Source: Mitosporidium daphniae (taxonomy: Eukaryota; Microsporidia). From it: 64,000 bases of DNA. Positions 1 to 64,000 of the stretch are shown in pieces. The first letter of the stretch is position 1, and each line of letters opens with the position of its first letter. The position numbers were made by a program, and so were the translations under genes. The notes below the pieces were generated by a model that searched no databases, was not told the origin of the DNA, and worked only from the letters and a program-made list of their open reading frames with translations. Location of the stretch: the NCBI RefSeq assembly GCF_000760515.2, contig NW_013546689.1:1-64000 (forward strand), read 5' to 3'.

Positions 1-40
1 GCTGGTATAATTTTAAAATAAATAATTAAATTCTAAAAAA

Positions 41-113
41 CGAGGCTAGCAGGGCTCGAACCTGCAATCTCTGGATTCGTAGTCCAACGCCTTTCCAATT
101 TGGCCATAGCCCC
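41..113 (-). tRNA. tRNA-Arg (anticodon ACG)
   Basis: Read on the minus strand, a 73-nt cloverleaf can be drawn. The acceptor stem is GGGGCTA/TAGCCTC with one G-T pair and a G discriminator. The D-arm is closed by GCC/GGC, and the anticodon stem is TTGGA/TCCAG with loop CTACGAA. The T-arm is GCAGG/CCTGC with loop TTCGAGC. Loop positions 34-36 read ACG, which would be deaminated to ICG and decode CGU/C/A arginine codons. No intron is seen and CCA is not encoded, as expected for a nuclear tRNA gene. Confidence 0.95.
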
Positions 114-301
114 TCGATGATGATTGCATTCTAGATTTAAATTATAGCTATAAAAAGCTACCAATTTTCTAGAACCCAGCTAACACGATCCTTATTAGTA
201 TGTTTTGGTGATGAGATCTTGAATTTGGATCTCTACCGATATGTGCATCTCTCTTTCATACTGCCTATGCGTATATATATCTCGCATTTTTTGGACCTGA
301 A

Positions 302-1527
<1,226 letters not shown>

Positions 1528-1608
1528 CCAATATGAATTGAATAAAACTTGCGAAACCACGAAATTTTACAATAACCAAAGGTATTCGCTGTGATTCGAA
1601 AATTTCAA

Positions 1609-1808
1609 AGAGAGTATATCAAGGGGGGTTCCAAAGAGAGTATATCAAGGGGGGTTCCAAAGTGAGTATATCAAGGGGGGTTCCAAAGTGAGTATATCAA
1701 GGGGGGGGTTCCAAAGAGAGTATGTCAAGGGGGGGGTTCCAAAGAGAGTATGTCAAGGGGGGGGTTCCAAAGAGAGTATGTCAAGGGGGGTTCCAAAGAG
1801 AGTGTGCC
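1609..1808. repeat. G-rich minisatellite, 26-28 bp unit, seven copies plus a partial
   Basis: Seven direct copies of a unit of the form AGAGAGTATATCAAGG..TTCCAA are followed by a truncated eighth copy. Units differ only by AGAGAG/AGTGAG, TATATC/TATGTC and the length of a G run (six or eight Gs). The array lies between the GMD stop and the next gene and contains no reading frame. The regularly spaced G runs could form G-quadruplexes on the plus strand. Confidence 0.95.
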
Positions 1809-1922
1809 TAACGGCGTGCTTTTTAATCGAATTCGGCTTTGCGAACAAGTAAAACATTGAGCAAGACATCTGAATCGTATAATTTAATTGAAACGTTAAA
1901 GTTTAACATATTTTATGAAGGT

Positions 1923-3728
1923 ATGCTCATTCAATTTCTCCCAATTTTTGTGCTGTTTTGCGTGACCCTTAACCCCTGTAATGGAGATAAAGGCGAAAAT
2001 AAAGAGCTCTCATGGATGCCACCATTGCGTAACCATCAGAAAAGTTGTGTGGAGTCCGTTATTTTTGCGAATAGCCTTAATGCATCACCTGAACTCTTTA
2101 GTGGTTTTGACGAGCCCTCTGAAATCCTCTTCATGCCTGTGGTTGTAGAAAGATCGCAATTAGTTGCTTGCAAGTTATACACAGCTAGAGACGAAGGTTC
2201 GCATAAACATGGAATTTCTGATTCCGAAAGAGAGACTATCATTCATGATATTTTAAAGTTTTTGCCCAAATCGCTGTCCTTTCAAATGGCTTCGGTAGCT
2301 CCTAAACGGATCGTGGTTCCTGGAGTTTCAGCTTCTTTATTTGCGTCTACATCTTCTTCAGAACTTGAGGATGCAGCGGCAGCTGCAGGAGTCTCTACAT
2401 CATCAGAGCTATTCAAGTCCATGAAAAGGGTATCATTTTGGTATCATATTTAGGCCATTTCCGGAATGATGGGCATGCTGGGCTCGGCAAATTCTCGGCT
2501 TCAGACACAACCCGAATCGATGTTTACTTATCAGCATGAGCTTGGGTGCAAATTTAGTGTGCCTGCTAGGACTCTTAATATCGACGGTTCGGAGTCCACT
2601 CCCATACAACACTCCTTTCTGGAAGATGATTCTTTGCTAGTTGATTCTATTGCTATAGATCCGGCTACATTTAAAATTTACAAGGCACCTCTTCTTCAGT
2701 ATGTGAGCCCATCTATTTCGAGAGGCTCGCTTTCCATCTCATACCTTGCCAAAGGGTCTGAAAGCGTAGACAACTACAAAAAGGTATCTAAAAGTCGCTT
2801 ATTTTAGGCTCTCAATATCCCCATTAAAGTGGTGGTTCATTTTGTTACGAAGATTGATTTGGGACACAATACAAAATCAACGCACTCAACCACAATCCGT
2901 TCAGTGGTCAGGGAGACCATGCTCAATAATAAGCGACATGAAACCCAGACGGAGAATAAGGATTTTAATCCCGACGCAAACTCTACGGAATATGATATAA
3001 CGACCTGGCATATCACTATTGAAACGCCGATATTGAAGGATTTCTTCCTCGAGTTAAGCTACCCAAATATTTGTCCACAAAAGCGACACAGGCTGCTATG
3101 TGCAGAAGAAAATGCGGCTCAAGAGAGAACTCCCCTTAAACTGCATCAAATTCTTCTTCCCTGGGAATTGCTTCGTAATTCTTTAGACTCCTTCCATGTG
3201 AAGCATATTGTTGAACAAGAGCCTCAGCAAGTTGTCGAAAAATTTAATGACGAAGATTCTAATCCAGAGAGCTTTTCTAAGGTAGCCATGGATATGTTAA
3301 AATCTCTCATGTCGCCTCCCAGTGTTTGGATGCGAAGTAATACAGATAATACATCGGCGATTTATCCGACATTTGAAACTGCAGAAAAACCTCAAAATCC
3401 TTCTTCAAATAAGAACTTTGATGCAGAAATTAAGTCTGTGTTAAGGGAAATGCGCGAGCTGTTTATTGACAAGGAACGCTGGGATCAAGATATCCTCAAT
3501 GAAATGTTTTCAGAAGATGAAAATTTAACCGACGACTACGCCCGCTATTTTATTGATCACAAGACCTATGAAGAAAGCAATTCCCCAGATGGCGAAAGTA
3601 CTTTTCCTTATTCGCAAAGCTTTGGCCTTATTGCCGAAAATGATCTTAATGATGAAAAGCCGACAAATGCTAGTTCTGAGGCTGAAATACATTTAGACAT
3701 TGCGATGGAGGATGAGTGGGTTCAATAA
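1923..3728 (+). CDS. Secreted or ER-lumenal protein of unknown function
   Basis: I do not recognise this family. Exons 1923-2429, 2454-2783 and 2808-3728 are joined by two 24-nt introns and give 585 aa. The chosen ATG is the first in frame and starts a typical signal peptide (MLIQFLPIFVLFCVTL, then a polar stretch), so entry to the ER is likely. The rest is hydrophilic with no further membrane span. A Ser/Ala-rich stretch sits near residues 135-165, a mixed alpha/beta-looking middle follows, and the C-terminal ~200 residues are acidic and end MEDEWVQ. Potential N-glycosylation sequons (for example NAS, NST) occur. There is no obvious retention signal or GPI site. A secreted, lineage-specific protein is possible, but nothing in the sequence assigns a role. 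Confidence 0.75.
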
Positions 3729-3841
3729 ACTCTGGCATATCGTCGAGATACTTTTTCAAAATATGTCTGGTTGACTATTCAAGCTGATTGGGGCCATGCA
3801 GAGGTCAAAATTAGTGGCACATTGGACATAAATTTATTTAA

Positions 3842-4419
3842 CTAAGCAACGACGGACATAGCATTAGATGATGAGGCCTTTGGTACCGGCATTGATGGCT
3901 CTTCGCAGACAATTTCAATATGGCATGGTGTGCTCATATAAGGATTGATGCGTCCATGGGCACGGTAGGTTCTTCGGCGGTGTTTTGGGGCCTGGTTTAC
4001 CTGAATGTGCTTGATGACAAGCGCATCGGTATTGAGTCCCTTGGACTGAGGAAAAAATTAGCATTCAAATAGCGTACCTCGCCGTTAGCCTTGGCATTCA
4101 AAAGTAAGGTGCGGATAAAGTCAACAGACTTGACTGGCCAGCGTCCTTGGGTGGTTCCATGTTGCTTGGCTTGAGCACAACGTCCAACACCTCCATTGAA
4201 GCGGCGGAATGGAATACACTGCTTTTTATCGGTAACGTCTGCAAGATAAGCAAGCGCTTTGGTCAGGCGCATTCCCTTCACAGCCATCGCAGTTTCATGA
4301 GTATTCTTAAAGTGTGTTCGGAGGTAATTTCCAGAAGATTTACAAACTACAAAATCCAGTAAATAAAGAACATCCAAACCTTTAGAAGACTCGCTTATTT
4401 TATAGTTATACTTGGTCAT
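3842..4419 (-). CDS. RPL17: 60S ribosomal protein uL22 (L17)
   Basis: Component of the large cytosolic ribosomal subunit that lines the exit tunnel. Exons on the minus strand are 4380-4419, 4078-4346 and 3842-4045 (170 aa), with introns of 33 and 32 nt. Family signatures are contiguous after splicing: [48 protein letters not shown] and [20 protein letters not shown]. The ATG at 4419 gives MTKYNYKIS; an upstream in-frame Met would add a non-homologous leader. The C-terminal tail, about 20 residues ending SVVA, is not conserved. The gene lies head-to-head with eL37, 101 bp away, which suggests a shared promoter. Confidence 0.96.
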
Positions 4420-4520
4420 GTCAATGGATGAAATATGCGGAGGGAACGAAGGAAATTGGTAAAATAGAAACAAATCTTTTTATTAATAACCTTTAATTTT
4501 AAATTTTAATTTTTTGATAC
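4420..4520. promoter_or_regulatory. Bidirectional promoter of the uL22 and eL37 genes
   Basis: The 101 bp between the two divergent ribosomal protein start codons must contain both promoters. It is AT-rich and holds a long TTTAATTTTAAATTTTAATT block about 15-40 bp before the eL37 ATG. The same kind of block sits before many other genes here. No TATA box or known ribosomal-protein element is convincing. Confidence 0.6.
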
Positions 4521-4886
4521 ATGGTAATTCTCAGCACCTGTTTCGTCTATCACAGCTATATGCCACTTATTCCATCTGTTGAATTGGAATTGAAATGACA
4601 TTTTTCACCTTGTTCCTCGTATATTATTCTCACAATTTAGACAAAAGGAACATCCAGTTTCGGTAAACGCCACGTCAAATCTCACTCCCTGTGCCGTCGT
4701 TGCGGAAACCGTTCATATCACATTCAGAAGAAAACATGCGCTCAATGCGGTTTCCCATCACCCAAGATCAGAAAATATAACTGGAGTCAGAAGGGAATCC
4801 GTAGAAAGACAACCGGATCTGGTAGAATGCGCTACCTGAAGACCATGCCCCAGCGCTTTAAGGGTGGATTCCGTGAAGGTTTGTGA
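4521..4886 (+). CDS. RPL37: 60S ribosomal protein eL37
   Basis: Zinc-binding protein of the large ribosomal subunit. The first exon is only the ATG (4521-4523). A 117-nt intron, one of the longest in the window, follows, and exon 2 (4641-4886) encodes [11 protein letters not shown] onward, 82 aa in total. The zinc ligands are visible as CRRC and CAQC, with KYNWS and [11 protein letters not shown] downstream. The start was chosen because the family begins M-T-K-G and the only ATG followed directly by GT with a downstream TTTAG acceptor is this one. An intron immediately after the start codon is common in fungal ribosomal protein genes. The usual basic C-terminal tail is shorter than in animals. 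Confidence 0.95.
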
Positions 4887-5008
4887 GCCATTAGTCTTTT
4901 TATGCTAACATTTTTTGATCTCTTGCAATTTGTTTAATATTCATCCCTAACTTCGATCTAGGTGTTTCTGCGTAAACTGAAAAGGCTGCATATTTAATAA
5001 AGCTGTAG

Positions 5009-6852
5009 TCAGATCTTCAAAGGCTTTACGCTCAATGAGATGGTGTTTTCTTCATCATCGCCACGACCGGATTGAAGAGGAGGGTCCTTAATCATTGTGA
5101 CTGTGGTGGTGCTTTTGCTCCCGTAGGGTTCAGAGTGAATTGTGTTGCAATTTGTAGCACCTATAGCTCTTTTAAGGTCGGTAGCATAGATGTGGATTTG
5201 CTGCCTAAGACATTTGTACGAGGATAGGAAATTTGAGAGATCAGATTGATGTGCCTTTTTCAACGAATTTATCTAGAAGCAGCGTTAGGATGATTATCTC
5301 GGGGTTGGGGTAGGAAATTTCGCGAGTCAAGTAAATCTTACCTGTTGTTCAATGTCTCGCGATTGCCGTTCGTTGGCATCTATTTTCTCCTGAATTAATT
5401 GTCGTTCGCGAGAAAGGGCTTCATATTCAGCTTTCAGCGTTCCAAGGGACGACTCGAAAAGTGTCCTGCGCGTTGCTTGGCTGGAATGCAGCTTTTCGGT
5501 GCGCTCCAGGGCCAGACTCAACTGGCGACGGGCCTGTTCGTCCCTGATCTCGGCATCTTTTAATTCCGCCAAAAGACGGGATTCCTTGTCCGACAGCTGG
5601 GCAAAGGACAGCTCAGCATCAGACCTCTTTTGCAAGGACTCCAAGGCGATGTTCATCGCCTCTAGCGTTCGCTGGACATCTGAGATGGACTCGTTAAGCG
5701 AATCGGCTCTAAAAAGCGTCTCTCTATGGCTCTTTTCTAAAGAGCTAATTTGGTCCTTTTCCAAGTCAATTTCGGCGGAACATTCTTTGATTGCCTACAA
5801 AAAGAACGATTGCAATCTACATTAAATAGAGCCTCTGGGTTTGACACAATTTGCCCCTGAAGCCTGTGGCACTCTTGTTTGATTTGCAACGTAATAAATT
5901 GCTCGGAAGACTAAAGGATCAAAATTTGTTGCGTACAAGTTTGTCGTCCAACGCAGATTTTTCCTCCTTGAGCGTGTCAACCTGTGAAGTCATTTGCAGT
6001 TGAATTGTTTTTAATTCCTTCAGCTCAGCAGAGATGGCCTTTATGTGGTCCTCAATAACAGCCACTTTGGGTTCTTCCGCAGCAATAGCATCTCTAAGTT
6101 TACATGAAAGAGAAATGGTATACTTTAGCGTCAAAAAGCGGGATTGAAGCTGGAGCCTTCCAGACTCGGCCTTTTTTTTTGCCTGTATTATTTTGGACTA
6201 AAGATAACAAATAACACTAGCACACCGATTTCATAGTAAGGCCTTCGACGATCGCAATTTGCTCTTCTCGAAATTTTGCAAAATTGATGACCCCAGAAAG
6301 AATCATTCTAAAACGAGACCCTACGGGGCTTATGATATCCCTAAGCGAAAAGTCATCTATTCCAACGGCCTCCATCAACCGAGATCTAATTGGGGTTAAA
6401 AACAACTCAAATAAGAAAAGAAACAAAAGCAAACCCCCAAGCAGGATTATAGATGTATCCTGGAATGATGGCGTTGAAAAGGAAAACACCAAGCATAATG
6501 GGTATGAAGGGCAATTGAAAAACACGTACGTAGAGCGATGAAAGGAGGACAATGCAAGGGCTTCTGAATGTAGCTCTGGATACTCTAGCAGCGACAGTAC
6601 ATTTGAATAGGAGTTGGGATCCGATTTTCCCATGCCCATAAATAGGGCAATAAGCCCCTCAAATATTCGTTGCACAATTGCTGGACTCGGCTTGGTGAGC
6701 TCGACTTCGGATAATGGGAGATGGAGCTCTTCCATGATCTGAATGATCTCAATAGGCCTTAATTCTGGAAACGGTCTCCACTTTGGAGGAGAAGCATTTT
6801 GGGAAGAGTTGGCCGATTGGGCGGTGTTGGAGGAGATGGCGCTCTTGTTCAT
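5009..6852 (-). CDS. NUF2: Kinetochore protein Nuf2 (Ndc80 complex)
   Basis: Forms the microtubule-binding head of the Ndc80 complex with Ndc80. Minus-strand exons are 6530-6852, 6226-6385, 5937-6197, 5821-5910, 5342-5794 and 5009-5272 (516 aa). The introns are 144, 28, 26, 26 and 69 nt. The N-terminal calponin-homology fold shows FPELRPIEIIQIMEEL, YPELHSEALALSSFHRS, RLMEAVGIDDFSLRDI and INFAKFREEQ. After it come long heptad-rich coiled coils with the Nuf2 hallmark IVSNPEALF. The C-terminal ~85 residues are less coiled and end in an acidic stretch. The gene is divergent from mitofusin with only 58 bp between the start codons. Confidence 0.93.
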
Positions 6853-6910
6853 TTACACAATTTTTGTAAATTTAATTTGGGAACCCTGTGGTTTTTAATT
6901 GATTTTCCAG

Positions 6911-9497
6911 ATGCAAGCAAGTGTCATTCTTCCCTCTAAGGTGCATGTAGCTACCGAGAGAAATGTTGTACCCAATTTGGATATCGATGCATTTAACCAA
7001 TTTTCTTCTTTTCCATCTACCCTGGTTTCGCCAAGCTTTTCCACTCCCTCTTCACACCATCGCGAGGAAACTTTGGTAACAGAATCAACCTATGAGACAA
7101 GAAAACAATCTTTGATGAAGCTCCTTAACGAGACCCTTGATATTGTCTCCGATTTGGAATCTAAAATTGAAATTTCAGCACCTGGACAGAATCACAATGG
7201 AAGCGGTGGTGAGTCTCTATCGTTTCCAAGCAGCTTTACTTTTCGATTTCCAATCCGGAGTGGACAAATTAAAATTTTGCATCTTTCTTTGCCTCCATCG
7301 GCACGCTCCCCCCAGCTTTCTATCCTCGAAGATGATCTAATGACCAGAAGGCTGCTTTTGCTAAAGCTCCATTCGACGCTTACCCACATTGAGCGGCTAA
7401 AGTTGAGATTGCTTGATTCCTCCGTCCGAATCCTGGTGACTGGCGACGTAAATTCGGGAAAGTCAACGCTTATAAACGCGCTGCTCGGATTGCCCGAGTT
7501 TCTAGTGATAGACCAGCAGCCATGCACTTCTGCTTATTGCGAAGTTGTTCTTGACCACCCTTGTACATTTGACCCCCAACTCCCGGTCCATGCTATCCCA
7601 CGTCTTGAGGGATATTCCCCGGAAGATAAATCTTCCTTTAGAGCGATCTCTACCTCAGAAATGCAACACCTTTCTGCAGGCAGCATTGATTCCATTTTGG
7701 AAGATGGGATTGAAAGGCCATACGCCTGGTTTAGGATTTTTCTCCAAAATTCATCGAATCTTGAATTTTTTTCCGCCAGTCAACAGGAAAAGGCAGCAGA
7801 TTCATCTGACATTCTTCCTTTTTCGTGCTCCATAATTGATTCTCCAGGGCTTAATCACGACACCTTTCAGACGATGAGTTTGTTTGCCAGGCAAGATGAC
7901 ATTGACATCCTGATTTTTGTCATCAACGCAGCCAATCATTTGACTCTTTCGGTAACTTCTTATTTTTGATTTCTAATTGTAGGCATCTGAATTTTTAAAC
8001 GAAGCTTCGCGGGAAAAGGAAAAGATATTCATCGTTGTCAATAAGTTTGACGACATCAAAGACAAACAAAAATGCAGAAGAATTGTTATGCAGCAAATCG
8101 CCAATCTCCTTCCCGCAACATACAAAGATGCAGATAGGCTTGTTCATTTTGTTAGTGCCAAAGATGCTTGCCATAGCGGTTCGGCTGGCCCTGCACATCA
8201 AGATCTTTCCGAGAATTTTGTCCAATTTCTTAAATCTCTCTCTAGTTGGGCTACTAGTCCAGAGTTGCGGGCAAAAACAAAACTAGGCCCTCCTGCAACT
8301 TTCATCGGGGCCCTTTTGAATGATATTTTGTATCTTTCTTTATTTAATATTTCTGCGGTAGAAGCCGAAATACGACGAATTGTTGCGATTGCTGCGCAGG
8401 AAACACCCCTGGAAGAGAAATTGGCAAAAAGCGCTTCCTTTTTTGTTGATCCCTCCTATTTGGATTGCGAGGGAGACATTGCGGCTAGGGCCGCTCTTTC
8501 GGCATCTTTGGAACAATTGGGGGCATTGGTTGATGGGGGTGGCCTCTTGGTTTCTGCCCGTCTTGTGCAAGTGAGTGGTGCACAATGGCCCGGTTCTTTT
8601 GCCCTTTTTTCAATACCCGGATGGATTTGTGCCTTTTCAAAGACCTTGGAGGCTGTCGTTGTCTCACAACTAGCCATCTGTAAATCGATTTCGGTTGGCC
8701 ACGGGTGCGAAGGGGCTTCTCGTATCCACATAAAGGCCCGTCAAATATTGCCTGAAATTTTCGACAGGAGCAATTTGGATGAGCTGGCATCTCAGGCAGC
8801 TAGCAGTGGCAAGTTTTCTGACCTAGCCAACAGCCCCACTTGTCACACACCCGATCTAAGTGCATTTAAGATTTCTGGATGGGCTATTCTTCTTGATATC
8901 CGATCGGAACTATTCCAAATAGCGACTTGCTTTGGTACCCTTGGCGCAGTTACTGGCTTGACCGGTCTGGCATTTCGGTTGGGCCTATCTTCTACACTTG
9001 GAACGATTGCCGAAACGTACTTCAAATATGGCCACATGACACGCTCTCATGGCCATGGCTCAAGTGGGCGGGGCATATTTTCTCCCTCTCTGGCGCTTGG
9101 TTCTGTTCTCATTGCTGCCATTGGCTTTGGAGCGATTACGCTATCAAGGGAATCCTTGGGTATCGATTCAAAGCCTGATAGCACACCATCTCCTGGTCGG
9201 TTTGAGACCCATTTACGAGAAAAGGTTGCCACCTCCATCGTAAAGAAGCTCCAATCGTCCTGCTGGAAGGAGTATGAATCGGCAGCCCTTGCTACCATTA
9301 CTCGAGATGCTACGCGTGCTTCCGTTTTGGATGTCCAGACTCGCTTCCAAATCCATCTTGCGGCGTGTACACGCAGGCAAGCCTCGAGAGAAGCATACAT
9401 CTCGCTTCTCGAAGATCGACACGCATATTTCAGGGGATTGCAGCGAAAATGCAATGTATTGCTAACGGAATTAGAAGCTACAGCTCCCGGCTATTGA
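6911..9497 (+). CDS. FZO1: Mitofusin / Fzo1-like outer mitochondrial membrane GTPase
   Basis: Dynamin-family GTPase that drives fusion of mitochondrial outer membranes. Two exons (6911-7951, 7983-9497; 31-nt intron) give 851 aa, the size of yeast Fzo1. The G1 loop GDVNSGKST is near residue 180, G3 is DSPG and G4 is VNKFDD. A heptad region precedes the GTPase domain. Two hydrophobic segments around residues 655-680 and 710-730 form the family's membrane hairpin, and a C-terminal coiled region follows. The ATG at 6911 is the first Met in the open frame. It implies the organism keeps dynamic mitochondria, in contrast to the mitosomes of derived microsporidia. Confidence 0.93.
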
Positions 9498-9662
9498 TAA
9501 CACAAGCCAGCCACTATTTATGCGATCAGGTGCCGCCAAAACAAAAAGTCGCGTCTTCAGTAAAATTTTACAACGAAAGCGAGGGGATATTCCAACTTAA
9601 CGGCAGCGCTTCCAATAAATTTCGGTCCAATTCAACGCCGGCATCTCTCGTTACTACTTAAT

Positions 9663-11526
9663 TTATTGTTTGTTTTTCTTGGAAATGAAAGTACGTTTCG
9701 GTCGAGCGTTGATGGCCTTGGAGTGTTGCACAAGATTTTCGGCCCGCTTCAAATCTCTCTCGGCAATTAAAAGCTAAAATTAGAAAAAAGGAGACTACCT
9801 TTTTCTGCTCGCTCTCCTCGACAAGGATCTCGGCCACTTGAATTTCAACGGAAGAAATCCATTTGGCAGCTTCTATTAATCGTTCACTTGGAATTGTCCT
9901 TTGCGACACCAACGAACCGCCATTTTTTATGGCTGATTTGAGCACCTTTCGATCGGATTCGCCAACAAGAGAAATTGCCCTCCCTGAGCGGCCGGCTCTA
10001 GCTGTTCTTCCAATCCTATGCTGATACTTTATGTATTCTGAAGGCAATGACCAGTTTATGACTGTCGAGATTCCGGGAATGTCAAGCCCCCTGGCTGCCA
10101 CATCGGTACATAGAAGAATAGAGCCCTTTCCTTCGCACACAGATTGTTTGAATTTAGCAAGGGATGTAGAGCGCTGAATTTGAGTGAGATCTCCATGAAG
10201 TTCGTGTATGGAAGAAGGTAATCCCCGAAGACCGAGCAAAATACGAGCCTTATGCGTTCGATCTTTCGATGGGAAAAAGACGATTATACCAGAGGAACTT
10301 TTATCCGTGTCATCCGATTTTGGACAAGTCAGGATTTCAAGTAGTGACACTAGTAGTGCGTCTCTGGTCTCGTTTTCAGGGAGAGACCGGACACGAATAA
10401 ATTCCTGACTAAGCCTGGATGCAATTGCCTCTGCAGAATTGATTTGCAGCTGAATGGGCCTTACCAGGGACAGTCTTGCCAGCCCATCAATTGCGGCCGT
10501 CGTTCCGAGTGTGGCACTGAACAGCATCGTTTGTCGTTGCCGAGGACACGACTTGATGATGAAATTTAGTTCGTCGGAAAACCCATCTTCCAACATTCTA
10601 TCGGCCTCATCAAGAATGAGAACCTCAATGGAGTCTAAACTGATTGCAGATGAATTGTGTAGCAAATCGACCAGGCGACCTGGAGTCGCCACAATGATAT
10701 CTGGAAGACGGCGAAGCTCGGCTTCTTGGGTTGCAATAGATAGGCCGCCAGCTAACAAACAAATGCCCAACGTTGAATAATGGCAAAGAAGTCTCCAGAC
10801 CTCGGTACACTGCGATGCAAGCTCGCGGGTTGGAAGAAGGACCAAAACCCTGATTGCGGAGGAAGATTTTGCCCCCACTTGGGCCTGAAGAAGGCGCTCA
10901 ATGGTTGGGATGGCAAAGGCAGCAGTTTTTCCAGACCCTGTTACGGCACATCCAAAAACATCTCTCCCGGTAAGGATTATCGGAATTGCAGCAGATTGAA
11001 TTGGGGTAGGCTGCACAAATCCCAACTGAATCGTAATTGCCTTCAGCAAAGGTCTTGACAATTGAAAGTCGGTGAAAGATGCTGCTTGCTGTGAAACAGT
11101 GCAAAGCTTCTCAATCAAGGGTGAGTCGACAGCAGAAGAATCGGTGTCAACGCTATGTGAGCCGGTATCAAATTCAGATGCCATTGGCAGGTCGGAGTCG
11201 GAATCTGAAAATTCCCCACTAGGGTCAATGTTAGTGTTTAGGTTGAAAGTAGATTTTGGCATTGAAGAAGGAGACAAGAGATCAAGAAGCTCCCTTTTTT
11301 TACGGATCACCTGCTCTAAAATGTCGCTTTCATCTAGGGTAAGAGGAGGCTCAACGGAGACCGGTGACTTGGAATCCATCGGCTCTTCTTCAGTTTCGTG
11401 GCTGAAAAAGCTAAAATCAGCGCTAAACTCATCCTGATGCTCCAGATCTTGTTTGTGCCGATCACTGGATTGCTCCTGCACATTGTTCGTAAAGATCGAT
11501 GGAGCCTTTTTTATTTTTTTGGCCAT
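9663..11526 (-). CDS. DRS1: DEAD-box RNA helicase, DRS1/DDX27 type
   Basis: Nucleolar helicase needed for 60S subunit assembly. Exons 9799-11526 and 9663-9773 with a 25-nt intron give 612 aa. Motifs run in order: Q motif (FVQPTPIQ), I (AVTGSGKTAAF), Ia (PTRELA), Ib (TPGRL), II (DEAD), III (SAT), V (ARGLDIPG) and VI (HRIGRTARAGRSGR). The acidic N-terminal third is typical of Drs1. Without the intron the C terminus reads through into unrelated residues. With it, the end becomes a Drs1-like basic tail containing AERDLKRAENL and ARPKRTFIS, which supports both the splice and the subfamily. The ATG at 11526 starts MAKKIKK; the frame upstream is open only through a TTG. Confidence 0.94.
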
Positions 11527-11585
11527 TTCCGGCAAATTAAATAAATAAACGAGAAAATAAATCCGAATTTAAATTTTACATTGCA

Positions 11586-12447
11586 ATGAGTGGGTTTAAA
11601 ACCATTACATCTTCCCTTGGTGCGTTTGGACTTGTGGGCACCGCTGCTGCCATTCAAGCCTCGCTGTTTAATGTCGATGGTGGATATCGCGGTGTAAAGT
11701 TTTCCCGTCTAAGCGGTGTCCTTGATACGGTCTATGAAGAGGGAACGCATTTCCTTATCCCCTGGATTGAAAGTGTTCATCTTTATGATGTTCGTGCTCG
11801 CCCTCGAAATATCCCATCGCTGACGGGGACCAAAGGTCGGTTTAAAGAGCAATTTATTTGTAGATCTTCAGATGGTTAACATCACTCTTCGTGTTTTGGC
11901 AAAGCCAGATACCGCACACCTTCCACAGATACACCGGGAAATTGGCCCCGATTATGACGAGAGGGTTCTGCCCTCCATCGCCAACGAGGTTCTGAAGGCC
12001 GTTGTGGCGCAATTCAATGCATCACAGCTCATTACACAGCGAGAAAAGGTGTCTAAACTGATCCGGGAAAGACTGACCGAACGATCGGCAATTTTCAACA
12101 TCATTCTTGATGATGTTTCCCTTGTCAATGTTCAGTTTGGCGAAGAATTCGCACATGCCGTTGAAGCCAAGCAGATTGCACAGCAGGATGCGCAGAGATC
12201 GGCCTTCATCATCGAGCGAGCGATTCAAGAGAAGCAATCCACAATTGTCAAGGCAGAAGGCGAGGCACTGGCAGCCACTCTTATTGGAGATGCGGTTGCA
12301 AAAAATCCGGCCTTCCTCCAATTAAGAAAGATCGAAGCGGCTAAAGAGATCGCGCAACATATTGCAAAAAGCTCCAATTCGGTCTACCTCAATGCCGAAA
12401 GTTTACTATTGAATTTGGCGCATTTACAGCAGCAGCCGGACAAATAA
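11586..12447 (+). CDS. PHB2: Prohibitin 2
   Basis: Ring-forming inner mitochondrial membrane scaffold/chaperone that partners with Phb1 and the m-AAA protease. Exons 11586-11835 and 11864-12447 (28-nt intron) give 277 aa. A membrane anchor lies at residues 8-27. The SPFH domain and coiled coil follow: RARPRNIPSLTGTKD, LQMVNITLRV, FNASQLITQREKVS, AVEAKQIAQQDAQR and a C-terminal VYLNAESLLLNL. The signatures DLQMVNI, NASQLITQR and KNPAFLQLRKI are those of Phb2 rather than Phb1. It is divergent from DRS1, with 59 bp between the start codons that contain an AAATTTAAATTTT block. No Phb1 is present in the window. Confidence 0.95.
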
Positions 12448-12497
12448 TTTGTTGATAAAATTACCGATGTGGCGGCGTGTACCGCAAAATAAATATT

Positions 12498-13540
12498 TTA
12501 ATTTTTTTGACAATTTTGTACGAGATATTCGGCAAGTGCTGATATTGCAGATGGGCAGCCCTTGTATGATGGCAGGTAATTTACATCGATCAGTTTAATG
12601 GCCCCGCTTCTTTCATCCACAAGCAAATCAAATCCGAACAGATCGCACTCCTATGATGTATGAAGGTCAAAAATACAAATGCGGAAAATGGGAACAAGCT
12701 TCGCCTAATGTGCAGGATTTGATCTATCGATGGCATGAAGTCAGAAACCAGATGTTCCGAAATTGTTTGCTTCGGCAGATCTTGGCTATGAAAAATCAAC
12801 GGATTGCCTAACGATTATTTAAACGTCGGCGTCACCTGAATGAACATCGAAAGCAATAGATGGCCTGGGGATACTGAACACTTTCTCGCCGATGACAAAG
12901 ATTTTAAAAACCACATTAAAATGTGGGATGAATTCTTGAATGAAGAAAGACGATCTTATAAATAAGGAAATCAAACACAATACCCAATTAGGCTTTGTCG
13001 ACTATATTCTTCATCGCCGTCATAAACCTCAATCAAGGAGGAAAGCAGGCTGAAAGTCAAGTCCTCTGGATGCGCTACAATGCACATGTTATGTGAAATA
13101 CGACTCCCATGGGCCAGGTCATTTTTAATGATAATGGGAAAGCTCAAGGAAGCAATGATGTCGCGTCTTATTTCGTCAATAGAAACACTAGGATGCATTC
13201 GAACGTCAACAATGTATTTGGGGAAATATGAGATGCATTCGGGGACTCCTCTTGTTAACGAAGCAAAAAGATATGCCCGAGAAGAAAGGAGCTTGTAAAC
13301 CTTGGGGTCGTTGATCAAGCGGGGCAATTCAGGCATATCGGAAGTAAGAAAGCTTGGATCCTTTTGAAGAATGCAGTCAAAGGAAGCTGATATTTCCGAC
13401 ACCGAGGTCGCCAGTGGAATGTGGCTAAACAACATATCGCCATTTGAAATGCTCGTGATTTTCTGCTCGAGGCTGTGGCCAAGCTCATGCCACTTTTTTT
13501 CGGAGCACAGAAAGCCAATTTTAAGCGGAAATTTATCCAT
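12498..13540 (-). CDS. Inositol-tetrakisphosphate 1-kinase-like (ATP-grasp)
   Basis: Resembles ITPK1, which phosphorylates inositol tris- and tetrakisphosphates on the route to InsP6. Exons are 12984-13540, 12836-12954, 12677-12807 and 12498-12650 (319 aa), with introns of 29, 28 and 26 nt. Recognisable elements are the N-terminal KIGFLCSEKK, the ATP-grasp strand FPIIIKNDLAHGSRISH, FFIQEFIPHF, KVFSIPRPSI, and the metal-site region LFGFDLLVDE..LIDVNYLPSYKG. The Asp and Asn expected to bind Mg/ATP are present. The intermediate loop is divergent, so substrate preference cannot be read. It lies 42 bp upstream of the SCC2 stop codon in the same orientation. Confidence 0.87.
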
Positions 13541-13581
13541 AAAAAATCTTATAAAATTAATACCTTGAATTTTAATAAACT

Positions 13582-16500
13582 TTAGCTGTCTTGAATTTCA
13601 TCGTCAGACATAGAATCGGCATCACTGATGATGGCAGACGAAAACCACTTGATAGAGGGTTTGATTTTTTTCAAAGGCTTCACAGGTTTTTGTCGCTTAC
13701 TCTTTGAAGTTAAATGGTTTACATTGGCGGCAGCATTTTCGCCATTTTGACCGTCAAAATCTCGAGGGTCAGTAGCATCGGTAGCCGATTGGAGCTTCAA
13801 ATCTGAAGGTTCAAAGGCAAGAGAACAAGAGGTTCGTTTCAAGGTCAATTGGGATTTTTGCGCATCTTGCCGAAAATGGCTTTCGTTTAGTCCGTAAAGT
13901 ATCTTAATGTGGTCCAAAAATTCTCCAATCCAATGGCAAATTTGTTTGGCCGCCGCAGATGCACAGCAAGCGCCATCATCCTCATAAATGGCATCCAGTT
14001 TTGTTTGCCAAGAAATACAGGTTTGCCGTATCATCGATATTTCCTCAAACGTTTCAAATGGAATGTTGGATAGCATCTGAAACAGGATTTTTGCCTCCGG
14101 TGGCGAAAGCATTTTTCCGGATGGGAAAAAAAGCCCATCAACTGCGTTGACAAAATCGATTCTGTTGGTTCTTTTTTGGCGAATCCTATTGTAGTATTCA
14201 ACGAACAGCGATTTGCAGTCAAGGATTTCATGAAAGCCTAAGTTTAAAAAGCAATCCGATCATACCGCCGTCTTGCGCCAAAATACGGATGCCCATGCTC
14301 AAAGCCTCTTTTGTTTTGGAAAGTATAAAGTGTTGATATCTTGAAAATAGGAAATCCATACCCTCCATCGCTGCCTTTTTCAACTGCAAATGCGACGCTG
14401 ATGAAAAGATAATAAATTCAGCGGAAGCCGATGAAGGATGGATAAGTCCATTGGATAAAAATAGATAAAGCAAAGACACACAAAGAAATATCAGCTGCCG
14501 GTTCGGCGTACAGCATAGCCGTAATAAATGCTGTAAATACACCTGAGATATTCCCGATGATATGCTACAATAAAAAATTCGGTCAAAAAGTACATGTTTC
14601 CTTCGATGGATATTTTTTGCACCTCAACTTGCGCTTCGGAATGTACATCGCTTTTGATAGATCCAACGGCTGCTTTAGAAATGCACTGAAGAACCAAGTT
14701 GCAATGCTCATCAGAATAGTCATGTGTCGAATGCAAAGAAAGTATTTGTATAAAAAAATCCTTAAACTGCGGGATCAGCGAGATGTCTTGCCTTGATGTT
14801 GATATTTCAGTTAGCAGCAACAAAATGGATCGTATCTGAGAAGAAGACAGATGGCTGCTAAAGTTGGCCACAAGACAGGATGCCGTCTCCAGAGCCTTTG
14901 ACACATTAGCCTCAGTGGAGGGGTTTTGCGCTACACGCGACATTATGCCAAGCAGAAAAACCGATCTACAGCTCAAATTACCGATGCACTTATCAACCAT
15001 GTGCTTGTGTACATTTTCATAAAGTTTTGTAAACAGAGAATCCAGAATGCAGCAGCAATTGCTGTTTCGCAAAGACATGACCGATAAAAGCTCAACGAGC
15101 TTGCCAAGCATCTTTTCATGGCAACGGTTCAAAGCAGAAACGATGGACTTTGACAGCTGAAGCAAATGCACTTCAGACACAATGGGCATTCGCTCAAGTA
15201 CAATGCACAGAACGACACTTAAATAATACTGCATGTTGAGAGAATAGTTGAGCAGCTTTGGCTCCGGGCAAAACAGGGTTAAATAGAGCGGAAAAAACGC
15301 ACTGCTAAACGCCGTACTACTTGTCTCACCACATTGAAGCAGACAAGAAAAAAATTTAACGAAATTAAGGACATCGCTTGCGATGTCTTTTTCGATGATC
15401 TGTGTCAAGATACCCTTAAAAGTGTTTGAACATTGTTCGAAAAGGTCTGTTAAATTGTTGGGTTGTGCGTGGTGCTTGGGATCCTCTTCTTGGGCGAGTT
15501 GAAATGAATTCAACCCGGTGATAACCAAATGATCATCGTAACGGGAAAGGGCATCGACGAATGTTGAAAGAAGTTCATAAGATTGCCTCGCCAACAGCGG
15601 GAAAATAAGTTTGGCCGCATGGCAGCGAATCGACAAATTGGCGTGCGTTAGCTTGGAACACAAAATGGCAAATAATTGCGTAAAATAGTTTCGTTGCGCT
15701 GGCATGGTTTGAAGTATTTGAGATAAAATTGACATTCCCTTCTTTTGAATGCCAGCATTTGCATCCTACATGATAGATGGTTTGCAGGTCCAATTTACCT
15801 GTACCAAGTGCAGCAAAATATCAAGCACGCTTTGTATTGCACATTCTTCATACCGAAATACTTCGGCCAAAAAATCCACAATAAGCTCCCTAACCGGGGC
15901 AGAGGTGTCCTGATACCGCATGCGAAGCATTTTTTCGACCACATTAAACGTAGGCAACAGTTTTGAATTGGTTTTGTACAAATCGCACAGGTATTTGATG
16001 GATCGGGTTTTCAGCGAAACATTGGCATCAGAAGAAAGTTGGAAAAGCTTAAAGTTTACGTTTTGGATAAAAGGGTAAATGGAGACCCAAGCAAAAGAGC
16101 CCAATAAAGACGGCAAATCGGCGTTCCCAATAAAAGGGCAGTCCATGGCATTGGAATTGATCTTTGCCATCATCGAATAGTCGTGCTGATCGATGATATA
16201 AGATGTGTAGCATAGGGAAATACATGATTGCCTCAACAATTCATGATCCTGAATGTAAGACCAATTTGGAGAAGCGTGAACGTGTCCACAAGACACGTTA
16301 TGTGCAAAAAATTCGAAAAACGAGGTTAGGATTTTGAATAAAAGATCCAATACCGACGCCTTGAAAGAAGAAGCGGCCTTGCAATCATCAAGAATGCCAA
16401 TGCAAGTTTTAATGATGTACTTTGTAACCGTAATTTGGGTAAGATCTCCGTTTTGCAGCGAATCGCCAAGATTGGAGGAGCAAGCGCCAAGAAACGCAAA

Positions 16501-17947
16501 AACACCAGAAGAATGTTTTTGCGAATCCTGGAACAAGATCCGTATCAGCGAATCTAAAAAAGTGGACATTTCCTTGAAATTTTCCAGCAAAATCGCATGA
16601 GAAGCACCGTGTAAAGCAATCTTTTCGTTGCAGAAAAATGACCGCAATAGCGCACAAAGTAGCTTTGCGTCCCAATTGTTGCCATGAGGAGCATTGCAAA
16701 TGTGCGATATGTACACTTTGGACGTCGGCTCCAACAAACAAGGATAGCGGTAAATGATTTTTTCCACAAACAAGATCAACTCGCACGATACGGCGCCAAA
16801 CCGCTCCGGTTTCAAATACATTGCCAAAAGCATCATTTGCACCTGCAAGTAAAAAAGAATGACAAACCTGAGTTGAATAGCCTTCGTTACACAAAATCAC
16901 ATTACAAGGCGAAGCGTTGAAAAATGTCAGCAGCCTTTCTAATTTGGCAAGCGTAGAGGGGCGAGAGTGGAATTCTAGTGATCAGCAAGGCTCGAGTACC
17001 ACAAAAACAGTCACCTAGCAATAAGTGTTCCAAAATGCCCAGGCACTCAAAGAGCCCCGAATCGGAGGGATCTGGCTACAAAAAATTAAAAATCACACCA
17101 CTTACTTGGTCATCAGCCTGCGAAAACTCGTAGCATACAAGAATCAAGATGGAGATGTTGAGCCAGAACAAGTATGCATCAAAATTCCACTCGCCCTGAT
17201 CAGCCTTGATATCTTTAAACCTTGAGCCGATAGTTTGGAGCTTTTCCTTGATCATGCCGAGTTTATTTGAGGGGATGTCTCTAAGAATGTCATATTTATC
17301 AAAGGACACAATTGTCAGATACTCCGATGAAGCCGATATTTTGCAGTCCAGATGCATTGCGCTGATTGTTGAAAGGTTTTTAACAAAGCAATCGATTGAA
17401 TAGAGTTTTTTCCGTCCTAAATACGTAAGGCCTTGGTGCGCAAACTTGTAGGTGAAGAGAGCTCGTCAAATTCAAATCGCAAGCAAGAGGCTTTTGCTTG
17501 AAAGGCAGAACCAGAGTGTTGCCCAAGTAAAGGAAATTCCGAAATGCCAACTAAAATGTAAATGCATGAACGACATCCAAAAAAAGAAACAAGCGCCAAT
17601 GGATTGAATTGCAAACCTTGTATGCCCTGATGATCGGCTGGCCTTGGCGAGGATGGGCCAGAAGTTGGCGTCTTCACCGTCAATTTAATCCTTGACATTT
17701 TTTTGGGCGTATACAAGATGGGAGGAGCGTCAGATTCGTGGTCAATGCCATCCAACAGGTCGATATATTTGATAAATCTACAGGTGAAATGCGATCCAAT
17801 GTACAATTTTGTCCTGTCCAATTGAACCCGATGAGCCCGAATATTTGCCTGCTCCAGAATTGCCTCATTAAGCTTGACGGGAAACTCCGGAAACAAAAAG
17901 GTGCAAGTAGACTGTACATGGCTCCTTGAGTCGGTAAAAACCTCCAT
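13582..17947 (-). CDS. SCC2: Cohesin loader subunit SCC2 / NIPBL / Mis4
   Basis: HEAT-repeat protein that loads cohesin onto chromatin with Scc4. Nine minus-strand exons are inferred: 17617-17947, 17446-17550, 17106-17416, 17015-17075, 16868-16974, 15799-16842, 14569-15765, 14266-14542 and 13582-14237. They give 1362 aa, and the lengths sum to a multiple of three. Conserved NIPBL landmarks are MRYQDTSAPVRELIVDFL, DANAGIQKKGMSIL, the hook-region SNGLIHPSSASAEFIIF, and a C-terminal RIRQKRTNRIDFVNAV. A basic, Ser-rich tail ends in an acidic stretch. Introns are 26-40 nt. The first intron (17551-17616) is 66 nt and multiple of three with an open frame, so it could be retained coding sequence. The N terminus is the least certain part. 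SMC3, a cohesin core subunit, lies 5 kb away. Confidence 0.88.
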
Positions 17948-18340
17948 ATTGCAAAATTTTGCTTTTATTTTAAATTTCAACGAAATTGGCCCAATTGATG
18001 ATTGTGTGGTGGTCGGCTAGGGTAAGGTTGCCATAATCCAGCAAATTTACAAAATCGAAGATCATCGCTTTGTTGGTCCAATGGCCGCCGAACGTTCCAG
18101 CTGGGCATAAATGCCTACCAGTGAAAGGGGAAGTGCATGGTCCCCCACTTTTCTTTAATGTAAATAATACGGAGCAGGGGGAATGTCAAAATTATTGCTT
18201 GCACAATAAATATTCGCAAAAATTATTCATCGACATTAGCACCAAAGATTATTTATTCTATTAACCTTCAGCTATATAGGCTGACTAAACATCACTTTTT
18301 TTCCCACTTATTTTACACCAAGCGACGTTTGCATTCAATC
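17948..18340. other. Intergenic region between divergent SCC2 and HARS
   Basis: This stretch holds both promoters. The SCC2 side has an AATTTAAAATAAAAG block just before its ATG. Short open frames here lack homology or coding bias, and no RNA gene was recognised. Confidence 0.5.
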
Positions 18341-19888
18341 ATGGGCAGCTCGGAAAAGATCGATCTCAAAACCCCAAAGGTACTTGCACGATTTCTTAGC
18401 ATGAACCCCTAGGGCACCAAAGACTATGCGCCTGCTGAAATGGCCATCAGAGAGAAGGCGTTCTCCATCATCACACAATGCTTCAAGCTTTACGGCGCCG
18501 TTACTATTGATACCCCGGTCTTTGAGCTAAAGGTATACACCTAAGGCCTTTATTACCGTTCCTAGGAGGTTCTTACAAATAAATATGGCGAAGATTCCAA
18601 GCTCATCTTTGACCTTCAAGACCAAGGCGGCGAGCTCTGTTCGCTTCGTTACGATCTTACCGTTCCATTTGCAAGGTTTCTTGCAATGAACAAGCATATT
18701 AAGGCCATAAAGAGATACCATATCGGCAAGGTCTATCGCCGGGATCAACCGATCATGACTCGGGGTCGGTTTAGAGAATTCTATCAATGTGTAAGCATGT
18801 AACTTTGATCGCCATCCGTCTTTTAGGATTTTGATATTGCAGGGCAATACGAGTCGATGCTTGCCGATGCGGAGATCATTGCCATCATGCATCAAGTGCT
18901 GTCGCGTCTCAAGATAGGCGAATTCGTTATCAAAATCAACCATCGCAAGCTTTTAGACGGCATTTTCGAGGCATGTGGAGTGCCTTGTGCTTCATTCCGT
19001 ACAATTTGCTCGTCGGTCGATAAGCTTGACAAGGTATCATGCTCAGCTAACATCCAGACACCATGGGAGGAGGTCCGTTCAGAAATGATCTCCGAAAAAG
19101 GACTTGGCTATGAAGTGGCAGATCATATCGGCTCGTTTGTCTCGAAGAAGGGAGATCCCTGCTCACTTTTAAAGGAACTTGCCTCTGACCCTATTCTTCT
19201 CGATAACGCTTCTGCGCAGCTTGGCATTGCCGAGCTGCAACGGCTCTTTTCATTTATCAACATGATGGTGGTAAAGGAGGAGCAACAGAAATCCAGAGTT
19301 ATCTTGGACCTTTCTCTTGCTCGAGGGCTCGACTACTACACTGGAATGATTACCGAGGCTGTCCTGTTTGAGAACAAGCACAACTTTGTTGGTATGCCCC
19401 AATTTACGCTATTTTTTATAGGTTCCATTGCCGGTGGCGGAAGATATGATGGATTGGTGCAAAACTTTTCCAACTCTGGACACACCATTCCTTGTGTGGG
19501 GATGAGCATTGGCATCGAGAGAATTTTTGCCATCATGGAGGCACAGCAAGCAGTATCCTCCATTGTTTCCAAAACAATCCCAACTCAAGTGCTCGTCGCG
19601 TCGCTGGGTGATCCGCTGTTGTCTGAACATCTCGCTATTTGCCAAATGCTTCGCTCTGCTAATATACCCACAGAGACGCCATTGAAGCAGCGGAATAGGC
19701 CTTTTGATATTTTCGAATATGCCGAGAAAAACATGGTCCCAATCCTGGTCATCTTCGGACAGGACGAGATAGCCGCGGGCAGCGTTCGCATAAAGCAGGC
19801 CTACGATCGAGAGGACAAGGGAAAGCTAGTTCCCATCGCCTCCCTTGTTCAGGAAATCGCTTTGAAGCTGGAAAATACTGACCTTTAG
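18341..19888 (+). CDS. HARS: Histidyl-tRNA synthetase, cytosolic type
   Basis: Class II synthetase that charges tRNA-His. Six exons (18341-18379, 18413-18532, 18566-18790, 18827-19033, 19058-19391, 19422-19888) give 463 aa, with introns of 33, 33, 36, 24 and 30 nt. Motif order is intact: the N-terminal LKTPKGTKDY, motif 2 ([20 protein letters not shown]), the histidine-binding [21 protein letters not shown], and motif 3 ([11 protein letters not shown]). A C-terminal anticodon-binding domain follows. There is no WHEP domain and no mitochondrial targeting extension with the ATG chosen, although one gene often supplies both compartments in fungi through alternative starts. Without the introns the protein appears broken at five places. 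Confidence 0.96.
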
Positions 19889-20139
19889 AGGCTTATAAAT
19901 CAAATCTGCCCCCACATCCTTAACCTCAATTTAATTCCTTTCAAATGCGCAGCATAGGAGCAACCTTAAGTTGTCAAAATAAACGCCCCTGTTTAGGGTT
20001 AGGGGTCATCTATAATGTGCCATCCCACGCCACATGCAAAACCCGGCCACAATGCTCCCATTATTAAATTTTATTTTCATCTTGATAAGTGCCCCTTGCA
20101 AATTTAAAATTTAATTCGAGATGTAAGTATTTGTCTTTT

Positions 20140-20208
20140 GTTTTCGTGATGAACTCTGCCGCCCCAGTCCTATCATATCGATGAGGATTATGCAGAACTC
20201 TGATTAAA
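20140..20208 (+). ncRNA. Probable box C/D snoRNA (snR190-like partner of U14)
   Basis: Box C is GTGATGA (20146-20152) and box D is CTGA (20200-20203), with a C'-like CGATGAG in between. The stretch after box C, GCCGCCCCAGTC, is complementary to the conserved large-subunit rRNA element GACUGGGGCGG(C/U). It lies about 50 bp upstream of U14 on the same strand. In budding yeast U14 is co-transcribed with another C/D snoRNA, snR190. The terminal stem is weak and a D' box is not clear. No guide target was tested computationally. Confidence 0.55.
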
Positions 20209-20251
20209 CCATCTTATTTTTGTTTGAAATTCTTACCTTTAGGCTCGAATC

Positions 20252-20338
20252 TCCGGGATGATGACAAGCCAATAAATTCGCAGTTTCCACTATAGGTTTC
20301 CGATGATAGTGAACACTTCCTTGGATGTCTGACATGTG
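20252..20338 (+). ncRNA. U14: U14 small nucleolar RNA (box C/D)
   Basis: Two diagnostic U14 blocks are present. Domain A is ATTCGCAGTTTCCAC (20276-20290), followed by TATAGGTTTCC. The 3' block GAACACTTCCTTGGATGTC runs directly into box D, CTGA (20329-20332). Box C is ATGATGA (20258-20264). Order and spacing match U14 from yeast to human. U14 base-pairs with 18S pre-rRNA and is needed for its processing, and it guides a 2'-O-methylation. It sits in the gap between convergent HARS and the HPC2-like gene, so it is either independently transcribed or released from the HARS 3' region. Confidence 0.95.
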
Positions 20339-20400
20339 TTACCGATTAATAAAATGCTGATGATGATGATGATACGTATATTTATTTTACTTGACATAAT

Positions 20401-22640
20401 CTACTGTTCTGAAGATGGTGTCTGCCCATTCTGTTTGGCCGCAATCGCATCGCTGGTGGCGTGGTGCGTGTAAGCGGTGTTTAGGCATTCCTCAGCATCA
20501 TTATCCCCGATGAAAATTGTATGGGTTTCATGCTCGTCCAGCACACGTAATCCAGCGTGCATTTGACTGGCCAAATGTGGGTCTCCATACCCCTGGCCGT
20601 TTGTCTCAAGGATTTCTATGTTTTTTTAGCTTCACCAATGGCTGCATCACACATCCGATATTCTCCAAGCCTGGAAGATATAGGAGAGTTCAAGACGGCC
20701 ACATGAGAGGCGGGGGTTTCCAAACCTTTTAAGACGCTCGCATGTACCATCGGTGAAACGGGCTTCGGATGCTCAATGTGTTCAATATGACTTACATCAG
20801 ACAAAGGAGAATCAGAGGGAGAGTATTGTTCCGCTATAGGAATCCCTATATCTGCCGGTAATTCCAGTTCAGAAGCAGGATAAACAGAATCTACCGCAGG
20901 AAGGATTAGATCCCCCTCTTTGATAGTATGATGCAGCTCCATTGCCAAGGGAACAATCGTTTTTGACTCAACTTTGCCTCGCCTTTCGGCCATTTTATGT
21001 AAAGCAGAAAGGTGTGCAAATACTGCAGCTCTGATAGAAGAGCCGTCAGGCTCATCAGCGAGGATCCGCCGGCGGGGGGGATCTGGCATAACAGAAGCTG
21101 GTTTGCAGACTGGCATAGATAAAAGCGATTTCGACGCCGGTTCTATAGATACCACACAGGGCAAATCTCCGGTTTCCTGAGATAGGATTTCTGTATGACC
21201 TATTGGCTCCATACTCGTCATGTTGGCTGCAACGCGCTTCCGCTTCTCTCGTGCGTAAGCCTTTGCAAAAGTGCTTGTCGATAGTGTCTGCGAGGATGGC
21301 GAGAGTGCAAGCAGCAGAGCAGCATATGCCGAGCGCCGCAGTGTTAGTCGACTCTTCATCAGTAACTCGGTGTTGGAGATTTTCGTCGCAAGCAGAAGCT
21401 CTCTGATCACAAAAGCTTCCACAAATTCATATATAAGTCGCTGGAGCGAGACTAGTGGTTTTTTCTTCTCATCGCATGCTTTAAGTGTAGCACGAATGGC
21501 ATTGAGCCGGTTCTCCTGCTCCGCAGAGATATCATCAATCAGAGCTCCAAGCTCTTCTATAGGGATTTTTGTAAGCGCCACACTGACCGCAGAATATTTA
21601 CCCCCGCGATCTGCTCCTCGAGTGATAGTGACTGAGCTATCACGATTTTTTTCCAAAGAAGAAATTTCCTTGCAAGAAACATCCATGGACTCGCTAGCAT
21701 TTCCACTTTCAAGCGTGAGAATATCTGTCGGTGACATCTCAAAAGTTTTTTCTCCAATTGCTTCATAAACCAACTCAGAGGTAGACTCATCAATAATCCT
21801 TTTTGTTGATTCACTAGGTATTTCCTTTTGTGTCTGGTCTTCATCGGCATCATCATCGAAAAGCAACAGCATATTCTCACGGATCTCATTGAGAACCATA
21901 TGGGCGTCAGGTCCCGAAATGCTTNTACGACTTCCCCATCGTTGCTCAAAGGCCCCAAGAAGCCCAGGAGCTGAATCCTGTAGCATTTGGGCAACCGTTT
22001 TTGACGCGACAGGGGGTGGTCCAGTTTTGCTGTCCGTAGCCTCTGTTCGTCCCATCGGTGCGATGTCAATGGATATGGACACAGATCCATTCTTATGTTC
22101 ATGCGTCTTCATATTTTTTGGCTTTGTTCTCTTTGAGCTTGTATCCTTTGCAAGACCCACTGAGAGTTTGGCACTTTTGGAGCCCTTTTTTGGCTTGTAA
22201 GGTGCTTGTTCCGGTGTCTTTTTCTTTGAAGCTTTGTGTTTCGGTTTTTGCTTTGAGTCTTGTGTTTCCTCCTTGATTACAGCGCCATTTGTCTTGGGAG
22301 GTTTAGGCTCTTCAGCTACAGGGCGCTTCTTCGGGACAGCCCGCCGAATCTCCTCAATATAATAATCGGAAGCACGGGGAAACCCAGATAACTGACTGGA
22401 ATGTTCCGATATGTCCCCATTCCTGCCTCCGCCATCATCGATGAAAGGATCCTCAAAGTCGTAATCCCCTACATCAAAGTTGCGTCGAGATTTTTTTGCA
22501 GGCGATATGGCACTGGGAGCCATAGGTACTTGGATATTGACAGGTGCTGTTGGAGCTAGTAGTTTTTCGTAGTTAAATAGATGGAACCGCGACACGCCGG
22601 TGGTTAGTGCATGCGGAGGCGGGTCCAACTCGAGACGCAT
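20401..22640 (-). CDS. HPC2/ubinuclein-like HIR histone-chaperone subunit
   Basis: Proposed subunit of the HIRA/HIR H3-H4 chaperone. Exons 20636-22640 and 20401-20615 give 739 aa. The N terminus has an ubinuclein-like start (MRLELDPPP..FHLFNYEKLL) and the hallmark HUN-type motif DYDFEDPFIDD near residue 60. A Lys-rich segment with nuclear-localisation character, then acidic and helical regions, follow. The 3' exon is inferred. After a 20-nt GT-AG segment (20616-20635) the frame stays open for 71 codons with good coding character and ends SSEQ. The ATG at 22640 directly follows an AG, so an upstream 5' exon cannot be excluded. One base (21925) is N, leaving one codon unknown. This gene and SMC3 look more GC-rich than their neighbours. 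Confidence 0.75.
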
Positions 22641-22722
22641 CTGTTAATTCAAAAAACGATTAAATGGGACGGCCTGTCATTTAATTAAGTAACTATTCGG
22701 TGTATCACCCCAGATATTCATC

Positions 22723-26614
<3,892 letters not shown>

Positions 26615-26627
26615 CTATTTTTATCGA

Positions 26628-26834
26628 ATGATGGTTGGTTTGAATTACGCCTCCACAATTTGGGTTCCAGAAGGAGCGGTTAAATTTAAACTGCAAATGA
26701 AAAGTACGCCGATTGAATTGGAATTTAAAATTGAGCTGTTTTTAATTTCAATGGTGGTAGGACTTATCTCTTTGATTCTTCCGGGGATAAAAAGCGTTCT
26801 TACGATCTTATCCAATAAGACTCTTAAAACATAA
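26628..26834 (+). CDS. Possible small single-pass membrane protein
   Basis: A 68-aa ORF begins 14 bp after the SMC3 start codon, in the opposite direction. It has a polar N-terminal half, then a 20-residue hydrophobic segment (LFLISMVVGLISLILPGI) near residues 40-58 and a short basic tail. Small subunits of membrane complexes have this shape, but I recognise no family. Such a short distance to the divergent SMC3 ATG leaves little room for promoters, so this could be chance. Confidence 0.28.
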   Translation: MMVGLNYASTIWVPEGAVKFKLQMKSTPIELEFKIELFLISMVVGLISLILPGIKSVLTILSNKTLKT

Positions 26835-27378
26835 AAAGTTCAATATCAGCACATGTAGCTATATGAGACAGTAGGCTTAAATAATCCTCTTAGCATCAGT
26901 TGAAATACTAAAGTAGACATACGGGACAAATGTTGCCACTAGTGCTACAAATCGTATCTAACTCAACCAAATGTGTTTATAAAGCAATACAGAATACATG
27001 GCCCATTTTTATCAAAGCCCAGGTAGTATTTTTCTTAGAAAAGGGAAATATACGGAAAATTATCAATGCAAGAAAAACAAAGTGGTGCACCTCCGACCAT
27101 TTTCAGTATCTAATCAATCGAAGGCCGCTTAAAAGAGAGATTGTCTCGAAGCCCGATAAAAATAACGCATTTGCGAACCTTGAATTTTGTCTTGGTGACT
27201 GGAAAAGTTCAGTGGATTGGCAAAAGGTAGCAAATCCGTGTATTCTATTGGTGCGATAGATTTTTTGGTTTTATGCAATTAATTAAAATTGGGGATGCAA
27301 ATTTTTTATCCAGTTCAATCTTAACCCTACTTTCAATTTGGATTATATTCTCGGGGTATTTTTATTCCGTTCTTAAAT
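26835..27378. other. Gene-poor intergenic stretch upstream of the CDK gene
   Basis: AT-rich, with one 109-codon open frame (26930-27259) that has no recognisable motif or coding bias. No tRNA or box C/D pattern was seen. The region just before the kinase ATG is AT-rich and presumably holds its promoter. Confidence 0.45.
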
Positions 27379-28692
<1,314 letters not shown>

Positions 28693-29318
28693 TATTAAAG
28701 CAATCAATAGGCATGCTGACGGTCATTGCAAGAGATTAATTTAGCCGCTATGCGGGATCATATTCCAGCCACAATTGGATCTGCCCCCTTATACTCTCCC
28801 TCCTTAAAGTTAAATCCACCGTTAGTTCGCCGGCCTTCTGGTGGAGGGTTAGGCTGGCCGCTCAACCACGGCATATATACGCCATTTACTCGTTTATTAA
28901 TGATAAGCATTTGTTAATGCCTCAAGGAACACATTTCATGGCTTGTCCACGTCTTTTCTTCGCCAAATAAGCACTGGTCAACGACCGTCGAGGATGCCCT
29001 TGGCCAAATACCTAGAATTGATCTTGAGCTTAGACGCATTCCGGCTTTCATCCATCGTATTCGTGTGGACTCCTGTGAGTAGGCTGTGAGTAGGCTGTGA
29101 GTAGGCTGTGAGCAGGCTGTGGGTGGCTTTTTGAAATCCAGATGATGATTCACAGTTGGATGCCCATATCTACAGGCGAACGGAGGCGCTCGTGAGAATA
29201 CGATTTAAAAATCGTATGCCATGATAGCCCTATTTTAAAGCGGAAATTCTTAAAGCGAAAGGGTGTCATCATACGAAACCTCAGCCTTACAATGTGATAG
29301 ATTACATTTTAGTCAAAT
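28693..29318 (+). other. Unresolved locus with possible coding exons
   Basis: Two open segments look coding but cannot be joined to a start. Codons 28725-28917 are open and contain SAPLYSPSLKLNPPLVRR. In the same frame after a stop, 28920-29074 is open and contains HISWLVHVFSS and RIDLELRRIPAFIHRIRVDS. A GT-AG segment of 67 nt (29075-29141) would join this to DDSQLDAHIYRRTEALVRI, ending at a stop at 29222-29224. I recognise no family. It may be a small multi-exon gene or a decayed one. Confidence 0.35.
29074..29128. repeat. 11-bp tandem repeat inside a putative intron
   Basis: Four copies of TGTGAGTAGGC (the fourth TGTGAGCAGGC) are followed by a degenerate fifth. Each copy contains GTGAGTAG, a good 5' splice-site consensus. 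Confidence 0.85.
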
Positions 29319-30545
29319 TTAGTTACTTGCAGATATGCTTATCTGCTTGGTTTTCTCAATAAACGTCATCATCTCTTGCTCACTTTCCATTCCAAGCAGC
29401 ATGGTCTTAGGTGATAGCTGGCTACCTGCTCCCCGTGTCTTGAGCGCCAGCATGTGAAGGGACAGCTTCGACTTGTCTGCCCGAGTGACATTCACTTTTT
29501 TCTCTGGGAGATTTATGACTGTTGACGAGCTATTGACATTGGCAAGTATCCCTTTAACAGTCGCCGAGTTTCCAGGAAGGTACCACTTGAGCTCTCCGGT
29601 TGAAAATAGCTGGAAGTGACGCTCTTTCCACGAGCATGAAAGATATTTTCCTTGCTTCCAGAAGGTGCCGCTATGAATAGCGACGGGCGTCGTCGAAATG
29701 CCACCGCTCACAATGGACGAGTCACGTAGCGACGAATTCGAAATGCCGCTAGTCGCTACTACACCCTTCGAGCCATTTGCGGCATTGTTTGAAACACTGG
29801 TGGAACTGCCTTTGCCGCCACTGAGGTTGCTTTTTGTGGACACATTTGTAGCGCTTTTGGTCGATACATTGGTGGCGCTTTTTGTGGATACATTTGTGGC
29901 GCTTTTGGTCGATGTTTCTGCGGCACTTTTCAGAGAAGTTTTGGAGGCACTCGCAATAAAAGCAGCGGAGCTCTTTTCCTCTGAAGATTTGGGTTCTGGG
30001 ATCTTTTCTCCGGGTGTTGTGGTGGCCCGGGCCATCTCCTCTGTTTCAATGACATGATTTTTCAGCGGTGATTCTCCGATCGAAGATCGTGAACCATTCG
30101 CCACTAATAGATTAGTAGTACCATTTTCTTCCACTACATTCTCGACTTCCTTTTGTCGCAATGGTGTGGTCTCACCAGCCATCTGACGCTCAAGGACATC
30201 ATTAACTTGTGCCTGCACTTTTTCTTTCGCCTCGGACATTGGCAAGTCGGTTTTAGAGACGGACTCTTCGCTTATCACCCCTACCGTCTCGTCAACGGGA
30301 GTTTTCGTTGCCAGGTTACCAGGCTTTCGTTTTCTTGATGCCATCGCCAAATCCTTATCTTCCTTTTCTTCAAGATTTGCACCGTTTGATGATATCCAGC
30401 TTTTTTTTTCCTCTGCAGAAATTTTTTCATTAGAAACAGTGATGCTCTCTTCATCTGCGGCGATCTTGCCCTCATCCTCGGGGTCTCCTGCGATCATTTC
30501 AATAACACGGTTAGCAATTGATTTTCTTGGTGTTTCTGCTGTCAT
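29319..30545 (-). CDS. Protein with a C-terminal PH domain
   Basis: A single exon encodes 408 aa. The first ~270 residues are low-complexity, rich in Glu, Lys, Ser and Thr, and include three direct repeats of TKSATNVS near residues 215-245. The C-terminal ~115 residues look like a pleckstrin-homology domain. The first strands read SGTFWKQGKYLSCSWKERHF and QLFSTGELKWYLPG, and the closing helix is EQEMMTFIEKTKQI. PH domains bind phosphoinositides or proteins at membranes, and the basic residues of strand 1-2 (KQGK, KERH) would fit lipid binding. No catalytic domain is attached, so it is probably an adaptor. The ortholog is unknown. Confidence 0.75.
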   Translation of the reverse strand: MTAETPRKSIANRVIEMIAGDPEDEGKIAADEESITVSNEKISAEEKKSWISSNGANLEEKEDKDLAMASRKRKPGNLATKTPVDETVGVISEESVSKTDLPMSEAKEKVQAQVNDVLERQMAGETTPLRQKEVENVVEENGTTNLLVANGSRSSIGESPLKNHVIETEEMARATTTPGEKIPEPKSSEEKSSAAFIASASKTSLKSAAETSTKSATNVSTKSATNVSTKSATNVSTKSNLSGGKGSSTSVSNNAANGSKGVVATSGISNSSLRDSSIVSGGISTTPVAIHSGTFWKQGKYLSCSWKERHFQLFSTGELKWYLPGNSATVKGILANVNSSSTVINLPEKKVNVTRADKSKLSLHMLALKTRGAGSQLSPKTMLLGMESEQEMMTFIEKTKQISISASN

Positions 30546-31048
30546 TTCCCGGCAGTAAAGAAGGCAATAAACAATAAATTTACATTGAGCTCATATTTCA
30601 TGCATGATGACCAATTAAGTTTCGGAAAGAAATAGCCATTGGTAAGCGCAAAACCCAATTAAGCGAGGGCACAAAAGAAATTGGAATTTGCATTTAAACT
30701 TAAAGTGATTCGCCGTTTGGTCAAATATTGAAGTGTAAAGAATTGCAAACAAAAGCATCATCCAGCAGGCACATGCAAACCCAAATGGCGACCAATAAAT
30801 ACATCACTACGTGGAATTGAAGTTAAATATAAATACTTTCGGCGCGCTTGTAAAACACCGTTACCAAATTTGGTGTAAACCGTGCAAACAAATTGTCCCT
30901 AAATTAGGGTCAAAAATTCTTTCCTGCACTGACAGCAATAAATTATTGCCATTTGGAATGTTTAATTTGCCGACTTGACGAATATGCTTCAATAAGCATT
31001 CAAAATGATCGATTTGACTATTTTGACCAAAAGTGCATTTAAATTTCA
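30546..31048. other. Intergenic region between divergent PH-protein and isomerase genes
   Basis: AT-rich. It contains both promoters and no convincing open frame. One antisense ORF of 74 codons lacks coding character. A CATTTAAATTTC element lies directly before the isomerase ATG. Confidence 0.5.
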
Positions 31049-32128
31049 ATGAGCACTGATTCTGTCCATCCCAAGCCCAGGCCAAAGAATCCGTTTAACA
31101 CTGATGGGACGATAAGTTTCAGTCGTCATTCTACAAATGACTCAATTGCCATTGTAATGCTCAATATTCCAAGCACTTTAAATGCACTCTCAAGAGAGTA
31201 AGCCATGATTCGGGTTTTCCCTAGGGCCTTTGTGGAAATATCTCGATGCTTCACGCTCATAAATGAAGACAAGTCAATCCACTCTGTTGTTCTATCATCG
31301 TCCACACCAGGGGTTTTCTGCAGCGGAATTGACTGTAAGTGTTGTTTTTGTACAACTATTGATCTAGTCCAATATCTCAAGTCTCTTCTTGTTGAGCTCA
31401 ATTCGCCAAATATGGATGGAGGTACTTTGGTTGACCATTGATTTACATAGCAAAAAAGGCAAAAAGGCTCTACCAAGAAATCCAGGTAGCTTTAAAGCCA
31501 AGTGGCTCATGATAGTTCATGCAAGATTCCCTGAACACAATTTACGAATGCAAGAAGCCTATCATTGCTTTAATTGATGGGATTTGCTACGGCGCCGGTA
31601 TAAGTTTTTTGGCGAAATAACCTTTAGGCGTCGATCTCATCTGTTGTGCGGATATGAGATTATCCACTAAAGGTGCCAAATTCTCGGTCAAGGTAATCAT
31701 CGAAAATGCATTTTTAGGAAGTAGATCTTGGCCTCGCGGCAGACCTTGGCACTTTACAGAGACTTCCAAAATGTGTATCAAGCTCCGGAATTGCTCTGGA
31801 ATTGTGTCTTACCGGAAGGACATGGGGTGCAAGTGAGGCCAAAGCTTTTGGATTCATTCAGGGGGATCTATTTGATAGCTACGCGCAATTAAAAGGTTCC
31901 ATATCATCGGCATTAAGTGTCTTAGAGGCCGGGGAAAATTTGGCCGGTATTTTGGCATCCAAAAGCCAAACTGCAGTTGAAAATACAAAAAGGTCCATTC
32001 TTGACTCGTATGAGCATCCCTCAATCAAACAGGGCTTGCAGAAAATTGCACTGGTCAATTCGTCTGCTCTTCAATCGGAAGAGCTTCCTAGAAATGTTTC
32101 CAACTTTCTTTCAAAATCAAAGTTATAG
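31049..32128 (+). CDS. Peroxisomal delta3,5-delta2,4-dienoyl-CoA isomerase (ECH1-like)
   Basis: Crotonase-fold enzyme that isomerises dienoyl-CoA intermediates during beta-oxidation of unsaturated fatty acids. Seven exons (31049-31197, 31225-31334, 31368-31421, 31451-31485, 31516-31597, 31628-31692, 31718-32128) give 301 aa, with introns of 25-33 nt. The oxyanion-hole strand is PGVFCSGID and the second loop ICYGAGVDLICCADMRL. KEVDLGLAADLGTLQRLP is nearly identical to mammalian ECH1. All three acidic catalytic residues can be placed: Asp in CADMRL, Glu in KEVD, Asp in AADLG. The protein ends in SKL, a canonical PTS1 signal, so it should be imported into peroxisomes. There is no mitochondrial presequence. 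Confidence 0.93.
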
Positions 32129-32463
32129 CTAAAGATCAATACTTCAGCCCCACAGTTAGTCCTGGTCGTAATTGCATCATGCCAAAGTATTCTTCGAATG
32201 CTTCTGCTGTGAATGCACCCCCAAACAAAAATCATCGCCAAAATATCTAAAATACAATTTGCAACCCTATATTTGTTCGTAGCGTCAAAGCATTATATGC
32301 ATTCATGATCCCAAAGCAGGCTCTGATTTATGGAGACCGTGGTTGGTTCAAAAGTTATTACCCATCCATACTTACATGGAAGCTGCTTGCCAACTTTTAC
32401 ATGGCCACAATTAATACCTCTTTTAAAAAAGTTTATTTGCTCTCATCCATTGGATACCACGAT
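32129..32463 (+). other. Gap with a doubtful small spliced ORF
   Basis: A 53-aa product is possible from 32179-32208 joined to 32283-32414 by a 74-nt GT-AG intron. It contains IHDPKAGSDLWRPWLVQKLL. A different 68-codon ORF overlaps it. Neither has recognised homology, so the region may simply be the shared 3' space of the convergent isomerase and transporter genes. Confidence 0.3.
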
Positions 32464-34260
32464 TTACTTAAGAAGAATCTGGTAAAATGTGACAACTTTT
32501 TTCAGTTTTAAGAGTGATTTTTTCAATAGATTATAAATAGAGTCGCTAACGATTATTCCAAGCCCAATACTAAATGCAGATACGATTGACGACATAAACG
32601 GAGGATACTTTGTCTTGGCGAAATCTTTTTTTTCAGGGTGCTCGTAATCGCCAACAACCATGTCTTCAATAATTCCAAACGTTTCCTTGACAAAATTGCC
32701 CCCAGGGACGAGAGGAAGGATTCCATTATAAACGTAAACAAGATAAGAGCTCTTTGTATATTCGCTAATTATCATAGACAAGATGCAAACTGAGAAAGAG
32801 GCAAGGAAATCGCAAAGCATGCTTGGCATTCCCAACTCGATGCAACCAAATAAGACAAAGTTGCAAACTACCATAGGAATAAAAGAAAGGAGAATTTGCA
32901 TACGTGATCCTTCCATTAGAAGGGTCGCCCCAACTGTCAAAAAGGAAGAAGAAAATAGTGCAATCGTAGTAGGGGAAAATTGCTCGGTACTATTAGCACG
33001 AATAGAGAGGTGCACATAATGCCCGTTAAAGATTAATCGACCAATATATATTGAGACACCGAATCCAAGCGCCATGAGAATACCCTCTGACATTCCTTTG
33101 ATGAGCATCGAAACTCCGATAATCCCCCCGCTGGACTTGAAATAAAATGTTTCTACTACCCCCATCGTTATCGAGAAACCAGGAAGGTTCCAAAGGGTAG
33201 CTCCCAAAACGATTGGCCAAAATGAGATTTCACTATCATAATAGCAGAAAAGGAAGGTCAAAAACCCACATATAATAGAACTTATAAAAACTTGAGTGCG
33301 GTTAAAAAGTATTGAGATCTCGGTAAAATAAAGTAGTATAGCAGCAATGATTCCAACTATAGAGCCGTAACACTGGTCTTTCAGAGAACCAGAAAAACAC
33401 ATAGGTCCAGAAACAGCAGCAAATACAGCAGCTATAAAGTGAATCCCAAGTATATTATTTTTCGTGGCCGAACAGAAAGGAATTCCTTTTAAAATAGAAG
33501 AATCCGGTTCATGTTTCATTTTTTCATATTCTTTTTTCAAGTTATCAAGCCTTGAAATGATACGTGAATCAACCTTAATTTTATCAATGTCCTTATCGGA
33601 GTTAAAATTCTTATCTTTATCTTCTGATTTCTCCAAATTAGCATCAACTTTAAAACGAGAGTCTTCGATAGTTATAAAGACATCAGGAGAATTTCCATTG
33701 TTAGCTTGTGTACTGGAAGTTGCCATAGTTTTATCAACCTGAGGAGCTAGCGAAACACCGGCTACCTCAGAACCCTCAGGAGGTCCAAAAGCTCCTGTCG
33801 TCTCAACATTATGATTGGCCTCAACGTGTTCAGAATCATCAGCATCGTCAGAACACTGAATATGCCCAGAATGTGCAAAAGGTTTGGTCGTTTGTTTTTC
33901 ATCATACCCACCACTAAGTTCTTTTGCTGAAAATCGGCTCGAAGAAATTTCACTAGCTTTTGGGTCATCCAAAGGCCCTTTAAGGAGACGAGTAAGCCTC
34001 TCCATTTTTTTCATATTGTATCCTGATTTAAAAGCCCTAGAGCTTGATATATCTTTTTGATTTAAATCATTTACGGATACAGATATAGCAACATGAGTTG
34101 GCAAGATCGACAACATAAGGAAGTCTTTACCAACTATGTTTTGGATAAGAGTAACGATGTAGAAGGTGGCTAAACCAGATTGCATCATGTCTGCAACAAC
34201 CATAGCCAAAAAAGCCAGCTTCTGCTGCAATAGCGACTCTTCGATCAAAATCAAATTCAT
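32464..34260 (-). CDS. ThrE/DUF1212-family membrane transporter (PRM10-like)
   Basis: Single exon, 598 aa. The N terminus (EESLLQQKLAFLAMVVADMM, then ILPTHVAISVS) is the short ThrE_1 element. A ~200-residue hydrophilic, acidic/Ser-rich insert follows. From about residue 255 there are roughly ten hydrophobic segments with the family-typical LPLVPGG motif near residue 525. Bacterial members export threonine and serine; fungal members such as yeast Prm10 are membrane proteins of undefined transport. The tail KKSLLKLKKVVTF is basic. The split of the conserved N-terminal element from the membrane core by the long insert is unusual. It converges with the dienoyl-CoA isomerase gene. Confidence 0.82.
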   Translation of the reverse strand: MNLILIEESLLQQKLAFLAMVVADMMQSGLATFYIVTLIQNIVGKDFLMLSILPTHVAISVSVNDLNQKDISSSRAFKSGYNMKKMERLTRLLKGPLDDPKASEISSSRFSAKELSGGYDEKQTTKPFAHSGHIQCSDDADDSEHVEANHNVETTGAFGPPEGSEVAGVSLAPQVDKTMATSSTQANNGNSPDVFITIEDSRFKVDANLEKSEDKDKNFNSDKDIDKIKVDSRIISRLDNLKKEYEKMKHEPDSSILKGIPFCSATKNNILGIHFIAAVFAAVSGPMCFSGSLKDQCYGSIVGIIAAILLYFTEISILFNRTQVFISSIICGFLTFLFCYYDSEISFWPIVLGATLWNLPGFSITMGVVETFYFKSSGGIIGVSMLIKGMSEGILMALGFGVSIYIGRLIFNGHYVHLSIRANSTEQFSPTTIALFSSSFLTVGATLLMEGSRMQILLSFIPMVVCNFVLFGCIELGMPSMLCDFLASFSVCILSMIISEYTKSSYLVYVYNGILPLVPGGNFVKETFGIIEDMVVGDYEHPEKKDFAKTKYPPFMSSIVSAFSIGLGIIVSDSIYNLLKKSLLKLKKVVTFYQILLK

Positions 34261-34498
34261 AAAAAATCAAAACAAGCATCCGTCTTTTATAGACATAATG
34301 ATTCAATCGATACGTCGTCAATATTCATTCTGAGTATTTGGACCAATCATAAATACTAATTGTTGTGTTTAATTGAAATGACCAAACTATGACTCATAAT
34401 CATGAGTTTAGGAGCCCCGTAAATTATGAAGTTGATTACTTTAAATTTTATTTCTGACGATTAAATTATGCTCGACCAAAGGAGCCAATCAATGGCCA

Positions 34499-35653
34499 CT
34501 AAAAATCCGATACTTGATTTTTTGCTGCGAAATACAAAAAAAGCGAGATTGTCCAATGATACAATGCGCGGCCATCTAAATTGTCTATAGAGTCTTCCAA
34601 AGTATGCCAGTGCTTTGGGAAGGGAGCAGGAACGAGAAGCAGAATTGGGATTCCCAGCTTTTTAAAAGGCAGATGATCATCTTCTACGACTAGGGTGTCT
34701 ACAAGCCTTTGGGACATTAGCTGGGGTTTTCTTTTTTGCTGTTGAGAATATTGTTGCTCCAGAGGGGGCAGGTATGCCTCGACTTGCTTTGCAATTTTAA
34801 AGAGTTCAAGAAACTCCTTGTGTGTATTTTTAAAGAAAGATGCAACTTGCACATCATCCCTGGCTCCTAGCAAGTCTAGAAGGATGAATAGTGAAATTGA
34901 ATCGACATTAAAAGCTTTGGTCTTCTGATCACTATCACTAGATTCGTATTCGATCAGGTGCAGATCGGATAGCTTCACCTCATCTTTCCTTTTAGAAAAT
35001 ACCTTCGCAAGATGTTTTGAGCCATATAATGAATCTTTGTCGGTCCAGCTCTTAAATGCCTCTTCGCCGTCGAAAAAAATAAACATAACCCCCAATTGCG
35101 TCGTGGTAATCCTGTAGCTTGATAACAATTGAGCCAAGGCGAGTAAAATGCTACAGGATGCTGCAGCATCTGAAGCTCCAGAGAACTTTTCTCGATCAAC
35201 ATTTTTTGAAGTTCGTTTAGAATCAAAATGTGCAGCTAGGATTATAAATGAGGTCGCTTTTAAATTGTCAATGGCGATGATGTTTGTAAAACTTTTGACA
35301 CCAAGTACAGTGTCTGATTGAAACTTATCATGAAACACGCTCATATGGAACTGCTTCAATTTCTTTGAAATAATCTCAATAACTCTCCGATGTTGCTTCG
35401 ACCCAACTGGTCGAGGAAGAGCAAGCTCGTGTATCAGAGAATACGGGACATTTAGATCCAAAATACCCCCTATGTCTTGAATAATTGTTCGACTATACTC
35501 TTTTAAGAGCACATCAGAGGGGATGGAGATGCTGGCATTTAGCTTTTTTCCCGTGTAAACTTGATAAAAATAATACGTCAAAACTGAAAGAAAAGCGAGA
35601 AGTAAAGAAATTGAGACACAAAGTTTGATGCTTTGTCTCTTTATCGGTTCCAT
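34499..35653 (-). CDS. Glutaminyl-peptide cyclotransferase, membrane-anchored
   Basis: Zinc enzyme of the M28 fold that converts N-terminal Gln to pyroglutamate on secretory proteins. Single exon, 384 aa from the ATG at 35653; the frame upstream is opened only by a TTG. A short basic N terminus precedes one hydrophobic span at residues 11-31, a type II anchor like that of Golgi-resident QPCTL. Motifs are ILAAHFDSKR, KFSGASDAAASCSILLALA (zinc Asp), FIFFDGEEAFKSWTDKDSL (zinc/catalytic Glu), LLDLLGA, EDDHLPFKKLGIPIL and APFPKHWHTLED (zinc His). All catalytic positions are retained. A 26-residue Gln/Lys-rich insert lies before the EDDHLPF block. Confidence 0.93.
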   Translation of the reverse strand: MEPIKRQSIKLCVSISLLLAFLSVLTYYFYQVYTGKKLNASISIPSDVLLKEYSRTIIQDIGGILDLNVPYSLIHELALPRPVGSKQHRRVIEIISKKLKQFHMSVFHDKFQSDTVLGVKSFTNIIAIDNLKATSFIILAAHFDSKRTSKNVDREKFSGASDAAASCSILLALAQLLSSYRITTTQLGVMFIFFDGEEAFKSWTDKDSLYGSKHLAKVFSKRKDEVKLSDLHLIEYESSDSDQKTKAFNVDSISLFILLDLLGARDDVQVASFFKNTHKEFLELFKIAKQVEAYLPPLEQQYSQQQKRKPQLMSQRLVDTLVVEDDHLPFKKLGIPILLLVPAPFPKHWHTLEDSIDNLDGRALYHWTISLFLYFAAKNQVSDF

Positions 35654-36327
35654 TCGCAAAAATATTACTCAAGATGACGGCATTATAAGATTTAAACAGA
35701 CCTACATTTTAGGGTTTGGTTTTAAAATTCCAAATTCAAGACACCGTGTAATTAGATTACACGGATTTACGAATTGCTGAGGTTACTTAATTAGCGCTTA
35801 AAAGTGCTGTAAAGTTTATCAATTTACAAATAGGGGTTTCAATCCCCGTTTGATGCCCGCCATTTTCGCTATACATCTCGAGTCCGCTTTAGAAATAGGC
35901 TAGGGAAGGGGGGGGAGGTCTAGTGGGCTGAAGTTGATTACCTGACCAAAGCAGATGCTAAACTTTGCATTTGAGATTAAATTTTAACTTTTTTAAAGTA
36001 GGAAATATTTGCGAAGAGATCCAAGCAGATCTACATTGGTTTTTAGCCAAGTGATCACTGTACGAAACTCAACCCGTCTTTCCAAAGCAGTTATTATGCA
36101 TACTGGATTCAATAGGTTTTTAAAACATATAATGAAATCCTTGTTAACTAATAATACATTTTCTGTAAAGTTTATGATTATGATTGAGCGAGATACCGAA
36201 TTTTAGCGTTGTAGCAATTGCAGCTACGTATGGATTTGAAAATGACGACGAAAATACGGAATCGATAAAATTTGAATTTTAAAGTTGAACATATGCAATT
36301 TCAGTAAATTTTAAATTTTAGACAAGA
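35654..36327. other. Intergenic region upstream of the ATP synthase j-like gene
   Basis: AT-rich with a run of Gs near 35910. It contains one perfect short palindrome, listed separately. A T-arm-like GGGGTTTCAATCCCC (35831-35845) does not fold with its surroundings into a tRNA. No convincing coding frame was found. Confidence 0.5.
35744..35764. promoter_or_regulatory. Perfect inverted repeat
   Basis: Nine-base arms CCGTGTAAT and ATTACACGG flank a 3-base TAG spacer, about 90 bp upstream of the glutaminyl cyclase start. It is a plausible dimeric transcription-factor site or small hairpin. Function is not known. Confidence 0.4.
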
Positions 36328-36562
36328 ATGGTTTGGTTACCCTTTACTTCACGATACCCCAAGTACCCTCCTGTTAGCTTTAGAGCCGAAGTTCCTTTTC
36401 TGATTGGGGCACTAGTTTACTTTGGGATTATTTTCAAAATTCACAATACTCATATGAAACGTACTTTTTTTAACTCATTTGGTAGAGAAAGAGCTTGAAA
36501 AGCAACTTGCCCCAACTCAAAATAGAGATCAATCGGCAGCTGGTATTGGCCACCGCCATTGA
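36328..36562 (+). CDS. Small mitochondrial membrane protein, ATP synthase subunit j (ATP18/ATP5MJ)-like
   Basis: Exons 36328-36460 and 36486-36562 with a 25-nt intron encode 69 aa. The layout matches the small F1Fo-ATP synthase subunit j. A short N-terminal RYPKYPPVSFRAEVPF leads into one membrane span (FLIGALVYFGIIFKIH), then a polar Lys/Glu/Gln helix and a C terminus ending GIGHRH. Animal ATP5MJ has the same order, with a PYYTK..EIWIG start, a single span followed by basic residues, and a GHH end. The AT-rich TAAATTTTAAATTTTA element directly precedes the ATG, as before other genes here. Similarity is short, so another small respiratory-chain subunit is possible. Confidence 0.6.
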
Positions 36563-36623
36563 AAGTATAGAGAATAAACTCAAAAGCACAATTTATTATC
36601 TTAACAAGTAATTTTATGGGGAG

Positions 36624-38074
36624 TCATGAGGGGTTAACCCCATCTTCTCTGAGCCAAGATCTAATTATAGTGGGGCATCTTTCCAGGCCCTCCATAGCCC
36701 TAACAAGGGTTCTGGGATTTACTGCGAGTGTTAAACCTTCAAATTCGATTGGAGATTTTCCATCAATCACTATAAGACCTTGAGAAATCAAACGTTTTAC
36801 GGCCTATGTCGATGTTAGTATGATACGCGAATACATGCAAAGCCATGCTCCTTGTGCATAGTTCGGCCAGATCTGAAAACGATTGAGAAGAAAAGAGGCG
36901 ATATTCTTCATATAGTCCACCAAATGTAATGGGTGGCAGAACCCCCCTAACCCTAAACAAGATTACAAGTAGCGAAATTTCAGAAATAGCGAGTCCTAAA
37001 CGATAAATGAAAAAAGGAACCTTGAATTACTTGATAATGTTGATCCGCAGTTTGCGATTCAATCACATCTTTCAGTAAGGTGGCCGTGATAAAAGGATCT
37101 GTGACAGAAAGGGAATATATTACGGGGATTAGTTTCTGGAGCATCTGATAAGGAACATCAAAAGCCAAATAATATGCCTTTAAAGCATCTACAAGTTCAG
37201 AGGAATCTGAAAATAAATTTTCAATTCGTTCATTAAATTCGTCAATAAAAGAAGACGGAAGGGAATCGATCGATTGCGGTATGTTAAACGCCTTCGAACA
37301 CAACAAAGAAAACGATCCAAGGGATGAAGAATTTCCCTCACGAAGGAAAATCGATCGAGGATTGAATCTCGACCGAACTCTTTTTTCCAGTAGCTCTGAA
37401 AAATTCTACCAATTTAGAGATGAGAAAACGTACAGAGCGACTAGTGCACCCAATAACTATAATTGGTCGGTTTCTTGACACGTGGACCAGGTCAAAAAGA
37501 CTATACAGAACGGATTGTTTTGGCTGTTTAGCAAACAAGTCAATGTCCTCGACTATAAATACAATTGCAGTAAAAGATAATTTTGTTTCAATTGCTTCGA
37601 CAAGAAGTGAAAAACATTCTGAAAATGTCTTTGGGTTAGAATCATTGCCTAATAAATTCTTAAATATTGGATCAAGTAAGGCCAATTGCTGGACCATGTC
37701 GGCTAGAGCTATTCTATCGTCACCGTCGATCAGGCCAGATAGACGAAGAATGATGTGTCTTCTTTCTTCTGTTTGCCCAAGGCGAGCTAATGCTTTTTGG
37801 GTAGTCTATAGAATAATTTATAAAATATACTTTATAGACATATCCATTTGGAAATGGGCCCGGGTTAATCAAAAGCAACGTTTGGCTTGCTCCATTATCT
37901 ATGCACTCGGATACAAGATAATTAAATTGACTAAGAAATTAGGAATCATGTAAACTTAATGGATCGTTCTGAGGCGATTTCAAAGTCGCTGAATTGATGC
38001 CAAAGAACAGACTTCAAAATAGCAAGTTGGTAGTCTTCAAGCAAAAGTTGCGGCCGAGGCGATGCCGCCACCAT
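36624..38074 (-). CDS. ORC4: Origin recognition complex subunit 4
   Basis: AAA+ subunit of ORC. Six exons (37956-38074, 37831-37930, 37434-37805, 37021-37405, 36835-36995, 36624-36803) give 438 aa, with introns of 25, 25, 28, 25 and 31 nt. The 31-nt intron carries a perfect TACTAAC branch site. The Walker B region is FIVEDIDLFA. Sensor 1 and the Orc4 signature read VIGCTSRSNFSELLEKRVRS followed by RFNPRSIFL. The C-terminal winged-helix part contains GLAISEISLLVIL and ends ERCPTIIRSWLRE. The P-loop is degenerate: NPGPFPNGYVYKT where GPRGSGKT-like sequence is usual. Nucleotide binding may be lost or altered. The stop lies 62 bp from the convergent ATP synthase j-like gene. Confidence 0.93.
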
Positions 38075-38121
38075 AGTGCCAATTTTGATTTTTAAAATAA
38101 ACTTTAAAAAAAAGAAAATTT

Positions 38122-41100
38122 ATGACTGCCGAATTCCACAAACAACATCGTCCGTCCCAAGCGGGACGGAAAAAGGACAAAAAGGCCGGTCCTGGAAAGG
38201 CTGCGGTACGACAAAACCCCAAAGCATTCGCCGTATATAGGGGATCAAAAGCAGCAAAATCTGGACAAAGGACTGCCGACAAGAAAGAGGCAAAATTTCA
38301 TGTCCCGCTCGTAAATAGAACTCCAGATTTAGATCCTCCCCCACTGGTTGTTGCAATTGTTGGTCCTCCTAATGTTGGAAAATCAACACTTATCCGATCG
38401 TTGGTCAAAAGATTTTCTCGCCAAAACCTATCAAAAGTATCAGGACCCATAACTGTAGTGAGCGGAAAGTCACGGCGAATTACGCTTCTGGAGTGCCCAA
38501 ACGACCTCGGCGCAATGATAGATGTTGCAAAGATAGCGGATCTTGTTGTTCTTTTGATTGATGCCTCTTATGGATTTGAAATGGAAACCTTTGAATTTCT
38601 TGCTATTGCCTCTTCGCATGGAATGCCCAAAGTCATTGGTGCCATGACCCATTTGGACACTTTCACATCTCCTGAAGCGTTGAAAAAGTCAAAACATGCA
38701 CTTAAGCACAGATGGTGGTCAGAGACCCACTCTGGGGTCAAATTGTTCTCACTCTCCGGTGTTGTCGGTGGAAACTCCCAAACACCGGGTGACTCCAGAA
38801 CCCCTTTGTATTATCCAAGGGATGTATTAAATCTGTCTCGCCTTCTGGCTGTAGCAAAGCCTCGTCCTATAATTTGGAAAAATACAAATTCATATTTGCT
38901 GATTGACCGGATTGAGGATCTCACACCACCCGATATTCTACGGGAAGCTCCGCACTCTGACAGAAAAGTTGCGCTTTATGGATGGACAAGAGGCTGTACT
39001 CTTCGACCTCCATTGAATATTTCAACCCCTATCTCTGCCCATGTTCCAGGTATTGGTGATTTATCGTTGAATTCTATCACGAGATTGGAAGATCCATGTC
39101 CGACTCCTGAGCGTTTGAAAGCCAGCTTGAAGGCCCCCGTGGAAGCAGACCAGAAACAGTCGAAAAGACCAAGGGCTACTCTCAAAGACCTGGAGCGAAG
39201 ACTTTATGCTCCCATGGCGGACGTGGCTGGAATTCTCTATGATAAAGATGCAGTATACTTGGATATTCCAGACTCCAGAGCCAATATAAACGAAGATGGA
39301 GAATTGACGATTTTGGACGAATTAAAGGGAACATCGTTTCAGTCTCTTGATGATCGTTTAAGAAAATCTGATGTCCAAATGTTTAGCAAAAAGTCACCTA
39401 CGTTTATGGTGGAGAATGAGGAATCAGACTATGATACATATGGTGGAGAAGAGGATATTCTAAATGAATCGGATGATGCTTACAGCACCGATATTAATGC
39501 AGTCGATGAATATGGCAGTGCTGATGAAGCCAATGACATGCTTGACGCATCTTGCTCCGAAGAAGATTCAGATATCGAGCAGTTCTACAACAATGACGAG
39601 AGCGGCGATCCAATCGACCTGTTCACCAAATTCGAAGCTCAAGATGATCATTTGTGCCTGAAAGATGAGGACAACCCTGCTTTCCTCGATTCAAAATGGA
39701 AAGAAGCACTCGCCTCCAGAAGAAAAGCAATGCCCCCAGCGAGATCTTCCATACAAGCACAGGTTTATGGCGACTATATCTCCTCAAAAAGTGAATTTAA
39801 TTCTGCTCGTGCAAATAGAGCTATCAAAAGCGGCTCTAAACGCCTTTTTTCTGATTCCGAAGAATCTGACCTTGAAAACGTTGCTACTGATGTCGAAAGC
39901 GAGGCGAACGACGGATTTTTCACGCTAAACAAATCTGCCAATTCTCCCTCCAATGACCAGGAAATTAACCCCAATGACATCACGGATGCATCTGATTTAC
40001 AAGCATTGGATGTTCTTAAACGAACTAGATTCGTTTCCGGCGCGATGAACGGCTCGCAAGGTTTCTCGGAGAGCGAGGATTTCGAGGACCTTGAAAAGGG
40101 TTTGGCGGGCGGCCTTTCTGACGGCGATGATGAAGATGCCAAAGACGAACTATCTAAAAAGAAAACTGACATCAAAAAGCGATTTGACATCGAGTATGAT
40201 ACAGGAAAAAGAACCCTGACGTCCAAAGAAATGAAGATTGCAGAAGATGACGACATGTTTGCTGCTGCAAAAAGATCAATGGCGGCGCAAGAAGCCCTAA
40301 ATCGGGCTGCGTTTGAGGACGAATCGGTTGACGTGTCCGATCAAATTCGAGGATTTCTTCCCGGAACATATGTCAGGATAATCCTTGAAAAGGCCCCAGC
40401 TGAATTGATCGAATATTTCGACCCTTCCTTTCCCATCATAGTGGGAGTGGTTCCGTTTGGGTCTGAAAATGCCAAATTTGGAACAATTCACGCCAGAGTT
40501 AAAAAGCATCGCTGGCATGAGACGATCCTGAAGAGCGACGAGCCACTTATATGGAGCGCTGGATGGCGCAGATTTCAATCGATCCCTTTATTTTATACGC
40601 ACGACCGAGGTGCTCGCGTGGATTCTGGAGCTTCCAGAAGACGCATGATCAAGTACACCCCTCGTCATTCGCATTGCATGGCTGCTTTCTATGGACCTTT
40701 ACTTCCAAATAACACTGGCATTGTGGCATGTCGTTCTGTCAAGTCTACATGTTCTGGCTGGAGATTGGCGCTTACCGGCATTTCTCTTGAATCTTCCTCC
40801 AGCGCAGATGGAGATGACCAGCAAAAGTCGGGTCTGGTCAAAAAACTCAAACTTACCGGGACCCCCTTGAAGATTGCTAAGCATACTGCTTTGATCAAAG
40901 ACATGTTCAACTCCGCTCTCGAGGTCGCCAAGTTTGAAGGTGCTGCATTGCGAACGGTGTCTGGAATCAGAGGCTCCATTAAAAAGGCCGTTCATGAGGG
41001 CCCTGCTGGCACCTTTCGCGCTACTTTTGAAGATAAGCTCCTGATGTCTGACATTGTCTTTTTGCGGGCATGGACGCAAATATCGCCTCGATCTTACTAC

Positions 41101-41586
41101 AATCCAATCACATCCCTACTATTAAGAAACAAATCGGATTGGGTCGGAATGCGCTTGAATTGGGAAATTAGACGCGCGCTCGATGCACCAAAGCCGGCAT
41201 CCCAAAAGCCATCTTCAGTCTATGACACCAGATCTACAGAGGAGGACAGGACTCAGCATCGACGATTCAATCCGCTTCATATTCCTAAGAAGCTCGAGGA
41301 ATCTCTTCCATTTGCCTCCAAGCCCAAAATGCAGACGGCCTCGGCAAAAACGAATAAGAAACAGCCCATTAACCAAGCCCTGGCTGTGATTCGTGACGAA
41401 AAAGAGAAGAAAGTTGCATCTCTCATCCAGGAACTCGGGACGCTTAAACATGCAAGGGACGAGAAAAGAAAATTAGAGGAGCAGAAAAAACGTAAATTAT
41501 TGCAAGAAAAGCAAAACAAAAAAATGTCCAAAGAGGAAACTAAAAAACCAAGCTGGATCTCTAAAAAGAACAAGTCTTCCCGCTAA
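38122..41586 (+). CDS. BMS1: Ribosome biogenesis GTPase BMS1
   Basis: Nucleolar GTPase of the SSU processome that recruits Rcl1. Single uninterrupted exon of 1154 aa, close to yeast Bms1 (1183 aa). The N terminus is MTAEFHKQHRPSQAGRKKDK. The P-loop is GPPNVGKSTLIRSL with LLECPNDL as G3 and THLD as G4. The GTPase domain leads into the translation-factor-like domain II. A long acidic Asp/Glu/Ser region spans about residues 430-720, and the conserved C-terminal domain contains HRWHETILKSDEPLIWSAGW, FQSIPLFY and GIRGSIKKAV. The tail is very basic and Lys-rich. It is divergent from ORC4 with only 47 bp between the start codons. Confidence 0.96.
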   Translation: MTAEFHKQHRPSQAGRKKDKKAGPGKAAVRQNPKAFAVYRGSKAAKSGQRTADKKEAKFHVPLVNRTPDLDPPPLVVAIVGPPNVGKSTLIRSLVKRFSRQNLSKVSGPITVVSGKSRRITLLECPNDLGAMIDVAKIADLVVLLIDASYGFEMETFEFLAIASSHGMPKVIGAMTHLDTFTSPEALKKSKHALKHRWWSETHSGVKLFSLSGVVGGNSQTPGDSRTPLYYPRDVLNLSRLLAVAKPRPIIWKNTNSYLLIDRIEDLTPPDILREAPHSDRKVALYGWTRGCTLRPPLNISTPISAHVPGIGDLSLNSITRLEDPCPTPERLKASLKAPVEADQKQSKRPRATLKDLERRLYAPMADVAGILYDKDAVYLDIPDSRANINEDGELTILDELKGTSFQSLDDRLRKSDVQMFSKKSPTFMVENEESDYDTYGGEEDILNESDDAYSTDINAVDEYGSADEANDMLDASCSEEDSDIEQFYNNDESGDPIDLFTKFEAQDDHLCLKDEDNPAFLDSKWKEALASRRKAMPPARSSIQAQVYGDYISSKSEFNSARANRAIKSGSKRLFSDSEESDLENVATDVESEANDGFFTLNKSANSPSNDQEINPNDITDASDLQALDVLKRTRFVSGAMNGSQGFSESEDFEDLEKGLAGGLSDGDDEDAKDELSKKKTDIKKRFDIEYDTGKRTLTSKEMKIAEDDDMFAAAKRSMAAQEALNRAAFEDESVDVSDQIRGFLPGTYVRIILEKAPAELIEYFDPSFPIIVGVVPFGSENAKFGTIHARVKKHRWHETILKSDEPLIWSAGWRRFQSIPLFYTHDRGARVDSGASRRRMIKYTPRHSHCMAAFYGPLLPNNTGIVACRSVKSTCSGWRLALTGISLESSSSADGDDQQKSGLVKKLKLTGTPLKIAKHTALIKDMFNSALEVAKFEGAALRTVSGIRGSIKKAVHEGPAGTFRATFEDKLLMSDIVFLRAWTQISPRSYYNPITSLLLRNKSDWVGMRLNWEIRRALDAPKPASQKPSSVYDTRSTEEDRTQHRRFNPLHIPKKLEESLPFASKPKMQTASAKTNKKQPINQALAVIRDEKEKKVASLIQELGTLKHARDEKRKLEEQKKRKLLQEKQNKKMSKEETKKPSWISKKNKSSR

Positions 41587-41630
41587 TTTTAATTTAAAAT
41601 AAATAGTTTTTTGTCATCGGCCAATAAAAA

Positions 41631-42782
41631 GTGGAGTCCCCTTGCCAGATTAAAAAGGAGCCTCAGTGTGAGGTCTGTAATTCAGAACCCTATAAATACA
41701 AGTGCCCTGCGTGTCTCTTTAAAACATGCTCGCTTGCATGTACGACCACTCACAAGAGCGAGCACAACTGCAGCGGAAAGAGGGATACTGCTAAATTTAT
41801 TGGTCCTCAACAGTATTCGGTGACAACCTTTAATGAGGACTATGCCTTTTTAGAACACACTCGGAAAGAACTAGGTGTCATCTCCAGGCTACCTATAAAA
41901 ACCAAAAAAAAAAGGAACAATAAAATTTAATTTTGACACACGCAAAATGGCCAAGCGAAATATGATGGGATTTGGTGTGCAAGCATCGGGATCAGAGTAT
42001 GCTAGCCACTTCTGTTTCAAGGAAAACCGCAATTTTGCATGGCAGATTTTTAATGCCCTTAGTTTGAAGATATTTCGGGCATTCCATAAATGCTAGAACC
42101 AAGACATAGGCTTTTGGCAGCATCTCGTTTCGCAAATCTTCTCCATTGACGCGGTGTTTTTCGTCGATCTCAAGTTACAAGGCCCATTTTCTAATATCCG
42201 TATGCGCTTAAATTGTTGACCGTAGAAATTCAATACCCTCTTTTGCCAAGGTTCTTCAAAATCCTTTCTGAAAATGACTTTATTGAGACCTGGCATGTTA
42301 ACGACCAGCCAGACAACAACTTTGCGTTACAAATTGTTCGAACTAGCCCCCACCACTTGCTTTCTGGCGTCTTGAACTATCTCCTTGATAATCAAGGATT
42401 GATATGTTTGGCAAATTTCTGCGCAGGCTCCGTCGAGCCGGTAGCCATTGCCTACGACAGTCTTTTCAGATTCTTTATCATTTCAGAAGTTTTTCTTAGC
42501 ACCGATTTTTCGGGGATGTTTGAGCTTTATACGGCACGCTCACAAACCCAACACTTTAGCAGCCCCATTTCCAGCTATAGTTTTCCCGAGCATTCTGAAT
42601 CCGATTCCTTTCAAAATCAAATCTTTGTTTTTACGCAACCATTATCAACACAAATAGAGTCAATTATGGCAGATATTCTGGTCCCTGTAAAGAGCAAAAA
42701 TCTCCAGGTCTTTGGATACCATTCTGAAGATGGCATTCTAACGCCGCCACAGACGGATTTTGCACCCTTTTTATTTTATTAA
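41631..42782 (+). CDS. BCD1: Box C/D snoRNP assembly factor BCD1 (HIT zinc finger), start and frame irregular
   Basis: The HIT zinc finger is intact (CEVCNSEPYKYKCPACLF, then CSLACTTTHKSEHNC), followed by the Bcd1 signature NEDYAFLEHTRKE. The next conserved part (SHFCFKENRNFAWQI) lies one frame over. The break falls at a run of ten As (41904-41913), and deleting one A restores a continuous frame. Two introns (42062-42109, 42200-42225) then lead to a Bcd1-like strand QIQYPLLPRFFKIL and a C-terminal extension of about 160 residues ending FLFY. No ATG precedes the zinc finger. The frame opens at a GTG (41631) after a stop, 44 bp past the BMS1 stop. A missed 5' exon, non-AUG start or assembly error is possible. 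Confidence 0.8.
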
Positions 42783-42841
42783 TTTTTAATTTGCTGTAAA
42801 TTTTATTAAATTTGTTTTTAATTTATGCCCCATTTCTTTTA

Positions 42842-43720
42842 ATGGTCACAAATAAAAGTTACGCAGCTAACCGTGAACAGAGCAAATGTAAGAGATTGAA
42901 GAAAAACAAGAAAAAACGGAAGCTCTCAACCTTCATCAAAGAACTATCCATTTGTTCGTCTGAAAAACAAGTAAAAGTGCCTTCTGTTGAGGTTTCTGCT
43001 CCAACCCTTTCGGAAGAAGAATCAATTTTGTCTGGGGCTCCATCATATGCATCTGGAGAAGAATTTGTAGGTCCAAATGTACGAAAAGCATCGAAAATGA
43101 TTGAAAATATATGTATAGATGCGGATACTTCTGCCGACAATGTAGAGAAAAAATCACTGCTTTCCATATCCAAATCCGAGCTTGAATCAAGAACGAAAAA
43201 CAATACCGAAATGAACTCCGAATACTATTCTGACATTCAACTGGTCCTAAAGCCGGTTTTTCTAAATCAGCCTCGGCCTCCAAGCCCAATCATCGGACCT
43301 TGTTCGTTTGTAGCCCAAATGATGCCAGACAAATCTGCAGCATCGCCTACAAATTGTATTGAGGAGAAAGCGGAAAGAAACCCGAGCCTAATTAAATGGC
43401 ATAAAAATCTTGTCTCCTTTGAACCGGCGTCAAGGCTAGCGACTCAAAGATCTGCGCTTAAACCCAGAAAAGAAAACAGCCCCTCTTCAAGTGATAACCC
43501 TGGAGCAGAAAGCCAGAGCGCAAAGACAGTCACAATCAAGGAGTTTGTTTATTCGGACGACAACCCGATTTCCATTAACATTCTACTATCTAGCCAAGCA
43601 ACCTCGAAATATTCAAGCCTCGCTGTGGATGAATTTTTGGCAGAAATTTCGGCCTCCAGCGATTTCAAGCTTAGCGCGTCAACTAGAAGGAGGTTACAGA
43701 TCACTCGGAAGGGGAAATAA
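42842..43720 (+). CDS. Basic nuclear-type protein of unknown function
   Basis: Single exon, 292 aa from the first ATG. I do not recognise a family. The N terminus has a strong basic cluster (CKRLKKNKKKRKL), probably a nuclear or nucleolar localisation signal. The middle is Ser/Glu-rich and disordered. The C-terminal ~70 residues look more conserved in style (KTVTIKEFVYSDDNPISINI, then DEFLAEISASSDFKL) and end in Arg/Lys. The KTVTI segment resembles an RVxF protein phosphatase 1 docking motif. This is only a sequence resemblance. The gene sits 59 bp after BCD1 and converges with RIO1 with 25 bp between stops, so it is a genuine member of the packed gene order. Confidence 0.65.
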   Translation: MVTNKSYAANREQSKCKRLKKNKKKRKLSTFIKELSICSSEKQVKVPSVEVSAPTLSEEESILSGAPSYASGEEFVGPNVRKASKMIENICIDADTSADNVEKKSLLSISKSELESRTKNNTEMNSEYYSDIQLVLKPVFLNQPRPPSPIIGPCSFVAQMMPDKSAASPTNCIEEKAERNPSLIKWHKNLVSFEPASRLATQRSALKPRKENSPSSSDNPGAESQSAKTVTIKEFVYSDDNPISINILLSSQATSKYSSLAVDEFLAEISASSDFKLSASTRRRLQITRKGK

Positions 43721-43745
43721 ATTTATTGAGTTATTAACTGCGTAC

Positions 43746-45159
43746 TTAGCAGCTTTTAGATTTGCATAGGCGTTTTTTTTCCGATTTTTTCATTTTGCTT
43801 TGACGGCGCAACCGATTCTCTGCTTTGACCAATTTCTTGTGCTGTTGTTTCTCTTCTTTTGATTTTTTCAAATTTTGCGCGACCCTTTTTGTGTGAGGCT
43901 CTGACTCGGTTACCGGGTCGGCTGCAGATGCAAATGCTTCGTCGCAAACGTGCTCAATGGTCTCTGAGGCCGTTGAAGCGCCTTGACCCTCCGGCATGTG
44001 ATTAATTGACGTCATGTTGCAATATAAAAGATCTTCTGTATTTCCGGAATTCAGTTTGTCGATATCTCTTTCAATGTCTACAATTTCGTTCAAAGTCCTC
44101 GGAATGTACGCTTCCAGGAATACTCTTTCGTCCATTTCTTCCTGATAAGAAAGCGATAATTGCGACATGGTAGACATCTGGTTGGTTAGGATCTTTCTTA
44201 TGGCTTGTGGGTCCTTTTCAGTAGCAACTGGCAATGGCTGCACAACAAAATCAAATATTGATCTAAGCGGAAGTATCTTGGAAACATATTTCTTAAAGTA
44301 GGTATTTATGTTCAGACAATCCTTCCTTAGAAACTCTAACGCATAAGGATGATCATGTTCAACGGCCTGGCCAACATCTATAACCCAAAGGGCCTTTTGG
44401 TGGTACAGAATATTATATTCGGACAGATCAGCATGCACCAGCTTACATGTCTGAAATAACGTCCTAACAATGACGATCAAGTCGACATAGAGTTTGAAGG
44501 CTATTCCTGCGGATTCGATAACCGCGTTTTTTAACGTCGGAGAGGGACTAAAAGTTAGCCAAGCGATGCACACATACAGTCCATTTGAATCTCCCAAAAA
44601 TTGCATTAAAAGCACATGGGACTTGAGCAGTATAGGCTCCGGGCAGTTGATACCAGAGAGACGGATCCTAACGGGAAAGCATGCCAAAATACCTTTTCAA
44701 ATTCCGAAGCTCCTTTTCGGCCCAGAGCTGAACCATTTTGCGAGGATTTGACTTGTTATAACCGTGGCGAAACCGAAATTCCCCGACAACGTATTTTTCG
44801 CGGTCCTTAAATATAAGGATAGAGGTTTTGTAGATCTTGACGGCAAAAAAGACATCATCCGACCGGCGGTGCGCACAATAAACATTTGCCTCTTTTCCTG
44901 CAGAGATACAGCCCTGTAGCTCGTCGAAAAGGCCTTTATTTATGATTTTGAAAACAAGCATTCTGGTTTTGGGATCAAGCACAAGCTCCACAGTAGCTCT
45001 GTCAGACTTGTCTGAAACGGTCCCGCATCTAGATGGTAAGTTTAACCCCAAACAGACATACCTTTGATGCAGTTGCTTGATCAAGGAGGTTGATATAGAA
45101 AGATTGGCTAGCCCACATGATAATAGCTCAGCATCAAATTCATTCACTGAAAGGGACAT
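43746..45159 (-). CDS. RIO1: Atypical protein kinase/ATPase RIO1
   Basis: Acts in late cytoplasmic maturation of the 40S subunit. Exons are 45062-45159, 44693-45028, 44578-44667 and 43746-44547 (441 aa), with introns of 33, 25 and 30 nt. The RIO1 fold is complete: [12 protein letters not shown], the ATP Lys in [58 protein letters not shown], catalytic loop [14 protein letters not shown] and metal-binding [19 protein letters not shown]. The usual DVSQ(S/A)VEHDHP has Gly for Ser. The C terminus carries a Lys-rich tail ([13 protein letters not shown]), as in other Rio1 proteins. It is divergent from DPH1 with 23 bp between start codons. Confidence 0.96.
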
Positions 45160-45182
45160 GAATTTTTATTTTAAAAAAATTT

Positions 45183-46593
45183 ATGCTGAAATCAAAATTT
45201 TCTAATGCCATTCCCTCTTCATTGTTGGAGGACAATCGGCTAGCGCTGGCCATTTCTAAGGTTTTTTGATGCCTTATGTTGATTGTGTAGCTACCGAAAA
45301 ACTATAATTTTGAAATTTACAAGATCGTTTGGTTTCTCAAAAGAAATCAGTCTCGAAGAGGTTATTTCGACCCCCTAACTGTGATAGTTGCCCTTCAGTT
45401 TCCCGAGGGACTGCTGCTTTATGCATGTCTATTATCCGATATTTTTGAAGAGTACTAAAACAATGCTCACTGTATAGCTTTGCTGACGTGGATTGCGTCA
45501 TTATGGGCGATGTCACTTATGGGGCTTGTTGTGTGGATGACTTTACTGCCAAAGCACTGGGGTGTGATTCTCTAGTTCATTTTGGGCATTCTTGCCTAGG
45601 TATAGATTTACAGTTCTTTTCGTAGTGCCGATCAACGTCACCGAGGGAATAAGAGTGCTATATGTCTTTGTTGAAATCCAATTTGATATTTCCCTGCTAG
45701 AAGCGCTAATGGTGGAAAATTTCGCCATCACCAAAAAGCTTGCAATCATTTCTACCGTACAATTCCTTAGTGCTGTTCACGTAAGCAAGGGGGTATTTTA
45801 ATTGTAGAAACTATATTCCACCCTATCGAAGCACGGCTATTCTTCGATTTCCGTTCCACAAGAGCGCCCATTATCGGGTGGCGAGGTACTTGGTTGCACT
45901 GCGCCATCGCTTGGATCGTCTTCAATTGATTCTATCTTGTAACGCATTGCAAAAATATATCCCTTTAGGTATGTGGGTGACGGTAGGTTTCATCTTGAAG
46001 CAATGATGATTGCCAATCCCTCCGCCGAAGCATATAGGTAAAAACAACACCCAAATTCTTATCGTTAGATATGATCCATATTCCAATATCCTATCTCGCG
46101 AATATTACGACCACAACAAATTGCATTCTGTGCGTCTGGGTGCCATTGCTAAAGCTAAAGGCTGTCGGCGAATTGGAATGGCCTTGAGCACTCTTGGTAG
46201 GCAAGGATCTCCAAATATCCTAAGGGTATTACCTAAGCGTTTATCTCCATATAGCATTTGAAGGAGCGTGCTGAAAGCCTGAACATAGAAATCATCCCCA
46301 TTTTAATTTCCGAAATATCTCCTTCAAAGCTATCCCTATTTAAAGATGTCGATGCGTATGTTTTATCCCTTCACATAACCCGTAGCTGGATTCAAGTTGC
46401 ATGCCCACGGCTTAGTATCGATTGGGGTGAAGCCTTTGAAAAGCCCCTTCTTACACCATACGAGGCCTCTGTGCTCTTTGGCTCCATTCCCTGGCAGTCT
46501 CAATATCCCATGGACTACTACTCAAAAAATGGTTTGGGTCCCTGGACAAACTACCATAATGGGAAGGCTGGCTCGAATATTTGTTCAAAATAA
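45183..46593 (+). CDS. DPH1: Diphthamide biosynthesis protein 1
   Basis: Radical-SAM [4Fe-4S] enzyme that, with Dph2, starts diphthamide modification of elongation factor 2. Nine exons (45183-45260, 45291-45451, 45478-45599, 45626-45780, 45808-45938, 45969-46037, 46069-46225, 46255-46355, 46386-46593) give 393 aa, with introns of 26-31 nt. The three cluster cysteines are present, in [25 protein letters not shown] and [13 protein letters not shown]. Other landmarks are [48 protein letters not shown] and KPLLTPYEA. The longest raw ORF covers only its last third, so intron-blind annotation would miss most of this gene. It converges with NUDC. Confidence 0.95.
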
Positions 46594-46641
46594 ATTTATT
46601 TATTTAATCAATCCAAGGGCCTACCCCACACTGGGGCGGTT

Positions 46642-47207
46642 TTATTGTGAAAACTTGGCATTAGAAAACTAAAAATCAAGTGCGCAACACTTACATCCAT
46701 TTCAGGGTGCTGTTCTTGGAAGCGGCGAAGCGTTTCCTGTTGCTTGAGTTGATCGGACGTCGGAAGACCTGCTGCCTTTTGGCGCTGATCAAACATCATC
46801 TTTTCAACAAGAGACCGCGTTTCAAGGTCCAGGTCGGAAAGCTTGCTATTTTCCGGGACAATAGCCTTGGTATCGATCTCTGGATGACCCTGGATGATGC
46901 ATGACCACCACTCTTGCTTATTTTCCTTTTCAAGGTGTATCAAGAGGGTTTTTTTATCCTCTACCTAATGAGATACCAACGATTGGTCACCTATTGTCCA
47001 GGTGGAATCATCGACTTTACATGCCTTATGCAGATCGCCGCTAATAAGAGGGGTGCATGTCGATTTGAATGCTACAGACAAATGCTTTGGCTGTATGGAC
47101 ACATTCAATTGCGAGGCCTTCGTAATCTCGGCAGGTAGATCGAGCAAAATCGTCACATCAGAAAGCGTTTGCTTCCATGAATAGGGAACTTTGGGCTCAC
47201 CAGACAT
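46642..47207 (-). CDS. NUDC: Nuclear distribution protein NudC (CS domain)
   Basis: Hsp90 co-chaperone-like protein linked to the dynein/LIS1 pathway. Exons 46991-47207, 46695-46960 and 46642-46668 give 169 aa, with introns of 30 and 26 nt. Animal NudC has a long N-terminal coiled region. Here the protein is essentially the CS domain plus C-terminal helix, as in short fungal NudC. Signatures are [79 protein letters not shown] and [14 protein letters not shown] at the end. The last exon encodes only the final eight residues. Confidence 0.95.
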
Positions 47208-47271
47208 TACAAAAATTAAAATTTATTGCCACATTTAAATGGGAGCCAAAGGCGGCCTGCCGCTGGCTGGC

Positions 47272-48060
47272 CTAAAACTCCAAATCGGCATCGGGGTCCT
47301 CTTCGTCGATATCATCGGCCTCGTCGGGGACATATTGAAGCAGCGAATCAAGTTGGGCCTTCATAAATGGCAGCTGAACGTGTGTTTTTCTTTCCTTTTG
47401 CTCATCGGTGGTATCGAGAGAAAACGTACTTTCCGGGAGTGCTCCTTCGTTCGGCTCTTTTTCTTTAAACAACTGGATGCCTTTGTATGCAGATATCGAT
47501 GTCTCTTTGGTATTTAAAACAGACTTTTCACTCTTAAGGCTTCCCTTGTGAATATATTGAAATGACAATAAAACGTTGTTTGCATCGATCTTTGAAAAGA
47601 TCAAATGCGTCAGAAATAGCCTCCGAATGCCTGCAAGAAGAAAAGGATCGGAAATGAGATCGCTTCTGATGATAAACGAAATCGGCTTAAGGCGGCCTTT
47701 TTGGGACTCCATTTCTTCTAGCAGGAAAATAAAATCATGCAACGTATTGTGTCTGAAAAATAAGCTGATATCTGAAACGACAATCCTGTTGTTTGCGTTG
47801 CTCAAAATCAGCTGCTTTAAGCTGTGCACGCTGTAGCTCTCGATCAAGATTGGCGTAACGTTGGGAACTGGCTGATAGAAGGCCGTTTCGAACGAGGAAG
47901 AAGTTAAAATGACGGTATGGTCGTGGGCGGGGTTATTGTTAAATAAGGGGGTGCATATCCAATAATGTGGGAGCGGCGCCGGAAGCGCCGATTCCGCCTC
48001 AACGCTGGTTTCTAAAAGCGTGGAAAATGATGATGCATTGGCATTTTGAACAATTAGCAT
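47272..48060 (-). CDS. ELP5: Elongator complex subunit Elp5
   Basis: Elp5 belongs to the Elp4-Elp5-Elp6 RecA-like subcomplex of Elongator, which modifies wobble uridines of tRNA. Single exon of 262 aa from the ATG at 48060; upstream only a TTG opens the frame. The body is a divergent RecA-like fold (VVSDISLFF, ISFIIRSDL). The diagnostic part is the C terminus: SLDTTDEQKERKTHVQLPFM, then an acidic DEADDIDEEDPDADLEF, which matches the Elp5 family end (LDQEDPDDDLDI in human). There is no Walker A, as normal for this family. The gene is divergent from epsin with 48 bp between start codons. Confidence 0.88.
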   Translation of the reverse strand: MLIVQNANASSFSTLLETSVEAESALPAPLPHYWICTPLFNNNPAHDHTVILTSSSFETAFYQPVPNVTPILIESYSVHSLKQLILSNANNRIVVSDISLFFRHNTLHDFIFLLEEMESQKGRLKPISFIIRSDLISDPFLLAGIRRLFLTHLIFSKIDANNVLLSFQYIHKGSLKSEKSVLNTKETSISAYKGIQLFKEKEPNEGALPESTFSLDTTDEQKERKTHVQLPFMKAQLDSLLQYVPDEADDIDEEDPDADLEF

Positions 48061-48108
48061 GAAAATGTTTGGCAAATTTTATTTTCAATTTGTAGCTGGT
48101 TTTGGAAA

Positions 48109-49566
48109 ATGTCAAATCCAAAATATAAGGCCAAAAGCTACCTCCGGCAAGCGTAATCACATTGCATATCTTTACTTTGCAGTAAAAATTTTACCAAAGG
48201 ATACTCTGACATCGAGATTAAGGTGCGCGAGGCTACCTCAAACGATCCAAATGGGCCCTCGACAACCCTTTTGGAGCAGCTAGCTGCAGCTAGCAACCAC
48301 CAGTACACCGGGCATTGTCTTATTGTAGTTATTTATTTACCGAGCTGATGTCTATTCTTGACCGCCGCCTGAATGACAAGGGCCGCAACTGGCGACATGT
48401 GTACAAGGTTGTTGCCCTGCGCTTGATTTTCTCATTTTAGTCGCTAATCGTTTTGGATTACCTGCTTCTGGCCGGTTCGGATCAAGTTCTGCTTCATTTG
48501 AAGGAGCAGATTTATATCATAAAAACGCTGCTCCACTTTCAATATGTCGATGACTTGGGAAGGGACCATGGATCTTGCGTCCGCCAAAAGACCAAAGATC
48601 TGCTTGCGCTAATAGAGGATCCAGATATGATTGCAGATCGGCGAAACAACCCCCACATGAAAGATCCGCATTCTTTTTTAGCGTTTAATGACGAGAAATA
48701 TGGGCAAAATCTTGGCGGAGCCGGTGGTAATTCCTCGCCCAGAAATGGTTGGAGCAGGGCAAGCTCCTCTCGCACATCATCGCCCTCTGTTTTAAACCAC
48801 AATTCCTATTCAAGCTCGCGAGAAGAGGAAAGGCAATTACAGATGGCACTTGATGCTTCTCGTCAACAAGCGCTTATTGATGCTCAAAGGCGAGCCTCGC
48901 TTAGAAACAACGAGGAGGATGATGTGGAGTTAAAAGCAGCGCTAAGAATTTCTGCGGCCGAAACATCGTCTTCCTCGTCCAAAAAGTCGAACGACGATTT
49001 AATTGACCTTTTTCAGGGCCCGCCAACTGCTTCTGAAATCCACCGAGAGCTTTCTACATTAAGCGTGGGAATGGCTGCTCCTCCTCCACCACCTCCTCAA
49101 CAACATTATTATCCCACTCAATATGCCCAACAATTGCAATTTTCTTCTCACTATCCTCAACAAATGCACCAATCCTCTGGTGAGATGTGGAGTCAACCGA
49201 AGCCTAATTTTTATGTAGATCCCTCCAGTTATCCCACCTATTCAGCGGACGAAAAATCACCTTTAGGTACTCAACAGAAATATTCGGATTGTGTAAATAA
49301 TCCAAGTAGCTTCGCGTCTGATGATCCCTTTGCGGGCCTTTCTTCAGAGTTGCGAAAATCGTGGGCTTTTATTCTTACATTTTAGCTCGCTGGAAACACC
49401 CTCTGACACGGATCCCCGTCCCAACTTGCGACACATTTCAACCCCTCTTTCGAAGTCTATGATGGTTGGCTCCATTCCGGCAAACTCGGTGCCGACTCCG
49501 TTCGAGATTGCCGCTATTGTCGAGGATGAAGAGAGTGGGGAATCACATCATTATAATAAAAAGTAG
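48109..49566 (+). CDS. Epsin (ENTH domain, ubiquitin-interacting motifs)
   Basis: Endocytic adaptor that binds PtdIns(4,5)P2, ubiquitinated cargo and coat proteins. Exons are 48109-48152, 48183-48302, 48329-48407, 48441-49360 and 49386-49566 (447 aa), with introns of 30, 26, 33 and 25 nt. The ENTH domain spans residues 1-145: KNFTKGYSDIEIKVREATSN, DPNGPSTTLLEQL, RLNDKGRNWRHVYKSL and VLLHLKEQIYIIKTL. Two UIM-like helices follow, EEERQLQMALDASRQ and EDDVELKAALRISAAE. The C terminus is Pro/Gln/Tyr-rich, with DPFAGL as a possible adaptor-binding DPF motif. The order matches yeast Ent1/Ent2. The exact paralogue is not determined. Confidence 0.94.
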
Positions 49567-50025
49567 CCTGTATACAATCGGTCGTCGTAAATCATCGGCT
49601 ACGCCACATGCAAAAGGGGGCGGTGATGACCTAAATTGCGAGTGCGGGGTTCAATTCAGATGGTAACCCAACGTACTGAAGGTGCGCTAAAAGTTATTAA
49701 CATGTTGGGATTTGGTTCTGGACACCTCGAACCGGCTAAAATATCATTTCACAAGCCAAGAATCTTGTGCTGCCAACTTGATACCTATACCAGCAAGACA
49801 AGTTAGAAGGCCCAGATTGCTACGGAGACCCGCTCTAGCTCCACAGGGTAAGTATTTGAAATTTGCCGAAAGGGGAGAAAAATCCCATCTTTGATAGCAG
49901 CTACTGCTGCGTCAATCGATATTTGTCCCCAAGTGGGCCAAACTGCCCACCACAATGGATGAATTGAGATGCTTTTTACATTTTAGCAGTTTATTGTGAC
50001 GCTGCGGGTGCCTTTTATTATCCAT
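49567..50025 (+). other. Intergenic region with a weak box C/D candidate
   Basis: Between convergent epsin and HRD3. GTGATGA (49623-49629) and CTGA (49676-49679) are spaced like a box C/D snoRNA with a possible internal CAGATGG, but there is no terminal stem and no recognised guide. Short ORFs here (for example 49712-49894) have no support. Confidence 0.3.
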
Positions 50026-52661
50026 TTACTGCTGCTCCTTTGGAGGTTCCGAGTCGGCTTCGGATTTTGGGGATAAATCTGAACTTTCGTTTTTTCTCTT
50101 CTTCGTATCCTCGGAAGATTCTAGTGCTGATTTGGATCTTTTCTGGAACTCTTTGGCCAGTTCGAGAATGGCGTCTGGAAATGGCTGCGTTGAGGAAGGG
50201 CGACCAGAGGCCGTCGATGATACGGCTACAGTTGATGGTTGCATATTTTGTGGTGAAGGGGAAAAGTCCAAGCCTTGGGGACTTGGACTTGATGCTTTCT
50301 GATCGAGTTTCTTTATGGTGGAGGTAAGAGGCAAGCTCGGAGGATGTGAAGACATGTGCTGTGCAGAGCCTGAAGGCATCTGTTGCGGAGGGTGCGAAAG
50401 CACGGGCAGGGGAGAGCTCGAAGGCAGCTTTTGCGGAGAATATGGCTGTGCTTGCCTGGGTAAAGGGGATTGGGGCGGAGGCGGAGGCCCCGCATTGCGG
50501 GCCTCTCTTTCGCGCTCTTCCCTTGCCAAACGAAGGTAGTTTCGAAAGTAAATAAAAGTAGCAAGTATTGAAAGGATCGTAATTATGGCCTTTTGAAGGT
50601 AGGACCAGATTTTCTTAATTTGAGAATAGAAGACTCTTTTTGAAGGAAAAGAAATCGAGGAAAGTCTTTCAAACATCAAGTTGATCCTACTTTCTGCGTC
50701 GTCAGAAACAGTTGGCTTTTTGACATAAAGAAACTCCTTAATACGCAATTTCGCCAAAGAAAGCCACACAGGAACGGTGGCAGATTCTTCATATATCAGA
50801 ACGAGGTTGTAGTACCGACGCGCATGTTCGTAACTCTACCTTATTAATAAAAAAAGTACCATTGGAACGCCTAAGCCATGCTCGTAACAATAGCCCAAGT
50901 TGTATGCGGCCTGGGCATTTCCGGATTTTTCTCCCTTTGTGTAAAAATCAACGGCAATTTCAAAAAGCGAAGACTGGTTGTTGATGTCTCTTTTTGCCGC
51001 AAAATAGTAGTGGTCACCCAAAGAGATCATGGAATCGATGCTTTTGGCGTACTCGAAAGCCCGCATAAAATACTGCAGAGATCTTTCTGGAGAGCTCTTT
51101 AAAAGAAATGCTGCATTCATGTACCCCACTTCATATCCCATCATCGAAGCAAGCATATATGATACGATTGCCATCGAGGTATGGCCTGACTCGTAAAAGG
51201 CGTAAGCAGAGGTATGAATTTGTGCCAAAGAGCGCTCCGCGCACACGGTCAAATAGTGCAACGGATCTGCAGATGGGATGTTCATATGCGAGTTAACAAG
51301 ATACTCAGACAGCTCAAAGAGCGCCTTTTGATTTCCTCCCGTGCTAGCTGTTTGAAGCATGGAGATGCCTTTGGAATGTTTCAAGCCCGAGGGGTCTAAT
51401 TGCAAAATGTAATAGCAAAAGCTTACGGTTTCTTAGCAGATAAGATCCAAGAGCATATTGCGCCTCGGATAATCCACGGTCTGCAGCCTTTGACCAGCAC
51501 GAAATTGCTTCCTTTTCATCGTGTTCTACTGCAAGTCCTTCATAGTAGAGGATTCCGAGCCCAAACCACGATAATGAGTGATCCTCAACCTCAATGGCCC
51601 GATCAAAATATGAATAGGCAAGCTCTGCATCTGGAAATTCATATCCTAGGCCGCGAAGAGCCATTAGCCCAAGGTAACTTAGCGCCAAGCCATTTTCCTC
51701 CTCTTCTGCCGCCATTTCAAAGTATTTTCGAGCCGAATGGTAGTCTGCAGGCTCTCCTGCTAACCCGTGAAAGTAGTTCTGTCCAAGGGCAAGCTACGAG
51801 GGAAAATATGAAAGTCAATCTTACTTGCACTTCGGCATTTCCAGTTGATGTCAACTCATAAAATCGGATAATGTCGTGCTTTGGACTATTGGCCCCCTTG
51901 TCACCACTTGTAGCATCGATGCGTGTGGGGATATCTTTAGAAAAGGAAGGGACGATCTCAAACTCGGTTTCGTAAACAGCTACAGTTTAAACGGCAAAAT
52001 GATACTCATATTGCAAGCCAGAAGATACATATTGATTGCCAGATTTCTATTGAAAAGCACCCCGATGCCATGGGTGTATTTATAGCCAAGAGCCATATTT
52101 GCCGGTGGATACAGCAGAGAACTTGCTGCCATCAAATGAAGCAGACCCAAATGCGGGTCCGAGTCTTCAACCAAGCGTTCCTCTTCAATTAATGCCAAGT
52201 GAAAGTGGGCTCTTCCGGCTTTGAGGGAATCGTCGGTAAAATCAATCAAGTGCGAGTAATACACCTTTGCCTTGGGAAAATCCGGAAAATTCGTCAAATT
52301 GCCAAACTAACATTGTTACAAAAATAAAAGTCATACAAACGCAAGGTCGCCCAAAACCTCAACGCAATGTGCCTTGATCGAATTAGGCACCTCCGGGAGG
52401 TGCGATATTTTTTCAAGATTCAAAATGGCATCTTCAATTGATATATGGTCTGATTTTGAAAAAAAGGAGAACAGTGATTTCCTTTTCAAATGTGCCTGAT
52501 TGCTTGCATCGCGTAAAATAGCCTCAATAGAGCTGTTGTACAGGGAAATCAGATCGGTCTACATGCAAGTTATTTTAACGCAATCTTACATTGGCAGATC
52601 GAACACATGAAAACAAAAAAAGACATGTATAAAAGCTAGTTAGGATCTGGTGGATTCGCAT
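50026..52661 (-). CDS. HRD3: ERAD component HRD3/SEL1L (Sel1 repeats)
   Basis: ER-membrane scaffold of the Hrd1 ubiquitin ligase that recruits misfolded lumenal clients. Seven exons (52590-52661, 52337-52558, 52006-52306, 51825-51979, 51427-51793, 50860-51395, 50026-50835) give 820 aa, with introns of 31, 30, 26, 31, 31 and 24 nt. Exon 1 encodes a signal peptide ending ..FLFSCVRSAN. Sel1-like repeats follow: PPANMALGYKYTHGIGV, GNAEVQLALGQNYFHGL, SLSWFGLGILYYEGLAV, SEAQYALGSYLL and AAYNLGYCYEHGLGVP. Near residue 600 comes a single transmembrane span (IITILSILATFIYF). A Pro/Ser-rich cytosolic tail ends in an acidic/Lys-rich stretch. The tail is longer than in yeast. Confidence 0.9.
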
Positions 52662-52780
52662 AAATATCGAAGAGGGCTAAATTAAAATCTGCCAAATGCA
52701 ATAGCAAAATAAATTTTACCTTCAAGTTTTATTAGATTCTTTGAAATTGGAAATTATTTCACTTTCAAAAAAATCACCCA

Positions 52781-55700
52781 ATGTGGTCGTCACAGCAAAA
52801 TCCCACTGCTTCAAGCAATGCAAACAATGCGAATCCACTTGGGGGGAATCCCTTTGGTTCTTACACCAATTTTGCAGCAACACCTTCTCAGCAGCCCAAT
52901 ATATTTGGGACTGCACCGGCACCAGGTCAAACTCAAGGGCCCCCCCCTTCACAACCTTCCAGCTTTCTTAGCAATATGGCTACGGGTAATAAGCCTCAAT
53001 ACACCCCGTTTTTTGGGTCCACATCAACAGCAACTACGCCCTCAATGCTCGGAACAAATCAAACCCCAAATCTATTTGGGGCATCTGCCGCAACGCCCTC
53101 AATGCTCGGAGCAAATCAAACCCCAAATCTATTTGGGGCATCTGCCGCAACGCCTGCATTTTCTTTAGGATCCTCTACAATCGGTTCGGGACCTTCTGCC
53201 CAGCCTTCAAATGCAAACATGGCTAACCCATTTGCAACAACATACTCATCAACAATCCCATCTCTTGGATCGGGGTTTACATCTGGCTCTACGAACCTTA
53301 CTCCACTGAATACCAACGGTACAACTTTGCCATCAACAGCCTCCCAACCCGCCATTAATCCTTTTTTTAGGCCAACCACGCAACCTTTGACGCAGACTTC
53401 AAATTTGGCACAATCTTCGCCATTTTTGGTCTCTACAGCGCAGTCCACAGAAGCAGGCGGTAACCAACAGCCTGCCACCTCTGCCTATGCTCAGCAGGTT
53501 GACTTTCAAGCAGAGCCGCAAGAAAAAATTAACTCGTATTCATTTCCTTCTAGCAAGATCAGCAAGCTGCTGCTTGATTCCTCGACGCTGGCGTCAAAGT
53601 GCTGCAAATCAACACTTGATCTTTTTTCGTCGCACTTTTTCCCGACAGCTGCCATTGATGCCATAGCCTTTCCCAACGCGTCGATTGGATATTCTTTTTT
53701 ATCAAAACATGGCATTGATGTCAATGAATCCGAGTTAAAAATATCAAAGATTGCGGCATTTTCTTCAAAAGAAAAAGGGCTGCCAGCCCCGAAAATTAAG
53801 CAGCAAGAAAAGCTCCTGTTGCAGGTCCAGCGTTCTCCTATTGAATACCAAAAGAGCGTAAATTTTTGTAGACAAGAGGCCATCGAAGATGCGATTAAAT
53901 TGAAGGTATAATTTTCGCCTCTTATTTGTTAGAGATGTGAAAGCATGAAGCGATACATCTTTTCTTCGATTACATCACATTGGGATGCTTGCAGAATGGG
54001 CACAAATTTAGGACAGGCTCTTTCCCCCATCGTCGTTGCGGGAGAAAAGGATGGTGTAGAGGCACCAATTCAACTGCCCTCTCTCAAGTCCATCATTACC
54101 GACCATAAGGCTCGAGCTTTTGCAGAAACAATTTCCGAGCTAAATGCCTTTCGAATTTCGCAAGGAAACGCAAAAATCTCTCCTTTGATTCACTTCCCCT
54201 TATGCAATAGGCTGCTTTCCATCTTGGCTCCCTTTTCACATGATCCGGTAATTTAAGCGATTCCATAATTTTGCAGATTTATTCGGGCATCTCTAGTGTG
54301 CTGAAATTTATTTCGCTAGTATCTGACGAGGCAGGATTGAGAGAAAAATCGAAACCCAATCCTTCTCCTGACGCCGAATTCACCCAATCAGCAAAACACT
54401 TCTTTGAGAAGGAATTTATCTGCCATATGGACCGAATGATTAGCCAAAATCCACGAGAAGCTATTCTTGGGGGCCGACCAAACCTCATTGACAAAGTCAG
54501 AGCGTATACGAATCTCAGGTTAACCCAGCGCAATCACCACAAGGGCACTTCTCTATCGACGTCCCTATCACACAACACCTTTTTTGACGCTGTAGAAATG
54601 TTCCATGGGGGCGACCCTGGATCTCAGGACAATATTCCGATTTATCCCTGGGCTACTCTTTATTTTTTAATCAGAGCCGGTGCTGGTAAATCTCATCTTT
54701 TGGGCTGGGTTGAGACCTTCGAATCGTATTTTGTTCGATCAGACAAGTATTTCAAAGATGCGCTTGTTGCGTTTGCTGAAGAGTCGTCTTCAGTCGATAA
54801 TCTCGATAACAATCGTCTTGTGGACTTTGTAAGAAATGAATATTTGAGGTTGGAATCCCTAAGAGACACCACTGATCCATTTCGGCTTTTAATTTATGGC
54901 CTTTTTTCTTCTTCCGCAAGACGAAGCTGTGGGCAGCATTTTGATAAATCGGCGCTATCCTCTCCACCGCTCTCCATTATATCCACGTTTGAAGATTGGA
55001 TCTGGTATAACCTGTCAATTTTGCGTGAGAGCTCTCTTTTAGAATTCAGAACCACTGTGCAGAAATTCTCGGCTTCCTATTTTGACTCCAACTCGATGGA
55101 TGCAAATAGCAGCTCTTCAAACTATTTCAAGCTTTTATTTTACATCGGTCTGTTTGATAAGGGCTTGCTTGCAATGCTTCGAGCTACAGCAGTGAAGCCA
55201 ACAATTTTTGTTGAGGCCGTTCATGTCTCCATTGCGCTCTTGTATCATTTTGAAAGGCTGCCTGGCTTAAATGTCGACATTCCTCTGCATATATTGCGCC
55301 AGTATGTGACGCTATTGACGGCTGCTTATTCCAAAGAGTCCACATTTGTTTCCCTGGAATATTTATCCATCATATCGGTGATGCCTTCAAAGCAAGAGAC
55401 TTGCTTCAATCTTTTGGTCGACTGGATGCTGGCCACCAGCTCGTACAAAGCCCCCTTGGCCTCAATTAGTGACGATGGAATGGTTCAGGTATGTCTTTTT
55501 TGTCGAATTTATTGTTAGCCCGGTCCGATTGCCAAGTATTTGCCGTTGATACAATTAACGGAGTGTCAAAAATTTGATCAGGCCAAGGGATTGAATGTTT
55601 CCGGTACTTGCGGTTCGCCATCCCTTCTGGTGGTTCTTTCTTGGAGGGTTGCCACGCAACTTCTTTCTCGAGCCGTTTCCGAAGATGAGGAGGAAGCTGC

Positions 55701-56331
55701 CTTGGGCTTGTTCCATATTTGTTCATCATATGAGCGGATATTTGAGCTTTTAGCCAAAAAACTGTCGGATGCCCTTCTCGATGGCAAGGTTGCTCCTTTG
55801 GCGCCGTCGCCCATTGCTCGCCAGGCAAGGGGTACGCTGAACTTTTACCGCCAGCACGCTCCGGATCGAAATTCATACAATTCACCACCATGTCAAAAGT
55901 CGATCTCTGTACTGACCTTGCTTCTGTCTTTATATGACGCTCTCTCGATGCAGCGTAATTCATGTTCAGATAAGGCTCTTGAGGTAATCAAGTTGATCAG
56001 TAACCCCTAGATCTTGAAGAGCTCCAACCTGATAAGCTTTTCTTCAAATGACAAGTTTACGGTCCACGAGTCCGTTGTTGATGCAAATGGAGCCCCATCT
56101 TTGAATAGGCATTTGGGGCTCATCCTTGAGCTAACCCTCAGTGCCATGGCTGAGCTATACAGCCAATCAACTCGCCCCACCGCGGTTTCCACTTTACAAA
56201 CAGTACCATTTTCCATTCAAGACCTCAAAACCATGGGGCGCGCCGTCATGTTATTTGCAAGCAAGTTTTCAACCAAAATCGGGCCCTCTTACTTTGCAGC
56301 CCTCACGCGTCTTGATGCCATGATCCAATAA
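52781..56331 (+). CDS. NIC96: Linker nucleoporin NIC96/NUP93 with an FG-like N terminus
   Basis: Scaffold of the nuclear pore inner ring. Exons are 52781-53905, 53933-54247, 54277-55488, 55519-55983 and 56011-56331 (1145 aa; yeast Nic96 is 839), with introns of 27, 29, 30 and 27 nt. Residues 1-260 are Asn/Thr/Ser/Pro-rich with spaced NPFGS, NIFGT, FFGS and NLFGA motifs. They include a nearly exact duplication of 57 bp around 53037-53152. The remainder is the alpha-helical Nic96 domain: SQDNIPIYPWATLYFLIRAG, LLGWVETFESYFVRSDKYF, PFRLLIYGLFS, GPIAKYLPLIQLTE. FG-type repeats are not usual for Nic96, so this is either an acquired FG region or an adapted coiled coil. Confidence 0.88.
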
Positions 56332-56661
56332 ACTTCTTGCGCCGGCGAGGGGTGATACTGCACCACTTGACCGGCAAGCTACTTTATCCCCAGCCGAACC
56401 CTAATCCGATATTAAACACACAATGTGTGTGCATGGGAAATTGTTTAATAATTTTCGATGCAATAATAAATTTGCTAAATTACGCAAATCGGTAGCTCTA
56501 TCGCGATTGCGTGATGCAAAGTGTACATGTCAATGCCCTGGCTATGTTGGGCAAAAGCCCCAAAGACACTGCCAGTAACAGCCCCGTGACTTGCCTTAAT
56601 TTAATACACCATTTGGGGTTATTCTAATCAAATACAAGGGTTTATTATTCTCAAGTAAGGG
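56332..56661. other. Intergenic region between NIC96 and NFYC stops
   Basis: Convergent 3' regions. It contains a short AACACACAATGTGTGTG palindromic run (56416-56432) and AT-rich sequence. No gene or RNA was recognised. Confidence 0.45.
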
Positions 56662-57564
56662 CTATGATTGCGTCGAAGGCTGCAATTGAAACTGAATTGG
56701 TTAGCAAATATCGACATACTCTGGTGGCCGAAGTGCCATAGTCTGTAGAAATCATCCCCTCTGGCACGGATGACGGGCTGCCTGCCTGAGGATGAGAAAG
56801 CTGATGCCTATGGTGCATCATTTGCATCTGTTGTTGAAGCTGTTGTTGCTGCTGCGCTTGTGCTTGTGCTTGTGCTTGTTGCTGATAATACATAATCCTA
56901 TCGATAGATGCGCCAGATGGAGCCGATGCTCCGGGCATGGAGACTCCGCTGTTTGCATATGTATTTTGCATTTGGAGCTGTTGTTGCATGGTCAATTGAG
57001 ACGGAAGATAATACGATGGATCGCCGAGCAGAGAGCCTCTGTAATCGTTCTACGCAAAAGCAAATCAGCATCAATGATGCGCATACCTCTAGTTTTTTCG
57101 CCATCGATCTGGAGTCTTCCCTTGGCACGATGTCAATGAGAAAATCAAATGTATCTGTTTTTTGGATTGCAGCAGAGACATCGCTTCGCTGCAGCGTTCG
57201 TCGCTTCGAATCCTCCGTATGGAGCCATGACCGCAACGTCAGCTCTAAAATAAATATCTCGCATGCTTTGGCAAAAATAATCGGCGCCTCTGCACTAATC
57301 ATCTGAAAAGTAATAGACGTCACGTCCTACCTTGACATCTTCGTCTGTCTTCATAACTTTTTTTATGCGTGCAAGTGGGAGCTGGAAATTCTTAAAGTCC
57401 AGCTCGCCATGTTCGATTGCCTGCAGCTGAGATTGCCAAAAATTTTGCAAAAGCATCAATTGGTTCGAGAGCGCAGAGGAAGAGTGCCCACTAGAATGCA
57501 ATTGAGAAGATGGTTGGGGCATGCCTGTGGCAGCAATTGCAGATTCATATGTTGAAGGATCCAT
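56662..57564 (-). CDS. HAP5: CCAAT-binding factor subunit C (NF-YC/HAP5)
   Basis: Histone-fold subunit that pairs with NF-YB/Hap3 and, with NF-YA/Hap2, binds CCAAT boxes. Exons are 57331-57564, 57087-57302, 56720-57049 and 56662-56679 (265 aa), with introns of 28, 37 and 40 nt. The histone fold is almost invariant: [80 protein letters not shown] Gln/Met-rich C terminus (alternating QA and QQ runs) is typical of an activation region. In yeasts the Hap complex controls respiratory genes, which would fit the mitochondrial genes found here. The last exon encodes only five residues, PSTQS. Confidence 0.95.
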
Positions 57565-57754
57565 GTAGATTAATTAATGATTGGAGCAATTATTATAAAA
57601 TCTTCCTATAAACAATGTGTGTGCAAGTTGATATTATTCGAGCTTATGGCCTTAATCTTGATGTACGAGGAGAAAGTGATGAATTATTGGTTGCCAAGTA
57701 GCAATCGATTAAATTTGGGTAACCGGCAACTTTTAAATTTACAATTTAATAAGT

Positions 57755-60700
57755 TTAAAAAATACACCTCAGCAATCGAATACCCAGGGTTGATGGTAGA
57801 TTCATTGCACTCATAAAAACGTTAGAAAGCGAAAATTTCTCGTTGATCGAGTAAGGAATGCCACTTAAAGAATTTGAAGAAGATTCTTGCGAAACTTCTG
57901 AAGAGTTAAAAGGAAAATCAATGTCTTCCTCTTTGGCAGCAGTTTCAGAAAAGTTTTCCTTGTTGCTCTTGAGCCTCAGGAGGGCCTCTCTTATCCTAAC
58001 TGGAATAGGAAACTCTTCATTATCTCTTGTTTCGGTCGCCAGAATTTTCAGTAGCATCTCAAAGTCTTGACCTGGTCGAGTCCAAGTGTGATGTTCAGCC
58101 AAACGATGTGCATTGATAGCCTTTTCCTTCACCAAGTCTGGATTGTGATAAGCAATTTTTAGGATCTTTTTGAGGGACTCCACAGAGGGGGCAGCCCACC
58201 TAGGCGCGACTTTAGTCTTTGAACCATTGAATTCTTTATATCCCGGTCCACATGGTGATATTTTGCAAATGGCCACAGGCTTGCTTTTCAGATGATATTG
58301 GTAGTCTTTCCAAGCACCATCATCATCATCCCCTTTCCGCTCCTCTTCGTTGTCTTCGGACGGACGCTCTTCTTGTGAAATATAAAATACGCTATCAGAG
58401 GTGGTAAACTCCAAAGCCGGGCCTGCCTGCGTCACCGCAACAGCTGTTCCTGCGGCCATAGCCTCCAGGATAATTAGTCCAAACCCCTCTGCCCTATAAG
58501 GAGCAAGAAAGATATCCCCAAGCTTAAATAGTTGAATCATCTCGGACCACTCTAGGGCACTATCCAAATAAATCAGTCGTGGTATGTCATATCTAGAGCT
58601 GTCCGTTTGAAGCAGCGAGGTGTCTCTTCCTGCGGCTTCGTAATCAGCTTGATGTGATCTGATTTGGTCAAAATAGTATCCGTCTCCATAAACGCTATGA
58701 AGCACCAGGCAAGCTTCATCGGCGCGCTTAAAAGAGGCAAGAAAAGATTTGACAGCCACATCTACGCCTTTCCTTGCCAAAAGGCCTCCAGAAAAAATTG
58801 CAATGAATTTGGAGCATCCAGAAAGGTTTTTTATATTTTCGATGATGGAGCGCGCTCCCCCCCCTCCATTAACGGGTTTTCCAGCGGGCAATTTGGGGAT
58901 TTGTTGGATTTTGGAGAACGTAACGCCATGTGGCAAGATAACAATCTTTGATGGATCAACCCCATTTGCGATGTATGTATCTTTTGAAAACTCAGAAGGC
59001 ACCACTAGAACATCGACTAGTGATAGCTTTGGAAGCCATGACTCCGGGACTCCCCAGAATTCCCATGGTTGTGACTGTATCCAAAAAGTGGAAGGAGAAA
59101 CAGGAAGCGATAAATCTGGTCCGCCACCGCCTAACCAGGCATTTCTAAATACAATGTCTGGGAATGAATCGCTTGACCCAACACCGCGGTTGCTTTCTTT
59201 TCCAAAAGACGGTGCCAAAAGAGGGAATATTCTTAATAGCAAGCCTGCTAGCAAAGGTTCAGACGTTGCAAGAGAGGGGGGCGATTTTCTTGGCTGAAAA
59301 ATGCTATCAACTTGGGCAAATGACGCAGCCGTGGTAGATCGGGAGACACTGCCGATCGCATTTCTATCTCCTCCTGCTCCTCCCCCTGGTGAGTTTCCAA
59401 AATTTCGAATCATGCCCAAAATCATACTCGAAGAGGGTCTCGATGCTGCAATATTAGCCCACATCAAGTACTTGACAACCGAATCTAATAATGGAGGCTT
59501 TGAGCTCGACGAAATGCCAACTTTAGGATCTGTAGGTGCAATTCGAACCATAAAATTGAAGCTTCTCCAGCTCAGTTGCATGAATAGAGCCCTATTCACG
59601 GTAGCAAACCCAGAAAAATCAAAGAAGGGCCCTTCAAACTGAAGGGTTATTATCGGCAAAAAGTTATTTTCCGACAACAGTGGGAAAACATTCCTAGTAA
59701 GCCGGACCGGAGTAAGTCTTGACTCTGCCATGGAAATCCATTCGTGACGATATGAGAATGAATTTTCTGGAAGGTCGTGAAGAACGGGAATATAATAAGT
59801 ATTGGCCTCGATGGAAAACATCGTCCAGCTTTGCCCGGTGCTTTGAATTGAAAATAGATTTTCGTCGTTGAGACGCCATTCAGACCAAACCACAGCAGGC
59901 TGCGAAACCATGGATTGCTTTTTGAATTCATCAAATTTGTATTGCAGTGTGGAGCCAAGAATCCCTTTAGGGGACGAAAATCTAGAAATGCTTTCAAATT
60001 CAATCGAAATTCCGGTTCCGTTTTCAGGATTGTTCACACGTACAGTGGTACTGTTGGTGATGAGCGTGAACCCTGATGGTTGATTTTGATACTGGATGCG
60101 AAAGTTTTTTTTAGACGTGTTTGGGGTTTCTTCAACATCCAAAGGAAGCCCTTCTTGAACCAAAATATATATCTCAGGGGTTCTTATTCCAATCGCTCTA
60201 ATGGTCCCATCTTGAAAAATGGCTCCATTGACCTGAATTTCAGAATCCGCATAAATCACGTAAAGGCAATCAAGTAAATTGGCATTTTTCTTTTGACCCA
60301 CAGCGACAGGGCAAAATAGGCTTTGAGCAGCATTCAAGGGCTCAACTACATGCTCCATCATCGTATTATCAGGTTGCTGCATAGAAAATGTAAAACCGGA
60401 CGGCGTTTCCACGGGCGTTTGTTGGTCTTCTTCCTCGGAAAAAGAGATATGGTTCCCATTGAAATCAACAATCATCGATTGGCGCCAATGTGCGGTATTT
60501 TCCAAAGAATCGAAAAATGGATCCGAATGAACTATCGGAGGCACACCTGTAGCCGTGATGTGAGAATCGTTTTTCAACAGCAGATTCCAATATGCACTTG
60601 CGATTCTTGGCCATCGCCATGAAGAGACGCCCATGGCGGCACGTTTTCCGTATCCCTTGCGAAAATCAAAGTCGTTATAAAGCTTAACAATCGACTGCAC

Positions 60701-62182
60701 AAATTCGTTGCCATGATTGCCATTGACATCAAAAGAGGAAAGAAGAATTCCGCGATCTTCAGAAAGCAGCTCAATAGCATATCGATATGGCGTTGCAACG
60801 ATCGCCAACCCAGCAGCCATGGCAGCTGTAAGGGTTCCCGAAATTGGCGTTATTTCATCATAAAGCGAAACATACACGTCACACTCGGCGTAGTAATCTA
60901 ACAATTCTTCCGGAGTGAAAAAAGTATCAACCCACTCTAGATGTTTTCTAACCCCCAGTGTTCGGGCTTCGTTGATATACAAGTCCATTAAGCCCCTGGA
61001 GGCGCTTTTCGGATGCTGCTTGCCTACAATTCGAAACACAAGATTTGGAATCAACTTAATAAGCTGCGGAAGCGCTCTAATAACCCGCAAATATCCCTTA
61101 TGTTCGTGAATCAGACCATCGGACAGCAGTATAAATTTCTCCGGATTGTCCTTGGTTACTGATCCTGATGTCAATGCATCCCCCATGTCGGCATAAATGT
61201 CTTTTACACCGTGCGGGATCATCATTACTTTTGATGCGGGAACTCCGAATGCATTCTTTAAAGAATGGCAAGCATAGTGTGACATGCTAACTACCGACTG
61301 AGAAAGCCGCGAAAGTTGTCTTATGAACGCACGTTCCTCCTCATTTGGATAGGCTCTTGGAGTATGGAAAACCGTGACAACCGAAATTTCTGGCGAAATC
61401 CAACGGAGCAAATCGGCCTGTTGCCACATGACTGGAGTGAGTCCAAATTCAGACTGCAAGAGAAGATGGGTGAATCCAGCATCATTAATGCTGTTTGCAG
61501 CTCTCAAAATTGATGGAGACGGTGCCAATTGATCCAAATCAATGATGATGGACACCTTTTCCGCATCATAAGACCTAAATAGTGAGGCCAACGGCCCTCC
61601 GGATGAGGAATCATGCAATGCAATCACAGAAAGATCACAGTTTTCTGGAAGGGTATTTTTCATTGCACCGTACAAGTCATCTGCAAATTGGCCAATCCCA
61701 CATCTGGTGGGTGGAAATGACGAAACGATCCCCAATTTGCATTGACGAAGATTAGTCTACGGATGAAATTAGAAAAAAGTCAAATAATTAATGCGCATAA
61801 ATAAATAAGCACACTTTGAATGATGTCTCCTTAGACATTGACCAACCTCTTTTTTTGCCATGTAGTCGGTGTAGGCCTTTTCCTGGTGTACCTTGAAGGA
61901 GAGTGGAGTTATGGCAAGATTTCCTTCTTGCTGAAATTCGGAGCTGATTTTCAGGGCAATATCCCCGAACATTGAAAGCAATATGACCGAATAGTATGTC
62001 ACAATGCAAGATCCAAATAAAAATAAAAGGCTTTTCAGGACCTTATAGTGCTTTGCCCATCGATTTGGCGGCTTTTGATGCGATATCGATACCCCACCAA
62101 TGTTATCAATACCATTTCCTGCTTCAATATCTTCAGCACTGGCTAGTTGCTGCAGATTAGCGTTGTTTCTGGGCTGGCTCAT
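57755..62182 (-). CDS. Giant membrane-anchored protein with two GT4 glycosyltransferase domains
   Basis: Exons 61847-62182 and 57755-61756 (90-nt intron) give 1445 aa. Near residue 55-80 lies one hydrophobic span (SLLFLFGSCIVTYYSVILLS), giving a type II Golgi/ER topology. The first GT-B domain starts GIVSSFPPTRCGIGQFADDL and contains IPHGV, FILLSDGLIHEHKGYLRVI and SLYDEITPISGTLTAAMAAG. A central ~400-residue beta-rich linker follows. The second GT4 domain has VILPHGV, FIAIFSGGLLARKGVDVAVK and the nucleotide-sugar site APYRAEGFGLIILEAMAAG, with the E-x7-E motif intact. In the first domain the equivalent site is altered (EITPISGTLTAAMAAG). The C terminus is Ser/Glu-rich. Acceptor and donor are unknown. 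The CGIGQF start is more common in bacterial GT4 enzymes. The ATG at 62182 is the first in frame. Confidence 0.82.
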
Positions 62183-62810
62183 CGGTTTCCCACACTTAGT
62201 GTTCAAGTTTCCTCTTCTTCTTTTGAAAAAATTATGCGATCTTCTACCAAGAGGTCGAAAATGCGGACAATGCAGAAAATGGTAAAGTCTGGTGTTTTTT
62301 GTATTCACTTTTTTAAATCCACCTATTGTTACTAGGGAGTGCTGATGGGTGGGTATAGTTACCTTGTCAATTTCCTCGCTATTTCTGGGATCCTTGCTGA
62401 AAACAACTAAATAGCCGGTTTTGGCCGTTCCTTATTGAATATAAGCTTTAATTTCATTTTAACTAACTTTACTTTGCTCGAAATGGCTTATGAATGATGA
62501 CAGGTGACGATGGACAGATTGTCATTTGATAAAGTTTATGGCATCATTCTTAGTAATTGAATTTAATGTCGCATGTCTTGTGACGGCAGACTCTATCACA
62601 GAGTAGAGCTGTCAAGCAGAGCGAGACATGCGAGCAATATATATACACGTACGACGGCGATGAAATAAAAATTTGTCTGCAACCTCGATTTGGATGGCCG
62701 GCGTATATTTGAATTCTTTATTTTGGAATGTCGGCTTTTTTTTTAAGTTGAATCAAAGCCTATCGGCTCCAAACCCTATTTGTCTTCCTTCAAACACTCC
62801 CGCCGCCGGA
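62183..62810. other. Divergent intergenic region upstream of the GT4 gene and MO25
   Basis: It contains both promoters and the structured hairpin listed separately. An ORF upstream of the GT4 ATG in the same frame lacks an ATG. The MO25 frame is also open upstream of its ATG (from about 62690) without homology. Confidence 0.5.
62570..62632 (+). ncRNA. Strong structured hairpin, candidate small RNA or cis element
   Basis: A perfect 9-bp stem CGCATGTCT/AGACATGCG (62570-62578 with 62624-62632) encloses a second stem. CTCTA pairs with TAGAG and CAG with CTG, extended by TGA/TCA around a CGG bulge. It lies ~180 bp before the MO25 ATG. The strand is assumed; the hairpin would also form on the other strand. 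It matches no RNA family that I recognise. Confidence 0.4.
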
Positions 62811-64000
62811 ATGTCCTTTTTATATGGATCGTCCTTTTCTTCATCGTCTAGTAAATCTCCGCTTTCCCCAATCAAATTCAAATCGCCAATTGATCTGATA
62901 AATCAAATATGCGAGGCAATTAAGGCAACTCAGCTCACCGTACATTGTGGTACATTTTATTGTTTGTAGGATGACGTTACGCTTCAGCGATGTGTATTAA
63001 CGCTAAAAATCCACATTTGCGACGAATCTACACAGCTTCCAGATGAAGGGGCAATGCTTCCCCTCATATATCAGGAGTTTATTGAGAGAGACTTGTTTTT
63101 TTCCATTATCACAGCATTACCGCGCTTGTGTTTTGAGGTACGAAAAGATGCATTCCAGCTTCTGGTGACGCTTCTCAGGTTTGAAGGAAACTCTTCAGCA
63201 GGTGGAAACACGCCACTGGCCATGCACCTGAGTCAGGCTACCCCGAACATTCTCGAGGATCTATTATTGGGGTAACCCATGATGTTGCCCAACTATCACT
63301 TTAGGTATTTGATGCCCCCAGAATCTGCGTTGTTCAAGGGGATGCTTTTAAGGGAATCTCTAAAGCAGGAGTGCTTGGCACTCAAGTTTCTCAACTCAAA
63401 CTTGTCTACATACAAATGCCCCCAGGAGGCTCTTGGATTGCCCGTTTCAGATGATTCGGAGGCAGAGCCGTCTGTTTATTCTTTGTTAGACATGTTGCTG
63501 GAGTTTGTCCAGGCACCGAATTATGACATTGCTTCGGATTCATTTGCGTCTCTGAAAGAAATATTGACCCGTCATAAAGACATGGTTGCCGAGTTCCTGG
63601 AGACCAACTACGAAAAGGTACCGGTCCTTCTTTATGTGAAGATTTTTACAAAACTGCACGCTATCATCATGACCGCCAACTATCTTACTAAGCGGCAAGT
63701 GTTAAAGGTACGTCTTTGAAATGACGATCTCCTAGCTTGTTGGGGAGCTTTTATTGGACCGTTCAAATTATGAAGTGATGTCCATGTATATTACCTCATC
63801 TGCCCACATGAAGCTATTGATGACTCTTCTGCGGGACAAGTCCCATAACATTCAGTACGAGTCTTTTCAAGTGTTTAAGGTAAGCATTTTAGATGGTACC
63901 TGTTTTAGCTTTTTCTGGCCAATCCATCCAAACCAAAGCAAATTGTAGACATCATTTCCAATAATAAAGAAAAGTTGTTGGCGTTTTTAAAGGGATTTGA
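62811..64000 (+). CDS. HYM1: MO25/HYM1 scaffold protein (CAB39), 3' end outside the window
   Basis: Armadillo-type scaffold that activates GCK/STE20-family kinases; in yeast it belongs to the RAM network controlling cell separation and polarity. Exons 62811-62939, 62970-63271, 63305-63707, 63736-63879 and 63909-beyond 64000 are joined by introns of 30, 33, 28 and 29 nt. The translation starts MSFLYGSSFSSSSSKSP, a family-like start. Matches include FEVRKDAFQLLVTLLRF, YDIASDSFASLKEILTRHKD, ANYLTKRQVLKLVGELLLDR, LKLLMTLLRDKSHNIQYESF and QVFKLFLANPSKPKQIVDI. A ~25-residue insert follows LKFLNSN relative to animal MO25. About the last 60 residues are missing because the window ends. Confidence 0.94.

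Follow-up and report, generated by a model that had tools for sequence, protein, structure and literature searches.

A box C/D unit lies upstream of U14 on the same strand in the snR190-U14 dicistron of Saccharomyces cerevisiae, and a like order in Mitosporidium daphniae, in the gap that separates HARS from a convergent open frame, raises the question of whether the same dicistron is preserved there. The locus was analysed within a window of 64,000 nucleotides (contig NW_013546689.1, positions 1 to 64,000 of the forward strand). Judged by sequence, the pair of ordinary snoRNAs is real, the partner of U14 had been misassigned by the sequence-only reading of the locus, and the claim of an ancient U14-snR190 dicistron cannot be derived from it. 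Very probably, the gap encodes two box C/D snoRNAs of M. daphniae on one precursor, a P-loop guide that would lie in an intron and a U14 that would lie in an exon.

Organism and surroundings of the locus

The SMC3 frame of the window (22726-26223) was identical (100%, full length) to a protein of M. daphniae, and this match settled the species. The NCBI taxonomy assigns M. daphniae to Microsporidia, and according to an excerpt of PMC7017984 it is one of the two sequenced microsporidia that diverged earliest. HARS by itself had not been decisive: among the best 120 of 6210 matches, the near-identical P0001 was followed by one EukProt entry, unnamed records, and animals. The named proteins among the best 120 of 3509 BMS1 matches were fungal, and ten sequences of solved BMS1 structures were of no help for placement. 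In a BMS1 tree that was unrooted and built without Rozella from 44 rows chosen among these 120, the window stood apart from the named fungi together with two environmental sequences (P0122, P0123). The one row labelled S. pombe (P0188) grouped next to a protein of Rhizoctonia; its label is probably wrong, so that Ascomycota may be missing from the tree.

The 5' neighbour of the snoRNA pair is a frame ending at 19888, to which the Pfam families tRNA-synt_His and HGTP_anticodon were assigned, in agreement with its earlier naming as HARS. The opposed open frame at 20616-22643 had been called HPC2-like, a label that gained nothing from Pfam (0 families at E <= 0.001); this frame also contains the single N of the window, at 21925. 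At the edge of the window, positions 41-113 of the minus strand encode a tRNA-Arg (ACG).

The U14 17-mer was matched in seven viral contigs, none of which had an Rfam match at E <= 0.01, and the two-block U14 pattern occurred in neither the genome contig collection nor the viral contig collection. These collections thus yielded no relative of the locus for comparison. No Mitosporidium rRNA was detected in the 147 contigs of the assembly with the guide-target pattern or with two short patterns for rRNA, and no 5.8S family member occurred among the 39 of 182 candidates scored; rDNA seems to be absent from the assembly. Eight bacterial MAG contigs (L019-L026) that bear eukaryotic-type LSU motifs, apparently as contamination, were used as LSU stand-ins.

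The U14 unit

Bases 20253-20336 of the plus strand were matched by the Rfam U14 family RF00016 with 43.9 bits and an E-value of 9.7e-8 (cmscan, 901-base search). The features of this unit are as follows:

20253..20336, plus strand: U14 (SNORD14), compact form, RF00016 match and single genome match reported
20258..20264, plus strand: box C of U14, AUGAUGA, read from the sequence
20276..20290, plus strand: domain A of U14, AUUCGCAGUUUCCAC, SSU pairing for processing, from sequence reading and RF00016
20316..20328, plus strand: domain B of U14, CUUCCUUGGAUGU, SSU methylation guide, from sequence reading and RF00016
20329..20332, plus strand: box D of U14, CUGA, read from the sequence

The alignment covers model positions 1-111 in full with the conserved blocks AUUCGCAGUUUCCAC and CUUCCUUGGAUGUCUGA intact, and it was the single match reported in the 4.66-Mb assembly, where 99 of 101 first-look candidates were scored. 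The curated cut-off of RF00016 is 64 bits, which is why U14 was absent from the gathering-threshold search of the whole window, where a single tRNA was the only entry. This cut-off is a curation threshold, and the unit was called U14 despite its score because the boxes and both domains are present. On these features, bases 20253-20336 are assigned to U14/SNORD14 with both domains and boxes, as the sequence-only reading had proposed from the two invariant blocks and boxes C and D.

Boxes C and D and domains A and B, with a putative complementarity to the SSU, are shared with U14/SNORD14 of RF00016, while the Mitosporidium unit differs from the model by its compactness (84 nt on 111 positions, with the two domains spaced by 25 nt) and its score below the cut-off. 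On the SSU of contig L026, domains A and B formed duplexes of 12 and 13 nt, respectively, each with one G-U pair, at sites with 327 nt between them. Such pairing was clear in this one of the four contigs with an SSU 3' end; in L019, L021, and L022 the duplexes were partial or inconsistent among the best four listed per contig.

The short distance between domains A and B (20291-20315) leaves little space for an extra domain of the type that U14 of S. cerevisiae has. This extra domain is reportedly conserved in other yeasts and missing from vertebrates, to go by the title of one study. Directly after U14, a (TGA)n repeat at 20358-20372 presents several mimics of box C; a third C/D unit at this repeat was rejected, as five contigs gave no consistent in-register complementarity to SSU or LSU for the bases preceding the CTGA at 20409. 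Matches to SNORD11B and v-snoRNA-1 were at chance level (E 2.3 and 1.4).

The upstream box C/D unit

The second C/D unit, hereafter unit 1, comprises the following features:

20140..20209, plus strand: unit 1, box C/D snoRNA of the U31/snR67/GlsR4 (P-loop Gm) class, ends inferred from a 4-bp terminal stem GUUU/AAAC
20146..20152, plus strand: box C of unit 1, GUGAUGA, read from the sequence
20158..20168, plus strand: guide of unit 1, GCCGCCCCAGU, complementary to the P-loop in LSU duplexes that include flanking bases
20169..20172, plus strand: degenerate box D' of unit 1, CCUA, in the register of CUGA in GlsR4 and CUUA in snoU31b
20179..20184, plus strand: degenerate box C' of unit 1, CGAUGA, 6 nt 3' of D', by direct reading
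20200..20203, plus strand: box D of unit 1, CUGA, read from the sequence

Box C through box D measures 58 nt end to end, and an alternative box C' (UGAGGA) is present at 20182-20187. With box C at 20146, box D at 20200, and 54 nt from the latter to box C of U14, the earlier description of a second C/D unit about 50 bp upstream on the same strand proved accurate. The guide extended by its 3' C to a 12-mer occurred exactly once in the 4.66-Mb assembly, and with at most one mismatch it was found at 8 genome places compared to 4 for the reversed control pattern. The combined pattern of TGATGA, 0-14 bases, and CGCCCCAG had one genome occurrence, namely unit 1, and its reversed control had zero. Boxes, guides, register, and uniqueness are what the sequence itself shows.

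Folding of unit 1 showed no excess over shuffled sequences (z -0.37; 71 of 200 shuffles fold equally well), and such an excess is not expected for C/D RNAs. The flat folding result and the weak Rfam scores of unit 1 given below are what a chance motif or a snoRNA pseudogene would also produce. This explanation is nevertheless highly improbable, with the exact guide in C-box register unique in the genome and the domains and boxes of U14 all intact.

Target and guide class of unit 1

The P-loop segment GACTGGGGCGG starts at nt 2246 of E. coli 23S (NC_000913.3, rrlB), with G2251 as its sixth base. The unit 1 guide GCCGCCCCAGU pairs with GACUGGGGCGG, which starts at the same nt 2246, so that the conserved LSU element to which the guide had been proposed to pair is the P-loop, and the guide is in register with a D'-like box. 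With CCUA taken as box D', the D'+5 rule selects base 20164, which pairs with the equivalent of E. coli G2251. Together with its neighbours, the guide formed 12-13 bp with 1-2 G-U pairs in five of the eight LSU contigs (L019, L020, L021, L022, L025) and 12 bp with one G-U pair on E. coli 23S. Contigs L023 and L026 end before the P-loop, and L024 is long enough yet lacks the P-loop motif, which is unexplained.

In the literature, the P-loop pairing site is placed in helix 80 (excerpt of PMC2806949), and snR67 is described to direct the modification of yeast G2619, the counterpart of Gm2251 in E. coli (excerpt of PMC11121408). Guides listed for this site in the available tables are U31, AtsnoR35, CD13 of Dictyostelium, and GlsR4 of Giardia (PMC8817022, PMC11427974, PMC3511168), and the last of these sources, as far as its available text goes, counts the site among the C/D snoRNA targets of the last eukaryotic common ancestor. 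We infer that DdR13 of Rfam is the CD13 tabulated in PMC8817022.

A cmscan of 81 unit 1 bases returned nine families at E <= 10, none of them significant alone (best E 0.11). By their letters, five of these carry a P-loop guide: snR67 with 16.3 bits (E 0.11), GlsR4 with 13.3, snoU31b with 13.1, DdR13 with 11.7, and TtnuCD11 with 9.6. The other four weak matches, to sR2, RMST_1, snoR9, and sR32, are to families without such a guide. No family passed its Rfam cut-off, the best being snR67 with 16.3 bits against 55. All 11 nt of the unit 1 guide are found in GlsR4 (Giardia) and TtnuCD11 (Tetrahymena), the last 10 in DdR13 (Dictyostelium), and 10 of 11 in snoU31b, while snR67 shares the core CGCCCCA only. 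The four letters 3' of the guide are CUGA in GlsR4, CUUA in snoU31b, CUGC in DdR13, and AAUA in TtnuCD11, and CCUA occupies the same register in unit 1.

By guide and register, unit 1 is assigned to the P-loop Gm guide class (U31/snR67/AtsnoR35/GlsR4), with the G2251 equivalent as predicted target, which corresponds to G2619 in yeast. The guide and D' register of unit 1 are shared with this class (Rfam clan CL00053, snR67 and U31) and with the look-alikes DdR13 and TtnuCD11, although unit 1 scores below every Rfam cut-off of these families. No description of a P-loop guide as the neighbour of U14 was found in a literature search that drew on partial texts and was not a full survey.

Relation to the snR190-U14 dicistron

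The D' guide of snR190 pairs with helix 73, where G2395 is the predicted site (excerpt of PMC8536666), and the equivalent site is served by snR107 in S. pombe and SNORD12 in human (excerpt of PMC11971394). In the Giardia list, as far as available, GlsR4 (snR67/U31) and GlsR5 (snR190) appear as separate RNAs, and the P-loop and snR190 classes are therefore distinct. An orthology of unit 1 with snR190/snR107 was ruled out by the position of GACTGGGGCGG at E. coli 23S nt 2246 together with the published site tables. On reading unit 1, no snR190-type guide was seen, nor the pairing with helix 73 at G2395 that ASE1 requires. The candidate D guide of unit 1 (20185-20199) had no consistent rRNA match, ASE2-like pairing with LSU domain I included, among the best four duplexes per contig in the eight contigs and E. 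coli 23S. The exact snR190-type motif, which was inferred from the helix-73 sequences of L020 and L022 (L019, the third contig in which this stretch is visible, differs), was not found beside a C box in the assembly; this negative is weak.

While helix 73 (G2395) and domain I are the pairing partners of S. cerevisiae snR190, the Mitosporidium unit 1 guide is directed to helix 80 and its unit is predicted to lie in an intron. The parallel with yeast fails because the guide identity differs, with the P-loop in one case and G2395 in helix 73 in the other. For S. pombe and Neurospora crassa, published accounts, in the parts available, already link U14 to a unit of the snR190 class. Cluster V of N. 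crassa likewise has a C/D unit linked to U14, and its CD16 (snR190 homologue) and CD37 (U14) are co-transcribed and both listed as intronic in the available text; it differs from Mitosporidium in that the partner of U14 belongs to the snR190 class. The proposal that a conserved snR190-U14 order makes the dicistron ancient in fungi fell with the assignment of the unit 1 guide to the P-loop class, and gene order alone does not show such an ancient dicistron.

Candidate intron around unit 1

Splice-like signals enclose unit 1 and delimit the following feature:

20123..20242, plus strand: candidate intron of 120 nt, GUAAGUA ... UUCUUACCUUUAG, enclosing unit 1

The GUAAGUA at 20123 lies 23 nt 5' of the unit 1 C box, UUCUUACCUUUAG terminates at 20242, ten bases ahead of the Rfam U14 start, and a UNAC is found 7 nt from the 3' end. 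The hexamer GTAAGT occurs 13 times on both strands of the 64 kb, and TNAC at 5-14 nt was found for 306 of the 2983 YAG sites in the window. Spliced alignment assigned five introns of 24-36 nt to HARS, all of the form GTA...AG and each supported by two or more of the three proteins aligned. TNAC was present in four of these five introns, in two of them at 5-14 nt from the end. The HARS introns (window 18380-19421) are strikingly short. The candidate snoRNA intron has 3-5 times their length, with an excess of about the size of unit 1. These signals suggest that unit 1 probably lies within a 120-nt intron and U14 in the next exon.

The closest described layout is the S. pombe mamRNA locus (excerpts of PMC11971394 and PMC12508059), with the intronic C/D snoRNA snR107 directly upstream and U14 in the 3' exon, and with a hairpin possible over the spliced junction in both organisms. 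The two differ in the guide, which serves the G2483/G2395 site in S. pombe and the P-loop in Mitosporidium, in the stem, which is long (-35 kcal/mol) in the former and a predicted 7-bp hairpin in the latter, and in the start of U14, which in Mitosporidium would fall about 10 nt into the exon.

Predicted junction hairpin

Removal of the predicted intron would bring together two complementary arms:

20114..20120, plus strand: 5' arm of the junction hairpin, AUUCGAG, formed with the predicted intron removed
20244..20250, plus strand: 3' arm of the junction hairpin, CUCGAAU (loop AUG), formed with the predicted intron removed

Joining 20122 to 20243 yields AUUCGAG-AUG-CUCGAAU, a stem of 7 Watson-Crick bp centred on the predicted junction. 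Seven bp were reached by 19 of 5000 dinucleotide shuffles of the junction flanks (40 nt of exon 1, 20 nt of exon 2), and by 35 of 2942 real GTA..AG pairs in the window with introns of about 100-140 nt; the stem was noticed first and these statistics were computed afterwards. In the spliced RNA, the stem pairs had probabilities of 0.53-0.67, and in the unspliced RNA no pair between exon 1 and exon 2 exceeded 0.3. An upstream stretch of exon 1 also pairs with bases at the U14 box C in the spliced fold (0.58-0.63).

Alternative explanations

In S. pombe, a splicing-dependent stem of -35 kcal/mol, which extends from position -15 in exon 1 to +121 in exon 2, is a substrate of Pac1 (excerpt of PMC12508059), and a comparable step in Mitosporidium would have splicing build the junction hairpin and a cut by RNase III free U14. 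The published mechanism, the rarity of 7 bp among shuffles and real pairs, and the dependence of the modelled stem on splicing favour such a step. The S. pombe stem is far larger, however, and 7 bp are short for RNase III; the 3' arm stops 3 bases short of the U14 match, the pairing at box C would hinder snoRNP assembly and leaves the fold unclean, and the stem was spotted before it was tested. Release by this route is judged unlikely, and the modelled hairpin is kept as a lead. There may instead be no intron, with both RNAs cut or trimmed out of a dicistronic precursor that is not spliced, like that of S. cerevisiae, or with a separate promoter for each; this reading has a minor share of the probability: 54 nt separate the units, but GUAAGUA, the branch-like UNAC, and UAG frame unit 1, and GTAAGT is rare in the window.

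Unit 1 could also descend by position from snR190/snR107/SNORD12 with its guide swapped, in which case the dicistron would be ancestral and the target alone would have changed. Order and strand are as in S. cerevisiae and S. pombe, and the linkage extends to N. crassa; snR107 of S. pombe, in the text available, is likewise intronic upstream of U14 and likewise has CCUA as box D'. Four common letters in D' are weak evidence, though, the unit 1 guide is of another class, whose own origin the available source places in the eukaryotic ancestor, and a snR190-type guide was seen neither in unit 1 nor, as the exact inferred motif, beside C boxes of the assembly. A descent of this kind is considered quite unlikely.

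Proposed organisation and significance

The preferred reading remains an intronic P-loop guide followed by an exonic U14. Counting against it are the U14 score below the Rfam cut-off, the non-significance of each single unit 1 match, the degenerate boxes D' and C', and the greater length of the candidate intron compared with the HARS introns. Both units would probably reside on one precursor transcript between HARS and the convergent open frame, from which unit 1 would be released out of a spliced 120-nt intron, with U14 at the start of the downstream exon. The D' guide of unit 1 would pair with the LSU P-loop and lead to 2'-O-methylation at the equivalent of E. coli Gm2251 and yeast Gm2619. 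Domain A of U14 would assist 18S maturation and domain B would guide the methylation of a conserved 18S cytidine. Expression, splicing, the joint precursor, and methylation are predictions for the two units. The combination of U14 with a P-loop guide may most simply be a lineage-specific neighbourhood that arose via snoRNA gene mobility, rather than a U14-snR190 dicistron.

Few snoRNAs are described from microsporidia; PMC6461891, of which an excerpt was available, cites 10 for Encephalitozoon cuniculi. No account of M. daphniae snoRNAs was found in the open literature searched, a scope outside which a microsporidian ncRNA survey (Belkorchia 2017) falls. A U14 with both domains and a widespread P-loop guide are now placed in an early microsporidian. 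Position upstream of U14 does not by itself make a snoRNA snR190, as it is the guide that decides its identity. The form with intronic snR107 and U14 is not evident beyond Schizosaccharomyces in the available text of PMC12508059, and the Mitosporidium locus, which lies outside Ascomycota, allows one to ask whether intron-plus-exon pairs of U14 and another snoRNA have formed more than once. It is doubtful that the layout of an intronic C/D snoRNA, a U14 at the exon head, and a splicing-gated hairpin is older than Schizosaccharomyces, lies near the fungal root, and had its passenger exchanged. If it were so, the passenger would be a P-loop guide in Mitosporidium and a helix-73 guide in Ascomycota, and the constant part of the locus would be U14 rather than the pair.
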